This document shows, piece by piece, positions 1 through 64,000 of a stretch of 64,000 bases of DNA (positions within the stretch are counted from its first letter, which is position 1; every line of letters begins with the position of its first letter). A program made the translations under genes and the position numbers. The stretch is taken from positions 62,001 to 126,000 of the forward strand of contig WGMX01000014.1 of NCBI GenBank assembly GCA_016124855.1, given 5' to 3'. The notes under the pieces were generated by a model, which saw only the letters and a program-made list of their open reading frames with translations, was not told the origin of the DNA and made no database searches. This DNA is from Anaerolineaceae bacterium (GTDB lineage Bacteria > Chloroflexota > Anaerolineae > Aggregatilineales > Phototrophicaceae).

Positions 1-139
1 CGATTGTGGGCAGCACGTAGATATATCTAGCGCTCACAACTGCATCTTTAAGTTGGCTCAGATTGACCTGCGATGCAATAAAGTAAAGTGCTGCTAGGCT
101 GACTATTAGCCCTAGTAAACCGACGCGCCAGCGTTTCAA
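1..139 (-). CDS. Partial membrane protein, lysylphosphatidylglycerol-synthase-TM / flippase-like family (5' end)
   Basis: Read leftward from a TTG at 139, the frame stays open to the window edge and encodes about 46 residues beginning MKRWRVGLLGLIVSLAAL, followed by an ASQVNLSQLKDAV stretch and an ARYIYVLPTI segment. A basic N-terminus, one hydrophobic helix, then a 'xL..A...A.Y.YLLP' motif is the usual opening of the UPF0104/LPG-synthase transmembrane family, polytopic proteins that handle lipids or lipid-linked substrates. An AGGAAAGG ribosome-binding site lies 11 bases before the TTG, and a TAA stop upstream in the same frame limits the start. Only the first membrane helix is visible, so the family call rests on a short match and the exact substrate cannot be told. 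Confidence 0.55.
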   Translation of the reverse strand, partial: MKRWRVGLLGLIVSLAALYFIASQVNLSQLKDAVVSARYIYVLPTI

Positions 140-239
140 GCGTTTCAGTGCCTTTCCTTGACAACCTACACAAGAAAGGCATTATACTATCCTCCGTAAA
201 CCCCTGCCGAGACTCAACTCCACTTGCATGTGCCTGTTC

Positions 240-268
240 TTGACATCACTCCCCCAACACCCTATAAT
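240..268 (+). promoter_or_regulatory. Consensus sigma-70-type promoter of tRNA-Gly
   Basis: TTGACA at 240-245 and TATAAT at 263-268 are separated by exactly 17 bases. Both hexamers are perfect consensus. The tRNA begins 11 bases after the -10 box, which fits a transcription start at or just before the mature 5' end. Confidence 0.9.
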
Positions 269-279
269 TCCACGTATTC

Positions 280-352
280 GCGGGTGTAGCTCAGTTGGTA
301 GAGCGTTTGCTTCCCAAGCAAAATGTCACGGGTTCGAGTCCCGTTACCCGCT
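280..352 (+). tRNA. tRNA-Gly, anticodon CCC
   Basis: The 73-base sequence folds as a standard cloverleaf. The acceptor stem GCGGGTG pairs with TACCCGC (one G-T wobble), the D arm is GCTC-AGTTGGTA-GAGC, the anticodon stem TTTGC/GCAAA carries the loop TTCCCAA, and the T arm is ACGGG-TTCGAGT-CCCGT. Loop positions 34-36 read CCC, so the tRNA decodes GGG (glycine). The discriminator base is U, common for bacterial tRNA-Gly; CCA is not encoded. A strong consensus promoter precedes it and no second tRNA follows. An AT-rich accessory gene cluster starts directly after the 3' end. Confidence 0.95.
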
Positions 353-472
353 TTTCAGATTTATCCCATCTTCTTCACCTTCAATCATTTCTACTTCAAA
401 TCAATCATCCAGCTAAATTATCCCCAAAAGCTTCTTACTCAATCCAAAACTGAAAAATAACTGAATCTTCCA

Positions 473-526
473 AAGAAGTATTGAATGAAATTTCATTCAA
501 TCGTAGTATTGATTGAAATACTTCTT
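473..526. promoter_or_regulatory. Nested palindromes upstream of the 541-2302 cluster, candidate operator
   Basis: Positions 481-500 form a perfect 20-bp palindrome (TTGAATGAAA followed by TTTCATTCAA). It is framed by a perfect 10-bp inverted repeat, AAGAAGTATT at 473-482 and AATACTTCTT at 517-526. A third hairpin option exists, GTATT 506-510 with AATAC 517-521. The motif TATTGA(A/T)TGAAA occurs in both halves. The block ends 14 bases before the ATG at 541, with AGGGG between as ribosome-binding site. Position and symmetry suggest a regulator-binding site or leader hairpin; no regulator gene is visible nearby. Confidence 0.6.
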
Positions 527-540
527 ATAGGGGATGCGTT

Positions 541-1089
541 ATGAATGATAGTCCAACCAATATTCCACCAACACCATTAAAAATAATTATCTCCTCGCTC
601 ATTGTCCTATTTGTGGTCATACCTGTACTGGCAGTCGTAAAATCAGGTCAGATGGGGTCAATTCCAACGGTTGTAGCTGGTGGGCTTACATTCGTCGTAA
701 TATTCTTTGGGTTGATGTTTTTGCACCGCATCATTCTGTGGATTCATTATCGTTTTTATTGGTATGTAGCTGCTGTTGTTTATGCAATATTTTTTATGGT
801 TGGCATAATTATCGCCTTTAACGTCTCCAGCTCGCCAAGATTTGCAGTTCTAGACACACTTCCCAATTGGGTGAATAATTTCTTCCTGTTCGGGGCAATT
901 GTTAGCTTGGTTGTCATAGCCTTTGTTTTTGGACGTAGATCTGCATCTCATACACCAGTTGTGAATCCACCAACTGCTCCCACCGCTCCCTCTGTTTCTA
1001 CTCCACAAACGCAGGTACCGAATCCAGCTCAACAGGTTGCTGCTCGTAAGCAAGGCTTAGGTATAGGTCCTACTAAAGGAAGTCCGTGA
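541..1089 (+). CDS. Four-helix membrane protein with Pro/Thr-rich tail, unknown function
   Basis: The 182-residue product is not a family I recognise. Four hydrophobic segments are visible at about residues 13-33, 40-61, 72-94 and 110-131. They are followed by a hydrophilic tail rich in Pro, Thr and Gln (about 138-170) ending in a Gly/Lys stretch. The start ATG has AGGGG upstream and follows the palindromic block at 473-526. The stop codon overlaps the GTG start of the next small membrane gene (GTGA), so the two are very likely co-translated. The cluster sits directly downstream of a tRNA gene and is visibly AT-rich, both common in horizontally acquired islands. It is the first gene of a putative three-gene unit with the effector-like gene at 1451. 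Confidence 0.75.
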   Translation: MNDSPTNIPPTPLKIIISSLIVLFVVIPVLAVVKSGQMGSIPTVVAGGLTFVVIFFGLMFLHRIILWIHYRFYWYVAAVVYAIFFMVGIIIAFNVSSSPRFAVLDTLPNWVNNFFLFGAIVSLVVIAFVFGRRSASHTPVVNPPTAPTAPSVSTPQTQVPNPAQQVAARKQGLGIGPTKGSP

Positions 1090-1369
1090 GGGAAATTATC
1101 GCTGACAATATAAAATACATTCGCTGGGCTGCTGGTGTTCTGAAAGTCATTATGGTAATTAATATCATTCTCGGATTAATAACCTTCGTTGGTAGCTTGC
1201 TCTTACCTATCGGGGTAGTTTTAAATGGCAGTGCCACCGGCACAATAGTTGGACTTACAGTTAATTTTGGAACGCTGATGTCGATAGCTGTGAATGTTTT
1301 TTTACATATATAGCTGCACGAGTTTTAGAACTATTGGCTGATGTTGTATATCATCTCCTTCGGACTTAG
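1086..1369 (+). CDS. Small membrane protein, apparently completed by a -1 frameshift
   Basis: Translation from the GTG at 1086 (overlapping the previous stop) gives 75 residues with two hydrophobic segments and stops at TAG 1311-1313. Just before the stop is a run of seven T followed by A. The bases 1298-1304 read T TTT TTA in frame, a canonical -1 slippery heptamer. Slipping back one base at codon 73 continues the frame as TYIAARVLELLADVV and on to TAG 1367-1369, for a 94-residue product with a plausible amphipathic C-terminus. The second part looks like genuine coding sequence. The shift could be programmed, due to transcriptional slippage on the T run, a recent inactivating indel, or a base-calling error. 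I see no strong downstream stimulatory hairpin. Function unknown. Confidence 0.55.
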
Positions 1370-1450
1370 CACCAACAAGTGGGAACAAATTCACAATAAT
1401 AAGTCCTAAGAGCAACTACTTTGCCTAAGATATCAAATAAGGGAAATTAA

Positions 1451-2302
1451 ATGTCGAAGGTCACAAAGTCACCTGAAATCTGTTTTATCGTTTCCCCTAT
1501 CGGAAAGTCTGAGTCTCCAACGCGACTTCGCGCGGACGAAGTTCTGGAATTTATCATTAGACCAGCTCTTGAAGAAACAGGATATAAAGGTATTCGAGCA
1601 GATGCCATTGTTGAACCCGGGGTTATTACCACCGACATGATAAATCATCTGCTAGAAGCACCGCTAGTTATTGCTGATCTGACTGAACATAATCCAAATG
1701 TCTATTACGAGATAGGTGTTAGACACTCCTTTAATAAACCAGTCATTTTGATAAGCGAGGAAACAGACACACCTTTTGACCTCCAAACTGTCCGAACAAT
1801 TCATTTCAATCATAAAAGCTTGACAAGTGCCAATCACTGTAAACGCCAAATTATTGAACAAATAAAAGCGATTAAGGAGGACTCAAAAAAACTTACCAAC
1901 CCAATTTCGCAAGTCGCTACCTTCCAAGCCTTTGAACACAGTGACCAGCCAATCGAACAAATGATGTATCAATTACAGGATCAGATCACAAGAATGAATT
2001 TGCATCTTCGACAAATAGAACGGAACACATCACGCTCATATGTTGACAATCCTGCGGCATTCTTTGCGAACACACCGCTATCGGAAAATGTGTGGAGTGA
2101 TAAAGCACGTCAAATACTTAGGCATGAAATCGAATCTAGAAAAGGTCAACTCAGTCCAGATATTGAACGATACGTGTACAGACTGCTTGACTCAAACGTC
2201 CCATTAGATCCTAGTGAGATAAGTTTAATTTTCAAGCAAAATCTCGAAGATAGTGATTATAAGAGTAATGAGAAAAATGACGGATTTATTATGGATGAAT
2301 GA
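1451..2302 (+). CDS. Nucleoside 2-deoxyribosyltransferase-like protein, predicted nucleotide-acting effector
   Basis: The 283-residue product opens with CFIVSPIGKSESPTRLRADE and continues with a segment IIRPALEETGYKGIRADAI, a VITTDMINHLLEAPLVIADL stretch and HNPNVYYEIGVRHSFNKPVI. This order matches the nucleoside-deoxyribosyltransferase/TIR-like Rossmannoid proteins often found in bacterial conflict and antiphage loci. Residues 1-150 form that domain. The remaining 130 residues are charged, with a probable coiled coil near 165-195 and no family I recognise. The start has AAGGGA upstream. It lies 81 bases after the frameshifted membrane gene on the same strand, suggesting a membrane-plus-effector unit. 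The family's usual chemistry is cleavage or transfer at N-glycosidic bonds; activity here is an inference. Confidence 0.7.
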   Translation: MSKVTKSPEICFIVSPIGKSESPTRLRADEVLEFIIRPALEETGYKGIRADAIVEPGVITTDMINHLLEAPLVIADLTEHNPNVYYEIGVRHSFNKPVILISEETDTPFDLQTVRTIHFNHKSLTSANHCKRQIIEQIKAIKEDSKKLTNPISQVATFQAFEHSDQPIEQMMYQLQDQITRMNLHLRQIERNTSRSYVDNPAAFFANTPLSENVWSDKARQILRHEIESRKGQLSPDIERYVYRLLDSNVPLDPSEISLIFKQNLEDSDYKSNEKNDGFIMDE

Positions 2303-2526
2303 ATTATCAAATTTATCATCATCCATATAAGCAATTTAAAGGTTTGCGATAGTACATCAACAATAGAGATAGCTGAAGAAAATGTACGTTTACAATAGTA
2401 TAAGCTTATTAAAATATTATTCTCGTCCATCATTTCCTATCCACATGAAGTAGAACTATATTTATGTTCCTCTCAAAATCACTCTAAACAGTTTCCAAAT
2501 GATTTATCAACGTTGCTTATCAATTT

Positions 2527-2925
2527 TCTCCCTCAAAATGGTTAGTAAACTCATCTGCAAAGAGTTACATTTTGGTAACCCATTCCAATAACATTCGTGC
2601 TACAATAATTAATCTCTGTGTCACAGTGTCTTGGAGTCTTTGGATTAAATTGTATTGCTTTTCACTTTGCACCCTTGCCTCCTTGCGACTTTGCGTTGAG
2701 TCTTTCGTATTTGCATTTGTCTTTGCAGTTTCGGCGGATCGCTCCCTCGCAGCCCCTGCAACAGCAGGACACTGACGACGCGGCGGCCATACCCGAACAA
2801 TCCGCTGCACTCAGCGGCATCAGCCGAGCCAGCCACCTCGCAACTGCGTCAATTCAGCGGATATACGCGAGCATCCCGCCTCTCATTTCGGCGGTCAATG
2901 TGCAAAATTTGCCATAACTGCAAAA
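2527..2925. repeat. Dispersed decaying element, copy A
   Basis: This stretch fills most of the gap between the accessory cluster and the GH2 gene. Its leader (2527-2605) shares TCTCCCTCA, then GTAAACTC, AGAGTTACATTTTGGTAACC and TGCTACAATA with copies at 5261 and 22709. The middle has CTGTGTCACAGTGTCTT and low-complexity CTTTGCG-type sequence, as in copy B. The GC-rich tail ends with TCATTTCGGCGG and an ATGTGCAAAATTTGCC-type motif shared with copy C. Short frames across it have no protein-like features. TGCTACAAT resembles an extended -10 element. It looks like a degraded non-autonomous mobile element. Confidence 0.6.
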
Positions 2926-2971
2926 CGAATTTCTTAGTCCATCTCGGTTTTTTGGGAGTCCCGCAGATGCT

Positions 2972-5086
2972 CTAAGTAGCCCTCAAGTTTAATGAGTTAG
3001 AAGCTCTCAGTGTGCCGTCTGACGCTCGAACCTCAACTGTCAAACGCGCTGCCCCACGATAGTCCGGCATGGTGAATGAGAGCGGAACTAGATTGGTAAC
3101 GCTATAAGGTGTCAAGGTCAGTGTGCCATAACTGCCACTGAGCAGCGTCTTTGGTTCTCCACTGATGCTCTCCAGCCGCCAATCGACTACGGCGGTTGAT
3201 AATGCGGGCTGACCATACGCACTAATGAAAATCGGCACATCAATGACCTGTCCGCTTTTTACAAACGGCTTACCATGATAATCTAGACCAATAAAATCGG
3301 GGGTGTTGATGGTCGCGAAGTCATAAGTGATTTTTTTGACTGTGCGATCATAGCGGGCTAGGCCAGCCAATTCGTGTTCAATATCGTACAGCTCTGTATA
3401 GGTGTAGCCGATTAATCCCCCATGACGGCGGATTTCCGTTGTCTGCCACTGAAAGTCAACCGGACGTTCTTCGCCCCAACCCGTTCCATATTCGCTCACC
3501 ATGAGCGGCTGCCGACTGTACCGCTGCCCTTGGGCGAAGAAAGGATGACCCAATACAGTCACGTCCATCGGTGCGGTTTCCAACTGGGATAGGTAATCGT
3601 TCCACTCATAAGTATTGTCGGTATATTTATGAGAATCGGCGATGTCGGTTGTCACATGTCGCCAGCCAGAATTGTCCACGATTAGGCGTGTGGAATCCCA
3701 AGCTTTGATTTGCTGATAAAGGTCGCTCAGATATTGTTGCACATCCGTATCGCTACGAAATTCCAATCCCCACGATTCGTTATAAGGACTCCAAATAACA
3801 ATTGAAGGATGATTGTAGTCACGCTCGATCATAGCTTGCAAATCATGCATCAGTCGTTCACGGGCAACAGTCGTAAATTTCACCGGACAGGGAACATCAT
3901 TCCATAAAAGCATACCCAGCCGATCCGCCCAATAAGCCCAGCGTGGATCTTCAATCTTGAGATGCATACGCAGGCCGTTAAAGCCCATTTGCTTGGCTAA
4001 TGTGATGTCAGCCTTGAGTGCTTCATCGCTCGGTGCGGTATAAAGTCCATCAGACCAATAGCCCTGTACCAGCGCCGACCTGAGATAGATCGGATGCCCA
4101 TTGAGAAGGATATTTTCCCCACTCACTTCGATCCTGCGCATACCGAAATAGGTATGGACGACATCCGGAGATTGTCCGGCTGCGGTCAACTTCAACTCAA
4201 CAGTATAAAGATTTGGGGTTTCGGGTTCCCATAATAAGGGTCTGCTGAGGTCGAAAGTTATGGTAAAGGTTTGCCGCGTATTCGTTTTGTCAATCACAAG
4301 CTGTTGACTGTGTGAAACGCTGCGTTCATCAGGGGATTGAACTGTGATTTGAAGGTCTACGTTTTCGGACAGCGGCGATTCAACCGTGACCGCCATCATC
4401 GCTCTTGAGTTCGGCACATCCGGGGTGATGTGTACCTGAGTGATATAAGCGGCGGGTCGTGCTTCTAACCAGACTGTCTGCCATATGCCACTAACCGTCG
4501 TGAAATCCACGTCATCCCACGGATTGGGTGGATTGCTGCTTTGTTTGCCGTGCGGAATTTCCGAAAGATCAGCGGGGTCTTCAACTCTCACCACAACCTG
4601 ATTTTCTCCCGTAATCAACTGATCTGTGATGTCGAACTCAAACGGTGTATACCCACCTTCATGCTCACCGGCGAGCTGACCATTGATCCAAACCTGTGCC
4701 TGATAATCGACAGCGCCAAAGTGCAGCACAACGCGCTGATTGGCCCACGTCTCTGGAATAATAAACGTCTGGCGATACCACGCCACACTGTACTGAGCAG
4801 ATTCGGTAATCCCTGAAAGCGCGCTTTGCCATGCAAACGGGACAAGAATCGACTGTTGCAAAGCCTCACTATGAAGATCAAACCATTTCTGTTCGAGTCC
4901 CAACTGATCAGGATCAAATGCGAAAGCCCATGTCCCATTCAAATTCAACCAGTCCTCGCGTTGGAAATCCGGTCGCGGATATTCTTCACGTGGAATTATG
5001 GCTGTTTCGCGTACATTCCATGCTGACTCTGCGCTGCCTACCGTAAAGCAAAATAATATCATGAGCGGCATCAGTAAACGCATCAT
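2972..5086 (-). CDS. Secreted glycoside hydrolase family 2 enzyme (beta-galactosidase/glucuronidase-like)
   Basis: The product (about 704 residues) begins with a signal peptide (MMRLLMPLMILFCFTVGSAES) and then the GH2 sugar-binding domain with PREEYPRPDFQREDW and LNGTW. A beta-sandwich linker follows, then a TIM barrel. The acid/base Glu is in SPYNESWG (about residue 437) and the nucleophile Glu in VSEYGTGWGEE (about 532), both at GH2 positions, so the enzyme is probably active on exported beta-linked sugars. The frame is also open from a GTG at 5098, but GGGGAG before ATG-ATG (5086, 5083) favours a later start. The FGGY kinase and solute-binding gene upstream on the same strand suggest carbohydrate use, but repeat copy B separates them, so they are not one simple operon. 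Exact substrate unknown. Confidence 0.88.
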   Translation of the reverse strand: MMRLLMPLMILFCFTVGSAESAWNVRETAIIPREEYPRPDFQREDWLNLNGTWAFAFDPDQLGLEQKWFDLHSEALQQSILVPFAWQSALSGITESAQYSVAWYRQTFIIPETWANQRVVLHFGAVDYQAQVWINGQLAGEHEGGYTPFEFDITDQLITGENQVVVRVEDPADLSEIPHGKQSSNPPNPWDDVDFTTVSGIWQTVWLEARPAAYITQVHITPDVPNSRAMMAVTVESPLSENVDLQITVQSPDERSVSHSQQLVIDKTNTRQTFTITFDLSRPLLWEPETPNLYTVELKLTAAGQSPDVVHTYFGMRRIEVSGENILLNGHPIYLRSALVQGYWSDGLYTAPSDEALKADITLAKQMGFNGLRMHLKIEDPRWAYWADRLGMLLWNDVPCPVKFTTVARERLMHDLQAMIERDYNHPSIVIWSPYNESWGLEFRSDTDVQQYLSDLYQQIKAWDSTRLIVDNSGWRHVTTDIADSHKYTDNTYEWNDYLSQLETAPMDVTVLGHPFFAQGQRYSRQPLMVSEYGTGWGEERPVDFQWQTTEIRRHGGLIGYTYTELYDIEHELAGLARYDRTVKKITYDFATINTPDFIGLDYHGKPFVKSGQVIDVPIFISAYGQPALSTAVVDWRLESISGEPKTLLSGSYGTLTLTPYSVTNLVPLSFTMPDYRGAARLTVEVRASDGTLRASNSLNLRAT

Positions 5087-5260
5087 CACACTCCCCACCT
5101 TATCGTCTTTAGAGCTCGTATGATACCTTAGGAGCAGAGCTTAAGCTCGGGTTATCATGAAGAAGAAATGTATCCCAAATAAATGCCAATAATACCCATC
5201 ACATCAAACCGCTTTCTAACCATCCATCATCCTGAACCGCTCAATTAATCTTTCAATATC

Positions 5261-5560
5261 ATTGATAAACTCGTCACGAAACAGTTACATTTTGGTCACC
5301 CTTCCCTCCTGTATTCTGCTATTATGTAGTTATCTGTGTGTCACTGTGTCTTTGAGTCTGTGTGTTAAACCGTGTTGCTTTTTACTTTGCAGTTTCGGCA
5401 GATTGCTCCCTCGCAACCACCGCAACAGTACAACACCGACGACGCGGCGGACACACCCGACCAATCCGCTGCACACAGCGGTATCAGCCGAGCCAACCGC
5501 CTTGCCACTCTGTCCATTCAGCGCAATATGCAAAATCTGCTGGGGTCACCAAAAGAATCT
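5261..5560. repeat. Dispersed decaying element, copy B
   Basis: The leader has TAAACTCGTCACGAAACAG, TTACATTTTGGT and a TGCTATTATG extended -10-like box at 5318-5327, matching copies A and C. It then carries CTGTGTGTCACTGTGTCTTT and a GC-rich segment almost colinear with copy A (TTTCGGC, GCTCCCTCGCA, GACGACGCGGCGG, CAATCCGCTGCAC, ATCAGCCGAGCCA). Its tail CAATATGCAAAATCTGC is shared with copy C. It has no intact reading frame and abuts the 3' end of the FGGY kinase gene, whose last codons lie just beyond it. Confidence 0.6.
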
Positions 5561-5573
5561 CATTGCTCGTCTA

Positions 5574-7034
5574 TCAATCTAAATCAACATCGTATAACCG
5601 TCGATACAAATTAGCCTGTCGTTCGCCCGCTGCACTCATTCGTAATACATTTTCTGGCTCAGGGGTAAAGGTACGCGCTGATACCGGTACATACTCACCG
5701 AGAGGCATCTGATAAACCACCTGAGCCAATAACAATGCGACTCCATGCGCCGTCGGTTCAGATTCTTTAACAAGTTTTACATGACGATTAATGGCGTTAC
5801 AGATCATCTGCGTCCACACAGGTGACGACACTGCCCCCCCACCCCCGACATAGATTGTGTCAGGAATACTGGGCAATTGTCGCGCAATCAACGCCAGCCG
5901 GAGAGCCACACCTTCCAAAGCTGACTGTAAAATATCCGTAGGCGTTGTAGAAAGGCGCAACCCATGTAAAGTTCCACTGGCACCGCTGTTCCAACCCGGA
6001 CTTCGTTCACCATTAAAAAGAGGCAGGCAGGTCAAACCATGTGAATCAGCGCCTCGCCCCATAATTTCTTCTTGGGCACGCTCAAAATCCAAAGATGGGA
6101 ATGTCGTCTTGATCCACTGGAAAACATTCCCGCCTTCGCTGGTCGCTCCCCCCATCAAATGATGATCCTTATCAAGCCGATAAGCCCACAACCCTTTTGG
6201 AACCACCAGCACCTGCTCGGAGGCAGGATATAAAATGCGTAACGCCGCAGTAGTACCAATCGTCACTGCAAGCGCATCCGGTGTGGACGCTCCCATACCC
6301 ACGTTCGCTACAGCCCCATCACCCACCGCTAGATAAAATGGAACCTCTCGCAATGCGGGCCACCGTGAGGCATAGGCTGGCACTAAACCGGATTGCGCGT
6401 TCGTAAAATCCTCAAGTGGAGGGAAATAGTTCTGTGTTAAACCCAAAACCGCTAACCATTCCCTATCCCAATCCAATGCTTGCCGGTTGAGTAAACCACT
6501 CCACGATGCAACCGAAAAACTGCACGCCGCTTCTCCAAACCAATCAGCATATAAATAACTTCCAAAATCTACCCAGCGATCAACCATCGAAAAAACATGA
6601 GCCTGAGTCCGCCTCAGCCAATGCAATCTCGCCGGATGATAAGCCGTGTGCAACCGGCAGCCTGTGCGCTGATGAACATCCTCCATGTCAACAGTTTTCG
6701 AAAGGATTTCAACATCTTCGCTGTTCCGCGTATCGCCATAGGTATAAACAGGGGTAAGTGCCTTGCTTGCTCGATCAACGCCCATCATATTACTGACAAA
6801 GGTCGCCATACCCACTGCCCGAATACGCTTTGCCGAGGGATGAGTAAGTGCCTCGTCTATGCACTGCTCCACCAGCATTTTCAAATAATCAGCGTCAATT
6901 GACGAACCACCATCAGATGTTAGGTCAAAATGGTATTTGCGAGATACCGCACTGCCTTCAATCAAATTTGCGTCTTGATCAAACAAAACAGCACGGGTCG
7001 AAGAACTTCCAATATCAATAGCCAGAAACGTCAT
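5574..7034 (-). CDS. FGGY-family carbohydrate kinase (gluconokinase/xylulokinase-like)
   Basis: The 486-residue product begins MTFLAIDIGSSSTRAVLFD, the ATP-binding phosphate-1 motif of FGGY sugar kinases. Later motifs fit the family: a YTYGDTRN segment, ADWFGEAACSFSVASWSGLL, GDGAVANVGMG, TIGTTAALR, and near the C-terminus a GGGGAVSSPVWTQMI adenosine-binding loop. Length is normal for the family (480-510). It phosphorylates a sugar or sugar acid in the cytoplasm at ATP cost. The sequence before the FGGY region resembles gluconokinase-type members more than glycerol kinase, but the substrate is not fixed by what can be seen. It lies downstream of the two-domain solute-binding gene, with a strong terminator between, so the two are probably separate transcripts. 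Confidence 0.85.
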   Translation of the reverse strand: MTFLAIDIGSSSTRAVLFDQDANLIEGSAVSRKYHFDLTSDGGSSIDADYLKMLVEQCIDEALTHPSAKRIRAVGMATFVSNMMGVDRASKALTPVYTYGDTRNSEDVEILSKTVDMEDVHQRTGCRLHTAYHPARLHWLRRTQAHVFSMVDRWVDFGSYLYADWFGEAACSFSVASWSGLLNRQALDWDREWLAVLGLTQNYFPPLEDFTNAQSGLVPAYASRWPALREVPFYLAVGDGAVANVGMGASTPDALAVTIGTTAALRILYPASEQVLVVPKGLWAYRLDKDHHLMGGATSEGGNVFQWIKTTFPSLDFERAQEEIMGRGADSHGLTCLPLFNGERSPGWNSGASGTLHGLRLSTTPTDILQSALEGVALRLALIARQLPSIPDTIYVGGGGAVSSPVWTQMICNAINRHVKLVKESEPTAHGVALLLAQVVYQMPLGEYVPVSARTFTPEPENVLRMSAAGERQANLYRRLYDVDLD

Positions 7035-7121
7035 GTTTCCTCTAATTTCCTCGATAATCCAGTAAGGAATTCGAAGTCATTATAACGCGCCTGAATATCG
7101 GTTTCAGCAAGTCCAGCTTAC

Positions 7122-7159
7122 AAAAAGAGCATCGTAGATAACAATTATCTACGATGCTC
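7122..7159 (-). terminator. Rho-independent terminator of the double solute-binding gene
   Basis: A perfect 15-bp stem (GAGCATCGTAGATAA 7127-7141 with its complement 7145-7159) closes a 3-base loop. Read leftward it is followed by a T run (7126-7122). It lies 52 bases past the stop of the 7211-9844 gene. Confidence 0.85.
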
Positions 7160-7210
7160 TCATTGGAATTCACCAGCCTAACAGACAAACTTTCCGGCTT
7201 AATCTCTCGC

Positions 7211-9844
7211 TCATTGGCTCTCTTCATAGAAATAACTAAATTGAGCCTTCATGCTGGGGTCAATTTTGACGGCGCAATCAACATATTGCTTATAGTACGC
7301 CTTTGACTCCTCAGGTGTTGTAAGCTGCTGTGGATTCATTTCTGGAATGACACTCGCACACTCTCGATAGGCAGTAGCCAGCATTTGCGCCTCAGCCAGA
7401 GCCGAGTCTAAATCCCCATTTTCCAATACATAGTTATCAAATGCCTTATTTAACCACAGGGGTTCTACATAGGTGCTGAAATTACCGCTGCCACCAAATT
7501 GACCGGGAAATGTAAGCGCATTCGGTGCTTGGAATGTTTCAGCAAATCCCTGATATAAAGCCGTTACATCTTCGCCCTGTGCAGCGCCGATGGTTGGATC
7601 ATTAATCTGTGAAAGCCGAACTGGCATTCCGCCCAACAAATCCGGACGCTTAGCGATTTGTGAGATCCATTTGTAGCAAGCCTCAGGGTTTTGAGCATGA
7701 CTCTGGATATATGCTGCGCCAATTCCATAGGCCACAGGCGTAAATTGGCTGCCGCGCGGGAAGTTAGCTAATCGTGAAGGGTCTTGAAAATCCGGATTGG
7801 AACGATTTTGCATCCGCCAACTGTAGGTCGATAAGGTATCATCGGTAATCGGTGAATTACTGCCCCCAAACATACCACCGTTTCCAGAGAGTTTTTGATA
7901 ACCGATGTAGCCATCTTTTGCTAAGTCAAGTACCTGACGAATAGCATCAACATTGGTTGAATCGGTGAAATTAATTGTTGGTGGCGTGGTGCGGTAATCA
8001 TACGGTACACCACCGTATGCCGCGATCAGCATTAGGAGATAAGTGTTGCCGTAAGTTCCGGGCGTAAATACAGGATCAGTTTCATTTGGGAGTGTACCTT
8101 TGAGTGTTTGCAGCGCGTCCTTAAATCCATCAACTGTCCATCCTTGATCAGGTGATGGAATACCTGCTTTGGTAAACATTTCTTGGTTGTACCACAACAC
8201 CGAAGGCTGAATAACCATTGGATAAGCCCACATGTGACTGTCCCTCGAGACTTGATCGAGAACTGTTCCGATGAAATCGTTGCGATCAAATGCCGCATCC
8301 GCATCTACAAATGGATCAAAACTCAAAAAGTCATCTAGATTCATCGAAGATACCGCATTATAAGGCTGGTAATAACAATCGATTTTGTCCAGATCACTTT
8401 GATCGTAGAACTGGTTTTGAATATCAATATTGCCCACCGCTGGATTTGCTGCTAAGAAGTCGCTAACTTCTTGGTTCCATTGATCACGGTTATTCGAAAT
8501 GTCGCTGCCCAACCCGAAGCGTAGAACAATTTGGTTCTCGCTAAACGAGGGCGTTGGAACAGGGGTTGACACATATACGGCAACCGTACTTCGCCGTTCC
8601 GCCGCCGTATCAAGTGCCTTGATCGCTTTCGCTTGCGCCTCTTGTACAGCCGACTTTATATCAACTGCTGTTCCGTTATCCGCCCCGCCATTAACCGCCA
8701 TATCAAGATAATCCTGATAGCGAAGTTCGGAAGTCGGCACAGCATTTTCAAACGCTTGGTCAATAATGGCCTGAACATCTTTTGGAACGGCGGGCATCAC
8801 AAAGTTGCTATCCTCAGCTTTGACACCAACTAAGCTGCGCCGCGCCGGCGAATTACCGTAAAAGCGGTTAACGACCTCAGGGCTGCTGCCCGCAAAATTT
8901 GCCAGAGCATAAGCCAACTCCGGGTTGAGCGTTCCCCCACTAACCGCAAAACCTTGCACATCTAATCCGGCAACACCACCGGGTAACAAAGAGGCCGCCC
9001 ACTGCTGTTCGTTATCAGGATTAGGATTCGTCAACTGCCACGGTTGATTCAATGTCATGGGAACTTTGTTGTAATCAAAATTACCCGTGACTGACATCTC
9101 CTTTTGCAGGCTTGTCCACTCTTCTAAAAACGTCACTAAATCAGGGTCATCAAATTTTGGAACACTCGGAACCACGCTTGAATCATACAAGCTCTTACCG
9201 GTCAAACCATAGTAAAACAAGGCAGAGTTGTAGACCTGCATTCCGGGAAGCTCGACATTTCCGTCTTTATCACGTGTAGTGAGTGTCCGGGCGGCATTTG
9301 CAAGATCATCGAACGTCCATTTTTCACTCGGATAACCAAGTCCTGCCTTATCAAAAGCCTTCACATCATAAATCAACAATTGCACCGACGCCGACGCCGG
9401 AACAAACCAAACGCCACCATCCCATTGCACAGACTGCCAAACTTTCGGCAGAAAATCATCGGTATTAAAAGAAGAATCGCTGTTAATAAGCGGCGACAGG
9501 TCTAAAAAGTATCCGGCGCGGGTAGCCTCAACCGACACATTGTAATTTGCCGCATAAATAACATCCGCATAACTGGCGTACTTTTGCGCCCCTTCCAAAT
9601 GCTTATCAAGATCATATCCGGCAGATTGAAAATAGGTGTCATTCCCAAGCGGGACAACGACCACTTTAACGCCCGGATGTTGGCTTTCAAAAGTATCAAA
9701 CAACTCGTCCCGAAAAACATCGCTCATCCAACTGGGAACGCCGATTGTGACGATGTTTTCACCTTGGCCATGTAAGGGGGTAACCGCAACGATTATCAGA
9801 GCGACCGATATAATCAAAAGGGTAAAAATACGACGGAATTGCAT
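7211..9844 (-). CDS. Exported extracellular solute-binding protein with two tandem SBP family-1 lobes
   Basis: The 877-residue product is about twice the usual length. A signal peptide (residues 1-27, ending LHGQG) is followed by a first binding-protein unit (30-415) with VTIGVPSW, ADVIYA, WFVPASASVQLLIYD and QGFAVSGGT. A Thr/Pro-rich linker with VYVSTPVPTPSFS (421-437) joins a second unit beginning IVLRFGLGSD, with ANPAVGNIDIQ, MWAYPMVIQPSVLWYNQEMF and AYGIGAAYI. Both look like sugar-type binding proteins that hand a ligand to an ABC importer. No lipobox cysteine is visible and no permease lies beside it. The second unit may bind a second ligand or partner. Its own terminator follows; the FGGY kinase and GH2 gene downstream support a carbohydrate role. 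Confidence 0.85.
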   Translation of the reverse strand: MQFRRIFTLLIISVALIIVAVTPLHGQGENIVTIGVPSWMSDVFRDELFDTFESQHPGVKVVVVPLGNDTYFQSAGYDLDKHLEGAQKYASYADVIYAANYNVSVEATRAGYFLDLSPLINSDSSFNTDDFLPKVWQSVQWDGGVWFVPASASVQLLIYDVKAFDKAGLGYPSEKWTFDDLANAARTLTTRDKDGNVELPGMQVYNSALFYYGLTGKSLYDSSVVPSVPKFDDPDLVTFLEEWTSLQKEMSVTGNFDYNKVPMTLNQPWQLTNPNPDNEQQWAASLLPGGVAGLDVQGFAVSGGTLNPELAYALANFAGSSPEVVNRFYGNSPARRSLVGVKAEDSNFVMPAVPKDVQAIIDQAFENAVPTSELRYQDYLDMAVNGGADNGTAVDIKSAVQEAQAKAIKALDTAAERRSTVAVYVSTPVPTPSFSENQIVLRFGLGSDISNNRDQWNQEVSDFLAANPAVGNIDIQNQFYDQSDLDKIDCYYQPYNAVSSMNLDDFLSFDPFVDADAAFDRNDFIGTVLDQVSRDSHMWAYPMVIQPSVLWYNQEMFTKAGIPSPDQGWTVDGFKDALQTLKGTLPNETDPVFTPGTYGNTYLLMLIAAYGGVPYDYRTTPPTINFTDSTNVDAIRQVLDLAKDGYIGYQKLSGNGGMFGGSNSPITDDTLSTYSWRMQNRSNPDFQDPSRLANFPRGSQFTPVAYGIGAAYIQSHAQNPEACYKWISQIAKRPDLLGGMPVRLSQINDPTIGAAQGEDVTALYQGFAETFQAPNALTFPGQFGGSGNFSTYVEPLWLNKAFDNYVLENGDLDSALAEAQMLATAYRECASVIPEMNPQQLTTPEESKAYYKQYVDCAVKIDPSMKAQFSYFYEESQ

Positions 9845-10087
9845 ATATTTTCCTTTCGCATATTGTCGAGAGCATTACAAATAGGATCTTAGAACCCACT
9901 GCAATCTATCTGTAATGTGGTTTGTCATTATACACAAAATTTGCGTAATATCCTGAAATAAAAGATATAGAAAACAACGATTTCCCTACGAAATACATAT
10001 CTACGTGCGCATCTATAAAATGAGCTTTCGACATATATCAATTCTTCATGTTGAAACGAATGAGGTGAAATATCAGTTCGGAAGTGA

Positions 10088-12307
10088 TTATTCAGCAGAT
10101 ATCGTAACCAGAATACGAGTTCCTAGTCCCAGCGCGCTTTCAATTTGAAAATTTCCTCCCAGTGAGGCCGTTCGCTCCCGCATAGACTTTAAACCAAGGT
10201 GTCCCGGAAAGGACTCAGACACATCAAATCCTTTTCCATTATCAACCATTTGAAGCACATAGCCATTTTCGATATGCAAAAATGACAAGTTCATTTGTGT
10301 GGCTTCCGCATGTTTAACTGAATTATGCAATGCCTCGCGCGCGATTCGGTAAAGCCCTTCTTTCGTTTCCACGGGAAGCGCAGGCTCTTCACAAAACTCG
10401 GTCATAACGCGGATGGCATGTCGTGCTTGAATTGACGCTGCCTGTTTGCCCAGCGCTATAACCAGCCCTTCCTGCTCGATTGACTCAGGCCGCAGCTCGA
10501 AAATGAGGGCGCGCATTTCCGTCATCCCGGCGTCCGCCAATGACAAAATATAATCAAGCGGTTCATTCAGTCGCGCCGGGTCAATTTTCTGTAGAGATTT
10601 TGCTGTTCGCGCGCCCAGTCCTATGCCATAAAGCGCTTGAGAAACTGAGTCGTGCAGCTCGCGGGCAAGACGGCTGCGCTCCTCAAAGGCGGCTAATTTA
10701 CGCGATTGTTCAAATAGGCGAATCGAGTCAACGACCGGTGCAGCCTGCTGCTGTAATGCCCCGTAAACACGGTAATCCCGTTCGCTGAACTCGCGTGGCA
10801 TTGACCATCGGAACACCAGCAGTCCAATCCAACGCCCTTTGTTATATAGTGGTAGCAGCGCCATAGCCCGCGTCTTATTAGCACGAGCAATCTCTAAGAT
10901 TTCAGGCACAATACGTGGATCGTTTGTCGCATCTGAAATCAATGTGGGCAAACCCGGCACGTGCAGCCATATTTGCTCAGATTCACCTTCCTTGGTATAA
11001 AAATGTGTACCAACGCCGGCAGGTAACACCTGCCCAGTACACCATTCAGCGACCACTTCTTCATCATGTTCATTGTCGATAAAATAAGACAGCGCACCGG
11101 ATGCGGCTCCCGTGCTACGCGCATAATCACTGACAGCTTCAAGTTGTTCATCAGGTGTTGCCGCCTGCATCAGTTGCCGCAGCGCTGTATACAAAATGTC
11201 CATTTCACGCTTAGCAGTTTCGAGTTCACTAGCTCGTTGTTCGCTTTGTTCAAATAAACGTATCGACTCAATTACAGGGGTGAGTTGCTGATGCAAACTG
11301 GTGAAAATCCGTCGGTCACGATCATCGAAAAAGTAAGGTTTGTCCCAATAAAAAGTAATGACCCCGACCCACCGTCCATTAGTATGTAATGGCAGCACCG
11401 CCATCGCCCTTGCATGAATCTCATTAAAGATTACACGGCTTGCGGCATCAACATGTTCATCAGTCAGAATGTCAGTAAAAAATGTCGGACTATGAGGTCT
11501 GGAAAGCCAATATTGGCAAAATCCCCGACTGGTTAGGTCGATGACCAGACCCACTGGCGTTTCAATCTCTGGTACCGTACCCCATGTAGCCACTGTCTCA
11601 ACATGATCAATATACGGTTGGTCAAAATAAAATAACTGGCCGTTGAATGCGCCAATTTGACGTGGATAAGCACTCACTGCCATCAACAAATCTTTTCGCG
11701 TCGATGCGCGCGTTAATCGTTGCAATGCATCATGCAGCAAATCAATTTCTTGCTTGGCTGCTTCCAATTCTAGAGCCCGTCTTTGCGTTTGCTCAAACAA
11801 TCGAACCGAGTCAATGGCCGCAGCCGCTTGCTGTTGAAGTGCCGTGTAAACGCGCTGATCACGTTCATCAAAATCGCAGGGCGTATTCCATCCAAATAGA
11901 ATTTCCGCAATCCAGCGACCTTTATTGAAGAGTGGCAGAATGACTGCTGAACGCATCTGGTGCAGCTTTGCCACTGACAAAATATGTGGACTAACGCGCT
12001 CCGCTTTAAGCGTATCCTGAACAAATATTAGCTGATAGTGCGCTAACGTATGATCATTTGCGGTATCCTGTTCTATGACTTGAAACTTTGCCCCAATACC
12101 CAGCGGAACTGCCTGCCCTGTCGTCCACTCTGCCACAACTTCTTCAGTACGGTTACTGTCATCTAGATAAATCAAAATGCCCCAAGACGCGTAATTGCTT
12201 CGGGCATAGTCACTAATTGCCTCAAGTTGTTCGGCTGGAGTAAAAGCTTGAGTCAGCTTATTTGACGCAATATATAAGGTATTGATTTCATCGTTGAATA
12301 CAGTCAT
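10088..12307 (-). CDS. Multi-GAF sensor histidine kinase, NarL/LiaS type
   Basis: The 739-residue protein has no membrane segment. It contains three successive GAF-like domains (about 10-180, 200-365, 385-540), each ending with a near-repeat RxFEQ...R..ELE.AK motif, which implies internal duplication. The HisKA_3 dimerisation box is ARELHDSVSQALYGIGLGAR, with the phospho-accepting His in ELHDS. The HATPase follows with VDNGKGFD and GLGTRI. It autophosphorylates and passes the phosphate to the regulator encoded just upstream. The start ATG at 12305-12307 lies 4 bases after that gene's stop; a longer frame from 12382 would overlap it and is rejected. GAF units probably sense a small cytoplasmic ligand, not identifiable here. 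Confidence 0.9.
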   Translation of the reverse strand: MTVFNDEINTLYIASNKLTQAFTPAEQLEAISDYARSNYASWGILIYLDDSNRTEEVVAEWTTGQAVPLGIGAKFQVIEQDTANDHTLAHYQLIFVQDTLKAERVSPHILSVAKLHQMRSAVILPLFNKGRWIAEILFGWNTPCDFDERDQRVYTALQQQAAAAIDSVRLFEQTQRRALELEAAKQEIDLLHDALQRLTRASTRKDLLMAVSAYPRQIGAFNGQLFYFDQPYIDHVETVATWGTVPEIETPVGLVIDLTSRGFCQYWLSRPHSPTFFTDILTDEHVDAASRVIFNEIHARAMAVLPLHTNGRWVGVITFYWDKPYFFDDRDRRIFTSLHQQLTPVIESIRLFEQSEQRASELETAKREMDILYTALRQLMQAATPDEQLEAVSDYARSTGAASGALSYFIDNEHDEEVVAEWCTGQVLPAGVGTHFYTKEGESEQIWLHVPGLPTLISDATNDPRIVPEILEIARANKTRAMALLPLYNKGRWIGLLVFRWSMPREFSERDYRVYGALQQQAAPVVDSIRLFEQSRKLAAFEERSRLARELHDSVSQALYGIGLGARTAKSLQKIDPARLNEPLDYILSLADAGMTEMRALIFELRPESIEQEGLVIALGKQAASIQARHAIRVMTEFCEEPALPVETKEGLYRIAREALHNSVKHAEATQMNLSFLHIENGYVLQMVDNGKGFDVSESFPGHLGLKSMRERTASLGGNFQIESALGLGTRILVTISAE

Positions 12308-12311
12308 GCTT

Positions 12312-12950
12312 CTATTCCGGCGGTGCTTCAACCAACCCGATGCGCACCGCGTACAATGCAGCCTGCGTGCGGCTGGAAACATTCAACTTAGCCAGTACAT
12401 TGCTTACATGCGTCTTAACCGTTTTCTCGCCAATACTAAGCGTTTGAGCAATCTCCTTATTGGCCTGTCCCATAGCCAGCAGTCGCAGCACATCAGTTTC
12501 ACGGTCGGTCAATGTTTCAGGGTTATCGGGAGTGCGTACTTCGCGCATCAACCGTGCCGCAGCTTTGGGCGAAAGTTGTACCTGTCCGGCGGCTGCCGCC
12601 TTAATCGACCGGATCAATTCATCTGATTCAGTATCTTTGAGTAAATAGCCAATAGCACCTGCCCGCACGGCATCTACAACCGATTTATCTTCAAGGACGC
12701 TTGTCAGCGCAATCACCTCAACATCCGGCAGTTCACGCCGAATAATGGTTGTTGCCTCGACACCACCCAACACCGGCATCAGCAAATCCATAAGCACAAT
12801 ATCAGGCTGAAGTTGGTGAGCCATTTCAATAGCCTTGCGGCCATTATCCGCCTCACCAATAATATTAAGTTCCGGATCAAGGCTCAAAAACATCTTCAAA
12901 CCTTGTCGTACTACAGCGTGGTCATCAGCGATCAAAATTCGAATGGTCAT
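12312..12950 (-). CDS. NarL/FixJ-family response regulator
   Basis: The 212-residue product has a receiver domain (1-120) with acidic pocket ADD (residues 8-10), phospho-acceptor Asp55 in VLMDLLMP, a conserved switch Thr in ALTSV and Lys in YLLKD. A LuxR-type helix-turn-helix follows (about 145-205) with LTDRETDVLRLLAMG, NKEIA and VKTHVSNVLAKL. It is a DNA-binding transcription factor activated by phosphorylation. It is the first gene of a two-gene unit; its cognate GAF histidine kinase starts 4 bases after the stop. Targets are not evident from the sequence. Confidence 0.93.
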   Translation of the reverse strand: MTIRILIADDHAVVRQGLKMFLSLDPELNIIGEADNGRKAIEMAHQLQPDIVLMDLLMPVLGGVEATTIIRRELPDVEVIALTSVLEDKSVVDAVRAGAIGYLLKDTESDELIRSIKAAAAGQVQLSPKAAARLMREVRTPDNPETLTDRETDVLRLLAMGQANKEIAQTLSIGEKTVKTHVSNVLAKLNVSSRTQAALYAVRIGLVEAPPE

Positions 12951-13454
12951 TGTTCATTCTCATCTTCCTTATTGTGTTCAGATTATTAGCCATTACCCGG
13001 GTTATGTCACCAAAAATCAGCCTTTTGGCGGATTGCTTTCAGCCTTTCTGTGTAGGAATCTCCGCTAACTGAAATGGTTGCAATGTACACCTCATATTCT
13101 CATATAAGGAAGCTGCCCATTGCTTGACATGCTGTTGGGTTTTAAATAGCTTAACACACGCGCTGCGTTCTTTGATACGCTTTTTCACAATGGAATCCCT
13201 GTCCCAAAAATGACTTGACGATGAGTCTTATCTTTGAACACGTTGGTAATGCATAAACGATCTGCAGTTCGTATACGCTTCCGTCTCCGCCTAAAGTCCT
13301 AAATCTCGTAGCCCGCTGGACTGACACAGCACATCCCTAAATACAGAGATCAAAATTAAGCACTTGGCTAGAGGATGCGAAATCGGTTCCAGCTTATTGT
13401 TATGTCAGTAACGCATTCACAGCCACTGGCTGAACAACTGAGGGAGTACATAAA
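12951..13454. other. Intergenic region between divergent genes, no gene seen
   Basis: This 504-bp gap separates the leftward regulator pair from the rightward flavin oxidase. No frame has a protein-like sequence, and no tRNA or strong hairpin was found. TTGACA occurs at about 13122 and TTGACG at about 13213, but neither has a good -10 box at 16-18 bases. The oxidase ribosome-binding site GAGGGAG ends 9 bases before its ATG. Confidence 0.5.
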
Positions 13455-14897
13455 ATGGAAATGGTGAATTCATCTCAAATTTTATCGTCCGTTGAAACCT
13501 TACAATCACGTATTAAGGGATCCGTTTTAATTCCGGGCGATGCAGATTATGCAAAAGCAAGTCAACCGTGGAATCTTAGCCACAGCCAACATCCGGCAGT
13601 TGTCGTGATGGCAAAAAATGCCAAAGATGTCGCAGAAGCCATTCATTTCGCTGATGATAATGATTTCGGAGTCGCCATCCTAGCTACCGGACATGGTGTT
13701 TCACTGGCAGCCGATAATGCTGTTCTCATCAATACCTCACCTATGCAAGCCGTCCGTATTGATCCTGTAACTAAATCTGCGTGGGTCGAAGCCGGTGTCA
13801 AATGGGGTTCTGTCCTAGAAAAAGCTCAGGTGTTTGGCTTAGCACCCTTACTCGGTTCGACCACAGATGTCGGTGTAGTCGGCTACACACTCGGTGGCGG
13901 CATGGGCTGGTTAGCACGCAAGTACGGTCTGTCTGCTGACAGCGTAAACTTCTTCGAAATGGTCACCGCGGACGGTCGGATTTTGCACGTCAGCCAGAGC
14001 GAAAATAGCGATCTGTTCTGGGCACTCTGTGGTGGTGGTGGCAGCTTTGGTGTTATCACGGGTATGGAAATTAAACTCTATGCAGTAGACACGGTGTATG
14101 CCGGCAACCTTCTGTATCCAGCTCAAATCGCAAAAGAAGTGTTCGTTCATTACAAGGAATGGATTGCCAATGCTCCGGATGAATTGACCTCATCCATTTC
14201 AATCATGAATTTTCCACCGGTACCTGCAGTTCCTGAATTCTTGCGTGGTAAGTCATTCGCCATCGTTCGAGGTTGCTATTCGGGAACGATTGAAAAAGGT
14301 GAGGAACTTCTCAAATGGTGGAGAGAATGGCAAGCTCCTGTCATTGATGACTTTAAGGCCATCCCATTCACAATGGCTGACGTGATTAGCAATGACCCGG
14401 TCGATCCTGTACCCGATCACAGCAGCGCCGTATGGCTTCGCGAAATCAATGAGGATGTTTTTGACCTCATGATTAAATATACTACCATGCCATCGGCTCT
14501 CACCATCGTAGAAGTTCGTCATGCGGGTGGTGCAATTGCTCGGGTCAAACCCGGCACAAATGCCTATGGCAATCGCGATGCCAATCACATTTTGCATATG
14601 CTCGCTTTTGTACCCGGTCCTGAAGCCATGCAAGCTGCTCGTACAACCGTTACAGCCTTTAAACACGATCTCCAACCTTACACCACGGGTGGCGTTTATA
14701 TCAACTTCTTAGTTGGGGAAGAAAAGTGGGAACAAACCAAGCGTGCTTTCTCCGCCGAAACCTACCAACGCCTTCAGGTACTAAAGGCTAAGTACGATGG
14801 CAAAAATCGTTTCCGCTACAGCTTCAATATTCCGGTCGCTGCAAAAGAAGGAAGCAGCAGTGTATTGGACAGTATCAACAAGCTAAGCGAGAACTAA
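13455..14897 (+). CDS. FAD-linked oxidoreductase, berberine-bridge-enzyme/PCMH type
   Basis: The 480-residue product has an N-terminal FAD-binding PCMH domain (about 35-215): HPAVVVMAKNAKDVAEAI, ATGHGVSLAADNAV, WVEAGVKWGSVLE, GVVGYTLGGGMGWLARKYGL and GGGGSFGVIT. The His in ATGHG sits where BBE-type enzymes attach FAD covalently; the second, Cys attachment point of bicovalent members is not evident. The C-terminus ends with a short berberine-like segment (NRFRYSFNIPV). Such enzymes oxidise alcohols, sugars or alkaloid-like substrates with O2, producing H2O2. No signal peptide is seen, so it is probably cytoplasmic. It stands alone with its own terminator. Substrate unknown. Confidence 0.87.
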   Translation: MEMVNSSQILSSVETLQSRIKGSVLIPGDADYAKASQPWNLSHSQHPAVVVMAKNAKDVAEAIHFADDNDFGVAILATGHGVSLAADNAVLINTSPMQAVRIDPVTKSAWVEAGVKWGSVLEKAQVFGLAPLLGSTTDVGVVGYTLGGGMGWLARKYGLSADSVNFFEMVTADGRILHVSQSENSDLFWALCGGGGSFGVITGMEIKLYAVDTVYAGNLLYPAQIAKEVFVHYKEWIANAPDELTSSISIMNFPPVPAVPEFLRGKSFAIVRGCYSGTIEKGEELLKWWREWQAPVIDDFKAIPFTMADVISNDPVDPVPDHSSAVWLREINEDVFDLMIKYTTMPSALTIVEVRHAGGAIARVKPGTNAYGNRDANHILHMLAFVPGPEAMQAARTTVTAFKHDLQPYTTGGVYINFLVGEEKWEQTKRAFSAETYQRLQVLKAKYDGKNRFRYSFNIPVAAKEGSSSVLDSINKLSEN

Positions 14898-14915
14898 TTT
14901 CGCCCCAGATTCTCA

Positions 14916-14952
14916 AAAACAGCGAGATGCATTAACCACATCTCGCTGTTTT
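14916..14952 (+). terminator. Bidirectional terminator between convergent genes
   Basis: A 14-bp perfect stem, AAAACAGCGAGATG 14916-14929 paired with 14939-14952, closes a 9-base loop and is flanked by A and T runs. It lies 19 bases after the flavin oxidase stop and 26 bases from the end of the convergent gene at 14978, so it can serve both. Confidence 0.85.
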
Positions 14953-14977
14953 CTTTTAAGTGCTAGCCATCAAAATT

Positions 14978-15964
14978 TCAGAAGTTTAAAGTCAATTTCG
15001 GCTGACACCGATCCGAACCCAAGTACTCAACTAAGTCATTGATCATGACCACTCCAACCGGATCAACATTGCCGAATCGCAGTGACTCCAACAGAGAATA
15101 AGTCGTCATAATGACGATCCCTCGCCCATACCGAAATTGAACCATATGAATAGCGGGCCGCTGTACCCAGCCCGAGATTTGTCCTGCTAGAATATCCTCA
15201 TTATCTATTGGGTTCTCGCAAGCCAACCCCAGAATACTACCCGTCGGCATCACCCGTCGCAGCGGCAGATTAAGCGGATTCTCTATTTTCAAATTTGGAA
15301 ACACTTCAGGACGCATCCAACTAAAACTTTTTATCCAATTACCATCAGAAGCCCCTCCGCGTCCGCGTTCCCAAAACGGAGTGTATTCATCCTCACTGAT
15401 AAATAACATCTTGCCTCCGTCGCGTACCCATTGCAGCGCAACAGAATCCGGACAATTAGTCACGAGCAAATTAGTGTTGGGACTCAAATGAGTTTCGACA
15501 TCATAATTCAATTGGCTAATAATCGCTGCTTCATTTCCGTTAGGAGTCAAAACACATACGCATCCTACGTAACGAGCCAGCGCCGCTCTTGATGGCAGTA
15601 CCAGTAAATCAGCTTGATTACACGTTATTTCACACTCTAACTCGTTGATAAGAGTCAGTTTTAACGGTAGGAGCCGCGTTCCTTGCACCCGAGACATCGG
15701 AATGCGTATGGATCCTAGTTGAGCTGCACCAACATAGTTTTTAATCGGAATGATGCGTTCCACACCCACAACACCGCTGAATTCCCACTGTAATTTATTT
15801 TTCGTCCAATCCGTACCAGTGTCGTGGGTCGCCTGTAACTTCACCTCGACAGTTTGGTTATCCCAGTATGCACGGGACTCAACCAGTGGAACAAGTCCAT
15901 CACTCATTGGCATGGCCTCAAACGTACGCGGAAATACTTGTGAATTATCATTAAAATCTAACAA
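14978..15964 (-). CDS. Orphan GH2-like C-terminal region, possible truncated glycoside hydrolase
   Basis: The 328-residue product starts abruptly and contains SRAYWDNQTVEVKLQATHDT and a TDWTKNKLQWEF segment. This resembles the beta-sandwich and sugar-handling domains that follow the TIM barrel in large GH2 proteins. A later part (VGCVCVLTPNGNEAAII, WVRDGGKMLFIS, RYGRGIVIMTTYSLLESL) resembles a glutamine-amidotransferase-like fold used in beta-galactosidase C-termini. No signal peptide and no catalytic barrel are present, and only 61 bp separate its start from the LacI gene, so an N-terminal half is not encoded nearby. It may be the surviving 3' part of a deleted hydrolase, or a free-standing accessory protein. 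The frame itself is intact. The GH2 resemblance is from memory of the family, not from a search. Confidence 0.6.
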   Translation of the reverse strand: MLDFNDNSQVFPRTFEAMPMSDGLVPLVESRAYWDNQTVEVKLQATHDTGTDWTKNKLQWEFSGVVGVERIIPIKNYVGAAQLGSIRIPMSRVQGTRLLPLKLTLINELECEITCNQADLLVLPSRAALARYVGCVCVLTPNGNEAAIISQLNYDVETHLSPNTNLLVTNCPDSVALQWVRDGGKMLFISEDEYTPFWERGRGGASDGNWIKSFSWMRPEVFPNLKIENPLNLPLRRVMPTGSILGLACENPIDNEDILAGQISGWVQRPAIHMVQFRYGRGIVIMTTYSLLESLRFGNVDPVGVVMINDLVEYLGSDRCQPKLTLNF

Positions 15965-16025
15965 GATGTTTTACTCCCAATAAACAATATTTCTTCGATG
16001 CTGAAACCTGCCCTATTAATTTCGA

Positions 16026-17066
16026 TTACGTCGAATCACGCTCAATAAGTTGCATCTTTCTCGCAAAGACGCGTCGAGGCCCCGTGTAAGATTTTTCAAT
16101 TCTTTCAAATAACGCTTGCGCCAATAGGTGTCCGATTTCAACCGGAAATTGCGCAATGGTAGTAAGCTTGGGTCGTACTTGTGTCGTCGTGGGGATATTG
16201 TCGAATCCCACAATCGCAATATCATCTGGAATCCGTAAGCCGCAGTCCAAAATACAGTTCAGCGCACCAATCGCCATATGATCGTTACATGCAAAGATTA
16301 CACTTGGGCGTTTATTGAGTCCAAGAAGGCGCTGTGTCGCTCTATATCCACTGTCAACCGACCAATCCCCTTGGACAATAAGCGCTTGGTCTGCCGATAT
16401 GCCGTTATTCTCTAAAGCGCGTAAATGCCCTCTTATACGTCGGTCACCGGGCGGTGTATTCTGAACGGCAATGAATCCGATCCTTTTATGACCTTTCTTT
16501 TGTATAAGCCACTCGGTGGTATCAAACGTCGCGTTCTCGTCGTCGGCATGGAAAACATCAACCGTCGGATGATGAATATGTTCGCCGAGAACCACTACTT
16601 CTACGCCCGTTCGTTGAATGAGTTGATCTATATTCTCATCAGACAAATGATAAGGAACCATGATGATCCCATCCACCGGACGGCGCATCATCGCTTCGCA
16701 GAAATGAATCTCATTTTCATAAACATGATCTGTATTCGCGATGACCACATCAAAATTATGCTGTCGCGAAACAGCCTGAACATTTTGCACAATCGAGTGG
16801 TAGAACGGATTTGAAATATCCGCAATCATCACCGCAATCATCTCGGCTGATTGACCACGCAAACTGCGCGCGGCAATATTGGGATAATAACCAAGTTGTT
16901 CGACTGCGTCTTGAACTTTTTTGTACGTTTCCTCGCTAATCGCAATCGGTGACGCCGCTTGACTTAATACTCGTGAAACTGTCGTTTGAGACACGCCAGC
17001 TAATTGTGCCACATCGCGCATCGTGATTGGACGCGTACCTTGGGTAACTTTGTTATTTCGGGACAT
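16026..17066 (-). CDS. LacI-family transcriptional regulator
   Basis: The 346-residue product has a LacI helix-turn-helix at 15-40 (TMRDVAQLAGVSQTTVSRVL), then the hinge region and YYPNIAARSLRGQSAEMIAV. The periplasmic-binding-protein-like effector domain (70-340) has DISNPFYHSIVQ, DGIIMVPYH, GHKRIGFIA, SVIFACNDHMAIGAL and VGFDNI. Such repressors sense a sugar or sugar phosphate and bind palindromic operators. It lies directly upstream of the GH2-like fragment on the same strand and near the flavin oxidase; these are candidate targets. No clear LacI-type operator with a central CG was found in the 300-bp region upstream. Confidence 0.93.
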   Translation of the reverse strand: MSRNNKVTQGTRPITMRDVAQLAGVSQTTVSRVLSQAASPIAISEETYKKVQDAVEQLGYYPNIAARSLRGQSAEMIAVMIADISNPFYHSIVQNVQAVSRQHNFDVVIANTDHVYENEIHFCEAMMRRPVDGIIMVPYHLSDENIDQLIQRTGVEVVVLGEHIHHPTVDVFHADDENATFDTTEWLIQKKGHKRIGFIAVQNTPPGDRRIRGHLRALENNGISADQALIVQGDWSVDSGYRATQRLLGLNKRPSVIFACNDHMAIGALNCILDCGLRIPDDIAIVGFDNIPTTTQVRPKLTTIAQFPVEIGHLLAQALFERIEKSYTGPRRVFARKMQLIERDST

Positions 17067-17285
17067 AAATAAGGCTATTTTTGTCTATGAATACGTAAAC
17101 TGTTATTCGAATTCAAACATATTCAGCATGAGTTGTCAAGGAAAATTGCCGCATTTCGTATACTTTATCCAATCCTCTTTTTTTCTCCACGGACATGCAA
17201 TATAGAGCATTTTGCCCAAGACCTTTTAGGACTTACTTCTCTATTTTTGCCATGGCCTTTATTCCGCGTTTATGAATAAAATAGG

Positions 17286-17326
17286 AAAAGTAAAACCTTT
17301 ATGAATCCAAAAGGCTCTTTACTTTT
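17286..17326. promoter_or_regulatory. Imperfect long inverted repeat upstream of the small membrane gene
   Basis: AAAAGTAAA (17286-17294) pairs with TTTACTTTT (17318-17326), and inside them CCTTT (17296-17300) pairs with AAAGG (17310-17314) around a 9-base loop. The block lies between divergent genes (LacI leftward, small membrane protein rightward), about 48 bases before the TTG start at 17374. It could be a regulator site or leader hairpin. The rest of the 307-bp intergenic region shows nothing else convincing. Confidence 0.4.
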
Positions 17327-17373
17327 ACGATAAAAGTACTCTATCGACAGTTAGTGACCGAGGGATTTATAAC

Positions 17374-17595
17374 TTGAACAACGAAAGACCGGTTTTAGCT
17401 AACCTCCAACAACGCATCCTTTCCAAGGAAACAGGTCGTAGATTAGTCATGGGCGGTGTGATGCTGCTTGTGATCGGACTTATTTTCCTCATCGGCTATC
17501 CCAATCAAACCTCATATCGAATGGTTGGCATTATCGGAGCAGTCGAATTCTTTATTGGCCTCGTAATGTATCAATCCTTCGATAATCCCAAGTAA
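17374..17595 (+). CDS. Small two-helix membrane protein, unknown function
   Basis: The 73-residue frame starts with TTG (GAGGG lies about 9 bases upstream) and encodes a hydrophilic N-terminus followed by two hydrophobic segments, about residues 27-42 and 48-65. It ends at 17595 and is followed 42 bases later by a strong terminator, which supports it as a real single-gene transcript. I do not recognise a family. The non-ATG start is the only one available for most of the length. Confidence 0.6.
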   Translation: MNNERPVLANLQQRILSKETGRRLVMGGVMLLVIGLIFLIGYPNQTSYRMVGIIGAVEFFIGLVMYQSFDNPK

Positions 17596-17636
17596 CCGAC
17601 GAAAACCGCAAATTGCCATCTATATGGTTAGGAACG

Positions 17637-17667
17637 AAAAGCCCGCCGCGACAAGCGGGCTTTTTTC
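17637..17667 (+). terminator. Rho-independent terminator
   Basis: AAAAGCCCGC (17637-17646) pairs with GCGGGCTTTT (17655-17664) around an 8-base loop and is followed by a T run. It lies 42 bases past the stop of the small membrane gene. Confidence 0.9.
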
Positions 17668-17736
17668 GCCTCGATCAAGGTCGAACATATTCACGTGTCG
17701 AACGAGCTTCCCACTCGTACTCAATATGACTTGGCA

Positions 17737-17765
17737 TTGACGAACCCACCCTGCCCCATTAAAAT
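17737..17765 (+). promoter_or_regulatory. Predicted sigma-70-type promoter of rplY
   Basis: TTGACG (17737-17742) and TAAAAT (17760-17765) are exactly 17 bases apart, about 104 bases before the rplY ATG. Each hexamer differs from consensus at one base. Confidence 0.65.
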
Positions 17766-17868
17766 GCTCTCATTCAATAATTGCAATAATAAGCTGTCAT
17801 TTCCCCGTTAAGCGCATGGGCCGAATTCCTGAACGCTGATGGCAGACAGCAAACCAAGGAGTTCAATT

Positions 17869-18525
17869 ATGGCCGAAAAGTACGTTATCGAAGCGCAATC
17901 GCGCGAAATTGTCGGCAAAAAAGTGAGCCAGTTACGCCGTCAGGGAATTGTTCCTGTGACGGTTTACGGGCCAAAGGCGCAGCCGGTTAATCTTCAAGTT
18001 CCCTACCGCCCTCTTCAATTGGCATTGCTGAAGGCTGGTGGTACCAATCTTATCGAAATCAATGTAGGTGGTAACACGACACCAGTGCTTGCCCGTGAAG
18101 TTCAGCGCGACATCCTGCGGAACGACATCTTGCATGTTGATTTCTTTGCCGTTGACATGACTGCCAAAATTCGCATTGATGTTCCCTTGCACTTCGTAGG
18201 GGAAAGTCCTGCCGTTGCCACCAAGAAGGGTATTCTAGTTACCGGCCCCACGACCATCACGATCGAAACACTGCCCAGCCATTTGCTCAATCAAATCGAA
18301 ATTGACATCTCTGGCCTCAACGAGGTTGGCGACTCTATTCATGTCCGTGACTTGAAGTTGGACAAAGAAGTAATCGTCATCAACGATGTCGACGAAATGA
18401 TTGCCCGTATTTCACAGCCAGCAGCAGCCCGCTCTGAAGAAGATGCAGCCGCTGAAGAAGCAGAAGCCGCTGGTGAAGTTGAAATCATTAAGAAGGGTAA
18501 GGCTGACGAGGAAGAAGAAGGCTAA
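17869..18525 (+). CDS. rplY: 50S ribosomal protein L25 / Ctc family
   Basis: The 218-residue product is the long CTC form of L25. An N-terminal 5S rRNA-binding domain (1-95) has EAQSREIVGKKVSQLRRQG, VPVTVYG, HVDFFAVD at its end, and the TL5/CTC C-terminal beta-domain (95-185) has VPLHFVGESPAV and a GILV segment. A highly acidic tail rich in Glu and Ala follows. It binds 5S rRNA in the central protuberance of the large ribosomal subunit. The start ATG at 17869 is preceded by AAGGAG at 7 bases; a frame-open ATG at 17839 lacks that spacing. It is a single gene with its own promoter and terminator. Confidence 0.95.
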   Translation: MAEKYVIEAQSREIVGKKVSQLRRQGIVPVTVYGPKAQPVNLQVPYRPLQLALLKAGGTNLIEINVGGNTTPVLAREVQRDILRNDILHVDFFAVDMTAKIRIDVPLHFVGESPAVATKKGILVTGPTTITIETLPSHLLNQIEIDISGLNEVGDSIHVRDLKLDKEVIVINDVDEMIARISQPAAARSEEDAAAEEAEAAGEVEIIKKGKADEEEEG

Positions 18526-18545
18526 TCATTCTCCAATTTGGCTTC

Positions 18546-18574
18546 AAACGGGACATTAGTATGTCCCGTTTTTT
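18546..18574 (+). terminator. Rho-independent terminator of rplY
   Basis: AAACGGGACAT (18546-18556) pairs perfectly with 18561-18571 around the loop TAGT, followed by a T run. Confidence 0.92.
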
Positions 18575-18604
18575 ATTTCTCAAATACGCTTATCGTGTAT
18601 TCAA

Positions 18605-18629
18605 CAAAAAAGGTGGCTGGCGCGCCACC
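18605..18629 (-). terminator. Rho-independent terminator of gyrA
   Basis: Read leftward, GGTGGC (from 18629) pairs with GCCACC (18617-18612) around the 6-base loop GCGCCA and runs into six T (complement of 18606-18611). It lies 33 bases beyond the gyrA stop and is separate from the rplY terminator facing it. Confidence 0.8.
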
Positions 18630-18662
18630 CTTCACAATCAGATTGTCCTAAAACACCGTTGA

Positions 18663-21158
18663 TTACTCGGCCACACCGTTGCTGCTAACCGAGCCATCCT
18701 GTTCGTCGCTAGGTTCGTCAGCAACTTCGGCACTCATAATAGCCACACCAACCACCTCGTCTCCGTCATACAAATCCATCAAGGTAACGCCTTGCGTACT
18801 ACGCCCCGTTTCACGGATTTGACTGAGTCGCGTGCGAAGCACAACGCCATACATCGTAATCAGCATAATATCGTCATTTTCGTTGATGCAGCGGAAATCG
18901 ACAATTGGCCCGGTCTTTTCGTTTCGTGCCAATGTGCGTACACCTTGACCATAACGCCCTTGCTGGCGATATTCGCTCAACTCGGTGCGTTTGCCAAAGC
19001 CGTTCTTAGTCACCACCAGCATATGCGTGTGGTTCTCATCAACCACATCCATCCCCGCCACCGCATCATCAAAATCCAGCTTAATCGCATGGACACCGCT
19101 GGCAGGCCGTCCCATTACCCGTACTTCCGACTCATGGAAGCGAATACTCTGCCCTTGTTCAGTGACCATAATCACATCTTGATCGCCATCCGAGTACTTG
19201 ACCCAGCCCAAATAATCATCGGGTTCGAGTCCCATTGCAATTAAACCGCTGGGACGAACTGCCGCGAATTCATCCAACGTCACACGCTTGATCTTCCCGC
19301 GCTTGGTCGCCATCACGAAATGCCCATCCAGCTCAAATGAGTCGACCGGCAGCACAGCCGTAATCCGCTCATCGGCTTCCAGATTCAAAATCGTGTGGAT
19401 CAGCGTCCCCTTATTGGCACGTCCCGTCTCAGGAATATGGAAGGCCCGCTCGGCGTACACCTTTCCCTTGTCGCTGAAGAACAGCAGATGCGCCAGACTA
19501 TTGCAGGCGAAAATGTCCAGCAGCGCATCTTCTTCTTTCGTCTGCATTCCCGTCACCCCCTTACCGCCTCGCCGCTGCGCGCGATAAGCCGATGCCGGAA
19601 CGCGCTTGATGTAGCCACGTCCAGTCATCGAAATGACAACTTCTTCTTCACGTACCAGATCCGACTCATTGAAATCAGTCGATACACCATAAAGAATTTC
19701 AGTCTTTCGGTCATCGCCATATTCTTCAGCCATCAACTGTACGTCTTCACGGATCAATGCCAAAATCTTCTCCGGCGAAGCCAACAAATCTTCGAGATAA
19801 GCGATTCGCGCCATCACCTCATTGAATTCATCTTGAATCTTCTGGCGCTCCAATGCAGCTAACCGTCGTAGTTGCATTTCAAGGATTGCGCTTGCTTGAG
19901 CCTCGCTCAGCTCAAATCGGCTCATCAATTTACTTCGCGCGTCATCCACATCATCCGCCGAACGAATCGTTTGAATAACCGCGTCGAGGCTCGAAAGCGC
20001 CTTCAACAAACCTTCCAGAATATGTGCCCGCGCTTGCAGCTTCCGCAGTTCAAATTGTGACCGCCGGACAATCACCTCATAACGATGATCAATGTAAATT
20101 TGTAAGCAGCGCTTCAAACCGAGTGTACGCGGCTCATTATTGACCAGCGCCAACATCTGGATACTAAACGAGCTTTGCAATCCGGTGTACTTATAAAGCT
20201 GGTTGAGAACCGTCTTGGGCTGTGCCCCAAACTTCAATTCGACGACAATCCGCATACCCCGTCGGTCAGACTCGTCGCGCAAGTCGGAAACATGCGGCAG
20301 CTTACCCTCACGCACCAGTTCGACAATCCGCTCCAAAATCAGTGTCTTGCCCACCTGATAAGGAATTGAGTTGAACACGATGCGAAAACGGTCGCCCTTC
20401 ATTTCCTCGACTTCCGCGCCCGCCCGCATAATCACGCGCCCTTTACCGGTGGCGTAGGCTTCTTTCAGTTCATCCCCCACCACAATCTGAGCGCCAGTTG
20501 GGAAATCCGGCCCATGCACAAACTGCATCAACTCATCAACTGTGATGTCGTCCATCCGACCATAATTATCAATCACATGGGTGATCGCCTGCGTCAGTTC
20601 CCGCAGATTATGGGGCGGAATACTGGTAGCCATACCCACTGCGATACCACTTGTACCGTTTAACAGTAGATTCGGCAGCCGCGCCGGTAATACATTCGGC
20701 TCTTGTTCAGTACCATCATAATTGTCAACAAAATCGACCGTATCCATATTCAGGTCGGTCAATAGCTCTTCTGCCATTTTTGCCAACCGTGCTTCGGTAT
20801 AACGCATCGCCGCCGGACGATCACCGTCAACACTGCCGAAATTCCCCTGCCCATCCACCAACGGATACCGCAGCGAGAAATCTTGAGCCATACGCGCCAT
20901 TGAGTCATACACGGCAGTATCGCCATGCGGATGATACTTACCCAGCACATCCCCGACGATACGAGCGCTTTTCTTGTACGCAGTGGTGCTGCGGATACCC
21001 TGCGCAAACATCGAAAACAGAATACGCCGGTGCACGGGCTTTAACCCATCACGTGCATCCGGCAGCGCACGCGCCACGATCACGCTCATCGCATAATCGA
21101 GGTAACTTCCACGCATCTCTTCGTTGATGTTGACTGCACGAACTTGACCAATATCCAT
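18663..21158 (-). CDS. gyrA: DNA gyrase subunit A
   Basis: The 831-residue product has the full GyrA layout. The N-terminal breakage-reunion domain has [29 protein letters not shown] and the quinolone-determining region [14 protein letters not shown]. The catalytic Tyr is in [10 protein letters not shown] near residue 121. The C-terminal six-bladed pinwheel carries the GyrA-box QRRGGKG, which separates GyrA from ParC. The tail is acidic. It forms an A2B2 tetramer with GyrB (not in this window) and introduces negative supercoils. At the E. coli Ser83 equivalent it has Thr, and Asp87 is kept. It is transcribed alone; a hairpin lies in its leader. Confidence 0.98.
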
Positions 21159-21185
21159 AGCGGCTTCTATTCCCTGAAACTAATT

Positions 21186-21207
21186 GGGCGAAGTATATGC
21201 TTCGCCC
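21186..21207 (-). promoter_or_regulatory. Hairpin in the gyrA 5' leader
   Basis: GGGCGAAG (21186-21193) pairs perfectly with CTTCGCCC (21200-21207) around a 6-base AT loop. It lies 28 bases upstream of the gyrA start codon on the transcribed leader. There is no T run after it in the gyrA direction, so it is not a standard terminator; it could affect leader structure or act as a protein-binding site. Confidence 0.4.
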
Positions 21208-21234
21208 TTATTTCCCAAATTGAAGACTTTGATT

Positions 21235-21374
21235 TATCCCAATCACTTGCTCGCTTATCCCAATTTCGAGGCTGACAAATGATCTTATACAACCTCTAAA
21301 TTATACGTTAAATTGGCACTAAAAGCCAGCGTATCCCAAAAACAGTATCCCAAACGCTAATACTTTTATCCCAA
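21235..21374. promoter_or_regulatory. Cluster of five TATCCCAA repeats between gyrA and a TPR gene
   Basis: The octamer TATCCCAA occurs at 21235, 21255, 21332, 21346 and 21367, with related CCCAA blocks at about 21212 and TTGGGA at about 21380. All five are in the same orientation. The region lies between the divergent gyrA and TPR genes. Such clustering of one octamer in 140 bp suggests a multi-site binding region, but no known factor is recognised. Confidence 0.45.
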
Positions 21375-21446
21375 TTTGCTTGGGAAATCCCACATTAGTG
21401 TTCGCTCATGTTGTAAAATGTTGGAAATCAGTTTGAGGACTATCTT

Positions 21447-22553
21447 ATGCTTCGTGGCTTAAAAATTTTAGTCGTCCTAATCATCTTATTTTTCAGTGGG
21501 TTTAAGCCAGCTATTGGGCTAGAAAATTCGACAAATTTGCCCGAAGTTTATGTATATGTCGACAGAATATCCGATATAACCGGTTTAAAAGCGGAAGAAT
21601 TTATGATGGCGCTTAAACCACGTCTGACGCAGTCAAATGTGAACCTAGAATTTACCTCTGTTCAAAACCCATTTTTGCCTTCTGCGCGAAATACAGTCGC
21701 ACGTCTTAGCTTCGATCCTATATTTGATAACGAGAGAATCATTCAAGACTATGTTGTAAGTATTTCTGCCGATCCCCAAAAGCTCAAAGAAATATCCCCA
21801 ATATTGAGAAACGAGGTAGGTATCACAGTGTCCCTCTCATCACATACTGCTGTTGATACTGCTTACGCCATGCTTCTACTAGCAGTTGATCAGTGTAATC
21901 TTGCTATTCCTATATTTACCGACCCAAAAGTTGATAATAGCGACATAAGCGATACAGCAGATTACAACTTGGCGACTTGCTACCTACTCGAAGAAAACTA
22001 TCAAAAAAGTATCGACATTTACCAAAATCATTTGTATATGGAAACGCCTAAATTTCTCGGCATCAATTTAGCTTGGCTTTATCTGCAAACCGCACAAGTA
22101 AATAAGGCTTTCGATCTTATGAGTTCAGCCATCGAAACAGCCAAACAAACAAATGAAGCACCAGAAACATTACTTGCCGTTCGCGCTCAACTCTACAATC
22201 TGACTTTCCATTACGACAACGCAATAACAGACCTTACGACTGCTCTCGAACTCTCCCCTACCGATCCTGCTCTTTACACCCTGCGCGGACAGACTTACCT
22301 GCTCCTCTACGAATGGGACAAAGTCGCCGCCGACTACAACAAAGCCCTCGAACTCGATCCAAGCTATGCCGATGCCTATTTCTATCGCGGAGTCCTCTAC
22401 TACTCCATTCTCCAAACCGGACAAGCCATGTATACCGACGCCCTTGCCGACTTCCAACGCTATCTAGAACTCGCTCCCGATGGCGAACACGCCACCGAAG
22501 CCACACGCTACGCCACCGATATCCAAACCCAAATGAACGCCCTTAACAATTAA
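21447..22553 (+). CDS. Exported tetratricopeptide-repeat protein
   Basis: The 368-residue product begins with a signal peptide or N-terminal anchor (LKILVVLIILFFSGF). Residues 25-145 form an unrecognised beta-rich region, and then four or five TPR units follow from about 150 to 350. The clearest are ITDLTTALELSPTDPALYTL and ADYNKALELDPSYADAYFYR. TPR units are protein-binding scaffolds, so a role in an envelope complex is plausible. The 5' two thirds use AT-rich codons, whereas the last third (from about 22230) is much richer in C and G, which suggests a mosaic origin. GAGG precedes the ATG. A hairpin follows the gene. Confidence 0.8.
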   Translation: MLRGLKILVVLIILFFSGFKPAIGLENSTNLPEVYVYVDRISDITGLKAEEFMMALKPRLTQSNVNLEFTSVQNPFLPSARNTVARLSFDPIFDNERIIQDYVVSISADPQKLKEISPILRNEVGITVSLSSHTAVDTAYAMLLLAVDQCNLAIPIFTDPKVDNSDISDTADYNLATCYLLEENYQKSIDIYQNHLYMETPKFLGINLAWLYLQTAQVNKAFDLMSSAIETAKQTNEAPETLLAVRAQLYNLTFHYDNAITDLTTALELSPTDPALYTLRGQTYLLLYEWDKVAADYNKALELDPSYADAYFYRGVLYYSILQTGQAMYTDALADFQRYLELAPDGEHATEATRYATDIQTQMNALNN

Positions 22554-22600
22554 CTTTATATACACTAATCCACCGTTACTAATCGCCGCCTTAATGTACG

Positions 22601-22619
22601 GGCTTGCCGCTGGCAAGCC
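22601..22619 (+). terminator. Hairpin terminator after the TPR gene
   Basis: GGCTTGCC (22601-22608) pairs perfectly with GGCAAGCC (22612-22619) around the loop GCT. The following sequence TAAATTT is only weakly T-rich, so this is a probable, not certain, terminator. Confidence 0.55.
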
Positions 22620-22708
22620 TAAATTTGCATGATAAATCCTCCTGATGTTGTCCCCTAAAAATTACCTCAAACCATTTCCGAACCATCTGTCAACCAAAAC
22701 CACCAAAT

Positions 22709-23190
22709 TCTCCCTCATTTGGTTGGTAAACTCGTCCCGAAAGAGTTACATTTTGGTAACCCATTCACAAAACATTTGTGCTACGATATTCCTATATTTG
22801 TGTTCAGCTATAAGCTAACTGCCAACTACCGACATAAATCAAGGATTATCAACTCCAATGCGCTACAACCCTTCTCACAAAAAACTCGTCCTCCGCCTCT
22901 ACAAAGAAGCCTTCAAAGGCGATGTCGTGGCAACGTCCCGCTATACCGAAGTGCCAGAAAGAACCCTTCGCGACTGGATTTACGCAGCACATCGCGCGGC
23001 AGCCTCCCGTAAATCCGCTGCAGCGGCAGTGCCAATTGTGCAGCGGCGGTCATAGACGAGGCATCCGCTGCAATTGTGCCGTTTCAGCGCCATCTGGCGG
23101 GCATCCCGCCGTGCAAAATTGTCGATTCAGCGGTACCGAGAGAGCCTTCTGCCAGTCATTTCGGCGGAAAATATGCGAAATCTGCGAAAC
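22709..23190. repeat. Dispersed decaying element, copy C, with remnant ORF
   Basis: The leader (22709-22795) matches copy A closely: TCTCCCTCA, GGTAAACTCGTC, AAAGAGTTACATTTTGGTAA, CCCATTC and TGCTACGATA. Unlike copies A and B it retains a short HTH reading frame (22858-23055). The tail has GCGGGCATCCCGCC and TCATTTCGGCGG followed by AATATGCGAAATCTGC, shared with the ends of A and B. A further ATGCGGTACAACC at 23281, like the start of the HTH frame (ATGCGCTACAACC at 22858), hints at a second partial copy just before the acylase gene. Confidence 0.6.
22858..23055 (+). pseudogene. Remnant of a transposase-like helix-turn-helix protein
   Basis: The 65-codon frame encodes MRYNPSHKKLVLRLYKEAFK, then a short turn and PERTLRDWIYAAHRAAA. 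This is the shape of a homeodomain-like HTH at the N-terminus of many transposases and invertases (a helix of LVLRLY type, a turn, and a recognition helix with R.L..W). The frame dissolves into Ala/Ser-rich low complexity and stops at 23055. No catalytic DDE region follows. It lies inside repeat copy C and is best read as a remnant of the protein that once moved the element, though a short functional DNA-binding protein cannot be excluded. Confidence 0.55.
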
Positions 23191-23331
23191 TTGCGAATCA
23201 AGTACCTCAAGACGGTATCCTGCCTAGACAAATGACTGGCAGCTTTTGACTAACGACTGCCAATAGCACTTCCCTCTCAAATGCGGTACAACCATACTCA
23301 AAATAGTTTTCACGCCACATCGGAGTCTTTT

Positions 23332-25941
23332 ATGAAATTACTACGCAATATTTTCCTCGTTCTTTTGATGATTATTGTTCTCGCACTGATAGGAGCTGTC
23401 GTTGTTTATAATCGCTGGACACGCGGCCCTCTCCCTCAACAAGACGGTCAAATCACCATCACCTCCCAAAACACCACTGTCGGTGCACAAGCGGTTAGCA
23501 TTTCCGGACTTTCGGATAAAGTGGAAATCATTCGAGATAACTGGGGCATCCCTCAGATTTATGCCTCCAACACCCACGACCTCATCTTCGCACAGGGGTA
23601 TACCCAAGCCCAAGATCGTTGGTGGCAGATGGAATTTTCCCGCCACATTGGTAATGGTTCTATTCAAGAACTGACAGGCAAAAATAAAGAAGTGATGGGG
23701 CAGGATGTCTTCATCCGCACTGCCGGCTGGCGACGTGCTGCCGAAAAAGATTTCACCATCTATGATGATGAAAGCAAAGCAGTCTTACAAGCCTTCTCCG
23801 ACGGTGTAAATGCCTATATCCTCAACCGCTCCGCAGGACAGCTTGCCTTCGAATATAATTTGCTCGGCGTAACTGGGGTCAACATCACCATCGAACCTTG
23901 GACACCCGTTGACTCGCTCGTCTGGGCAAAAGTAATGGCTTGGAATCTCAGTGGAAATCGCAGCGCCGAATTGTTGCGCTCCGAGCTATATAAGAAGCTC
24001 GGTAAAGAAATGACGGATGAGTTTATACCGCCCTACCCTTACGACAATCCCGATAAACCAACTATTCTTCAAGCCGAAGACTTGCCCATAAGTGACACCA
24101 GCTTGAAAGCGCAGTCAGTGGATACCGCCGGCGTAATCGGTGCGGGTACACAGTTAGCGGGTAGCATCGGCCTCAATAGTCCATTGTTTCACCAAGAACC
24201 GAGTATCGGTAGTAATAACTGGGTCATCAGCGGCAAGCTGACCAAATCCGGCAAACCCCTTCTCGCAAATGATCCACATCTCAGCATCCAAATGCCTTCG
24301 ATTTGGTACGAAATCGGTCTGCACTGCCAACCAATTGGGGATGCATGTCCCTTCGAAGTAACGGGCTTCGCTCTTCCCGCGACTCCCGGCGTAGTCATCG
24401 GTCACAACACCCGTATCGCTTGGGGTGTAACCAATGTCGGCCCGGACACCCAAGACCTCTACACGCTCAAAATCAATCCGGATAACCCGCTTCAATACGA
24501 ATGGAATGGTTCATGGCGCGACATGACCACACACGATGAAATCATCCACTATGGTGATAGCCAAGACACTACCACCATTACCGTTCGCGAAACCCATCTT
24601 GGCCCTATTATCAATGACAATCAACTAGATGAAAGCGGAAAACCCAAAGGCTTCAACAATGACAATCCCATGGCCTTTCATTGGACTGCCACAGCTGAGC
24701 CCGGAACAATTCTTAAAGCCGTCCTGCTCCTCAACAAAGCCAGTAATTGGACGGACTTCCGCACTGCTTCTAGTTTCTGGGATGTCCCTGCACAAAACAT
24801 CATATATGCCGATGTCGATGGCAATATCGGCTATCAAACCCCCGGTCGTATTCCTATCCGTGCCGAAGGTCACAGTGGCTTACTCCCTGTAGATGGCACA
24901 ACTGACAAATACGAGTGGAAAGGTTATATCCCCTTCGATGATCTTCCGCGTATTTACAACCCGCCGCGTGGTTATATCGCCACCGCTAACCAAGCGGTTG
25001 TTCCACTTGCTTATTATGACCAACTCAAACAGAAACTCGGCAGCCAATTCGGTGAAAACAGCAACTACATCATTAGCGAAGAATGGGCATATGGCTACCG
25101 CGCCCAGCGTATCAACGAACTCATTCAAACCACCGGCCCACATACTGCCGATACGATAAAAGCCATTCAAGGGGATGATAAAAACATTGGTGCTGAAGAA
25201 ATCGCGCCATCACTCAAAGCCGTCACTTTCGCCGACTCGACATACACCGAAGCCCGCGACTGGATGCTCAATTGGGATTACCAGATGAAAATGGACAGCC
25301 AGCAAGCAGGGCTTTATGGCTACTTCTGGTGGCGCTTGGGTGAAGACATTTTCCGTGATCAAACCGGTGATCTTGTCGGCCCGGATGAGGGCGATCAAGG
25401 CATGTGGACAGTCAACCTGCTCCTCAAAAAACCCGATGATGCTTGGTGGGATGACGTCACGACGACCGATAAAAAAGAAACTCGCGATGATATTCTGGTC
25501 CGCGCCTTCGAGGAAGCCTATGACCAGATTAGCAAAGATCGCGGCTCAGATCGTGCTAACTGGGCATGGGGCAAATTTCATACAGCGACTTTTGTCAGCA
25601 ACCCACTCGGTCAAAGTGGCATCGATCTTATCGAAAGTTTGGTCAACCGGGGCCCGGTTCAAACCGCTGGTGGCCCCGATATTGTAAACGCCACCGGATG
25701 GGATTACGGCGAAGATGGCTTTAAAGTCGTCTCACTACCCTCGATGCGCATGATTATTGACCTCAGTGATCTTTCGCAGAGCCAAACCATGCACACCACC
25801 GGACAAAGCGGTCATCCTTTCAGCCCCCATTATGACGACATGATCGAATCATGGCGCAATATTATCTACCATCCTCAGCTTTGGACGCGCGATCAAGTCG
25901 ATAAAGCCAAAGTTAACGACCTGATACTCACCCCCAATTAA
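23332..25941 (+). CDS. Penicillin-acylase-family (S45) N-terminal-nucleophile hydrolase, exported
   Basis: The 869-residue product opens with MKLLRNIFLVLLMIIVLALI, a signal anchor. The alpha-chain region has VEIIRDNWGIPQIYASN, FAQGYTQAQDRWWQMEFSR, then a spacer. The beta-chain nucleophile Ser is at about residue 294 in IGSNNWVISG, followed by GKPLLANDPHL and a PGVVIGHN segment, as in penicillin G acylase and acyl-homoserine-lactone acylases. It should self-cleave at the Gly-Ser bond and hydrolyse amide-linked acyl groups. The ATG at 23332 has GGAG at 6 bases and precedes the signal sequence; an in-frame ATG at 23281 (MRYN) looks like element remnant sequence. Real substrate (lactone, lactam or peptide) unknown. 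Confidence 0.92.
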   Translation: MKLLRNIFLVLLMIIVLALIGAVVVYNRWTRGPLPQQDGQITITSQNTTVGAQAVSISGLSDKVEIIRDNWGIPQIYASNTHDLIFAQGYTQAQDRWWQMEFSRHIGNGSIQELTGKNKEVMGQDVFIRTAGWRRAAEKDFTIYDDESKAVLQAFSDGVNAYILNRSAGQLAFEYNLLGVTGVNITIEPWTPVDSLVWAKVMAWNLSGNRSAELLRSELYKKLGKEMTDEFIPPYPYDNPDKPTILQAEDLPISDTSLKAQSVDTAGVIGAGTQLAGSIGLNSPLFHQEPSIGSNNWVISGKLTKSGKPLLANDPHLSIQMPSIWYEIGLHCQPIGDACPFEVTGFALPATPGVVIGHNTRIAWGVTNVGPDTQDLYTLKINPDNPLQYEWNGSWRDMTTHDEIIHYGDSQDTTTITVRETHLGPIINDNQLDESGKPKGFNNDNPMAFHWTATAEPGTILKAVLLLNKASNWTDFRTASSFWDVPAQNIIYADVDGNIGYQTPGRIPIRAEGHSGLLPVDGTTDKYEWKGYIPFDDLPRIYNPPRGYIATANQAVVPLAYYDQLKQKLGSQFGENSNYIISEEWAYGYRAQRINELIQTTGPHTADTIKAIQGDDKNIGAEEIAPSLKAVTFADSTYTEARDWMLNWDYQMKMDSQQAGLYGYFWWRLGEDIFRDQTGDLVGPDEGDQGMWTVNLLLKKPDDAWWDDVTTTDKKETRDDILVRAFEEAYDQISKDRGSDRANWAWGKFHTATFVSNPLGQSGIDLIESLVNRGPVQTAGGPDIVNATGWDYGEDGFKVVSLPSMRMIIDLSDLSQSQTMHTTGQSGHPFSPHYDDMIESWRNIIYHPQLWTRDQVDKAKVNDLILTPN

Positions 25942-25950
25942 AAGCGAATC

Positions 25951-25978
25951 GTAGGGTGCACGGTTGTGCACCCACTAC
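25951..25978. terminator. Inverted repeat between convergent genes, possible bidirectional terminator
   Basis: GGGTGCAC (25954-25961) pairs perfectly with GTGCACCC (25966-25973) around GGTT; GTA-G and CTAC extend the stem with one bulge. It lies between the acylase stop and the Rieske gene stop. No T run follows on either side, so termination is likely but not certain. Confidence 0.5.
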
Positions 25979-25998
25979 ACATAGACTCAAAAATCTTC

Positions 25999-27129
25999 CT
26001 ACTTCGTCAAAAACTCATGTACCAATGATTGGAAATGATGCACGCCATTCTCCCGCAGCACTGAAAACCTTCCTTGGTTATAAGCGTTGGATTTCAGCCC
26101 TTTTTGGACATTCTCGCAAATTTCAATGTCTTCCTGCTGAATCTGGTCGCTAAAGGCGATTATCTGCTGCATACTTTCCCAACCTTCGCCTGTTCCCGGT
26201 TGCTGAAAATACCACTCAAAAATGGTCAGCGTTTTATCATGTCCCAACGGCAGAATAATATTAATAGACGTGTTGTCCATATAAACATTCAGCATGACAT
26301 TGGGGAATACCCAATAATAGAGCGCCTCTGCTTCCGCATCTGTCCTAACGTATCGTCTGTCGCGCACTTCACCATCCACCGGACGAATAGGCGCATACTG
26401 TGAAGAGTAATATCGGTACGTATCGACCCGATACTGGTCGTAATCAAGTTCCTTGAATAATCCCGGATGTGCAATTGGCAAGTGATAACCTTCAAGATAA
26501 TTGTCGACATACACTTTCCAATTACAGTCGATCACATAGTCCCGACGTTCAATCAAGCTCATTTTGCTCAAGTCAAAACCCTTGCTCAAAATTTCCGCCT
26601 GAATAGGGCCGTATATATCACTCATTGGCGAAGCATCCGGATCAAGGTTGACAAATACCCACGGCCCCCATTCTTCCACCATAATTGGTGATAAACACAC
26701 ATCCTCTTTCGACCAGTTCTCTACGCCTTCAAATTCCGGTGCACGGATCAGCTTGCCTTCGAGATCATAAGTCCAACCATGATACCTGCACTGTAAACTT
26801 TTGCGATTACCTTGTCCCAACGCGACTGGACCCGCCCGATGCATGCATACGTTGTAGAAACCACGCAGCTTTTCATCTAGACCTCGCGTAATAACTAATG
26901 GTTGCCCAACCACTTCACACACGAAATAATCACCTACCCGCCGAACCTGATCAACACGTCCAACAGGCTGCCACGTCTTGTAAAAAATCCGTTCCTTTTC
27001 CAATTCCAACATTCGCGAATCGGTGTACCATTCCGCCGGTAACGTCTCCGCCCGCGCCAAATGTTCAGTCGGCTTGAAGGTATTTAAATCCAGCGGCACA
27101 TTCAATACATCGAATTTCAAAGGTTCCAT
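25999..27129 (-). CDS. Rieske non-heme iron oxygenase, alpha-subunit type
   Basis: The 376-residue product has the Rieske [2Fe-2S] motif C95-x-H97 (YNVCMHRAGP) and C114-x2-H117 (LQCRYHGWTYD). The catalytic domain has the mononuclear iron ligands in NYLEGYHLPIAHPGL (H216, H221), with the third ligand an Asp near the C-terminus (QEDIEICE). The form resembles choline-, carnitine- and aromatic-ring-hydroxylating oxygenases. It needs an electron-transfer reductase, which is not encoded nearby. It stands alone between two terminator-like hairpins. The start has no strong alternative. Substrate not determined; the single-subunit layout and neighbours do not favour any one. Confidence 0.92.
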   Translation of the reverse strand: MEPLKFDVLNVPLDLNTFKPTEHLARAETLPAEWYTDSRMLELEKERIFYKTWQPVGRVDQVRRVGDYFVCEVVGQPLVITRGLDEKLRGFYNVCMHRAGPVALGQGNRKSLQCRYHGWTYDLEGKLIRAPEFEGVENWSKEDVCLSPIMVEEWGPWVFVNLDPDASPMSDIYGPIQAEILSKGFDLSKMSLIERRDYVIDCNWKVYVDNYLEGYHLPIAHPGLFKELDYDQYRVDTYRYYSSQYAPIRPVDGEVRDRRYVRTDAEAEALYYWVFPNVMLNVYMDNTSINIILPLGHDKTLTIFEWYFQQPGTGEGWESMQQIIAFSDQIQQEDIEICENVQKGLKSNAYNQGRFSVLRENGVHHFQSLVHEFLTK

Positions 27130-27170
27130 AGCTCAATCCTATCCTCTCATCCAAATAGACTGGAATAGAA

Positions 27171-27201
27171 AACAAAAGGAATGACCGTTAGCAGTCATTC
27201 C
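27171..27201 (-). terminator. Rho-independent terminator of the birA operon
   Basis: GGAATGAC (27178-27185) pairs with GTCATTCC (27194-27201) around an 8-base loop; read leftward it is followed by TTTTGTT. It lies about 130 bases beyond the stop at 27332 and 49 bases before the Rieske gene. Confidence 0.75.
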
Positions 27202-27331
27202 CCGGTATGCAATTGTTCAGTTATCGAAAGTCATTTATCTGCGAGGGAAAGCAAGCACAGCGTATAACTGGAACGTGGCAGTTCCAGCACCCTACTATAA
27301 CAAGCGGTAATAGTAATCATCAACACGCTTA

Positions 27332-27550
27332 CTAAAATACAATTCGATGGGTTGCTAATAAGAATGCTAACCCCAAAATCGCGACGTTCATAAACAAAAA
27401 TATCGATATGAACATGCGCTCTACAGCCGTCATGCCCAAAAATAGTTTCTGGACTTTGACTTCATTGTCATCAGCAATTTCTAATCCTATATCAGTATCA
27501 AAATCAAGGCTTTCATCGTCTTCTGTCGTATTACGGAGTTCGTCTAGCAT
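27332..27550 (-). CDS. Small acidic membrane protein, unknown function
   Basis: The 72-residue product has an acidic N-terminus (DDESLDFDTDIG), then VKVQKLFLGM and one or two hydrophobic segments (about 43-69) ending at the C-terminus. A GGGGGT ribosome-binding site precedes the ATG. It is the last gene of the leftward birA cluster, 64 bases after the previous stop, and the terminator at 27171 lies beyond it. I do not recognise the family. Confidence 0.6.
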   Translation of the reverse strand: MLDELRNTTEDDESLDFDTDIGLEIADDNEVKVQKLFLGMTAVERMFISIFLFMNVAILGLAFLLATHRIVF

Positions 27551-27614
27551 CTCACTACCCCCAACGTTCCAACCTGTTGATATATTCGTAGAATAGCCGA
27601 GAAAATCACCACTG

Positions 27615-28985
27615 TCAATTTATGCGTTTCCATACCCCATCCGCCAATCGAAAAACTGCGTTGGTCTGTTGCACATTACTTCCTTCACCAACCTCAACTA
27701 CCGCCCGAAGTTGGACACTCCCATCGGTTCCCACTTCAGTTTGTACCGAAGTGACGACTTGTTTACCAGTAGATAATGCAGCATTAAATCGCGAATAAGC
27801 CAACTCACGAGCTACCGTATCGCGTGTATCGTAAAGACCCAAGAAATTCGTCTCATCGCGCTTCTGGATCAAATCATCCTCAACCAAAAGATGCCATGTC
27901 AAATAATCACGCCAATCCAATCCTGTTTCTTCAAGTGATTTTCCGGTAATCGTTACCAACATATTGATACTGGAATCCGGTTTTAAGGCCGATGCTAGTT
28001 GTCCTACAGTTTTTGGACCATAATTCGTTGCCAAACTATCCATTAAATAAGAATTGGTACTTACTTGGACCAATTGACCTACCAACCATGAACTGATCGC
28101 TTGTCGCAAATAGGTCGCGTCAGTTGGATAAACTGGCTGAATATTATTGCTTGCTTGCCCCACTAACCGGTCCGCAATTTTCAGGGCTACTTCAAGCTGC
28201 AAACTAGTATCAAATGGCATGTCGGTACGTGCACGCCGGACATAAGGTGATGGAATCTGTAAACGCCAATCATTTCCCGCTGCCCATGAGGTACGCAGAC
28301 TTTCATCCGGAATAATTTCGACTGTCACATCAGGCAAGCCGCCACAGTTCAATGACGAGCAAGCGGTTTCAAACCACGCTGCGATGCGCTCAACCACCGC
28401 CTGCCCAAATACGTTATCGACCATCTGGTAACGAACAGTGACATTATTCACCTTCCGCACTTCAAGCTCACCCCAGAAGGTATAATCCGGTGGAACGTGA
28501 TGCCAACCATCCTCATAGTGCCAGTAAAACCATACCCTCGTATAAGGCACACCATTAACAATCTCTTGCACATTAACTCGCGCCCGCGTCCGGTCAACCT
28601 GCAATGCCGAAATCTCTCCCGTGAGTTGTACCCCTTGCTGCATTTTGAGGTCTTGATATTGGTTAAAAATTTGTTGCTGGACACGCAGCCAATCGGCTGA
28701 TGCGCTGCGTTGAATTGCCGAATAACTCGCAAAATCTCCTAGGCGTAATGCTGTCACTTCAGCCTCTACAGTGCTGCGTAACGACTGCTCAATTTCCTTT
28801 TCAACAGCATCTAGGCGCAGCACCACAAACGCACCAAGACTCGCGAAGATCGTAATCACAATCAATACAAAAATCAGAAAGCGTAGACGAGCCGCTCGCC
28901 GTTTACGAGCAAAAGATCTGCCCTCGCTGCCACGTTGAACCTGTGTTTTCTCAGCTTCAATTTCCCAATCGTAACGTAAGCCCAT
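27615..28985 (-). CDS. Membrane-anchored protein of unknown function
   Basis: The 456-residue product has a basic cytoplasmic N-terminus (ARKRRAARLRF), one hydrophobic helix at about 36-57 (LIFVLIVITIFASLGAFVVL) and a long extracytoplasmic part with no motif I recognise. It contains two Cys close together (CSSLNC) and a C-terminal segment with alternating hydrophobic residues (VQLRAVVEVGEG), possibly beta-stranded. The start lies 4 bases after the birA stop, so it is translationally linked. Membership of a birA-containing operon says little about its job, because birA is often placed with unrelated genes. Confidence 0.75.
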   Translation of the reverse strand: MGLRYDWEIEAEKTQVQRGSEGRSFARKRRAARLRFLIFVLIVITIFASLGAFVVLRLDAVEKEIEQSLRSTVEAEVTALRLGDFASYSAIQRSASADWLRVQQQIFNQYQDLKMQQGVQLTGEISALQVDRTRARVNVQEIVNGVPYTRVWFYWHYEDGWHHVPPDYTFWGELEVRKVNNVTVRYQMVDNVFGQAVVERIAAWFETACSSLNCGGLPDVTVEIIPDESLRTSWAAGNDWRLQIPSPYVRRARTDMPFDTSLQLEVALKIADRLVGQASNNIQPVYPTDATYLRQAISSWLVGQLVQVSTNSYLMDSLATNYGPKTVGQLASALKPDSSINMLVTITGKSLEETGLDWRDYLTWHLLVEDDLIQKRDETNFLGLYDTRDTVARELAYSRFNAALSTGKQVVTSVQTEVGTDGSVQLRAVVEVGEGSNVQQTNAVFRLADGVWKRIN

Positions 28986-28989
28986 GCGC

Positions 28990-29742
28990 CTATCCTAACG
29001 CTATATCACCAGCGATTACGCGCTCAACTAAACCATCTGCCCGGCGTATTAGAAGCGCTCCATCTTTGTCTACTGCTTGAGCCAGACCTGCCACTTCATA
29101 ACCGGCTGATTGCAACCGGACATGCTGACCAATAGTGACCAATTGTTTTTTCCATGCGTCAAATAATTCATCCTGACCCAGTCGGGCGAACCAATAATCA
29201 ATCCGTTTCAGTACGTCCTCTAGCAAATCGAGCCGGTCAATGGGACGTCCCAGTACTGGTTCGATGCTAACCGCACTATTCATTAATTCAGTGCCGGTAA
29301 AATCAATTCGCACGTTGATTCCCATTCCCAACACCACCCCAACAAGTTGCTCATTCTCCCAAACCACTTCTGGCAAAATGCCGGAAACTTTTAGTCCGTT
29401 GATTTGTACGTCATTCGGCCACTTAATGCCGACGTGTTGAATTCCCCAATTCCGAATCGTATCAGAAATAGCCAATGCACCGAGCATCGTAATTTGCGAT
29501 AAATCTTCACTTCGAGGACGCAAAATCACCGACACAATTAACGCGGTTCCGGCTGGCGTATGCCAAACGCGCCCTAAACGTCCTCTACCACTAACCTGTT
29601 CGTCAGCCACAACGATTGATCCGCTTTCCCCTCCATGCTTTAACCATTCAGACGTTACGTCATTTGTACTACCGATTTGCTTAAAAAATCGTACGGGGCG
29701 TGGATAAAGGCGGTCACCAATCTTCTTTTCAGTCAATGTCAT
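28990..29742 (-). CDS. birA: Biotin--[acetyl-CoA-carboxylase] ligase
   Basis: The 250-residue product is a class I biotin protein ligase without an N-terminal DNA-binding domain. The active-site signature GRGRLGRVW (residues 52-60) binds biotin and ATP. Further family motifs are STNDVT, GIKWPNDV (catalytic Lys in KWPND), GMGINV and a short C-terminal SH3-like domain (VAGLAQAVDKDGALLIRRAD). It makes biotinyl-AMP and biotinylates carboxylase carrier domains. It is the first gene of a leftward three-gene unit. Because it lacks the HTH it cannot act as a repressor. Confidence 0.95.
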   Translation of the reverse strand: MTLTEKKIGDRLYPRPVRFFKQIGSTNDVTSEWLKHGGESGSIVVADEQVSGRGRLGRVWHTPAGTALIVSVILRPRSEDLSQITMLGALAISDTIRNWGIQHVGIKWPNDVQINGLKVSGILPEVVWENEQLVGVVLGMGINVRIDFTGTELMNSAVSIEPVLGRPIDRLDLLEDVLKRIDYWFARLGQDELFDAWKKQLVTIGQHVRLQSAGYEVAGLAQAVDKDGALLIRRADGLVERVIAGDIALG

Positions 29743-29878
29743 CGCGATACAATCCTCTTTTAACCTGCTGATTGTAGCATCTTTAATTGGGCTGTAGAAC
29801 TATCAACACGCTGGGAAGATTGCTATACTTTCATTTGCAAATTCGTCATTAACAATCAGATTTTATGGAAGCCAAACG

Positions 29879-30385
29879 ATGGATCATCTGTATACTCCTT
29901 GGCGCATGGCCTATATTCGTGGAGAAAAAAATCCCGTCGAAGGTTGCGTCTTTTGCCAATTAGCTGCGGCAAAAGACGATAACAAGCAGGTCATTGCCTA
30001 TTCGAAATATGTCTTTGTGACGCTTAACAAATATCCCTACAACAATGGTCACCTGATGATCATTCCCTATGAACATGTTCCTAGTCTAGAAGCATTGTCG
30101 CCCGATGTCCTCAGCGACTTGATGCTCAACACCAATCGAGCCTTGGCGGTACTGCGAAAAAACTACAATCCCTCCGCCTTTAACATCGGCGCAAACATTG
30201 GTTCTGCAGCTGGCGCAGGCATCGCCGAACATTTCCACTTTCACATCGTCCCACGTTGGCCGGGAGACTCTAACTTTATGGGTGTCATAGGCAACACACG
30301 TGTCATACCGGATACACTTGACAATATCTACACTGAACTCAAGGCCGCATGGCAGGAGTTATTTCCACAGGAAGCTGATAAATGA
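29879..30385 (+). CDS. HIT-family nucleotide hydrolase/transferase
   Basis: The 168-residue product ends its HIT domain with EHFHFHIVPRW, giving the triad H118-F-H120-F-H122, the catalytic histidine being the second. A zinc-knuckle Cys pair C23-x2-C26 and KYPYNNGHLMIIP are typical of the Ap4A-phosphorylase/adenylyltransferase-like branch. It handles nucleoside-phosphate compounds such as Ap4A or AMP conjugates in the cytoplasm. Its TGA overlaps the start of the thiolase gene by ATGA, so the two are translationally coupled. The start ATG lies just after a purine-rich stretch. Confidence 0.92.
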   Translation: MDHLYTPWRMAYIRGEKNPVEGCVFCQLAAAKDDNKQVIAYSKYVFVTLNKYPYNNGHLMIIPYEHVPSLEALSPDVLSDLMLNTNRALAVLRKNYNPSAFNIGANIGSAAGAGIAEHFHFHIVPRWPGDSNFMGVIGNTRVIPDTLDNIYTELKAAWQELFPQEADK

Positions 30386-31593
30386 GTCAAAATAAAACCG
30401 CTCTCGATCCGGTCATATTAGGAAGCGCCCGCACACCGCAAGGTAAATTTCTCGGCAGCCTGTCGTCGCTTTCCGCTGCCGAACTCGGTCAAATTGCTGT
30501 CAAAGCTGCCGTCGAACGCAGTGGCATTGATGCCAATCAAATTAACGAAGTCATCATCGGCAATGTTGTCAGCGCTGGTGTGGGCCAAGCACTCCCCCGT
30601 CAGATCAGCATCGCAGCCGGAATTCCTGATCATGTCGGGGGCAGTGTAGTCAATAAAGTCTGCGGCAGCAGCCTCAAAACGGTCATGCTTGCATCCAATG
30701 CCATTAAGTCTCAAGACGGCAGTCTCTATATTGCCGGCGGAACAGAAAGCATGAGCCGTGCGCCTTATTTAAACGACTCTATCCGGCTAGGAAACAAATA
30801 CGGAGCGGTTCAACTCCGTGACTCACTCCAAACGGATGGCCTGTGGTGCGCTTTATGTGACTGGAGCATGGGCAGCGCCGCCGAGTATATCGGCGAACAA
30901 TTCGAAATCAGCCGCGAAGAAATGGATCAATTCGCATTACGCAGTCACGAACTTGCCGCAAAAGCCACCGATGAGGGCAATTTTCAGAGCGAGATCATTC
31001 CTATTTCCATCAAATCACGCAAAGGCGAAACCGTCATCACCCAAGATGAAGGCATCCGTCGGGACACAACCCTTGAAGCCCTTGCCAAACTCCCTCCGGC
31101 TTTCAAGTCAGACGGCAGTGTCACGGCAGGCAATGCCCCCGGCATGAATGACGGTGCAGCAGCGCTCGTTGTCAGCAGTCGCGCCTATGCTGAGCGAAAT
31201 CAACATCAACCCATCGCACGTGTAGTCGGTTACGCTCAAGCAGCGGTTGAACCCAAGTCCATTTTTTATGCGCCTGTCAAAGCCATTCCATTAGCCTTGC
31301 AGCGCGCTGGATGGCAGATGACTGATGTCGATCTATTTGAGATTAACGAGGCATTCGCGGCTCAAGTACTCGCGGATATTGAAGGTCTAAAACGTGGCGG
31401 TTATGAACTGCCGGTTGAAAAATTGAACGTAAATGGCGGAGCAATTGCGTTAGGTCACCCGTTAGGCGCTAGTGGTGCTCGTGTTCTCATCACGCTTATC
31501 CACGCATTAAAGAGTCGTTCACTAAAACGAGGGGTCGCTGCCTTATGCCTCGGCGGTGGTGAGGCTGTCGCTTTGGCGGTCGAAATCGAGTAG
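30382..31593 (+). CDS. Acetyl-CoA C-acetyltransferase (thiolase)
   Basis: The 403-residue product has the thiolase triad. The acyl-accepting Cys94 is in [10 protein letters not shown], the His in [16 protein letters not shown] near 361, and the catalytic Cys in ALCLGGGEA near 391. NEAFAAQ and a [14 protein letters not shown] segment confirm the fold. It condenses or cleaves acetoacetyl-CoA/3-ketoacyl-CoA, as in beta-oxidation or ketone metabolism. It overlaps the HIT gene by 4 bases. No other beta-oxidation gene is adjacent; the enoyl-CoA hydratase at 52.6 kb is distant. It converges on the two-component kinase with a 5-base gap and no visible terminator. Confidence 0.95.
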
Positions 31594-31598
31594 GAATC

Positions 31599-32861
31599 TC
31601 AACCACCCATTCTGATCGCGCCAGCTTCGACTTTGGGCAGCGTAAACACGAATGTTGTCCCTTTATCAGGCTGGCTTTCAACGCGGATGGTTCCTCCATG
31701 AGCTTCCACAAATCCACGCACAATTGCGAGTCCCAATCCGGTTCCTCTTCGACCGTCACTCGTTTGTGCACGTGATTGTTCACCGCGATAAAAACTCTTA
31801 AATACATTTGGCAAATCAGCTTCAGGGATATAAGATCCGCTGTTGTGAATACTAATTTCGGCCTGCTGATTTTTTCCTCGTGCGTTCAGGCTGACTTCCC
31901 CACCGCTCGGCGTATATTCAAGTGCATTGTCGATCAAATTATATAGAATCCGCTGCACCTTATCCGGCGCCACGTATAACATATCGACCGTTGGATCAAC
32001 GTGCGCCGAAAGCTTCACCGAATGCGCTTTTGCCCTTGCATTCATATTACTTAACGTATCGGATACCAAGTCATGCAGCGAAGTGGTCTGTCGCCGCAGT
32101 GGAATATGTCCCGTATCCAATTGAGCCAAATCGAAAAGGTCATTAATCAACTGCCCCATATGGGTAATTTCATTCTGCATATTCTGTTGATAACGCTTCA
32201 CTGTGTCAGGATCACTTACAACACCATCCATCATCGCTTCGTTCATCGCACGAATCGCGGCTAGAGGTGTGCGCAAATCGTGGGATGCCCATGCAATCAA
32301 ATCACGTCGCATTTGTTCAACCTGCCGCTTTTGTTCCTCAACTTCCTCCAGATCCGTTGCCATCTTATTAAACATCATAGCCAGTTCGCTCAAATCATCA
32401 TTACCGACAACTGGCAACCGAACTTTCCAGTCCGAACGTGCCAATGCCTGAACACCTTTTGACAATTCAGATATTCGCTCACGTAATGTCCGCGCGATAA
32501 AAAAGGTTGAAACCGCAGCGATGACACCTGCAAATATGAGCAGCCCTGTCGTCAAAACCAGATCATGCTCTTTAATGAACATAAGCCGCGCTGTGATCCA
32601 GACATTAATGAAAATCAAAACGACAGTCAATACGATGATGGCAAATAGCGCGCCTCGTAAACTCAGAAAACGCTGGAGCATACGTTGTTGATACAGTAGA
32701 TAGGTCAGGCCAACGGTTACTAATCCGCTGCTGCCCATATAGAAAAACAGGTTTTGAACGTCTTCTGCGGGAGGGTTTAGTGCGGGAACAATAACTAGCA
32801 TAGCCAGCAAAAAAGCGACTAGTACCGCAACCACAAGTTGAATAAATAATGGAAGTTTCAT
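31599..32861 (-). CDS. Membrane sensor histidine kinase with HAMP domain
   Basis: The 420-residue product has several hydrophobic segments in its N-terminus (about 5-30, 37-60, 70-92, 99-122), then a HAMP-like linker (ISELSKGVQALARSDW). HisKA follows with WASHDLRTPLAAI (phospho-accepting His), and HATPase with NALEYTPSGGEV and GTGLGLAIVRGFVEAHGG. It phosphorylates the OmpR-type regulator encoded upstream; the genes overlap by ATGA. The sensing region is almost all membrane with short loops, so it probably senses a membrane state or works with another protein. Ligand not identifiable. Confidence 0.92.
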   Translation of the reverse strand: MKLPLFIQLVVAVLVAFLLAMLVIVPALNPPAEDVQNLFFYMGSSGLVTVGLTYLLYQQRMLQRFLSLRGALFAIIVLTVVLIFINVWITARLMFIKEHDLVLTTGLLIFAGVIAAVSTFFIARTLRERISELSKGVQALARSDWKVRLPVVGNDDLSELAMMFNKMATDLEEVEEQKRQVEQMRRDLIAWASHDLRTPLAAIRAMNEAMMDGVVSDPDTVKRYQQNMQNEITHMGQLINDLFDLAQLDTGHIPLRRQTTSLHDLVSDTLSNMNARAKAHSVKLSAHVDPTVDMLYVAPDKVQRILYNLIDNALEYTPSGGEVSLNARGKNQQAEISIHNSGSYIPEADLPNVFKSFYRGEQSRAQTSDGRRGTGLGLAIVRGFVEAHGGTIRVESQPDKGTTFVFTLPKVEAGAIRMGG

Positions 32862-33574
32862 ACATCCGGCTCAAACTTATAGCCTACGCCCCACACCGTT
32901 TGAATATAGGTTGGCTGCGCGGAATCCGGCTCGATCTTTTCTCGCAATCGTCTAATATGGACGGTTACTGTACTTTCGTCACCATAGAACTCATACCCCC
33001 ATACTTGATTAAGCAGTTGTTCCCGCGTAAATACCTGCTGAGGATGCCGTGCAAACAACCATAACAAATCGAATTCCCGCGCCGTCAGGACAACCGCTTG
33101 TCCCCGAACTGAAACAGAACGTCGCAGTGGATCAATCTGGAGATGCTTAAATTCTACTGGTTTTTCGGTGATCTGTGAGTCGCTGCCTGCGCGGCGCAGC
33201 ACAGCCTTAACTCGCGCCACCAATTCGCGCGGGCTGAACGGCTTCACCACATAATCATCGACACCAAGCTCAAAACCGGACAGCCGGTCGACCTCATTCC
33301 CGCGAGAGGTTAGCATAATGATCGGCACATGACTTTGGTCACCGGCGTATTCCGGCGAATTGCGAATCGACCGGGCAATCGAAAAGCCATCTATCCCGCC
33401 GGGAAGCATAATATCCAACAGAATCAAATCAGCATGTTTCTCTTGCAGCAAAGCCAACGCGTTCGCGCCAGTATCGGCCTCAATTACCGCGAAACCGTCT
33501 AGTTCCAAATACCGACGAACGACATCCCGCAGCGTCGCTTCATCATCAATAATGCAAATGGTTTGTGTTTTCAT
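32858..33574 (-). CDS. OmpR/PhoB-family response regulator
   Basis: The 238-residue product has a receiver domain with DD at 10-11, phospho-acceptor Asp54 in ILLDIMLPGG, Lys in VVKPFSPRELV, and a C-terminal winged helix with VLTAREFDLLWLFARHP, QVWGYEF and TVTVHIRRLREKI. It is a DNA-binding regulator paired with the kinase that follows, overlapping it by 4 bases. It also has GIDGFSIARSIRN typical of the receiver. Targets not evident. Confidence 0.95.
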   Translation of the reverse strand: MKTQTICIIDDEATLRDVVRRYLELDGFAVIEADTGANALALLQEKHADLILLDIMLPGGIDGFSIARSIRNSPEYAGDQSHVPIIMLTSRGNEVDRLSGFELGVDDYVVKPFSPRELVARVKAVLRRAGSDSQITEKPVEFKHLQIDPLRRSVSVRGQAVVLTAREFDLLWLFARHPQQVFTREQLLNQVWGYEFYGDESTVTVHIRRLREKIEPDSAQPTYIQTVWGVGYKFEPDV

Positions 33575-33622
33575 AATAGCGCGATTATAAGACTAGCCAA
33601 TTACAAGAAGATTACAGAACTC

Positions 33623-35932
33623 TCACTTCTCTGGAACATCAAAATTCACAGGCAGCGTATACGCATTATCCGGATAGGCAATCGACAATCGCGTCCCGGC
33701 AACTGAATTATACCAACCGAGGATGACGCGATATGATCCTGCGCCGATTGGCGCAGATCCGCCAATCGTATGTCGTGTCACGAACTGCTCCCCCACTAGC
33801 CAATATTTTGTTGGCAGTGTTGGTGGTGCATCGCCCTGTCCCACGACTTGATTATTTGCATCCAGCGCCTGTACAAATACAGTGTAATTAGCAGCCAATG
33901 GCGCAGTCGCTTGCCAAACCAAGGTAAGCACGTTCCCAGTCAGTTGATACTCCACCAGACGAACCGCGTCCCCAAAGGCAACACGCTCAATAGGCATAAC
34001 ACCGGTGGTGCGCTGTACTGTATTCTTGGGCGCAAATCCGCCTACATCGAGCATCACACTGTCCAGAGGCCGTCCGTCTTGATCAACCGCATTCACCAGC
34101 CGTTTATCTACATAATTCCACCATCCTACTTGGATGCGCAGCGTCGAAACGGCCTCACTCGCTTGATCCAGCGAAATCGAATATCGATCCTCATAAATCG
34201 CCCCTACTTGCCATGTTGATGTTCTCAAACGTCCTGCACCCGGAAAACTATCGACCTTACCTACATCGATCCCATCATTAACCGTCGCATGAAGATACAG
34301 ACTATTATCGGATGTCGAGCGCCTAATTACCTTCCAATAAACTGTAATGGACAAATTATCGCCGGGAAAATACCGTTGATCTGTCACTTCATACGCCACT
34401 AAAGCAACATCACCAAACCGTGCATAAACGGAACGTGCACTGTCAGGCACGTTTCCTAAATCAAGCGGAGTTGTATATTCGGGCGCAATACTTGCAAATG
34501 GAACAATCGTAGCAAAAATGGCAAATCCAACGGGGAGAGTCAAATAACTTGATGTCACCTTACGCCATTCAATAAATCTTGACACAAGCGGCCTAATCCA
34601 GAAACGTCCCAGATTGACAATACCCGCGGCTCCCAAAATCGAAATCGCGGCATTAAATGGAAACAGCAGCCTCCCCTGTGAAGCATAGGTTTGAGCTGTC
34701 CAGCCGATCAAACTGACTGTTCCAGCCGCAACAATCAGCGCCAACCACACACCAACCACACACTTGTCAAGTCGTTGATTATCGAGAGTCTTGGATTTCA
34801 CCCATGATTCAGCACCAGCAATAAACGCAGTCGCCAACCCCAATATCATCAAAACGCTGGCGATGTCCATCACATCATAAAACCAGCGGTAGGTCATGAT
34901 ATTCACAGCCCCGAAAAGCCCCCAGTAGGCGAAACGAAATCCCTGAAACTCGTCGATTAAGGTTTGCAATCCGAAGCTGCCGACCCGCGGCCCGGCTACT
35001 GCGACCATCATACTTGTGCCAAAAAGCTCATGATACAGCGTGATATTTCGCACATACCACCAACCCGCAACAGCTATCCATACTCCACAAACAATCCCAA
35101 TAAAGCCTACAAACCCCCGCCAATTCAATTGAGTCGGAGCAGGTTGTCCACCAAAATATCGTGCCATCCTCGGACGTACAAATACCCAACCAGCGCCTAA
35201 AAGCGCAAACGGTAGCAGCACCAAACCGCTTAACTTACTCAGCGATGCCAACGCGACCAGCACCGCAATAAAAATCGTCTGTTGAGTAGAAAAACGCGAG
35301 CGCCTAATCAAAACAATCATCTGCCAGATAATCAAGCTGTTTAGTGCCGTAACCAAATTATCGTTATTTACGGATGCCGTGATGAACAAAAACATTGGGT
35401 TAAAAGCTGTCAACGACGCAGCCAGAATCGGCAGCGCTGGTTGACCAAACCCAAGCGCTCGTGCCGCCATGTAAATCGAATTAACAGTGACACATCCCAA
35501 AATGATGCTGAAAAGTCGAGTAAAATAAACCGCCAAAACGGTGCGTTCTATTGGTGGATGTGCCAAATCATGCAGCACCAAGTTCTTATTCCCCACATTG
35601 CCCGGAACCCCTGCGACAGCATGAGGATTAGGCTGTCGCACAACATCAAAATCGCTGCGATCAATCCCCTTTACGAGAATTGCAGCAATCAAATAATACA
35701 GTGGCGGCTGGCTTCCCTCCTGTTCGTAGGCGGTCTTAATACCGGGATGCTGCACCGGAAGTTGCCCATTATCGGCAATCGTGTTAATCATCCCGAAGTG
35801 CCATAATTCATCCGACGCTTCAAGTGGCGGCGTGGCCCATGTGTAAATTAGGCACAAAATAGCAAAAACCCCGAGTATTACTACAAGGGGTAAAAAATCT
35901 TTTCGCCGTGCGCGTTCATCTAGAAAATTCAT
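33623..35932 (-). CDS. Large polytopic glycosyltransferase-like protein (DUF2142/GT39 type)
   Basis: The 769-residue product has about ten hydrophobic helices between residues 15 and 500, then a soluble beta-rich C-terminus. After the first helix comes TPPLEASDELWHFG, the acidic loop where GT39/GT83 enzymes bind lipid-linked sugar, and EGSQPPLYYLIAAI. This suggests transfer of a sugar from a polyprenyl carrier outside the membrane. The C-terminal 250 residues contain two similar beta-sandwich halves (VYWKV..., LVWQATAPL...) like those in the other two membrane transferases in this window. It stands alone, leftward. Acceptor unknown. Confidence 0.75.
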   Translation of the reverse strand: MNFLDERARRKDFLPLVVILGVFAILCLIYTWATPPLEASDELWHFGMINTIADNGQLPVQHPGIKTAYEQEGSQPPLYYLIAAILVKGIDRSDFDVVRQPNPHAVAGVPGNVGNKNLVLHDLAHPPIERTVLAVYFTRLFSIILGCVTVNSIYMAARALGFGQPALPILAASLTAFNPMFLFITASVNNDNLVTALNSLIIWQMIVLIRRSRFSTQQTIFIAVLVALASLSKLSGLVLLPFALLGAGWVFVRPRMARYFGGQPAPTQLNWRGFVGFIGIVCGVWIAVAGWWYVRNITLYHELFGTSMMVAVAGPRVGSFGLQTLIDEFQGFRFAYWGLFGAVNIMTYRWFYDVMDIASVLMILGLATAFIAGAESWVKSKTLDNQRLDKCVVGVWLALIVAAGTVSLIGWTAQTYASQGRLLFPFNAAISILGAAGIVNLGRFWIRPLVSRFIEWRKVTSSYLTLPVGFAIFATIVPFASIAPEYTTPLDLGNVPDSARSVYARFGDVALVAYEVTDQRYFPGDNLSITVYWKVIRRSTSDNSLYLHATVNDGIDVGKVDSFPGAGRLRTSTWQVGAIYEDRYSISLDQASEAVSTLRIQVGWWNYVDKRLVNAVDQDGRPLDSVMLDVGGFAPKNTVQRTTGVMPIERVAFGDAVRLVEYQLTGNVLTLVWQATAPLAANYTVFVQALDANNQVVGQGDAPPTLPTKYWLVGEQFVTRHTIGGSAPIGAGSYRVILGWYNSVAGTRLSIAYPDNAYTLPVNFDVPEK

Positions 35933-36086
35933 AACAGTACATTCTAGACATCGATGTGCGGCTGCACAAGTTTGAGAATGTTTAGGTTATCGCCAAATAT
36001 GCGAGGTAAAGAACGTCTTTAAGCAATGCATTATCGATGACTCCGCTTCCTCTACGTCTCAGTGGTTCAATCATGCATTTCAAATT

Positions 36087-37907
36087 TCAACTATTCTGCG
36101 CCAACATCTCACGCGAATTCTCTATATAGCTTAACGATTGGTGACGGAAATAGGTATTATACAACTCTGCGTAATGCCCTCCCTGTTCCATCAATGAATC
36201 GTGATTGCCCTGCTCGATAATCTTACCCTCGCGCAGCACAATGATGCGATCAGCGCTACGTACCGTACTGAGACGGTGAGCGATCAAGACTGAAGTCGAT
36301 TGTGCCAGAATTTTATCCAATGCCTCTTGAATTTGAGTTTCCGTAAACGGATCAATACTAGCGGTCGCTTCATCAAGGATAAAAATCGGCGGACGCTGCA
36401 ATAAGACACGCAGCAAACTCACCAACTGCCGCTGACCCATGCTCAAGTGGGCGCCGCGCTCACCCACATCGGTTTGCAAACCATCCGGTAATGTTTCTAA
36501 CCACTCTCCATTCCCAATACTTCGAGCAACGGCTTCAACTTCAGCATCGCTCGCTTCTGGTTTAGAATATCGAATGTTTTCCGCTATTGTCCCGCTGAAT
36601 AAAAATGGTGATTGCTGCACCATACCCAACCGACTTCGGAATCCCTGAACGTTCAGCACCCGAATATCGTGTCCGTCAATCAACAGTTCGCCACCTTGAA
36701 ACTCATAGAACCGTGCAATCAGTTTAGCTATCGTACTTTTACCCGCCCCTGTGTGCCCCACGAACGCAATGCTTTCTCCCGGTTGTATGGTCAGCGAAAA
36801 GTGGTCAAGGACCGATATACCCTCTTTGTACTCAAATACCACATCTTTAAATTCAACCTTGCCTGACAATTTATCCAGATGCACATCACCAATCTGGTTC
36901 ACTTTATTCGTCGAGTCAATCAGTGCAAAAATCCGTTCAGCCGCACTCAAACCTTGTTGCAGTTGCCCCCAAAAACTCGCCAGATTGATAATCGGGAACC
37001 AGAAACGCTCCACACTTTGAATGAACAGGTACCACGAACCCACATTTATCGCGCCGCTGACCACTGCTTGCGCCCCAAAATACAATATCGACGCGCTTCC
37101 AAATCCAGACAAAACATTCAAGACCGGAAATATCAAAGCCAGAACAAATCCGCGACGTAGATTGATAGCATACGACTGGTTATTAACGCCCACAAATTCT
37201 TCATAAATCAAATTTTCTCGCCGGAAGTTCTTTGCAATGCTGATTCCAGATACACTTTCCTGAATATTGTCATTTACTGCTGCCATCGCCCGTGAACCTT
37301 GTCGCCCCACAACCCGCGACAAATATCGGAACAGCAGCGACAAAGCAACAAAAATGGGCAGCCATAACAACACCAGCAGAGACAGTTGAACCGAGCGACT
37401 AACTAATACACCACCCAGCAACATAATCTGCACGATCTGCACAAAAATGTCGCTGAAAATAACCAGAATATTGCCGAACTCTTGGGTATCGCTCGTAATG
37501 CGGCTGACAATCTTGCCCGATTTATTATCATCATAAAAACCAAGATCACGGTTCACAGCCGCCGCAAATGCATCGCTCCGCATTTTGCTAATTCCGTCAC
37601 CAATCAGGCGTGTAATCATCCGTCCACGCCACCAATTACATAGATAATCGATGATGGCAGCGATGAACAACCCGCCTAATAAAAGGATCAGCAGTGGTCG
37701 ATTTTGTTGATCATCCAACAACTGAATCGCGCTAGAAATCAAAACCGGGAACACCGTCCCCAATATTGAGTAAAAAATCAGCAATCCCGCAATCGTCCAC
37801 AGCACGCGTTTTTGACTGGCAAAGTAACTGCCAATCCGCTTAAAAAGATAACTGTCTGAATACAGACGGTCATACGAATCTTGGTTAAGTGAGTCAAACA
37901 TACCCAT
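36087..37907 (-). CDS. ABC exporter half-transporter, consensus catalytic Glu
   Basis: The 606-residue product has six membrane helices (about 35-320) and a nucleotide-binding domain with Walker A GHTGAGKSTI, Q-loop MVQQSPFLFS, signature LSMGQRQLVSLLRVLLQ, Walker B IFILDEATASID (catalytic Glu present) and switch His in IAHRLSTV. The signature has Met for the first Gly of LSGGQ. Its stop-start spacing with the upstream ABC gene is 2 bases. In heterodimeric exporters of the BmrCD/TM287-288 type the subunit keeping the Glu carries an altered signature, as seen here. Function is probably export of lipids, drugs or peptides. Confidence 0.92.
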   Translation of the reverse strand: MGMFDSLNQDSYDRLYSDSYLFKRIGSYFASQKRVLWTIAGLLIFYSILGTVFPVLISSAIQLLDDQQNRPLLILLLGGLFIAAIIDYLCNWWRGRMITRLIGDGISKMRSDAFAAAVNRDLGFYDDNKSGKIVSRITSDTQEFGNILVIFSDIFVQIVQIMLLGGVLVSRSVQLSLLVLLWLPIFVALSLLFRYLSRVVGRQGSRAMAAVNDNIQESVSGISIAKNFRRENLIYEEFVGVNNQSYAINLRRGFVLALIFPVLNVLSGFGSASILYFGAQAVVSGAINVGSWYLFIQSVERFWFPIINLASFWGQLQQGLSAAERIFALIDSTNKVNQIGDVHLDKLSGKVEFKDVVFEYKEGISVLDHFSLTIQPGESIAFVGHTGAGKSTIAKLIARFYEFQGGELLIDGHDIRVLNVQGFRSRLGMVQQSPFLFSGTIAENIRYSKPEASDAEVEAVARSIGNGEWLETLPDGLQTDVGERGAHLSMGQRQLVSLLRVLLQRPPIFILDEATASIDPFTETQIQEALDKILAQSTSVLIAHRLSTVRSADRIIVLREGKIIEQGNHDSLMEQGGHYAELYNTYFRHQSLSYIENSREMLAQNS

Positions 37908-37909
37908 AA

Positions 37910-39697
37910 TTAGCCTCGCGCAGCATCCGCTTGTGGCTGCGCACTCTCCTCATATCGCGCAAAAATTCTGCTGTAAGATTCGGATGACACCAATAAATCT
38001 TCATGTTTCCCTTGTGCCACAACCTTCCCCTGTCGCAGCACCACAATATGATCCGCCCACCGGATTTGAGACAGTCGATGGGTAATCAAAATCGTCGTAC
38101 GCCCTTTTGATGCCGCCCAAATGGCCTGCTGGATTCGGTCTTCCGTCGCGCTGTCTATTGCGCTGGTGCTGTCATCCAAGATTAAAATTGGAGGATCAGT
38201 CAGGAACGCGCGGGCAATTGCCAACCGCTGTCGCTGTCCTCCGCTTAATGTAACCCCACGCTGTCCCACAATCGTGTTGTAACCTTCAGGGAAACTTGTG
38301 ATAAACTCGTGAGCCTGCGCCTTTTGAGCAACCGCTTCAACATCTTCTTGCGTCGCTGCCTGTTTACCAAACCGTATATTATCGGTTATAGAACGGCTAA
38401 ACAGAAAAATATCTTGCTCAATGATGCTGATTTGTGATCGCAGTGACGCTAAATTCCAATCACGCACGTCCACACCGTCGATCAATACTTTGCCCGTATC
38501 GACATCATAACTGCGGTTGATCAACTTTGTAATCGTACTCTTACCCGAACCTGTTTGCCCGACGATTGCGACTGTCTGTCCCGGTTCAATAGTGAACGAA
38601 ATGTCTTGCAGCGATTGATTGCTGTCGGTATAGCCAAAGCTCACATGATCAAACACGATCCGTCCTTGTATCGGTGCTGTCCGTCCTGCATTATTTTGGT
38701 CAAGGTCGGTTTTTTCATTAATGATCATCAAAATGCGTCGGGCGCTCGCATACCCCAACGCCACCTGTGATAGTGATCGCAATGATGAATAAACGGGGAA
38801 CTGGTACAAAAACAACACACCGAGGAAGGCCACAATTTTTCCCGCGTCAATCAGTCCGAGTTCATACAAATAAATCGCTTGGATTAATCCGCCGATAGTC
38901 AACATTGACAGCAGTAAGAACGCGATATATCGTGCTTCGATGTACCCCTGCTTCACAAAATAACCACGTACTTCATTGACTGCTTTGTCGAACGAGTCAA
39001 TCTCTTTTTGTTCTCGCGCTGCCCCTTTCACAACCTGTAGCCCATCTAGCGTTTCCGCCAATTTGGCATTCATATCCCCGAATGCCGAACGTACACGCTG
39101 GGCAATCGGATTCAGAGTTTGTATAAATCGATATTGCGCCATGAAGTACAGTACGAGAAAAATCGTGGGTAAAATGATAAACGATGGGTATATTGTCGGC
39201 GCAGTAATCAACGGCACAATCAAGAAAAACCCTGATCCAATAATCATATTTAAACCGGGATTCATCATTAAATTCATTTCGCGCACATCGTTCGTCACAC
39301 GCGCCATGATTTCACCGACCGGTTGTCGATCATGGAAATCCATACTCTTGCCCAACAAACTGGCGTATAACTCGTCACGCACATCGCGCTCAATCCGTTG
39401 CGAAAAAGTTTCCGCGCAGAAATTACGCATCAGTTGTAAACAGCCACGCATGAACTGCGATATAACCACACCCAGCGTTGCATGAACGATTACATCCGCT
39501 TGGTTTCCCGCGATAACCGCGTTAAATGCGACCCCGATAAAATAGGGAACGGCAGCAGCAAACGCCGCGTTACTGAATGCACCGACAACCATCAGAATAC
39601 CTACCAGTGGATGTCGAACGATATGTGAAAGAATAAACCGCAGTGGATTGGAATGATTAGTTTTAAACGGAACGTGTGCGATAAATTCAGCAGACAT
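37910..39697 (-). CDS. ABC exporter half-transporter, degenerate catalytic site
   Basis: The 595-residue product has six membrane helices followed by an NBD with Walker A GQTGSGKSTI, Q-loop IIEQDIFLFS, perfect signature LSGGQRQRLAIARAF, Walker B ILILDDSTSAID and switch His in ITHRLSQI. The catalytic Glu after Walker B is Asp here, so one composite ATP site is expected to be weakly or not hydrolytic, as in BmrC-type subunits. The partner follows 2 bases later on the same strand. The pair is read as one heterodimeric exporter. Confidence 0.93.
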   Translation of the reverse strand: MSAEFIAHVPFKTNHSNPLRFILSHIVRHPLVGILMVVGAFSNAAFAAAVPYFIGVAFNAVIAGNQADVIVHATLGVVISQFMRGCLQLMRNFCAETFSQRIERDVRDELYASLLGKSMDFHDRQPVGEIMARVTNDVREMNLMMNPGLNMIIGSGFFLIVPLITAPTIYPSFIILPTIFLVLYFMAQYRFIQTLNPIAQRVRSAFGDMNAKLAETLDGLQVVKGAAREQKEIDSFDKAVNEVRGYFVKQGYIEARYIAFLLLSMLTIGGLIQAIYLYELGLIDAGKIVAFLGVLFLYQFPVYSSLRSLSQVALGYASARRILMIINEKTDLDQNNAGRTAPIQGRIVFDHVSFGYTDSNQSLQDISFTIEPGQTVAIVGQTGSGKSTITKLINRSYDVDTGKVLIDGVDVRDWNLASLRSQISIIEQDIFLFSRSITDNIRFGKQAATQEDVEAVAQKAQAHEFITSFPEGYNTIVGQRGVTLSGGQRQRLAIARAFLTDPPILILDDSTSAIDSATEDRIQQAIWAASKGRTTILITHRLSQIRWADHIVVLRQGKVVAQGKHEDLLVSSESYSRIFARYEESAQPQADAARG

Positions 39698-40257
39698 AGT
39701 TAACCAGCAATTTCTGAATTGATTTTTCGATGAAATTATTGAAATGGGTACGAAAACGCGTTGTAAAGGGTGTTAGTAAAGCTAAAACACAGTCTAATCC
39801 TAGCACAGATGTTTACGGCGATATAATGCCAATTTGTCCATATTTGCTGTATAAAAGTCCCCTCTACGCTCACAAAACATCAAATTGATGCAAAATTCGC
39901 CCTATAATCCACGATTCTTATGAAAGGTTTAGAAATCAGTCTTATCTACCTTGATGGCAAAGTAAGTGACACAATTACACCCGCTCATTATTTCTATAGG
40001 TTTTTGCTCCTCCTCAGTGTTGACTGTCTATTTGCAACGACAGCGGCAGCAAAGCACCTCCGCATCGATGGCAACAACCGGGCAATCCATTCCACTCGTG
40101 CCGTTTCAGTGGCCGAAGCGGGTTTGTCACCGGACAAAGTTGGCACGTCAGCAGCGACATGGGAGCATCAAAGTATTCAATGAAGCGGATTTACTGCATA
40201 ATCGGCACTAAGTATTGCAACTACATATTTGAACGACTATAAACCATTGACCAATAA
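39698..40257. other. 560-bp intergenic region with weak element-like sequence
   Basis: No protein-like frame was found. At about 40018-40190 there is a GC-rich run with TTTGCAACGACAGCGGCAGC, CAATCC and GTGCCGTTTCAG, reminiscent of the tails of the dispersed element copies (GTGCCGTTTCAG recurs at about 23076), but the shared leader is absent. It may be a fourth, heavily decayed copy. The rest is AT-rich with no convincing promoter. Confidence 0.35.
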
Positions 40258-42063
40258 CTAAGGAACGGTGATCGACTCAAGCGATAAATAGTCGCTGCCA
40301 TCCGCCAACAAGAGACGTTTCCCGGTCTGCCAATCATAAACAATCAACCCAAGTTGATAGGTTCCAGCCACAGTATCAACAGGCAAAGATAGGCTGCGAA
40401 AATCTATATAAATCTTTCCACCTTGCATTGCATTTGTGTCAATTGTCTCCTTGCCGTAGTGATTAATCGGCCCGTCCGACTGTGCCACCAATTTTCCCGA
40501 CGCGTCCAACAACTGTAATCCAATCGAGAAACTTGTGGTCGGTGTCTTATCCACCTTCCACCACAAATGAACATCAACCGATGAATGACTGACCGAAGTA
40601 ATATCTGCACCCCAAAATGGCATCTCTGTTCCGAAAATTTGAGGCGTTTTTAATGGGGGAGCTTCCATCAACTGAATAAGGTAACACCACAGGGGATTGC
40701 AGTCGCCGATGACCTGCTGCACTGGATAATCCGGTTCGAGTTTTGCAAAATTCGCCCGAACATCAGAATTAAACCAATCATTAGTCACAAACCAAATCCG
40801 CCGCGAGTTCTTGGTTTGGATAATATCGGTGGTAAATGACCTAAATAAAGCATCGGGCAGATAATGACTCATCTGCCACCAAACCACATTATCCGCACTA
40901 TTCATGGGTTCAACATAAAGCACATCGCCGGGTTGGGCATCCTTCGCCATCTGTTGATAAAAATCGCGGTATTTGACAATCCGAGGCGAAAACTGCGTTG
41001 GGATTGACCACCAGCTAATCCCTACAAATACCCCTACAAGTAGCCAACTTATTCTGCGTGGCAAAGACGCAATTCCAACCGCCGTAATCAGCCCAATCCC
41101 AACCGAAAGATAAGTAATATAGCGCGGGGTGTAAACCGAAAACACCAGATTAACCAACAATGCTGCAAGCGGAACTCCAAATGCCCATAATACCAGCAAC
41201 CAATAACTCTTTTTCCGCCAGCTGTATACAATCCCAATGACCAGCACCAATAGGTAAAGAACAGGTTGTCCACTTGTCGCCAAATTGACGAGGCTGACGA
41301 TACCATTCACCGTCGTCGGCTCTGTTGTGCTTCCAATCCCTGCTACGCCGCGCGCATTCCCGAAGCCCGACTCGATAGAAATGAGCGTTTCGACTTGATG
41401 AATGGCCACAGGAAACCACGGAGACCATAACAGAAAAGCCAACAACCACGCCCCGACAATCTGAACCAACATTTGCCGTGTCGGGCGAGCGAATATAAGC
41501 AAATAAACTGCCTGTGACATGACCAAAAACACGAGGAAATAATGTTGATAGAACATCAACGCCACGATCAGTCCATATAACAATGCCGTAAACAAAGTTC
41601 GACGCTTCAGCCAACGATAAAAGCACCACATGCAAAGTGTCGCCACTAACATATTTACCGAATAGGGTCGAATCTCCAGCCCGTAAGTAAAGAAGTAGGA
41701 ATTTGCCCCTAAAATCGCAATCGCAAACACCCCAACCCTTGCCGAGTTGAACCATGTCCGCCCAATTTGATAAACCAGTGCCAGTGTCAGAAGCGTTGCA
41801 AATACGCTGTAAACTCGCCCCATGAATTCACTGCCACCGATAAACTGCTGCCAGATCCAAAATGAGGAAAACCAAACGGGCGCATGCACGTCCTGTGTCG
41901 CTTGATACCAAATCGTGTAACTTAAATCTCGGCTGGTCGTCCGAAAGGCTATCTCCTCGTCGTCTCGCATATATCGATTTTGAATGCTGCTGATATGAAA
42001 CGCCGCGACGAGAAAAACACACAACAATCCAAGAAGCCAACCCCGTTTTGAAACCTGTACCAT
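40258..42063 (-). CDS. Polytopic glycosyltransferase family 39-like protein
   Basis: The 601-residue product has about ten membrane helices. After the first comes RYMRDDEEIAFR, the acidic loop typical of GT39/ArnT-like enzymes, then DVHAPVWFSSFWIWQQFIGG. A C-terminal soluble beta-sandwich (about 450-600) holds DVHLWWKVDKTPTTSFSIG and a GTYQLGLIVYDW motif similar to the ends of the genes at 33623 and 43110. ATG 42063 is supported by GAGG 8 bases upstream; an open frame from 42135 would overlap the divergent dehydrogenase leader. Probably glycosylates an exported acceptor from a polyprenyl-linked sugar. Confidence 0.75.
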   Translation of the reverse strand: MVQVSKRGWLLGLLCVFLVAAFHISSIQNRYMRDDEEIAFRTTSRDLSYTIWYQATQDVHAPVWFSSFWIWQQFIGGSEFMGRVYSVFATLLTLALVYQIGRTWFNSARVGVFAIAILGANSYFFTYGLEIRPYSVNMLVATLCMWCFYRWLKRRTLFTALLYGLIVALMFYQHYFLVFLVMSQAVYLLIFARPTRQMLVQIVGAWLLAFLLWSPWFPVAIHQVETLISIESGFGNARGVAGIGSTTEPTTVNGIVSLVNLATSGQPVLYLLVLVIGIVYSWRKKSYWLLVLWAFGVPLAALLVNLVFSVYTPRYITYLSVGIGLITAVGIASLPRRISWLLVGVFVGISWWSIPTQFSPRIVKYRDFYQQMAKDAQPGDVLYVEPMNSADNVVWWQMSHYLPDALFRSFTTDIIQTKNSRRIWFVTNDWFNSDVRANFAKLEPDYPVQQVIGDCNPLWCYLIQLMEAPPLKTPQIFGTEMPFWGADITSVSHSSVDVHLWWKVDKTPTTSFSIGLQLLDASGKLVAQSDGPINHYGKETIDTNAMQGGKIYIDFRSLSLPVDTVAGTYQLGLIVYDWQTGKRLLLADGSDYLSLESITVP

Positions 42064-42147
42064 GCAAACAGCCTCATTGTTAAAAACGCAATTCGTGGCT
42101 AAAGTCATTGAATTACGTTGAACGATGCCAATCATTCAGGAGAACAT

Positions 42148-43113
42148 ATGCGACCAAAGGTTTTTGTGAGCCGGATTATACCTGAAGCCGGATTGAATTT
42201 GATTCGTGAAGCATGTGACGCCGAAGTCTGGCCGGAAGTCATGCCTCCCCCATATGATTTGCTACTTGAAAAAGTAAAAACAATCGATGGACTTCTATCC
42301 ACACTGAATGATCGCATAGATGCTAACTTAATTGCTTCATGCGGCGAGAATCTTAAAGTAATAAGCCAGATGTCAGTTGGTTATGACAATATTGATGTCA
42401 ATGCTGCCCAAGCAAGGAATATTCCAATTGGCAATACACCGGGTGTACTGACTGATGCAACAGCAGACTTAGCCTTTGCGCTTCTCTTGGCTGCGTCCCG
42501 ACGCATCGTTGAAGGTGTCGAATATATACGCAATGGCAAATGGCGTACGTGGGAACCACTGGCCCTACTCGGTGGTGATTTAAGCGGAGCGACTCTCGGC
42601 ATTATCGGGCTAGGACGCATTGGGGAAGCTGTTGCCCGCCGTGCCAAAGGTTTTGACATGCGTATAGTCGCCTACAGCCCCAATAAAAGCAAGGAAACCG
42701 TTGCCAAAATCGGGATTGAACTCCTTTCGTTCGATCAACTTCTACAAGAGTCGGATTTCGTTTCAATTCATGTGCCGCTAAACGCACAGACTCGCAATCT
42801 CATTAACGCCCAAGCTCTTCAAAAGATGAAACCCACGGCGATCCTAATCAACACCGCGCGGGGTCCAATTGTCGATCAACAAGCACTTTACGAAGCTGTG
42901 AAATCTGGCATCATCGGCGGTGCAGCGTTAGATGTCACGAACCCCGAACCGATGTCGCCTGATGATCCACTTTTATCACTGCCCAATATAACCATTGTCC
43001 CACATATTGGCAGTGCCAGCCTTCGAACGCGTAACAAAATGGCAGTGATGGCCGCCGAGAACTTAATTGCGGGTGTTGCGGGGAAATCTTTGCCCAACCA
43101 AGTGAAGGTCTAG
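42148..43113 (+). CDS. D-2-hydroxyacid dehydrogenase (glyoxylate/hydroxypyruvate reductase-like)
   Basis: The 321-residue product has the NAD(P)-binding motif GLGRIG (in GIIGLGRIGEAVARRAKG) and catalytic residues Arg in INTARGPIVD, Glu in DVTNPEPMSPDDP and His in VPHIGSAS. N-terminal VSRIIPEAGLNLI is typical of glycerate dehydrogenase/glyoxylate reductase members. It reduces 2-oxoacids such as glyoxylate or hydroxypyruvate. ATG 42148 is preceded by CAGGAG at 5 bases; the in-frame TTG at 42118 is not needed. Its TAG stop shares a CTAG tetramer with the stop of the convergent membrane gene at 43110. Substrate specificity not fixed by the sequence. Confidence 0.93.
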   Translation: MRPKVFVSRIIPEAGLNLIREACDAEVWPEVMPPPYDLLLEKVKTIDGLLSTLNDRIDANLIASCGENLKVISQMSVGYDNIDVNAAQARNIPIGNTPGVLTDATADLAFALLLAASRRIVEGVEYIRNGKWRTWEPLALLGGDLSGATLGIIGLGRIGEAVARRAKGFDMRIVAYSPNKSKETVAKIGIELLSFDQLLQESDFVSIHVPLNAQTRNLINAQALQKMKPTAILINTARGPIVDQQALYEAVKSGIIGGAALDVTNPEPMSPDDPLLSLPNITIVPHIGSASLRTRNKMAVMAAENLIAGVAGKSLPNQVKV

Positions 43114-45536
43114 TTTGTAATTGTGATTTGAACTGGCAGTATACCTAGGGTCGAATCGTGTACCGCCGCACCAGTTACAGCAAGTTGTATACTGTCGTTA
43201 GTTGACTGATACAAGCGAATCCATATTTGATAAGTACCTGCGGTTAAGGTGGCAGGCAGCCTTAAAGCTCGATTATCCAATTGGGGAACATTGGGCTTCC
43301 AACTGCTCGTCGGCGCGAACCCCCAAGAAGGCTGTGCGTCTTGACCCTGCGCCACCACGCTTCCACTAGCATCCGCAACAAAATAGGCCACCGTATAATC
43401 ATGTTCCAACGCTTTGTCCGCCTGCCAATAGAGCGAAATCGGAATAACCGATCCAGATTTATATGTTGAGCCAGCAGGCAGCGTAAATCCGGTCAACTGA
43501 ATAGCATCGCCAAAGCGCAAATCCGACAAATAATCCGGCCCACGAAACACAAATGGATCAGGTGCTTTTGCCGTACTGTATTCAATCAGGCGAATGCGGG
43601 GATCGGGAGGGTCAGGCTCCAACTCTCGAATCGGATAGTAGTGCGTCACCATAAAGCGTTCAACGGGACGAATTGCCCAAGGGTGCCACGGGCCAAAGTC
43701 AGCCAGTAACCACAATGTCGGGTGAAATTGTGCCAGATTATAAATAAGTGGAACCGACGTTTTCAGGAGAAGCACATCAACATTGGTTGAACGAATCACA
43801 GGCGGCTGTTCAGGGCTAGGCTGCTCACCGGGCGCATCAGGTAAAGAAATGACACGTGGATAAGCCAATTTTCCATGATTCAAGAAAAAATATTCATACT
43901 CATTGTCTGCCAGTAAAAGTACATCACCTGTATGGGTATTCGATTGGATCAATGGCAAAACAGACCGCAGCGAAGGATTTGACCCCGAATAAATAATGTC
44001 ATCATTAATCGAACGTAAGCCTAACCCGATGAGCAAGAATGCCAAAAATGGAAATAAGGCTAAGACAAATATCGATCTTCTTTGGAGCGTTAAAGATTTT
44101 TGCTGTGGTTGAAACCGAAAAAGGTTATAAAGCCATGTAGCACAAATCAGTACAACAATCACACATACAATGGGCCACCAAGAAACGCCGACACGCACCC
44201 AAGCAAAGTCAAAATCAGGCGGCGAATGGCCCCACTGTGTTGGAATGAGAACCCAACGCAAATAGCGGATTACATTTAGCCCTCCACCCCACTCGCCTAA
44301 ACCATTAGCATCAGGCGGAAGTAAGTTGATATACACCCCCCAGTCATATGAAACCGCACTGATTTGCGCCCACAAACTATAAGCACAAATCAAAATCACT
44401 CCAAAACGAACCCACCACCGTACTCCTAAACGCATCACCTTATCAAATACGGGCAGTATCCCCAACATCACAAACGGAAGTACAGGAATCAGAAATCGTG
44501 GAGGCCACGATAACCCACCAAACCAGTGATCACCTCTCAGCACGGCATATCCTAAAGCAAAAGCAAATACCATAGCCACAATCGAAACGGGGTAACGATA
44601 CCCCCCTTCCCGATAAAGCATCACTATGCCGAGGATAGCCAATAGTAAAACAGGAGATGTACCCCACACACTGCCACCTATGCTCAGGAGATAAGTATGA
44701 AAAGCCTGATGAGCAGTAGCAATCTGCTGAGGTGACCGATGAAGTATAGCCGCCAATCGTTCATAGATCGCGGTATAGGGAATCGAAGCTGCAAAAACTG
44801 TCGATAAAATCAGAACGGCAATAAACGCTAGAAATAAGATTAGTAAAATCATCTGCAATCGTTTTGGGAACTTTATCGCGGGAGCGAGGATAATCACGAG
44901 TGAGGGTAAAGCAAAGATAACCGCTTCTTTCGTCAAAAACGCGGCAGCCAAAGCCCCTACACTAGCAAGAATATAGACCACCGAACGGTAACGCTGCCTG
45001 CGCCATCGTTCCATGCTCAAAGCTGATAGCAAAATAAATAAACAAGCCAGAGGTTCGCGAAAAAATGTCTTGCTGTAAGGCCATAATATCGTGCCTACAC
45101 CTAACATCAACGCCGCAGTAACGCCAACAATCGGACGATAACCGAGCGTTACAGTGTAGAAATAAAGCACCACTGCGATGCCTGCGCAGATAAAGATATT
45201 GAAAAACCAAACTGCGTGAACCAACCCGATACCCGGAATATGCTCCGCCAACCAATAAATTGGAGCCGTCAGAATCAGTTGCAGTGGCTCAACTTCCGCC
45301 GCAGATAAGGGATAAAAACTCGGGGGGGTTGTCGTAAACGGAGGACTGTCAGCCGACGTTTTATCGAGAAACACATCACCAAAGTCAACGATGCTTGCAG
45401 TAGCATTAAACAGGGTGAGTGTATCACCACTTTCAATGCGGCCACTGTAAGTGAACGCGTATACTCCAAGAAGTATCCCGACTAACGGGAATACGATCAA
45501 CCAACGCTGCTCACCTTTTGCGACTTCAACCGCCAT
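43110..45536 (-). CDS. Very large polytopic membrane protein, GT39-like
   Basis: The 808-residue product has about eleven hydrophobic helices between residues 15 and 510. The loop after the first holds SGRIESGDTLTLFNATAS, lacking the DE pair of its two neighbours, and then LTAPIYWLAEHIPG. The last 250 residues are a beta-sandwich with PISLYWQADKALEHDYTVAY and GTYQIWIRLYQ, like the ends of the 33623 and 40258 genes. ATG 45536 is preceded by GGGGAG at 5 bases; the longer frame from 45569 lacks a site. A sugar-transfer role is inferred from architecture; the missing acidic pair makes catalysis less certain. Confidence 0.65.
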   Translation of the reverse strand: MAVEVAKGEQRWLIVFPLVGILLGVYAFTYSGRIESGDTLTLFNATASIVDFGDVFLDKTSADSPPFTTTPPSFYPLSAAEVEPLQLILTAPIYWLAEHIPGIGLVHAVWFFNIFICAGIAVVLYFYTVTLGYRPIVGVTAALMLGVGTILWPYSKTFFREPLACLFILLSALSMERWRRQRYRSVVYILASVGALAAAFLTKEAVIFALPSLVIILAPAIKFPKRLQMILLILFLAFIAVLILSTVFAASIPYTAIYERLAAILHRSPQQIATAHQAFHTYLLSIGGSVWGTSPVLLLAILGIVMLYREGGYRYPVSIVAMVFAFALGYAVLRGDHWFGGLSWPPRFLIPVLPFVMLGILPVFDKVMRLGVRWWVRFGVILICAYSLWAQISAVSYDWGVYINLLPPDANGLGEWGGGLNVIRYLRWVLIPTQWGHSPPDFDFAWVRVGVSWWPIVCVIVVLICATWLYNLFRFQPQQKSLTLQRRSIFVLALFPFLAFLLIGLGLRSINDDIIYSGSNPSLRSVLPLIQSNTHTGDVLLLADNEYEYFFLNHGKLAYPRVISLPDAPGEQPSPEQPPVIRSTNVDVLLLKTSVPLIYNLAQFHPTLWLLADFGPWHPWAIRPVERFMVTHYYPIRELEPDPPDPRIRLIEYSTAKAPDPFVFRGPDYLSDLRFGDAIQLTGFTLPAGSTYKSGSVIPISLYWQADKALEHDYTVAYFVADASGSVVAQGQDAQPSWGFAPTSSWKPNVPQLDNRALRLPATLTAGTYQIWIRLYQSTNDSIQLAVTGAAVHDSTLGILPVQITITN

Positions 45537-45567
45537 GCACACTCCCCAAACGTTTCGCAGTACAAAC

Positions 45568-45600
45568 AAAAAAGCGGCAACCGGATAAGCCGATCACCGC
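45568..45600 (-). terminator. Rho-independent terminator of the HTH-TPR pair
   Basis: Read leftward, an 11-bp stem (45600-45590 with 45584-45574, three or four G-T pairs) closes a 5-base loop and is followed by six T (complement of 45568-45573). It separates the TPR gene from the membrane protein downstream. Confidence 0.75.
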
Positions 45601-45645
45601 CTTGAGTTTATCTGATTTCAAAAAGGATAGAAACGTCGAAAGGAA

Positions 45646-46182
45646 TTAGCCGTTACCAATCAGTTTGTTGCGAACACCAAGCAAACCTTTGATCACTTTC
45701 TGGCTAGTGTTAAGTTTATCAAGCTGTTCAAGACCGGCTTCATATGTAGCAGCGCCCACCATGAGCTTTCCATCACGAACCTGTAAGTCGCCCATCGCAA
45801 TCAGGGTTTCGCCGTAAAGTTTCTTCTCGCCCTGTTCCTCAAAGATATCAGCGGCTTGACGATAGCAGTTGTATGCCTGTTCTTTGTCGCCGAGCGCCGC
45901 ATACACCCCGCCCATATTGCCTAAGACCTTGGCAACACGCATGGAGTCTTGCAGTTCTTGGAAAATCGAAAGCGCGTTTTGCATCATGTCAAGTGCCTGC
46001 TGGTGCTCGCCCAGCACCCGATGCACAAGTCCGATATTAGTCTGCATTTCGGCCACCATATCGCGCTTGCCTTCGACTTCGTAGGCATCACTTGCTTGAT
46101 GGAATATTTTTGATGCAGCTTCATAATCTTTCTGTTGAAAGAGTTTAACGCCTTGATCCTGCAATTCCTGTGCTGTCGCCAT
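45646..46182 (-). CDS. Tetratricopeptide-repeat protein
   Basis: The 178-residue product consists of four or five TPR helices pairs: ELQDQGVKLFQQKDYEAASKI, AEMQTNIGLVHRVLGEHQQA, VLGNMGGVYAALGDKEQAY and LIAMGDLQVRDGKLMV. It has no signal or membrane segment and so is cytoplasmic. The ATG at 46182 follows GAGGTGAG. It lies 25 bases after the stop of the double-HTH gene on the same strand, so a regulatory partner role is likely, as in RRNPP-like HTH plus TPR pairs, though here the two are separate proteins. Terminator follows. Confidence 0.82.
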   Translation of the reverse strand: MATAQELQDQGVKLFQQKDYEAASKIFHQASDAYEVEGKRDMVAEMQTNIGLVHRVLGEHQQALDMMQNALSIFQELQDSMRVAKVLGNMGGVYAALGDKEQAYNCYRQAADIFEEQGEKKLYGETLIAMGDLQVRDGKLMVGAATYEAGLEQLDKLNTSQKVIKGLLGVRNKLIGNG

Positions 46183-46207
46183 TTCCCTCACCTCATTGTC
46201 TATTTGT

Positions 46208-46960
46208 CTATCTAGTAATATCGAGAATGCTGGCCCCGACCTGCCTTAAATCTTCAACAGGCATCTTGCTGAACATAATGGCAATTTCGATAAAGCCAAT
46301 GTTGCGCGGGTTAGCCGCAAACTGTCGTTTTTCGTCTGGCAGTTCAAGGAAGTGTTTCCACTCTTCGCGCATTTGTAACCATTCGCCAATGTATCCGCTG
46401 GTTTCAAGAAAATAACTCGTATTCTTTTTCAAGATGCTGGAAAGAACACTCAATTCGTGCATCGGGACAGGCAGCTCACCTATTTCGTACTGAGCCAACA
46501 AATCCGACGGTATAGCACTTTCTTCACTGATTGTTTCAAGGCTAAGGCCAAGTTCCTCACGCGCCTGACGCATCATTGCACCGATCATTCGAGTCCGCAG
46601 CGCTACGTACTCGGATTGGATATCGGAATGGCGACCAACTTTAGCCTCCAACGTATCCGTACCCCAAAAGTGGCTTACCGGAACACCAAGATAGAACGCA
46701 AGCAGTTCGATCTGAGGCAAACTCGGAGCCGAATCGCCATACTCCCAAGCCTGCATCTCTTCTGGCGTGATGCGAAGCAAATTTGCACAGTCCTCTATAC
46801 TGCGCTCAGCGTTCAGACGTGCATCATGAATGAGGACTCCAATCATACGGGCACGAATGCGGTATGATTCAGCAAAATCATGCGCTTTGGGTTGTGCCCC
46901 TTCGCCCGATTGTGCGTTACCCTTAGATTTGAGGCGAGCCGAAACATTCTTGAAATCCAT
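46208..46960 (-). CDS. Tandem two-domain XRE-type HTH regulator
   Basis: The 250-residue product holds two similar HTH units: one at about 32-96 (RARMIGVLIHDARLN, SIEDCANLLRITPEEMQAWE, LPQIELLAFYLGVPVSHF) and one at about 117-180 (RTRMIGAMMRQARE, LSLETISEESAIPSDLLAQYE, MHELSVLSSILKKNTSYF). Both start with R.RMIG, so an internal duplication is likely. A C-terminal helical part follows. ATG 46960 has GGAGG at 5 bases; the longer frame from 46987 lacks one. It is followed by the TPR gene on the same strand. Tandem HTH units in one chain could read a direct repeat. Target unknown. Confidence 0.8.
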   Translation of the reverse strand: MDFKNVSARLKSKGNAQSGEGAQPKAHDFAESYRIRARMIGVLIHDARLNAERSIEDCANLLRITPEEMQAWEYGDSAPSLPQIELLAFYLGVPVSHFWGTDTLEAKVGRHSDIQSEYVALRTRMIGAMMRQAREELGLSLETISEESAIPSDLLAQYEIGELPVPMHELSVLSSILKKNTSYFLETSGYIGEWLQMREEWKHFLELPDEKRQFAANPRNIGFIEIAIMFSKMPVEDLRQVGASILDITR

Positions 46961-47182
46961 CTGTTCCTCCGGAGAGCCGATTTGCATTGTTATTATGTGG
47001 CGATTATAGTCCCATCAAGATACACGAGCAAACCGAACCATTCCGTTTACTATTTCATCGTAGCACAGGATACTAGAAGATGAATTAACGTTTCGAGCGG
47101 TATTTGTGGGGAGATCAAGAGTATAATGAACATTATTAGATTAAAATGAAACTAGTTGATTACATTTCAAAAGAGATAGTCA

Positions 47183-49294
47183 ATGGTCGCTATGGAATCA
47201 AGAACAATTGAACAGCTCAACAGTGAAAACATTGTTTTGCAAGAGAAAGTCGCTGAGCTTTCAGCTATAAATAAGATCGCCCACATACTTGGCACCTCAC
47301 TTGAATTCGAGGAATTTCTAGATCAGTTTATTGTTGCAATTCAAGACATAGTCAAATGCGACCACGTTTTGATATTGGTGCAAGATGATCAGGAGACCAT
47401 TCTCCAATATGGTGCGAGTAATTTTAAACTTCCGGGCGACCAACAAAGTAACCTCGAAGGCTTGCGTATTGGAACTTTCCAACCAGAGCCCGGCTCAATT
47501 GTCGATACATGGAGTAACGGAAACAGCGTCTGGGCCAAGCCTCAAACAAACGAGGACAACCTGTCGATTAAATGGCTGTCCACCTATCTAAAGACCGACT
47601 CGTTTTTTGGAACACCATTACGATCAGAAAACAATCTCATCGGCGCAATTATTATTGACAACAGCACCAGCGGAAAACCCATCGAAAAAGAGCATCAATA
47701 TTGGTTGGAAACTATTAGTCCAAGCGGGGCGATGGCGCTGCAAAACGCGCGTTTGCACCACAAAACGGTTCGAGAACTGGCTGACAGTATGCGTGAGATG
47801 TATATTTTGCGCCAGATTGACCGTGAACTCAGCGATACGATTAACATCAATCATGTCTTCGAAATGACACTCGATTGGGCACTTCGTTTCAGTAACGCAC
47901 AATCAACATCGTTAGCCTTATTCGACCAGGAATCCAACACATTACATTTCTTATTTGAATATGGCTACGACGTTCCCCAAGAACAACTCGATATTATTCG
48001 GCAAGAGTACGGCTCAGGCATTACCGCACGAGTTGCAAATTCAGGTTACGCCGAGGTTGTACCCGATGTCAGCATGGATCCCGATTTTGTGCGGATGGCA
48101 ACCAATACCCGTTCACAAATGGCTGTTCCAGTTATGCGTGAAGACCGCGTTGTAGCCGTTATCACGCTTGATAGCAAAAAACTCAACGGATTCACGGATG
48201 CACACCTCGATTTTGTACAAAAATTAGCAACCCGGGCAGGTGTTGCCATTGACAATGCCCGTCTATACGAAGAAGCCATCCGTGAGCGCGAAAAACTCTC
48301 CCATATTCTCAATAACACAGCAGATATGGTGATGGTGATTGGCAATGACGAGCGCATCATCTTGATTAACCAGGCAGCCTTAAACGCCATGCAGCTCTAC
48401 ACCAATCAAGACTATACACGACGGCTGGCGAGCGAAACCTTTGAGCACACCGCACTTTGGGCAACATTCCAACGCGCGAAGAACAGCGGCGAAAACATCA
48501 TCGAAGAAGTGATGATGCCCAACGAGCGGATTTTCCACGCAAACTTGCGCCGGTTTGAAGGTATCGGCTGGATTGTAGTTATGCATGATGTCACCCCTTA
48601 CAAGGAAATGGACAAACTAAAAGGCGAACTGATTGCGACCGTTTCCCATGATCTCAAGCAGCCATTGAGTGTGATGAACGGCTACATTGAGCTGATGATT
48701 ATGCAGCAGAGTGTGACCCAACAGGGCTTGAACTCGGTGCACATGATCCGCAAGGCCATGCAAAACATGCGCCAATTGATTGATGATTTGCTCGACCTCG
48801 CCAAAATCGAGTCGGGAATTAAACTCAATTTGGAAGCTGTTCAGATTGAACAGATCATTCAAGACTGCATCGAGCAAGTGAAGCCAGCCGCCCAAAATAA
48901 AGCCATCACGGTTATAAACAATATTACCGAAACTCTTCCAGCGATCATGGCTGATCGTTCTCGCATGAGGCAGATTCTCATCAACTTGATTGGCAACGGT
49001 GTGAAGTACACAGGTACTGAAGGCTGGGTGAAAATTGGGTCTGAAATTAAGTCAAACACTCTCCGAATTGCGATCCAAGATAACGGTATGGGTATCAGCC
49101 CCGAAGATCAAATCCATGTTTTCGAGCGTTTTTATCGGGTACGACGACCGGAAACCGATAATATTGAAGGAACCGGTTTGGGCTTAGCTATTGTTAAGAG
49201 CTTGGTTGAGGCACATGGCGGGCAAATCACGGTCGAGAGCAAGTTGGGTGAAGGCACAACTTTCTATCTCGCACTACCTATCGCTCAATCTTAA
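47183..49294 (+). CDS. GAF-GAF-PAS sensor histidine kinase
   Basis: The 703-residue product has a coiled coil start, GAF 1 (about 30-195), GAF 2 (about 215-365), a PAS domain (about 375-470 with NTADMVMVIGNDERIILIN), then HisKA with GELIATVSHDLKQPLSVMNGYIEL (phospho-accepting His in VSHDLKQ) and HATPase with LIGNGVKYTGTEG and GTGLGLAIVKSLVEAHGG. No membrane segment is present, so it senses a cytoplasmic signal. No response regulator is adjacent, so it is an orphan kinase. ATG 47183 or the second ATG at 47192 could be the start. A terminator follows 28 bases after the stop. Confidence 0.93.
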   Translation: MVAMESRTIEQLNSENIVLQEKVAELSAINKIAHILGTSLEFEEFLDQFIVAIQDIVKCDHVLILVQDDQETILQYGASNFKLPGDQQSNLEGLRIGTFQPEPGSIVDTWSNGNSVWAKPQTNEDNLSIKWLSTYLKTDSFFGTPLRSENNLIGAIIIDNSTSGKPIEKEHQYWLETISPSGAMALQNARLHHKTVRELADSMREMYILRQIDRELSDTININHVFEMTLDWALRFSNAQSTSLALFDQESNTLHFLFEYGYDVPQEQLDIIRQEYGSGITARVANSGYAEVVPDVSMDPDFVRMATNTRSQMAVPVMREDRVVAVITLDSKKLNGFTDAHLDFVQKLATRAGVAIDNARLYEEAIREREKLSHILNNTADMVMVIGNDERIILINQAALNAMQLYTNQDYTRRLASETFEHTALWATFQRAKNSGENIIEEVMMPNERIFHANLRRFEGIGWIVVMHDVTPYKEMDKLKGELIATVSHDLKQPLSVMNGYIELMIMQQSVTQQGLNSVHMIRKAMQNMRQLIDDLLDLAKIESGIKLNLEAVQIEQIIQDCIEQVKPAAQNKAITVINNITETLPAIMADRSRMRQILINLIGNGVKYTGTEGWVKIGSEIKSNTLRIAIQDNGMGISPEDQIHVFERFYRVRRPETDNIEGTGLGLAIVKSLVEAHGGQITVESKLGEGTTFYLALPIAQS

Positions 49295-49322
49295 TCTAAC
49301 CGCATATAGGATAATTTTTCAG

Positions 49323-49352
49323 CCGGAGCATCGGTTACACGCTCCGGTTTTT
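49323..49352 (+). terminator. Rho-independent terminator of the GAF-PAS kinase
   Basis: CCGGAGC (49323-49329) pairs perfectly with GCTCCGG (49341-49347) around an 11-base loop and is followed by five T. Confidence 0.85.
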
Positions 49353-49453
49353 ATTTTATTTGGGTTTAAAATAGTAATGAAAAGAAAACTATTCCAATGA
49401 AATGAGGAGTGAATCGCGGAATAAAAGTAAATTAGTTTGAAAGAGATTTATTG

Positions 49454-50818
49454 ATGGCATACCGAATTGGGTCGGGACAAGGTTTTTATGGAGATGATGT
49501 AACACGAGCGCTGCCGATGATTACGGGAGGTCACGTAGACATCGTGTGCTTCGAGGCGCTGAGTGAACTGACGCTGGCAATTTTACAAAAGAATAAGCTA
49601 GCTGATCCTAAACGCGGTTATACCTTTGATGTCAAAATCATCGCTGAGAAGATTTTGCCGGAGGCTTTCAAGCGCAAAATTCCGTTAATTACCAACGGCG
49701 GTGGTTTGAATCCGCTATCCGCCGCCGAGATGGTGCGCAAAACCGCAGCAAGTATCGGCCTAACTGGCCTCAAAATCGCGACCATAACAGGCGATAATGT
49801 GCTGACACGGCTAGATGCACTGCAAGCAGCAGGCGAATCGCTGATGAATATGGAAACAGGCGAAAAATTGGCAGATACGGAAAACCAGAATTTCATCACC
49901 GCCAATGTCTATTTGGGAGCCCAGCCGTTAGTCGAAGCACTCAAATCTGGCGCGGATATGGTGATTACCGGACGGGTGGCTGATCCTTGTTTATATTTGG
50001 CAGCGATGGTGGCACATTACGGCTGGGCGTGGGATGACTGGAACCGGCTTGCCAGCGGGATTGTTGCTGGACACCTCTTAGAATGTACAGGACAAGTGGT
50101 CGGCGGCAACAGCCTCGCACTTATTCATGATACCGACGCGTCAGCCCTACCCTATTTAGGTTACCCGATAGCCGAAGTCGAGGCCGATGGCAGTTTTGTG
50201 CTGACTAAAATACCCAACAGCGCGGGATGTGTATCGATCGAAACCGTCAAAGAACAACTGCTGTACGAAATCCACGATCCCGCCAATTACATCACACCGG
50301 ATGTGGTCGCTAACCTGACAACTCTCCACTTGGAAGATGTGGGACGTGACCGTGTGCGAGTAACCAACGTGACAGGTAAGCCGCGTACCTCAACTTATAA
50401 ACTCAATTTAGGACGCTTGGAAGGTTACAGCCGCGAGTTGATCTTTAACATCGGTTGGCCTGAAGCGTGGCTAAAAGTCAATCAACTGAAGGCCGCGCTC
50501 GACGAAATTTTCCGTCGCAACGAAGCGATTGAACGCTGGGAATACAGCTATTTGGGCGCGAACAGTTTATACGGTTCGCTGGCGAAACTCCCGCCCGATC
50601 CGATGGAAGTGATCGTACGAGTGATTTTCACCGCGCAAGACACCGACAAACTGAAACAAGTCGTCCGGCAAATCAATGCGATGGGCTTAAGCGGCCCCGC
50701 AGGCATGAGCGTCAGCGGCGCATCGGTCGGTGGCAATCCACATGTGATCCTCGGTTTGTGGCCGACGTTGGTGAGAAGAGACAAAATAAAAGCTGTAATC
50801 GGCTATGAAGAATGTTGA
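49454..50818 (+). CDS. AtuA-family protein (DUF1446), acyclic-terpene-utilisation-like
   Basis: The 454-residue product opens RIGSGQGFYGDDVTRALPMI and continues with GGHVDIVCFEALSELTLAIL, LITNGGGLNPLSAAEMVRK and MVITGRVADPCLYLAAM. This is the pattern of the AtuA/DUF1446 family, which in Pseudomonas accompanies citronellol/geraniol catabolism but occurs more widely with CoA-ester pathways. The family's small ferredoxin-like partner domain is not fused here but encoded separately at 51445. ATG 49454 is preferred to the TTG before it. The molecular reaction is not established for the family. Enoyl-CoA hydratase at 52617 supports a CoA-ester route. Confidence 0.85.
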   Translation: MAYRIGSGQGFYGDDVTRALPMITGGHVDIVCFEALSELTLAILQKNKLADPKRGYTFDVKIIAEKILPEAFKRKIPLITNGGGLNPLSAAEMVRKTAASIGLTGLKIATITGDNVLTRLDALQAAGESLMNMETGEKLADTENQNFITANVYLGAQPLVEALKSGADMVITGRVADPCLYLAAMVAHYGWAWDDWNRLASGIVAGHLLECTGQVVGGNSLALIHDTDASALPYLGYPIAEVEADGSFVLTKIPNSAGCVSIETVKEQLLYEIHDPANYITPDVVANLTTLHLEDVGRDRVRVTNVTGKPRTSTYKLNLGRLEGYSRELIFNIGWPEAWLKVNQLKAALDEIFRRNEAIERWEYSYLGANSLYGSLAKLPPDPMEVIVRVIFTAQDTDKLKQVVRQINAMGLSGPAGMSVSGASVGGNPHVILGLWPTLVRRDKIKAVIGYEEC

Positions 50819-50882
50819 ATGTTCACGGTTAGGTGTTTAATCCGTCGTATTGCCATAATCAACGAAGGGAAGACAAGCAAAC

Positions 50883-51428
50883 GTGGAATCGAAAAGCAAA
50901 TTGCCCCATAACTTCATTATCATCAATCCAAAGAATTATGGGTTCATTGATGGAAGCAATAGGAAGTTAGGTGGCGCTAGCACTGCACGATATCTAGTCA
51001 AGTTCATAGCCTTGTTCTATTTTACACTGGCTTTACCAATCGCAGTTTTAATAGCCCTTGTATTTTCGCTTTTGGGACAGGGTGCATTCTTAGATTTTCT
51101 TTTGTTTGAAGCCATTTTCATGATCTTGATTAGTTGTTATATGGCATATATGGGTTATAAAACACGACATACCTTAGAGACTAAAGGAGAAGTTTTGTCA
51201 GGGGAGGTTACCGGATATGACAGTCGCCAAAGTCTCAGTATCTCAGGTTACAAGACCGTACCTCGACTGAAATATGGGTTCATTTCTCCTTCGGGCGTAA
51301 GTTTATCCGGTAGCACTTTGATCCCAGCAAAATACAAATCGCATTTACCTGATGGACAAGAATTGCCAGCGGTTGGTACGGCAGTTGCCATTTTATATGC
51401 GGACGATAAGAAACACACGATTTTATGA
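50883..51428 (+). CDS. DUF3592-like membrane protein inserted in the AtuA cluster
   Basis: The 181-residue frame starts with GTG and has a hydrophilic N-terminus (about 1-40), two hydrophobic helices (about 41-65, 68-92) and a soluble C-terminal part with GEVLSGEVTGYDSRQSLSI, PRLKYGFISPSG and AVGTAVAILY. That C-terminal shape resembles DUF3592 proteins. The base composition is more AT-rich than the flanking AtuA genes. It sits between the large and small AtuA genes, 64 bases after the first and 16 before the second. A role in that pathway is not evident; it looks inserted. Confidence 0.6.
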   Translation: MESKSKLPHNFIIINPKNYGFIDGSNRKLGGASTARYLVKFIALFYFTLALPIAVLIALVFSLLGQGAFLDFLLFEAIFMILISCYMAYMGYKTRHTLETKGEVLSGEVTGYDSRQSLSISGYKTVPRLKYGFISPSGVSLSGSTLIPAKYKSHLPDGQELPAVGTAVAILYADDKKHTIL

Positions 51429-51444
51429 ATTAGGTGAATTTATC

Positions 51445-51756
51445 ATGACCAAGCGACTCTACGACTTAGCCTACGGACGTTCCGGCGATAAAGGCAATAT
51501 CGCCAATATCAGCGTGATTGCCCGTAACAGTGAGGCTTACACTGAAATTAAGTCTAAACTGACCGCCGAACGAGTCAAAGCCCATCTCGGTGATTTGGTA
51601 AAAGGCGACGTTATCCGCTATGAAGTCGATAACATCGAAGCATTGAACTTCGTGTGCTATCAAGCATTAGATGGTGGGGCGACGCGCTCTCTCCGAATTG
51701 ACCAATTGGGGAAATCGCTGGCTGGCGCGGTGCTTTATATCGAATGGGAAGAATAA
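51445..51756 (+). CDS. AtuA-associated small domain protein
   Basis: The 103-residue product begins MTKRLYDLAYGRSGDKGNIA and ends with LGKSLAGAVLYIEWEE, a segment found at the C-terminus of fused AtuA proteins or as a separate partner. The RSGDKGN motif is well conserved in that family. ATG 51445 follows AGGTGA; the frame is open further upstream inside the DUF3592-like gene but that extension has no homologous look. It overlaps the start of the next gene by 13 bases. It probably forms a complex with the AtuA protein at 49454. Confidence 0.82.
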   Translation: MTKRLYDLAYGRSGDKGNIANISVIARNSEAYTEIKSKLTAERVKAHLGDLVKGDVIRYEVDNIEALNFVCYQALDGGATRSLRIDQLGKSLAGAVLYIEWEE

Positions 51757-52598
51757 CAGTGAGAGCGTTTGAACGCATTAAGATTGATCCTAACGTCGCA
51801 AACGGCTTGCCTTGTATTCGCGACACGAGCATTACGGTGAGCGAGGTCGTGAAAGCCATTCAAGGTGGGAAATCTGTTAATGAAGTAATCGATTCATATG
51901 AAGGTTTAACTATAGATGATGTAGTCGAAGCACAACGATTTGCTATTGGAAATCTAACTGAAAGCATCGGAATGGCACGGTTTGATACAGCAGGTTACTT
52001 GTCATATGTGATTGGGTTTGGAGAAATTGCATCAACCAATCCTGATATTTTGGACAAAGACCGATTGATTAAGCTTTCTGGTCAAAGTGCCACTAACGCA
52101 AAACAAACCATAAGTTTGCTTTTGTCATTGCAGCATTGGTCACGCTTTGCATTTATTAGTGACGGTCTACATGGTGGCGAAAAAGTAACTTTTGCCGATT
52201 TCATATCTAGGATAAATGATGAGCTAAAATCAAATGATTGTGAAATACATACTGAATTCATTAATAGTGATGAAATTCCCGACTTAAATATTGATTTCTA
52301 TTTTGTCATGACTACCGTCGGACTCATTAACGAAAATATTATCTTCAATCCGGGCAAGAAAATTATCTTACGGACTCAATTCAACCAGAATAAATGGTTA
52401 TTAGATGTCATGCGCGAGTGTGTCAACGATATAAAAAATGAGGATGACTTTGTTCGTGTGACTAATTATCCAAACAGCTTATCTATAGCCAAGCACATTT
52501 ACCACATCTATAACTGTAATTTTTCGATCAAATTCAGTGGCAATTGGATAATTTTTCAAGTAGAGTTGCCACTTTGGAAAGAGGAAGCAAAATCCTAA
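51744..52598 (+). CDS. DUF433 domain fused to a degenerate histidine-kinase-like ATPase region
   Basis: The 284-residue product has an N-terminal DUF433 unit (about 10-62: RIKIDPNVANGLPCIRDTSI, TVSEVVKAIQGG, IDDVVEAQRFA), a small HTH-type domain known from VapB-like antitoxins. After a linker come helices (LSGQSATNAKQTISLLLSLQ) like a kinase dimerisation region, then SDEIPDLNIDFYFVMTTVGL, INENIIFNPGKKIILRTQFN and finally SLSIAKHIYHIYNCNFSIKF with IIFQVELPLW. This last part aligns in order with the N-box, GLGLAIVK and TTF.F.LPL elements of HATPase domains, but the DxGxG and GLGL glycines are missing and no H-box is seen. ATG 51744 overlaps the previous gene; GTG 51759 with GGAAG upstream is an alternative. 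AT-rich. Function unknown. Confidence 0.65.
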   Translation: MGRITVRAFERIKIDPNVANGLPCIRDTSITVSEVVKAIQGGKSVNEVIDSYEGLTIDDVVEAQRFAIGNLTESIGMARFDTAGYLSYVIGFGEIASTNPDILDKDRLIKLSGQSATNAKQTISLLLSLQHWSRFAFISDGLHGGEKVTFADFISRINDELKSNDCEIHTEFINSDEIPDLNIDFYFVMTTVGLINENIIFNPGKKIILRTQFNQNKWLLDVMRECVNDIKNEDDFVRVTNYPNSLSIAKHIYHIYNCNFSIKFSGNWIIFQVELPLWKEEAKS

Positions 52599-52616
52599 AA
52601 TCAGGAAAAATTATTA

Positions 52617-53402
52617 ATGGAAATTGGCATGAACTTTGAAACCCTTCTAGTCACAACCTCCCATTCCTTCGCCTATATCACTTTAAATCGTCCCGCTGTA
52701 AAGAACGCGATGAACAACCAGATGGTGTTGGACATCATCGCAGCGTTCGAAGGTTTGAAAGATAATCGTGAAGTGCGCGCCATTATCCTCAGTGGCGCGG
52801 AAGGTACGTTCTGTGCGGGCGGTGATCTCAAAGACATGCAAGCACTTCAGAGCGGCGCAACCGATAACTTTTCCGGCACACTCGATAAAATGCTGCGAAC
52901 CATCAATGAAGCGCCACAGGTGGTCATTGCCAAAGTGGAAGGCGCGGCGATGGGCGGCGGATTTGGCATTGTGTGCGTGTCAGATATTGCAATTGCCAGC
53001 ACCGAAGCCAAAATGGGCTTACCCGAAGTGCGCTTGGGAATTGTTCCGGCACTAATATCGCCTTATGTCATCGCGCGTGTGGGCTTAACACGAGCGCGGG
53101 AACTGATGCTCACCGGACGGCGATTCGACGGATTGACTGCCTGTGATTATGGCATCGTCCATGAGACAGTTGTACCAGAAGAACTTGAACAGCGGCTCAA
53201 TGTGATTTTGGACGAGATTAAGCTCTGTAGTCCTCATGCCCTTGCCGCCTGCAAGCAGTTAATCTTCGCTGTAAAAGATAAGTCAACGGCCTCAACGGTT
53301 GATTATCGTAGCAACTTGTTAAGCCAACTCCGGCAGAGCGAAGACGGTCAGGAAGGAATGAAAGCCTTCTTGGAAAAACGACCGGCGAATTGGACAAAGT
53401 AA
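52617..53402 (+). CDS. Enoyl-CoA hydratase/isomerase family protein
   Basis: The 261-residue product has the crotonase fold: AYITLNRPAVKNAMNNQMV, ILSGAEGTFCAGGDLKDM (oxyanion-hole region), AAMGGGFGIVCVSDIAIAS and MGLPEVRLGIVPALISPYVI (position of a catalytic Glu). It adds water across a 2-enoyl-CoA or isomerises it. Its place after two AtuA-type genes suggests isohexenylglutaconyl-CoA hydratase (AtuE-like) or a related hydratase, which is an inference from neighbours. ATG 52617 has AGGAAA upstream; ATG 52629 is a second possibility. No carboxylase genes are in view. Confidence 0.9.
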   Translation: MEIGMNFETLLVTTSHSFAYITLNRPAVKNAMNNQMVLDIIAAFEGLKDNREVRAIILSGAEGTFCAGGDLKDMQALQSGATDNFSGTLDKMLRTINEAPQVVIAKVEGAAMGGGFGIVCVSDIAIASTEAKMGLPEVRLGIVPALISPYVIARVGLTRARELMLTGRRFDGLTACDYGIVHETVVPEELEQRLNVILDEIKLCSPHALAACKQLIFAVKDKSTASTVDYRSNLLSQLRQSEDGQEGMKAFLEKRPANWTK

Positions 53403-53752
53403 AATCCTGAGTATCGAGTCCTGTTACTTCGAAAAGGCCGACACATTTACAATAAGGCGAAGTGAGAGCGAAATACTTCATTTGAGTCGTACACATTCGA
53501 GAGTTTGTTTCGTTTCTTTGCGGTGATTACAAAATAATAACATTGCATTAGAAATAACGATTATAACTTGAAAAGAACGCCCGTTCTGCGTATGATGTCT
53601 TACGGGGAAGCCAAATTCAAAACTATCTTAACCACTAATAGGGGTCAAGAAGCTCTCCAATCTTGGCTGTCGCTGTAACATCTCCGCAATCATCTTAGTC
53701 TAATCTCACGTAGTACTCTTATTTCCAAACTCCAACGTATCGGGAGGCAATA
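53403..53752. other. 350-bp intergenic region upstream of the peptide transporter
   Basis: It holds the promoter at 53568-53596 with an embedded palindrome, described separately. No reading frame with protein-like content and no hairpin terminator for the preceding enoyl-CoA hydratase gene were found. CGGGAGG ends 5 bases before the binding-protein ATG at 53753. Confidence 0.5.
53568..53596 (+). promoter_or_regulatory. Promoter with a palindrome in its spacer, GAAC-N4-GTTC core
   Basis: TTGAAA (53568-53573) and TATGAT (53591-53596) are 17 bases apart, a good sigma-70-type promoter. The spacer contains the 14-bp palindrome AGAACGCCCGTTCT (53574-53587), whose core GAAC-N4-GTTC matches the LexA (SOS) box of Gram-positive bacteria. 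A repressor bound there would block RNA polymerase. It lies 157 bases upstream of the peptide-binding protein gene. Whether LexA or another regulator binds is not known. Confidence 0.6.
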
Positions 53753-55294
53753 ATGCAGAGACTTAATATTCGTAAGGGACGTATCATCGTCCTCGTGGCA
53801 ATGCTGCTGATGATTACTGGCAGCGTTTTTGGCGTTCGCGCGGCGGGCGGCACACTTAGAGTCGGTATGGTCGCACCCAAAGTACTGGATCCAGCCTTAG
53901 GATCAAACGATCCCGAAGTATTATTGAACCGCAGTATTTATGATTACTTGGTAGATGTCCTGCCAGATCGCACGATTGCACCCAATTTGGCGACAGAATG
54001 GAAGGTCAGTGATGATGGTTTGACTTATACCTTCACGCTCCAAGAGGGCGTCAAGTTCCATGATGGTTCGGACTTTAGCTCGGCTGACGTGGTTTTCACT
54101 TTCCAGCGTTTAGTGGCCGTCAAATCACCTGCGACCAACCTTTTGGGTGAATATGAAGTCAGTGCACCAGACGCTAAGACGGTCGTTTTTACCCTCAAAG
54201 CACCGAATGCCGATTTCTTGTACGGCATTGGTAACCAGTTGTCGTTGATAATCAAGGACGGTACTGAAAAACCGAATGAACTCGCAACCGGTGATAAACC
54301 TTATGCGAACTTCAATGGTACAGGCCCGTTCATGCTGACCGAGTACAAGGATGGCGAAAGCGCTACCTTGACCAAAAATCCGACATATTGGAAGTCCGGT
54401 CAGCCCACATTAGATAGCGTTGAATTCAAGTTCATCAATGATCCCGTCACACAGGTCAACGCGCTTAAAAGTGGTGACGTGGACTTTATCTTCAAGGTTA
54501 GCCCCGATCAAGTAAGTGGACTCGATGGCGCCGAAGGTATCACCCTTATTCAAACCACAACCAATCAACATCCTGTTATCCGTCTGAGAACAGACGAGGG
54601 TCCGGGCAAGGATGTTAAGGTTCGTCAGGCTTTCAAATATGCCACTGACCGTGAAGAATTGAACCAACTTGTTCTAGAGGGTCGTGGCACAGTGGGCAAC
54701 AACGATCCGATTGGGCCGGGTTATGCCGCATTCTTTGATAAGGACATCAAGGTTCAGGAATATGACCCTGAAAAGGCAAAATCACTCTTGGCAGAAGCCG
54801 GTTACGCCGATGGCCTGACAATCACGCTCCAAACCATTAACGTCTTGGGTTATGACACGCTTGCCACGGTACTACAACAGCAGTGGGCAAAAGCCGGCAT
54901 CACTGCCGACATTCAGGTGAACGAAGAGGGCTTCTACTATGACGACAGCAACCCCAACAACTGGCTGAAAGCCGACTTGGGTATCACTGGTTGGGGCGAC
55001 CGTCCAGCGCCGCAAGGTTATCTGGCACAGGCTTATACCACTGGCGCAGCCTATAACGAAACCCATTGGTCTGATCCTGATTTGGACAAGCTGATTCAGG
55101 AAGCCAGCGTCACCACCGACGAAGCTGCGCGCGCAGCAATCTATCACAAGATTTCGGAAATCTTCAATGAAAGCGGTCCCATTATTATTCCGTGGTTCGC
55201 GCCCGTTTTCTCGGCAGCGCGGTCGAATGTCACAGGAATCAATGTTGCACCTTTCCCCGGCCTGACCGACTTACGCGGGGTATCGGTCAGCTAG
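53753..55294 (+). CDS. ABC peptide/nickel-type substrate-binding protein (SBP family 5)
   Basis: The 513-residue product has a signal peptide (LVAMLLMITGSVFGVRA) and then a family 5 binding protein: TLRVGMVAPKVLDPALGSND, YDYLVDVLPD, VSDDGLTYTFTLQEGVKFHD, NGTGPFMLTEYKDGE and VRQAFKYATDREEL. No lipobox cysteine is visible, so the protein may be free or held by another anchor. It binds oligopeptides or similar ligands outside the membrane for import. It is followed by the DppC-like permease; a hairpin at 55310 separates the two, a common way to give more binding protein than permease. Confidence 0.93.
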   Translation: MQRLNIRKGRIIVLVAMLLMITGSVFGVRAAGGTLRVGMVAPKVLDPALGSNDPEVLLNRSIYDYLVDVLPDRTIAPNLATEWKVSDDGLTYTFTLQEGVKFHDGSDFSSADVVFTFQRLVAVKSPATNLLGEYEVSAPDAKTVVFTLKAPNADFLYGIGNQLSLIIKDGTEKPNELATGDKPYANFNGTGPFMLTEYKDGESATLTKNPTYWKSGQPTLDSVEFKFINDPVTQVNALKSGDVDFIFKVSPDQVSGLDGAEGITLIQTTTNQHPVIRLRTDEGPGKDVKVRQAFKYATDREELNQLVLEGRGTVGNNDPIGPGYAAFFDKDIKVQEYDPEKAKSLLAEAGYADGLTITLQTINVLGYDTLATVLQQQWAKAGITADIQVNEEGFYYDDSNPNNWLKADLGITGWGDRPAPQGYLAQAYTTGAAYNETHWSDPDLDKLIQEASVTTDEAARAAIYHKISEIFNESGPIIIPWFAPVFSAARSNVTGINVAPFPGLTDLRGVSVS

Positions 55295-55309
55295 TTCCTT
55301 TCTTCTGTT

Positions 55310-55337
55310 GCCCCTTTGTCAGTACTGGCGAAGGGGC
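55310..55337 (+). promoter_or_regulatory. Hairpin between binding-protein and permease genes
   Basis: GCCCCTTTG (55310-55318) pairs with CGAAGGGGC (55329-55337) with one G-T, around a 10-base loop that itself contains CAGTACTG. It can attenuate transcription into the permease or protect the upstream mRNA. No T run follows, so it is not a strong terminator. Confidence 0.55.
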
Positions 55338-55348
55338 ATCTTATTCTG

Positions 55349-56266
55349 ATGGGTAAGACTAAACAATCCATGTCCAGCATCACTTCAGAAGCCGCCACCC
55401 AACCGAATTCGTCCCGAATAAAACGATTATTATCATCCCTATTTAATGTTTTGCGACAGTTAGCTTCACGTCCCTTATCGTTGATTGGATTAATTGTCGT
55501 TGCGCTTTTCATTCTGATGGCGGTATTTGGTTCAACTGTTGCCCCTTATAAGTTTGATGCGCTCATAAAAGGTGCAGCACGGCAAGCCCCTTCGGCTGAA
55601 TATCTGTTTGGAACAGACAAATTAGGACGGGATGTGTTTAGCCGTGTTCTTTGGGGTGCGCGTGAAGTCATCACCATACCCGGCATTGCGACCACGATTG
55701 CAGTGATAATTGGTGCAATTATCGGTATGGCAACAGCTTATTTTGGCGGTTTGCTCGACGAGGTCGTTTCGCGACTACTTGACAGTTTGCTGGCAATCCC
55801 TGCCTTACTCCTCGCTTTGGTGATGCTTGGCGTAATCGGCCCTTCGCCGATTGGAATTGTCATTGTGATTGTGCTGCTCTACGTGCCAATTGTGACGCGT
55901 GTCATTCGCAGCGCGACGCTCAATGTACGCAGCAGCGGATTTATCGAGGCGGCAAAACTGAGGGGCGAAGCGAACTGGTATATTTTATTCCGTGAGATTT
56001 TGCCCAGCGTCTTGCCTGCCTTAACGGTGGAAGCGGCGCTCCGTTTTTCATATGCCATCTTTTTGACAGCGTCATTAGGGTTTTTGGGGCTAGGTGTACA
56101 ACCGCCTTCACCGGACTGGGGTCGGATGGTCAACGAAGCGCGCGAAAGTTACGAAAGAACATCTTGGGCATTGTGGTATCCGGCAGCTGCCATTGCGGTG
56201 CTGGTAATTGGGGTTAATTTGCTAGCAGACGGTTTGCGGCGGATTTTCCGCTATGAAGGCAGTTAG
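55349..56266 (+). CDS. ABC transporter permease, DppC/OppC-like
   Basis: The 305-residue product has an N-terminal hydrophilic stretch, then six membrane helices. It carries the DppC-type HLFGTD-like motif as EYLFGTDKLGRDVFSRVLWG, and the EAA loop EAAKLRGEANWYILFREILPS. It forms the membrane channel with the DppB-like permease at 58919 and is driven by the fused ATPase at 56803. The start could be ATG 55349 or 55370; the frame is open further upstream but no better site is evident. A terminator follows, then the two opposite-strand pilin genes, so the rest of the transporter has its own promoter. Confidence 0.92.
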   Translation: MGKTKQSMSSITSEAATQPNSSRIKRLLSSLFNVLRQLASRPLSLIGLIVVALFILMAVFGSTVAPYKFDALIKGAARQAPSAEYLFGTDKLGRDVFSRVLWGAREVITIPGIATTIAVIIGAIIGMATAYFGGLLDEVVSRLLDSLLAIPALLLALVMLGVIGPSPIGIVIVIVLLYVPIVTRVIRSATLNVRSSGFIEAAKLRGEANWYILFREILPSVLPALTVEAALRFSYAIFLTASLGFLGLGVQPPSPDWGRMVNEARESYERTSWALWYPAAAIAVLVIGVNLLADGLRRIFRYEGS

Positions 56267-56272
56267 CAAACA

Positions 56273-56302
56273 AAAAGGGCGACTGTGCAGTCACCCTTTT
56301 GT
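56273..56302 (+). terminator. Terminator after the permease gene
   Basis: AAAAGGG (56273-56279) pairs with CCCTTTT (56294-56300), and GACT (56281-56284) with AGTC (56289-56292), one mismatch between, around GTGC. The stem ends in TTTTG. The AAAAGGG side also gives a T run in the opposite direction, so it can end the pilin transcript as well. Confidence 0.65.
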
Positions 56303-56324
56303 GATTTAGAAGGTCGTATGCGAA

Positions 56325-56471
56325 TTAAACTGCCTTAACGATGTTGGAAAACAAGTTTCCAACGGCTGGTCCAAAAAGAGCAACTAAGGCGATAACAACG
56401 ACTGCAACCAGGGCCAATATTAACGCATATTCGACCAAGCCCTGACCTTCTTCACGGGGCATATAGATCAT
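56325..56471 (-). CDS. Flp-type pilin, copy 1
   Basis: A 48-residue frame reads MIYMPREEGQGLVEYALILA and then a hydrophobic helix and a short C-terminal part ending NIVKAV. It fits the Flp pilin type: a short leader ending in Gly9, mature Q1, Glu5 and Tyr6 (QGLVEY), then a 25-residue hydrophobic helix. A prepilin peptidase would cut after Gly9. AAGGGG lies 7 bases before the ATG at 56471. It follows the near-identical copy 2 on the same strand with 30 bases between, so both are probably one transcript. No Tad assembly genes are in this window. Flp pilins build thin adhesive pili. Confidence 0.88.
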   Translation of the reverse strand: MIYMPREEGQGLVEYALILALVAVVVIALVALFGPAVGNLFSNIVKAV

Positions 56472-56501
56472 GTTATTACCCCTTGAGAGTAGTGGTCAGA
56501 A

Positions 56502-56648
56502 TTAAAGGTTCTTGACGAGGTTCGAGAAAATGTTACCGATAGCCGGGCCAAGCAGTGCCAGAATAACGATAACGACAACAGCGACCAAAACCAAAATCAG
56601 AGCGTATTCAACTAAACCTTGGCCTTCTTCACGGGGCATGTACAACAT
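56502..56648 (-). CDS. Flp-type pilin, copy 2
   Basis: A 48-residue frame reads MLYMPREEGQGLVEYALILV, then a hydrophobic helix and NIFSNLVKNL at the end. The first 18 residues nearly match copy 1, with the Gly9 cleavage site and Glu5-Tyr6 in the mature chain; the C-terminal third has diverged. AGGAG is 8 bases before the ATG at 56648. It is the upstream member of the pair. Two TTGACA hexamers face leftward upstream (56747-56742, 56705-56700), but neither has a clear -10 box, so promoter choice is open. Both pilins sit on the opposite strand inside the peptide transporter locus. Confidence 0.88.
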   Translation of the reverse strand: MLYMPREEGQGLVEYALILVLVAVVVIVILALLGPAIGNIFSNLVKNL

Positions 56649-56802
56649 TATGAGTTCTCCTAGATATATGATATGGGTTGACGATTGATAAATTGATTAT
56701 GTCAAACCCTTATAAATAACGTTAAAGCAATATCAATTGTGTGTCAAGCTAAAAGTATTAATTTTTCCCTAATTTACTTTATCTCAATGGAACACAAATA
56801 TC

Positions 56803-58914
56803 ATGGCCGACTCAAAGGTAATTGAAGCACAACACCTCAACATCGACTATCGGCTGGGAAACCAGTGGATTAATGTCATTCGTGATGTGTCCTTACAGAT
56901 CGAAGCCTTTGAGATTCACGGTCTGGTAGGAGAAAGTGGCAGCGGCAAATCCACCTTAGCAATGGCTCTGATGCGTTATATGGCGAAGAATGCTCGTGTC
57001 ACATCCGGCGATATTCTACTGGATGGTGAAAGCCTGCTGACGAAATCGGATGCCGATATGCGACGAATTTGGGGACGTCATATCAGCCTTGTGCCACAAG
57101 ACCCGCTAGCCGCATTAAATCCTTCATATACGGTCGGCAATCAAATCGCCGAAATCGGAATACTGCACGACAATCTGACCCGCCGACAAGCGTGGAACAA
57201 AGCCGTCGAGATGCTCGAAAAAGTTCGGATTGCCGATGCCGCGCAAGTCGCGAAGAAATATCCGCACCAGCTCAGCGGCGGGATGCAGCAGCGGGTGACG
57301 ATTGCGATGGCACTGAGCACCCGTCCACGCTTGCTCGTGCTGGATGAACCTACAACAGCGCTGGATGTCACGACCGAAGCGACAATACTTGACCTGTTTC
57401 GCGACCTAATACGTGATAATCAGGCGGCAGCCCTTTACGTTTCCCACAATCTAGGGGTCATCGCCCAGATGTGCGACCGTGTAACCGTATTATACGGTGG
57501 TGAGGTCATGGCCAGTACCGATGTAAGCAACATCTTCAATAATCCTGTTCATCCATACACCATTGGCTTATTAGCCAGCATTCCACGAGCCGTAGAAGGG
57601 GTTGAGACCCGGCTCCCCACAATGGAGGGCATCGCCCCTACTTTGGCAGAACGTCCTCTAGGATGTGTATTCGCGCCGCGCTGCCCACTTGCTATTGACA
57701 AATGCCGAGCCGAAAAGCCAGCAACCGAAATCATTGCTGAAGGACGCACGGTGAAATGTCACCGTTGGCGTGAAATCGTGAATGGTGAAGTTTCAATCAA
57801 TACCCTGCCTCAAGAAATCCCTATCGAAGGATTGCCGCCCGTTGACACTGAATATGTATTAAAAACGAACGACTTATATAAACAGTATGGCGCTCAGTCT
57901 TTCTTAGACCGTCTTACGGGCCGCACCAACCGCATTGTTCATGCGGTTGACGACGTTTCAATTTCGGTTCGTGCGCGGGCAACATTAGGCCTAGTCGGTG
58001 AAAGTGGCAGTGGCAAGACAACACTTGCTCGTTGTATCGTCGGATTAGAAACCGCCGATCAAGGTGAATTGACCCTTATCGACGTTCCACTATCACGCAA
58101 TCTCACCGAACGCCCCCAAACCATCAAGCGTGATTTACAGATGGTCTTCCAAAATCCCAACGACACGTTAAATCCGTATCAAACGGTTGGGCGTGCGCTT
58201 GAACGGACTATTCGCTTGCTGAACACCGACAGATTAAGTTCGGAGCAGGTTCAAAGTCGTATCAATGAATTGTTGACCTTAGTTCGTTTACCTACTGATT
58301 TTGCCAACCGATATCCGGCGGAATTGAGCGGAGGCGAAAAGCAGCGCGTTGCAATTGCGCGGGCTTTTGCCGCTAATCCGGCGCTCGTCGTAGCAGATGA
58401 ACCCACCTCAGCACTAGATGTATCGGTGCAAGCCGTTGTTCTTAATTTGCTAAAAGACCTACGCGCGAAAGAAGGCGCGTCTTACCTGTTCATTTCACAC
58501 GATCTGCGCGCTGTAACCTATCTCGCAGACTGGTTAATCGTAATGTATCTGGGGCAAATAGTGGAGCAAGGTACAACGAATAATGTTTACAATCCCCCAT
58601 CACATCCTTATACCGAAGCGCTCATATCATCTATTCCTGTGCCTGATCCGAACGTCAAACAAGGCCGCATTCGCCTGGATGGCGATATACCGAGTGCCGC
58701 CAACCTGCCGACAGGATGCCGCTTTCATACCCGCTGCCCACGCAAAATTGGCGCGATATGCGAACAACAGGAGCCGCCTTGGCGCGATGCAGGCGATGGA
58801 CATCGCATTCGCTGCCACATTCCCCTTGATGAATTGTCCGAATTGCAAAGCGCCGCGCTTACTGAACAAACCACCAACGCCGAAACGCTCAATCCTTCAG
58901 AAAGGCGCGTGTAA
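56803..58914 (+). CDS. Fused oligopeptide ABC ATPase (DppD-DppF in one chain)
   Basis: The 703-residue product has two complete NBDs. Unit 1 (about 1-320) has Walker A GESGSGKSTLAMALM, signature LSGGMQQRVTIAMAL, Walker B LLVLDEPTTALD and the oligopeptide C-terminal Cys cluster (CVFAPRCPLAIDKC). Unit 2 (about 350-690) has GESGSGKTTLARCIV, LSGGEKQRVAIARAF, VVADEPTSALD and GCRFHTRCP. In most bacteria these are two proteins. Both sites keep their catalytic Glu. It powers the DppB/DppC channel; the DppB gene starts 4 bases after the stop. The pilin pair divides it from the binding-protein part of the locus. Confidence 0.93.
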   Translation: MADSKVIEAQHLNIDYRLGNQWINVIRDVSLQIEAFEIHGLVGESGSGKSTLAMALMRYMAKNARVTSGDILLDGESLLTKSDADMRRIWGRHISLVPQDPLAALNPSYTVGNQIAEIGILHDNLTRRQAWNKAVEMLEKVRIADAAQVAKKYPHQLSGGMQQRVTIAMALSTRPRLLVLDEPTTALDVTTEATILDLFRDLIRDNQAAALYVSHNLGVIAQMCDRVTVLYGGEVMASTDVSNIFNNPVHPYTIGLLASIPRAVEGVETRLPTMEGIAPTLAERPLGCVFAPRCPLAIDKCRAEKPATEIIAEGRTVKCHRWREIVNGEVSINTLPQEIPIEGLPPVDTEYVLKTNDLYKQYGAQSFLDRLTGRTNRIVHAVDDVSISVRARATLGLVGESGSGKTTLARCIVGLETADQGELTLIDVPLSRNLTERPQTIKRDLQMVFQNPNDTLNPYQTVGRALERTIRLLNTDRLSSEQVQSRINELLTLVRLPTDFANRYPAELSGGEKQRVAIARAFAANPALVVADEPTSALDVSVQAVVLNLLKDLRAKEGASYLFISHDLRAVTYLADWLIVMYLGQIVEQGTTNNVYNPPSHPYTEALISSIPVPDPNVKQGRIRLDGDIPSAANLPTGCRFHTRCPRKIGAICEQQEPPWRDAGDGHRIRCHIPLDELSELQSAALTEQTTNAETLNPSERRV

Positions 58915-58918
58915 CCTC

Positions 58919-59869
58919 ATGCTGCGATTTATTGTACGCCGTTCCCTTTTGCTCATCGTCACATTATTCATAACATCGGCAATTGTTTTCGGGTTAACAC
59001 AGCTTGTTCCCGGTGATGTGGCCCGCCTGATTTTGGGACGTGATGCCTCATCAGAGTCTTTACAGGCGCTGCGCGAGGAATTTGGCCTTAACGACCCTGC
59101 TCCGGAGCAGTATGTTCGCTGGTTAGGCGGTTTTGTAGTCGGTGATTGGGGACGCTCGATTACGGGCGCTAGGCAGGATGTTCGCCCATTAGTAACCGAA
59201 CGCTTGGGCAACTCGATGCGCTTAGCCCTGATGACGATGCTCATTAGTGTGCCTTTATCGATCTTTTTAGGTGTGATTGCCGCGCTCAACGAGAACACGT
59301 GGATTGATAGTGCCGTTTCGTTATTATCCCTTTCAGTTGTTGGATTACCTGAATTCGTGACCGGCTTAGTACTGATTAACGGGCTGGCATTAGGCGTAAA
59401 AGCGCTCAATTTACCTGCAACCTCCGCTGTGCCCGATAACACCGTCGGTGATTGGATACACCAACTTATCCTCCCCTCGATTACGGCGACTTTTGTGCTG
59501 CTCGGTTATGTAGCACGATTGACACGTGCCGGAGTATTGGATGAACTGAAAAAACCTTATGTTCGAACTGCTACACTTAAAGGATTACCCCAACGCACCG
59601 TAATCTTTAAGCATGTGTTGCGGAACGCCCTACTCCCGACCATCACCGTAATCGCCATCAGCTTTGGCTGGCTGATTGGGGGCTTGGTCGTCATTGAAAA
59701 TGTCTATAATTATCCGGGTTTGGGTGCGCTGCTCGTCGATGCCGTCAAGCAGAAAAACTTATTCCTGCTGCAAGCCATTATCATGGTGACGATTTTCTTC
59801 TTCGCGCTTGCCAATCTTGCAGCCGATGTCATTTATGCCATTCTCAATCCGCGTATACGGCTGGAGTAA
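58919..59869 (+). CDS. ABC transporter permease, DppB/OppB-like
   Basis: The 316-residue product begins MLRFIVRRSLLLIVTLFITS, the standard DppB opening, with TQLVPGDVARLILG next, then five further helices. The EAA-type loop is VRTATLKGLPQRTVIFKHVLRNALLP. It pairs with the DppC-like permease at 55349. ATG 58919 is 4 bases after the stop of the fused ATPase. A much longer open frame runs upstream within the ATPase gene in another reading frame and is not coding. It completes a four-part peptide importer spread over 53.7-59.9 kb. Confidence 0.93.
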   Translation: MLRFIVRRSLLLIVTLFITSAIVFGLTQLVPGDVARLILGRDASSESLQALREEFGLNDPAPEQYVRWLGGFVVGDWGRSITGARQDVRPLVTERLGNSMRLALMTMLISVPLSIFLGVIAALNENTWIDSAVSLLSLSVVGLPEFVTGLVLINGLALGVKALNLPATSAVPDNTVGDWIHQLILPSITATFVLLGYVARLTRAGVLDELKKPYVRTATLKGLPQRTVIFKHVLRNALLPTITVIAISFGWLIGGLVVIENVYNYPGLGALLVDAVKQKNLFLLQAIIMVTIFFFALANLAADVIYAILNPRIRLE

Positions 59870-59941
59870 AACTCATATCAAGCCGCAGCGCCTAGCGCGA
59901 TATAATAAGATTGAAATGTTATCTAAGTGGAGACGATTAAT

Positions 59942-60244
59942 ATGCCACTCTATGATTATCGTTGTGAGGCTTGTGGGCAGCCTTTTGAGATACGACTAGG
60001 TTTCAATGATCCCGCGCCCGTTTGTCCACATTGTGGGAATGCCTCAGTTAAACGATTGATTACCACTGCACCTGCGATAGCGGGAGGCATTATGACCAAC
60101 GCGGGTGACAGTCGCGGTGCAAGCAAAGAACAGCTCCAAGATAAATGGGCGGAAGAAACGCCCAAGCTCCGCAAAAAGTTGGTCGACAAACTCGGCGAGG
60201 ATTTCGTGCGGAAGAACGCCCCGACCCTCGGCGGATCGGAATAG
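59942..60244 (+). CDS. FmdB-type zinc-ribbon protein
   Basis: The 100-residue product begins MPLYDYRCEACGQPFEIRLG with a zinc ribbon C-x2-C (CEAC) and a second pair CPHC, the layout of FmdB-family proteins. The remainder is charged, with KEQLQDKWAEE and KLRKKLVDKLG. ATG 59942 has GTGGAG 9 bases before; the in-frame codon at 59927 is less likely. Such proteins are thought to regulate or accompany amidase genes, here in keeping with the amidohydrolase at 61099. The methyltransferase ATG follows 5 bases after the stop. Direct function unknown. Confidence 0.85.
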   Translation: MPLYDYRCEACGQPFEIRLGFNDPAPVCPHCGNASVKRLITTAPAIAGGIMTNAGDSRGASKEQLQDKWAEETPKLRKKLVDKLGEDFVRKNAPTLGGSE

Positions 60245-60249
60245 TGTCA

Positions 60250-61026
60250 ATGGCTCAATCTATCGCCTTTGATCGTGCCGCCGAATACTACGATGACACA
60301 CGAGGCTTTCCACCGGGAATTGAACAAAACGCTGCAAAAACAATTGTACAAGCGGGTAATCTTAATCAGACCAGCCGCATCCTTGAAGTCGGCATTGGAA
60401 CCGGTCGCATCGCATTACCACTTGCAAAGCACGTCAGCGCAATTCACGGAATTGATCTTTCGCCCGCCATGATGCTTCGCCTGCGCGCTAAACAGTCGCA
60501 CGAACCAATCTATCTGGTACAAGGTGATGCCACACGTTTGCCTTATGCCGATCACAGTTTTGATGCTGTTGTAGGCGTACATATCCTTCATCTGATTCCC
60601 AACTGGCAGGGTGTGCTTATAGAGTTAATTCGTGTCCTGAAACCGAACGCGCCCTTCATTCAAGGTTGGGCATCGAACGATACTATTTTCAAGGCTTTGT
60701 GGAGTGCGTGGCGTTCAGTCGTTCCTGATACTGAAGCCACCGACGTCGGCTTGAGTTGGGACAAAAATGAGTCGACATTAGAGTCATTAGGCTGGCGTGT
60801 AGGCGAAGCACAAACTTTCGACCATATCTACACACGCACTCCGGAATCATTTCTCCATCAACTTGAAAATCGGATGTGGTCGCGCACATGGCGGGTCAGT
60901 AATGAATCTTTGGCACTCGGCGCAAGAGCAGTCAAAGAAGTCATCGCGAGAGATTACCCGAATGCCGAAACGCCAATACCTGTTCACGAGCAGTTCGTCG
61001 CCAAGCCCTACTATCCACCAATATAG
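60250..61026 (+). CDS. Class I SAM-dependent methyltransferase
   Basis: The 258-residue product has AEYYDDTRGFPPG at the start, motif I ILEVGIGTGRIALPLA, a GIDLSPAMM acidic loop and GDATRLPYADHSFDAVVGVH, the usual order of methyltransferase type 11 proteins. It transfers a methyl group from S-adenosylmethionine to a small molecule or cofactor. The ATG follows the FmdB stop by 5 bases; a GTG 6 bases earlier overlaps that stop. It lies in a rightward run with the amidohydrolase and radical SAM genes, which suggests a shared pathway. Substrate unknown. Confidence 0.9.
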   Translation: MAQSIAFDRAAEYYDDTRGFPPGIEQNAAKTIVQAGNLNQTSRILEVGIGTGRIALPLAKHVSAIHGIDLSPAMMLRLRAKQSHEPIYLVQGDATRLPYADHSFDAVVGVHILHLIPNWQGVLIELIRVLKPNAPFIQGWASNDTIFKALWSAWRSVVPDTEATDVGLSWDKNESTLESLGWRVGEAQTFDHIYTRTPESFLHQLENRMWSRTWRVSNESLALGARAVKEVIARDYPNAETPIPVHEQFVAKPYYPPI

Positions 61027-61098
61027 GACATAAGGCCGTTGGTACAGCCGGCCAGAGCAGACTATAATCATCAAATCATAGTTTAGTCGAGGCTGACA

Positions 61099-62349
61099 AT
61101 GGTTCGACCGCTGCATATTCGTGGCGCACATGTTTGGGATGGACGGGAAACTGTAAAACGCGACCTCTACACCAATGGCAAACGCATTACTACCGCTCCT
61201 GTCAACGGCGCTCAAGTGATTGACATTGAAGGCTACACCATTTTCCCCGGCTTGATCAACGCTCATGATCACCTTGAACTGAACCATTATCCGCGCAGCA
61301 AATTCCGCGAACGCTACGACAATGCCCGCCAGTGGCATGAGGATATGAATGTCCGTCTGAATGACGAGCCGTACAAATCGCTGCGAGCCTATCCGCTGTG
61401 GGATAAGTTGTTCATCGGCGGCCTTAAGAATCTTCTCTGTGGCGCAATCACCGTCGCCCATCACAATCCGCCCCACAAAGACTTGTGGCGCAAAGATTTT
61501 CCTGTGCGGGTCTTGAAAAACTATGGTTGGTCACATTCCTTTTATCTATCAACCGATGAAGAAATTCAGCGTTCCTACAAAAATACACCAGATGACTGGC
61601 CGTGGTTCATTCATCTTGCTGAAGGGACCGATGAGGTTGCAGCAGGAGAATATCAACGACTCGACGAACTAGGATGTATTGATGGGCCAAAAACTGTGTT
61701 GATTCATTGTGTTGGTATGAGAAAACAAGGTCAGGAATATCCCGGTGTACCCTACATTGAAACTGATTTTGTAGCGCCCTATGTGTTAGGCGCAGTTTGG
61801 TGTCCAACAACAAATCTCTATCTACTGGGCAAAACATTAGTAGATGAAGATAATCGAAAATATACGCCAGCAGTCAATGCGCTCGGATTAGGAAGTGACT
61901 CTCGACTCACAGGAGAAGGCGATTTACTGTCCGAATTAAAAGCAGCTTACGAGTGTTTCGGCAATAATCCCAATTGGGCTTCTTACGTCATAAATTTGGT
62001 ATTTTGGGATGGGGGCTTCATACTGTTTCGCAAATCAATTCAAGATTGGATGTTCGGGCAAAAATATGCCGATATGGTTGTGATTCAAAGCACTGAAAAT
62101 GATGCGGTAAAACTGTGCAACTCATCCCGCGCCGACCTTGCTCTCGTAGTTAAAGGTGGCATACCACAAATTGGCGATACAGAATTAATGGCAAAGTTCA
62201 CCAACATCAAAACCGTTGCTGCAACTCTCGACGGCAAACCGAAAGCAATCCACATTGACCTCGCCAAACGTATCCATGCCAATGCGCTCAAAGAACCCGG
62301 CTTAGAAGTCGAAGCTATACCGAAGCGAAAACTATTTACCTTCATTTGA
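61099..62349 (+). CDS. Amidohydrolase-superfamily metal hydrolase
   Basis: The 416-residue product has the metal-binding HxH in FPGLINAHDHLELN near residue 56-58 and further likely ligands in VLIHCVG and a late Asp in LGSDSRLTGEGD. The domain order (N-terminal beta-strands, VIDIEGYTIFPGLINAHDH, barrel, C-terminal strands) fits the family. It hydrolyses C-N bonds such as deamination of a cyclic amide or amine. Its neighbours, an FmdB protein, a methyltransferase and a B12-binding radical SAM enzyme, suggest a small-molecule pathway rather than housekeeping. 72 bases separate it from the methyltransferase. Confidence 0.85.
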   Translation: MVRPLHIRGAHVWDGRETVKRDLYTNGKRITTAPVNGAQVIDIEGYTIFPGLINAHDHLELNHYPRSKFRERYDNARQWHEDMNVRLNDEPYKSLRAYPLWDKLFIGGLKNLLCGAITVAHHNPPHKDLWRKDFPVRVLKNYGWSHSFYLSTDEEIQRSYKNTPDDWPWFIHLAEGTDEVAAGEYQRLDELGCIDGPKTVLIHCVGMRKQGQEYPGVPYIETDFVAPYVLGAVWCPTTNLYLLGKTLVDEDNRKYTPAVNALGLGSDSRLTGEGDLLSELKAAYECFGNNPNWASYVINLVFWDGGFILFRKSIQDWMFGQKYADMVVIQSTENDAVKLCNSSRADLALVVKGGIPQIGDTELMAKFTNIKTVAATLDGKPKAIHIDLAKRIHANALKEPGLEVEAIPKRKLFTFI

Positions 62350-62379
62350 ACGATAAATAAAGTAGGAGATATAAACACC

Positions 62380-63891
62380 ATGACTGACATTCTGTTTGGA
62401 CAATCCTACTATTTGCGTTTTGACCCCAAGCTCTGGGAAGCCATACAACCTTACCCGCCGCAAGGAACGCTGTATGCTGCTGCCTACATGCGCCAACGCG
62501 GTTACTCGGTCGCGTTGTTCGACGCGATGCTCGCCGAAAGCACACAGGAATGGGCAGCCTCACTCAAACAATATCAACCGAAATACGCCGTGCTGTTCGA
62601 GGACAACTTTAATTATCTCAGCAAAATGAGCCTGCTGCGGATGCGTGAAGCCGCCTTCGAGATGATAGAGATGGCAAAGGCACAGGGTTGTACCGTCATC
62701 GTCACCGGCGCGGATATGACCGATCACGCCGATAAATATCTGGAGCACAACGCGGATTACGTGCTGGTTGGCGAAGGAGATGAAACTCTCGGCGAGCTAA
62801 TTGATTATCTGGCGAAAATTCAAACGGCGGATGAGGCTGAACTCTACAAAATTCAGGGCATCGCCTATCGCCACGATGGACGCATGGTCAAAACACCTGC
62901 CCGACCCGTCATCCGCGATTTGAACAGCCTGCCCTTCCCTGCATGGGACTTAGTTGACCGTGAAAAATATCGAAACGTGTGGATGGAGCATCATGGTTAT
63001 TACTCGATGAATCTCGTCACCACGCGCGGCTGCCCCTTCCACTGTAATTGGTGCGCCAAACCCATCTGGGGGCAAAAATATAACGTTCGCAGTGCCGCCA
63101 GTGTCGTTAATGAAATGGCATGGCTCAAAGAAAACTTCAATCCTGACCACATCTGGTTTATGGACGACATCATGGGCATCCAAGATCGCTGGATTGAAGA
63201 ATTTGCTGACCTCCTCGAAGCCCGAAAGCTGCACATCCCCTTCAAGAGCCTCAACCGTGTCGATTTGCTCTTACGTGGCAAAACAATTCCTGCATTAGCC
63301 CGTGCCGGTGCAAAAATCGTTTGGGTCGGCGCAGAAAGCGGTTCACAAAAGATTTTGGACGCAATGGATAAAGGTACACAGGTTACGCAAATCTACGAAG
63401 CCACCAAACAGCTTCATGCACACGGGGTAAAAGTCGCCTTTTTCCTCCAATTCGGCTATCCCGGTGAAACCCGTGAAGACATTGAACTGACGCTCAAAAT
63501 GGTGCGTGACCTTATGCCGGACGACATTGGCATCAGCGTAAGCTATCCATTGCCCGGAACGCCTTTCTATGAGAACGTCAAACACGAACTCGGCGAGCGC
63601 GTCAATTGGCTCGATAGCGCCGACCTCGCCATGCTCTATAAAGGGCCTTTCGCCACCGAATTCTATCGCCAACTGCACACAGTTGTGCATAAGGATTACC
63701 GGTCACGTAAAACATGGGGTGAAATTAAATCGCTGATCCATAATCCAGCCAATATGCGCCCATCGATGCTCAAACAAACCGCCGCCATGATCTATCACCG
63801 CCTCACCCTTCCTGCTGCCATTACCAAACTAGATGAACTCGCCAAACTACCCCATCAGCCCACACGGGTCAGTAATGTAGTAATGAATTAG
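62380..63891 (+). CDS. B12-binding-type radical SAM protein
   Basis: The 503-residue product has an N-terminal cobalamin-binding-like Rossmann domain (about 1-150: PPQGTLYAAAYMRQRGYSVA, TGADMTDHADKYLEHNADYV, GEGDETL). The radical SAM core follows at about 205-420 with the cluster motif C-x3-C-x2-C in TRGCPFHCNWCAKP, GAESGSQKILDAMDKGTQ and FFLQFGYPGETREDI. The His ligand of base-off cobalamin (DxHxxG) is not seen, so B12 binding is a family inference. Such enzymes commonly methylate unactivated carbons or rearrange substrates. It follows the amidohydrolase after 30 bases and is probably in the same transcript. Confidence 0.88.
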   Translation: MTDILFGQSYYLRFDPKLWEAIQPYPPQGTLYAAAYMRQRGYSVALFDAMLAESTQEWAASLKQYQPKYAVLFEDNFNYLSKMSLLRMREAAFEMIEMAKAQGCTVIVTGADMTDHADKYLEHNADYVLVGEGDETLGELIDYLAKIQTADEAELYKIQGIAYRHDGRMVKTPARPVIRDLNSLPFPAWDLVDREKYRNVWMEHHGYYSMNLVTTRGCPFHCNWCAKPIWGQKYNVRSAASVVNEMAWLKENFNPDHIWFMDDIMGIQDRWIEEFADLLEARKLHIPFKSLNRVDLLLRGKTIPALARAGAKIVWVGAESGSQKILDAMDKGTQVTQIYEATKQLHAHGVKVAFFLQFGYPGETREDIELTLKMVRDLMPDDIGISVSYPLPGTPFYENVKHELGERVNWLDSADLAMLYKGPFATEFYRQLHTVVHKDYRSRKTWGEIKSLIHNPANMRPSMLKQTAAMIYHRLTLPAAITKLDELAKLPHQPTRVSNVVMN

Positions 63892-63920
63892 AAATTTGTG
63901 CATATCAGTTCAGATATTGT

Positions 63921-63955
63921 TATACTGCATGTTTGAATTTTCAAACGTTTTAAAC
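63921..63955 (+). promoter_or_regulatory. Promoter -10 box followed by palindromic operator-like site
   Basis: TATACT at 63921-63926 is a plausible -10 box. Just downstream, GTTTGAATTTTCAAAC (63931-63946) is a perfect 16-bp palindrome, followed by GTTTTAAAC (63947-63955). A further TTCAAAC half site lies at 63960-63966. The gene at 63979 starts shortly after. A TetR- or MarR-type regulator could bind, but no candidate is visible. Confidence 0.45.
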
Positions 63956-63978
63956 CATATTCAAACATAGGGAATACC

Positions 63979-64000
63979 ATGACGCTGGACTTTATCATCC
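63979..64000 (+). CDS. Partial gene, start only
   Basis: ATG at 63979 with AGGGA 6 bases upstream opens a frame reading MTLDFII before the window ends. Seven codons are not enough to name it. Its palindromic upstream region suggests separate regulation from the radical SAM gene. Confidence 0.4.

Follow-up and report, generated by a model that had tools for sequence, protein, structure and literature searches.

Histidine-kinase cores that have been stripped of catalysis and kept for binding are described, in the excerpts cited here, for DivL (PMC4211667), RetS (PMC5992135), and ChpT (PMC3433190). DUF433, in turn, is a PIN-associated antitoxin family whose members are winged-helix proteins (PMC2701414, in part), and the DUF433/COG2442 antitoxin VapB10 of Synechocystis binds and activates its own promoter (PMC3834315, in part). 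The window analyzed here, a stretch of 64,000 nucleotides of Anaerolineaceae bacterium contig WGMX01000014.1, encodes a protein with the same N-terminal domain as VapB10 and 2GA1, followed by what is predicted to be a degenerate histidine-kinase core. No title on a DUF433-kinase fusion was found in the literature searched, for the most part journals outside subscription; PMC10853773 was considered as a DUF433 paper and set aside, since it matched only through the longer name DUF4338. The gene and its parts are as follows, with positions in the window and residue numbers, here and throughout, in the 284-aa reading.

51759..52598, + strand: whole gene from its likelier start, GTG (279 aa)
51777..51944, + strand: DUF433 (PF04255), residues 12 to 67 (Pfam, E = 6.5e-15)
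51945..52163, + strand: DHp-like helical hairpin, residues about 68 to 140, with predicted helices at 57 to 98 and 105 to 133 (model, alignment, and sub-threshold HisKA in relatives)
51981..51983, + strand: codon of Phe80, which takes the position of the phospho-acceptor His (alignment)
52170..52583, + strand: putative CA (HATPase-like) domain without ATP motifs, residues about 143 to 280 (model, fold match, and alignment)

The ORF first reported, from an ATG at 51744 to 52598 on the + strand (284 aa), is present. GTG 51759 is the likelier start because the N termini of relatives begin at the same alignment point, and it sits 2 bp past the stop of the preceding AtuA-ferredoxin-like gene. The PF04255 match reached 55.1 bits against a Pfam cut-off of 23.6, and phmmer identified 2GA1 as a PDB relative of the domain (E = 0.0045). 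Besides DUF433, Pfam found nothing in the 284-aa protein at E ≤ 1, NCBIfam gave one chance-level match (E = 0.14), and PADLOC gave no match. Since Pfam sees DUF433 only and NCBIfam nothing above chance, kinase remnants of this kind go uncounted.

A search for the same architecture recovered it from 9 of the 154 genomes of the order, as seven full-length members (the window, G012 [L046], G001 [L047], G007 [L048], G021 [L050], G122 [L083], and G076 [L084]), one cut by a contig end (G038 [L020]), and one short form of 133 aa (G055 [L016]). The G055 form consists of DUF433 and the hairpin only, with the CA domain gone; the protein stops after the hairpin, and the hydratase-like frame begins four codons on. 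Samples of 396 genomes of the class (E ≤ 1e-15) and 400 of the phylum (E ≤ 1e-22) yielded no additional members, the former returning those already known and the latter the window only. Up to 16 candidates per genome were scored in the order, 6 in the class and phylum, and 10 in the solo-core search described below, and all genome counts are lower bounds. Histidine pseudokinases are already known; the DUF433-joined form has so far turned up in few genomes, all of one order.

The original prediction had recognized by eye a kinase-like order of elements behind the DUF433 unit, and this order proved to be real. In an alignment with true kinases, 'NSLSIAKHIYHIY' pairs with 'GLGLSIAKHIVEA', and the strand 'WIIFQVELPLW' pairs with 'STFSFTLPLP'. 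A profile built from the C-terminal halves of six relatives, with the window protein excluded, found the window C-terminal half at E = 4.8e-7, compared to E = 0.18 for the best of 2,000 shuffles. The same profile matched three real kinases at E = 1.1e-16, 9.9e-14, and 1.3e-8. When it was run against the 44 window ORFs of at least 100 aa, the DUF433-kinase ORF scored E = 3.1e-9, the histidine kinase at 47183-49294 scored E = 3.8e-9, and a kinase-like ORF at 31599-32861, in which an H-box is visible, scored E = 1.4e-5; no other ORF scored better than E = 1.1. The seven full-length members together gave a profile with 22 matches among PDB sequences at E ≤ 0.01, namely 2GA1 (DUF433) and 21 named histidine kinases, sensor proteins, or bacteriophytochromes. 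Among the relatives themselves, Pfam detected HisKA in G007 (E = 7.6e-6), G012 (1.1e-4), G001 (4.4e-4), G122 (1.1e-3), and G021 (0.19) and HATPase_c in G001 (E = 0.0022), all below the curated cut-offs, and no kinase match in G076, G055, or G038. A profile of the three real kinases alone misses the window protein (E = 18); given this value and the Pfam result of DUF433 only, the kinase link rests on intermediates and fold. From sequence and model together, residues about 66 to 281 are predicted to be a degenerate histidine-kinase core, made up of a DHp hairpin and a CA domain.

The fold prediction agrees with this assignment. The model of the window protein has low confidence (mean pLDDT, 56.7; pTM, 0.44; four sequences) and shows, after DUF433, two long helices followed by the CA order helix-strand-helix-strand-strand-helix-strand-strand. 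This modeled fold resembles those of HK853, ZraS, and the pseudokinase DivL; HK853 was the best Foldseek match (7.1e-9), with DivL at 5.0e-8; VIA-align gave Z scores of 12.4 to 14.2 among the best 50 matches listed and an rmsd of 3.1 over 138 residues to the CA domain of ThkA. The model of the relative in G007 is better (pLDDT, 71.6) and has fold matches of the same kind (HK853, 6.6e-10; DivL, 7.4e-10; Z scores up to 15.4). Neither ChpT nor Spo0B was named among the fold matches listed; other kinases fill the lists, and the omission proves nothing. The claim that a DUF433 domain is joined to a histidine-kinase fold minus its glycine motifs is thus upheld by a predicted C-terminal fold that, even at the pLDDT of the window model, is a DHp-CA core and not an unrelated one, and the sequences of the relatives agree. 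Histidine-kinase ancestry and fold can be assigned to the DHp-CA core on these two lines of evidence.

What the core has lost is its catalytic equipment. Alignment of the seven full-length members with three real kinases showed that no member has its N-box, G1, or G2 motif complete; the ATP-lid stretch, counted between the G1 Asp and the G2 box, spans 17 to 22 residues in the members, versus 32 to 34 in those kinases. Stray motif letters occur in the alignment: the window protein has an Asn in an N-box column, G076 has G1-column Asp and Gly residues, and G001, G007, and G012 have one Gly within the G2 columns. The sequences are so divergent that residues in the CA half cannot be paired with certainty. 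The order of elements is retained among members at 20 to 27% identity. By sequence and model, the window protein is a predicted pseudokinase, that is, a kinase core with a degenerate CA domain, and a non-hydrolytic sensor role for the putative sensor fold is plausible. The phospho-acceptor His is kept in 5 of the 9 members (G012, G001, G007, G021, and G122), which might be taken, together with the two-domain shape of ChpT, a protein that neither autophosphorylates nor binds ATP (PMC3433190, in part), to indicate a Spo0B/ChpT-like histidine phosphotransferase. We consider this extremely unlikely, because that position is Phe80 in the window protein, Thr in G055, Arg in G038, and Tyr in G076.

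Related degenerate cores of about 240 to 330 aa that stand alone were found in the same class (L086:2851-3648, L100:3191-3910, and L101:2860-3849), with 96, 70, and 81 bits, respectively, to the family profile. A DUF433 match was present in 0 of the 3, the acceptor His is kept in one and replaced by Asn in the other two, and no receiver gene was noticed by eye beside them. A profile of these three solo cores misses the window C-terminal half (E = 0.15; best shuffle, 0.18). A profile search of 298 class genomes (E ≤ 1e-22) gave ten matches in nine genomes, and since these are long frames of 899 to 2,531 aa whose cores have intact H-boxes, the search is no measure of how frequent the solo form is. 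Trees of the two halves bear on how the fusion arose. In the DUF433-half tree, which had 63 columns only and in which the window copy was entered twice (as L005), 8 of the 9 fused members group with one stand-alone DUF433 (SH-aLRT 88, drawn open). In the kinase-half tree, where placement is unsure owing to long branches, the fused group needs two changes, and the window protein falls with G122 and G021 (99/100), separate from G012, G001, and G007, which share its gene cluster. These sequences neither establish nor rule out that the fusion arose once. A further DUF433 protein of about 220 aa, in a reverse-strand frame at L036:1468-2130, has C-terminal helix-hairpin-helix-like repeats by eye; the kinase core may not be the only kind of fusion partner that DUF433 has in the order.

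The gene lies in a tight co-directional run, with gaps of 2 bp and 18 bp to its flanking genes, within the following neighborhood.

47183-49294, + strand: complete kinase of 703 aa, GAF-GAF-PAS-HisKA-HATPase (Pfam), ending 156 bp before AtuA
49451..50818, + strand: AtuA (PF07287; Pfam, E = 6.9e-130)
50883-51428, + strand: 181-aa protein between AtuA and AtuA-ferredoxin, 40% GC, with no Pfam match above cut-off
51448..51756, + strand: AtuA ferredoxin-like (PF23544), ending 2 bp ahead of the GTG start (Pfam, E = 1.2e-30, obtained with the longer ORF 51352-51756)
52617..53402, + strand: enoyl-CoA hydratase/isomerase (PF00378), 18 bp downstream (Pfam, E = 5e-58)

In five genomes (the window, G001, G007, G012, and G055), the gene is found between AtuA-ferredoxin and a hydratase-like gene, with further genes interposed in the G001 and G055 clusters. 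AtuA-ferredoxin occurs in 36 of the 98 genomes of the family; 30 of these 36 loci were obtained, with 1,500 bases per side and some clipped by contig ends, and the DUF433 gene is present at just 5 of the 30 and is thus an optional insert. The slots flanking AtuA-ferredoxin are filled by unrelated ORFs that differ between genomes, which makes this a variable insertion site within a cluster that is otherwise conserved. A second context, near a class-III aminotransferase and the RNA 2'-phosphotransferase KptA, was seen in G021 (L050:945-5268) and G122 (L083:5123-8905). A fixed link of the DUF433-kinase gene to the AtuA pathway is not shown. Cluster genes of the relatives were named by eye, except AtuA-ferredoxin and ten neighbors scanned by Pfam. 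By eye as well, a biotin-carboxylase-like gene follows the hydratase in G055, G012, G001, and G007 (L045, L046, L047, and L048), and in the window the hydratase is followed by a 350-bp gap (53403-53752) and then a substrate-binding-protein-like gene. The two 7-bp inverted repeats noted upstream of AtuA are candidates no better than chance, and promoter-like hits (8, versus a shuffle mean of 13.3) and terminator-like hits (5 versus 7.3) were below chance.

This neighborhood did not support the suggestion in the original prediction of a toxin-antitoxin-like component. Pfam found no PIN toxin gene among five window neighbors (the kinase, AtuA, the 181-aa protein, AtuA-ferredoxin, and the hydratase) or ten neighbors of relatives. 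It is very unlikely that the protein serves as the antitoxin in a pair of the DUF433-PIN type and has a tail derived from a kinase, even though the domain belongs to a family partly documented as PIN-associated antitoxins (PMC2701414) and a PIN-like ORF was noted by eye about 4.5 kb upstream in G055 (L045:1363-1845); that ORF is preceded by a small gene of its own.

The complete kinase gene that ends just ahead of AtuA in the window is relevant to another explanation, in which the dead core, like RetS or DivL, binds and tunes a live histidine kinase or response regulator and DUF433 positions it or adds a partner. There are precedents in the cited excerpts: RetS, whose degenerate HATPase has no G-boxes, acts on GacS (PMC5992135), and DivL, which is among the best fold matches, has no kinase activity yet binds DivK~P (PMC4211667). 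However, no such kinase was seen by eye before AtuA in G001 or G055, where an acyl-CoA-dehydrogenase-like gene is found instead; no receiver gene adjoins the DUF433-kinase gene among the neighbors scanned; and the DHp face does not show conservation as a single block. On balance, we consider a partner-tuning pseudokinase unlikely.

It is also possible that the gene is a former DUF433-kinase fusion in slow decay, losing its function while its fold has merely not yet been erased. The gene is AT-rich (37% GC, versus 49 to 51% for AtuA, AtuA-ferredoxin, and the hydratase) and its branch is very long (8.9 changes per column), and decay is for these reasons a live rival; the loss of the CA domain in G055 and the optional presence of the gene would also fit. 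Yet the frame is open across its 217 C-terminal codons at 36% GC, which none of 20,000 shuffles matched (a simple estimate gave 1.5e-7), and both the order of elements and the fold are kept at the divergence noted above. Decay therefore seems to us rather improbable.

The reading we prefer, and whose chances we judge to be about even, is that of a dimeric, non-enzymatic local regulator, in which the kinase core would have been turned into the portion of a one-component regulator that dimerizes and perhaps also senses. Two copies would dimerize through a DHp four-helix bundle, so that paired DUF433 heads could grip a DNA site, probably the promoter of their own cluster, and the dead CA domain would persist as a scaffold or as a surface on which a ligand or partner docks. 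We favor this regulator because of the architecture, the kinase ancestry and fold, the lost catalytic motifs, the gaps of 2 and 18 bp, and the shared AtuA-hydratase context, as well as the DUF433-hairpin form of G055 and, from the partial accounts cited at the outset, the winged-helix DUF433 antitoxins and the promoter binding of VapB10. The 133-aa G055 form suggests that DUF433 and the hairpin are the minimal unit. Counted against the same reading are the low confidence of the window model, the 5 of 30 AtuA loci, and the other context in G021 and G122. A more specific version, in which DUF433 reads DNA, the dead DHp-CA dimer aligns two copies, and the emptied ATP pocket binds a small molecule or protein, would pass a phosphate-free signal from CA to DHp to DNA; the pocket ligand could be, for example, an acyl-CoA intermediate from the AtuA cluster. 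We regard this version as unlikely. The evidence as a whole suggests that a former signaling enzyme now serves, without enzymatic activity, in local gene regulation. The family forms a graded series, from relatives with the His and a faint HisKA match through the fold-only window protein to the member without a CA domain. As such, it is a natural experiment on what kinase cores remain capable of when ATP is no longer used, and on whether DUF433 functions outside toxin-antitoxin pairs.

Compared with known systems, the window protein shares individual parts with each. DUF433 antitoxins are about 70 to 80 aa long and adjoin a PIN toxin gene (PMC2701414, in part), whereas in the window protein a kinase core follows the domain and no PIN gene was found among the neighbors scanned. 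DivL (the Caulobacter histidine pseudokinase, 4Q20) has, as predicted for the window core, a DHp-CA fold without kinase activity, and the acceptor position holds Tyr550 in DivL and Phe80 in the window protein; DivL differs in being described in the cited excerpt with PAS sensor domains in front (PMC4211667), in the place taken here by DUF433. RetS of Pseudomonas (6DK7/6DK8), a fold and profile match to the window family, likewise has a degenerate HATPase without G-boxes but, per the part of the report cited, keeps its H-box and has REC domains (PMC5992135); the window protein lacks the His. ChpT and Spo0B share with the window protein the shape of a DHp-like hairpin plus an ATPase-like domain, which in their case binds no ATP, but transfer phosphate via a His that the window protein does not have (PMC3433190, in part). 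The solo cores L086, L100, and L101 are related kinase cores but gave no DUF433 match. What sets the window protein apart from DivL, RetS, and ChpT is the direct fusion of its core to an antitoxin-type domain that probably binds DNA.
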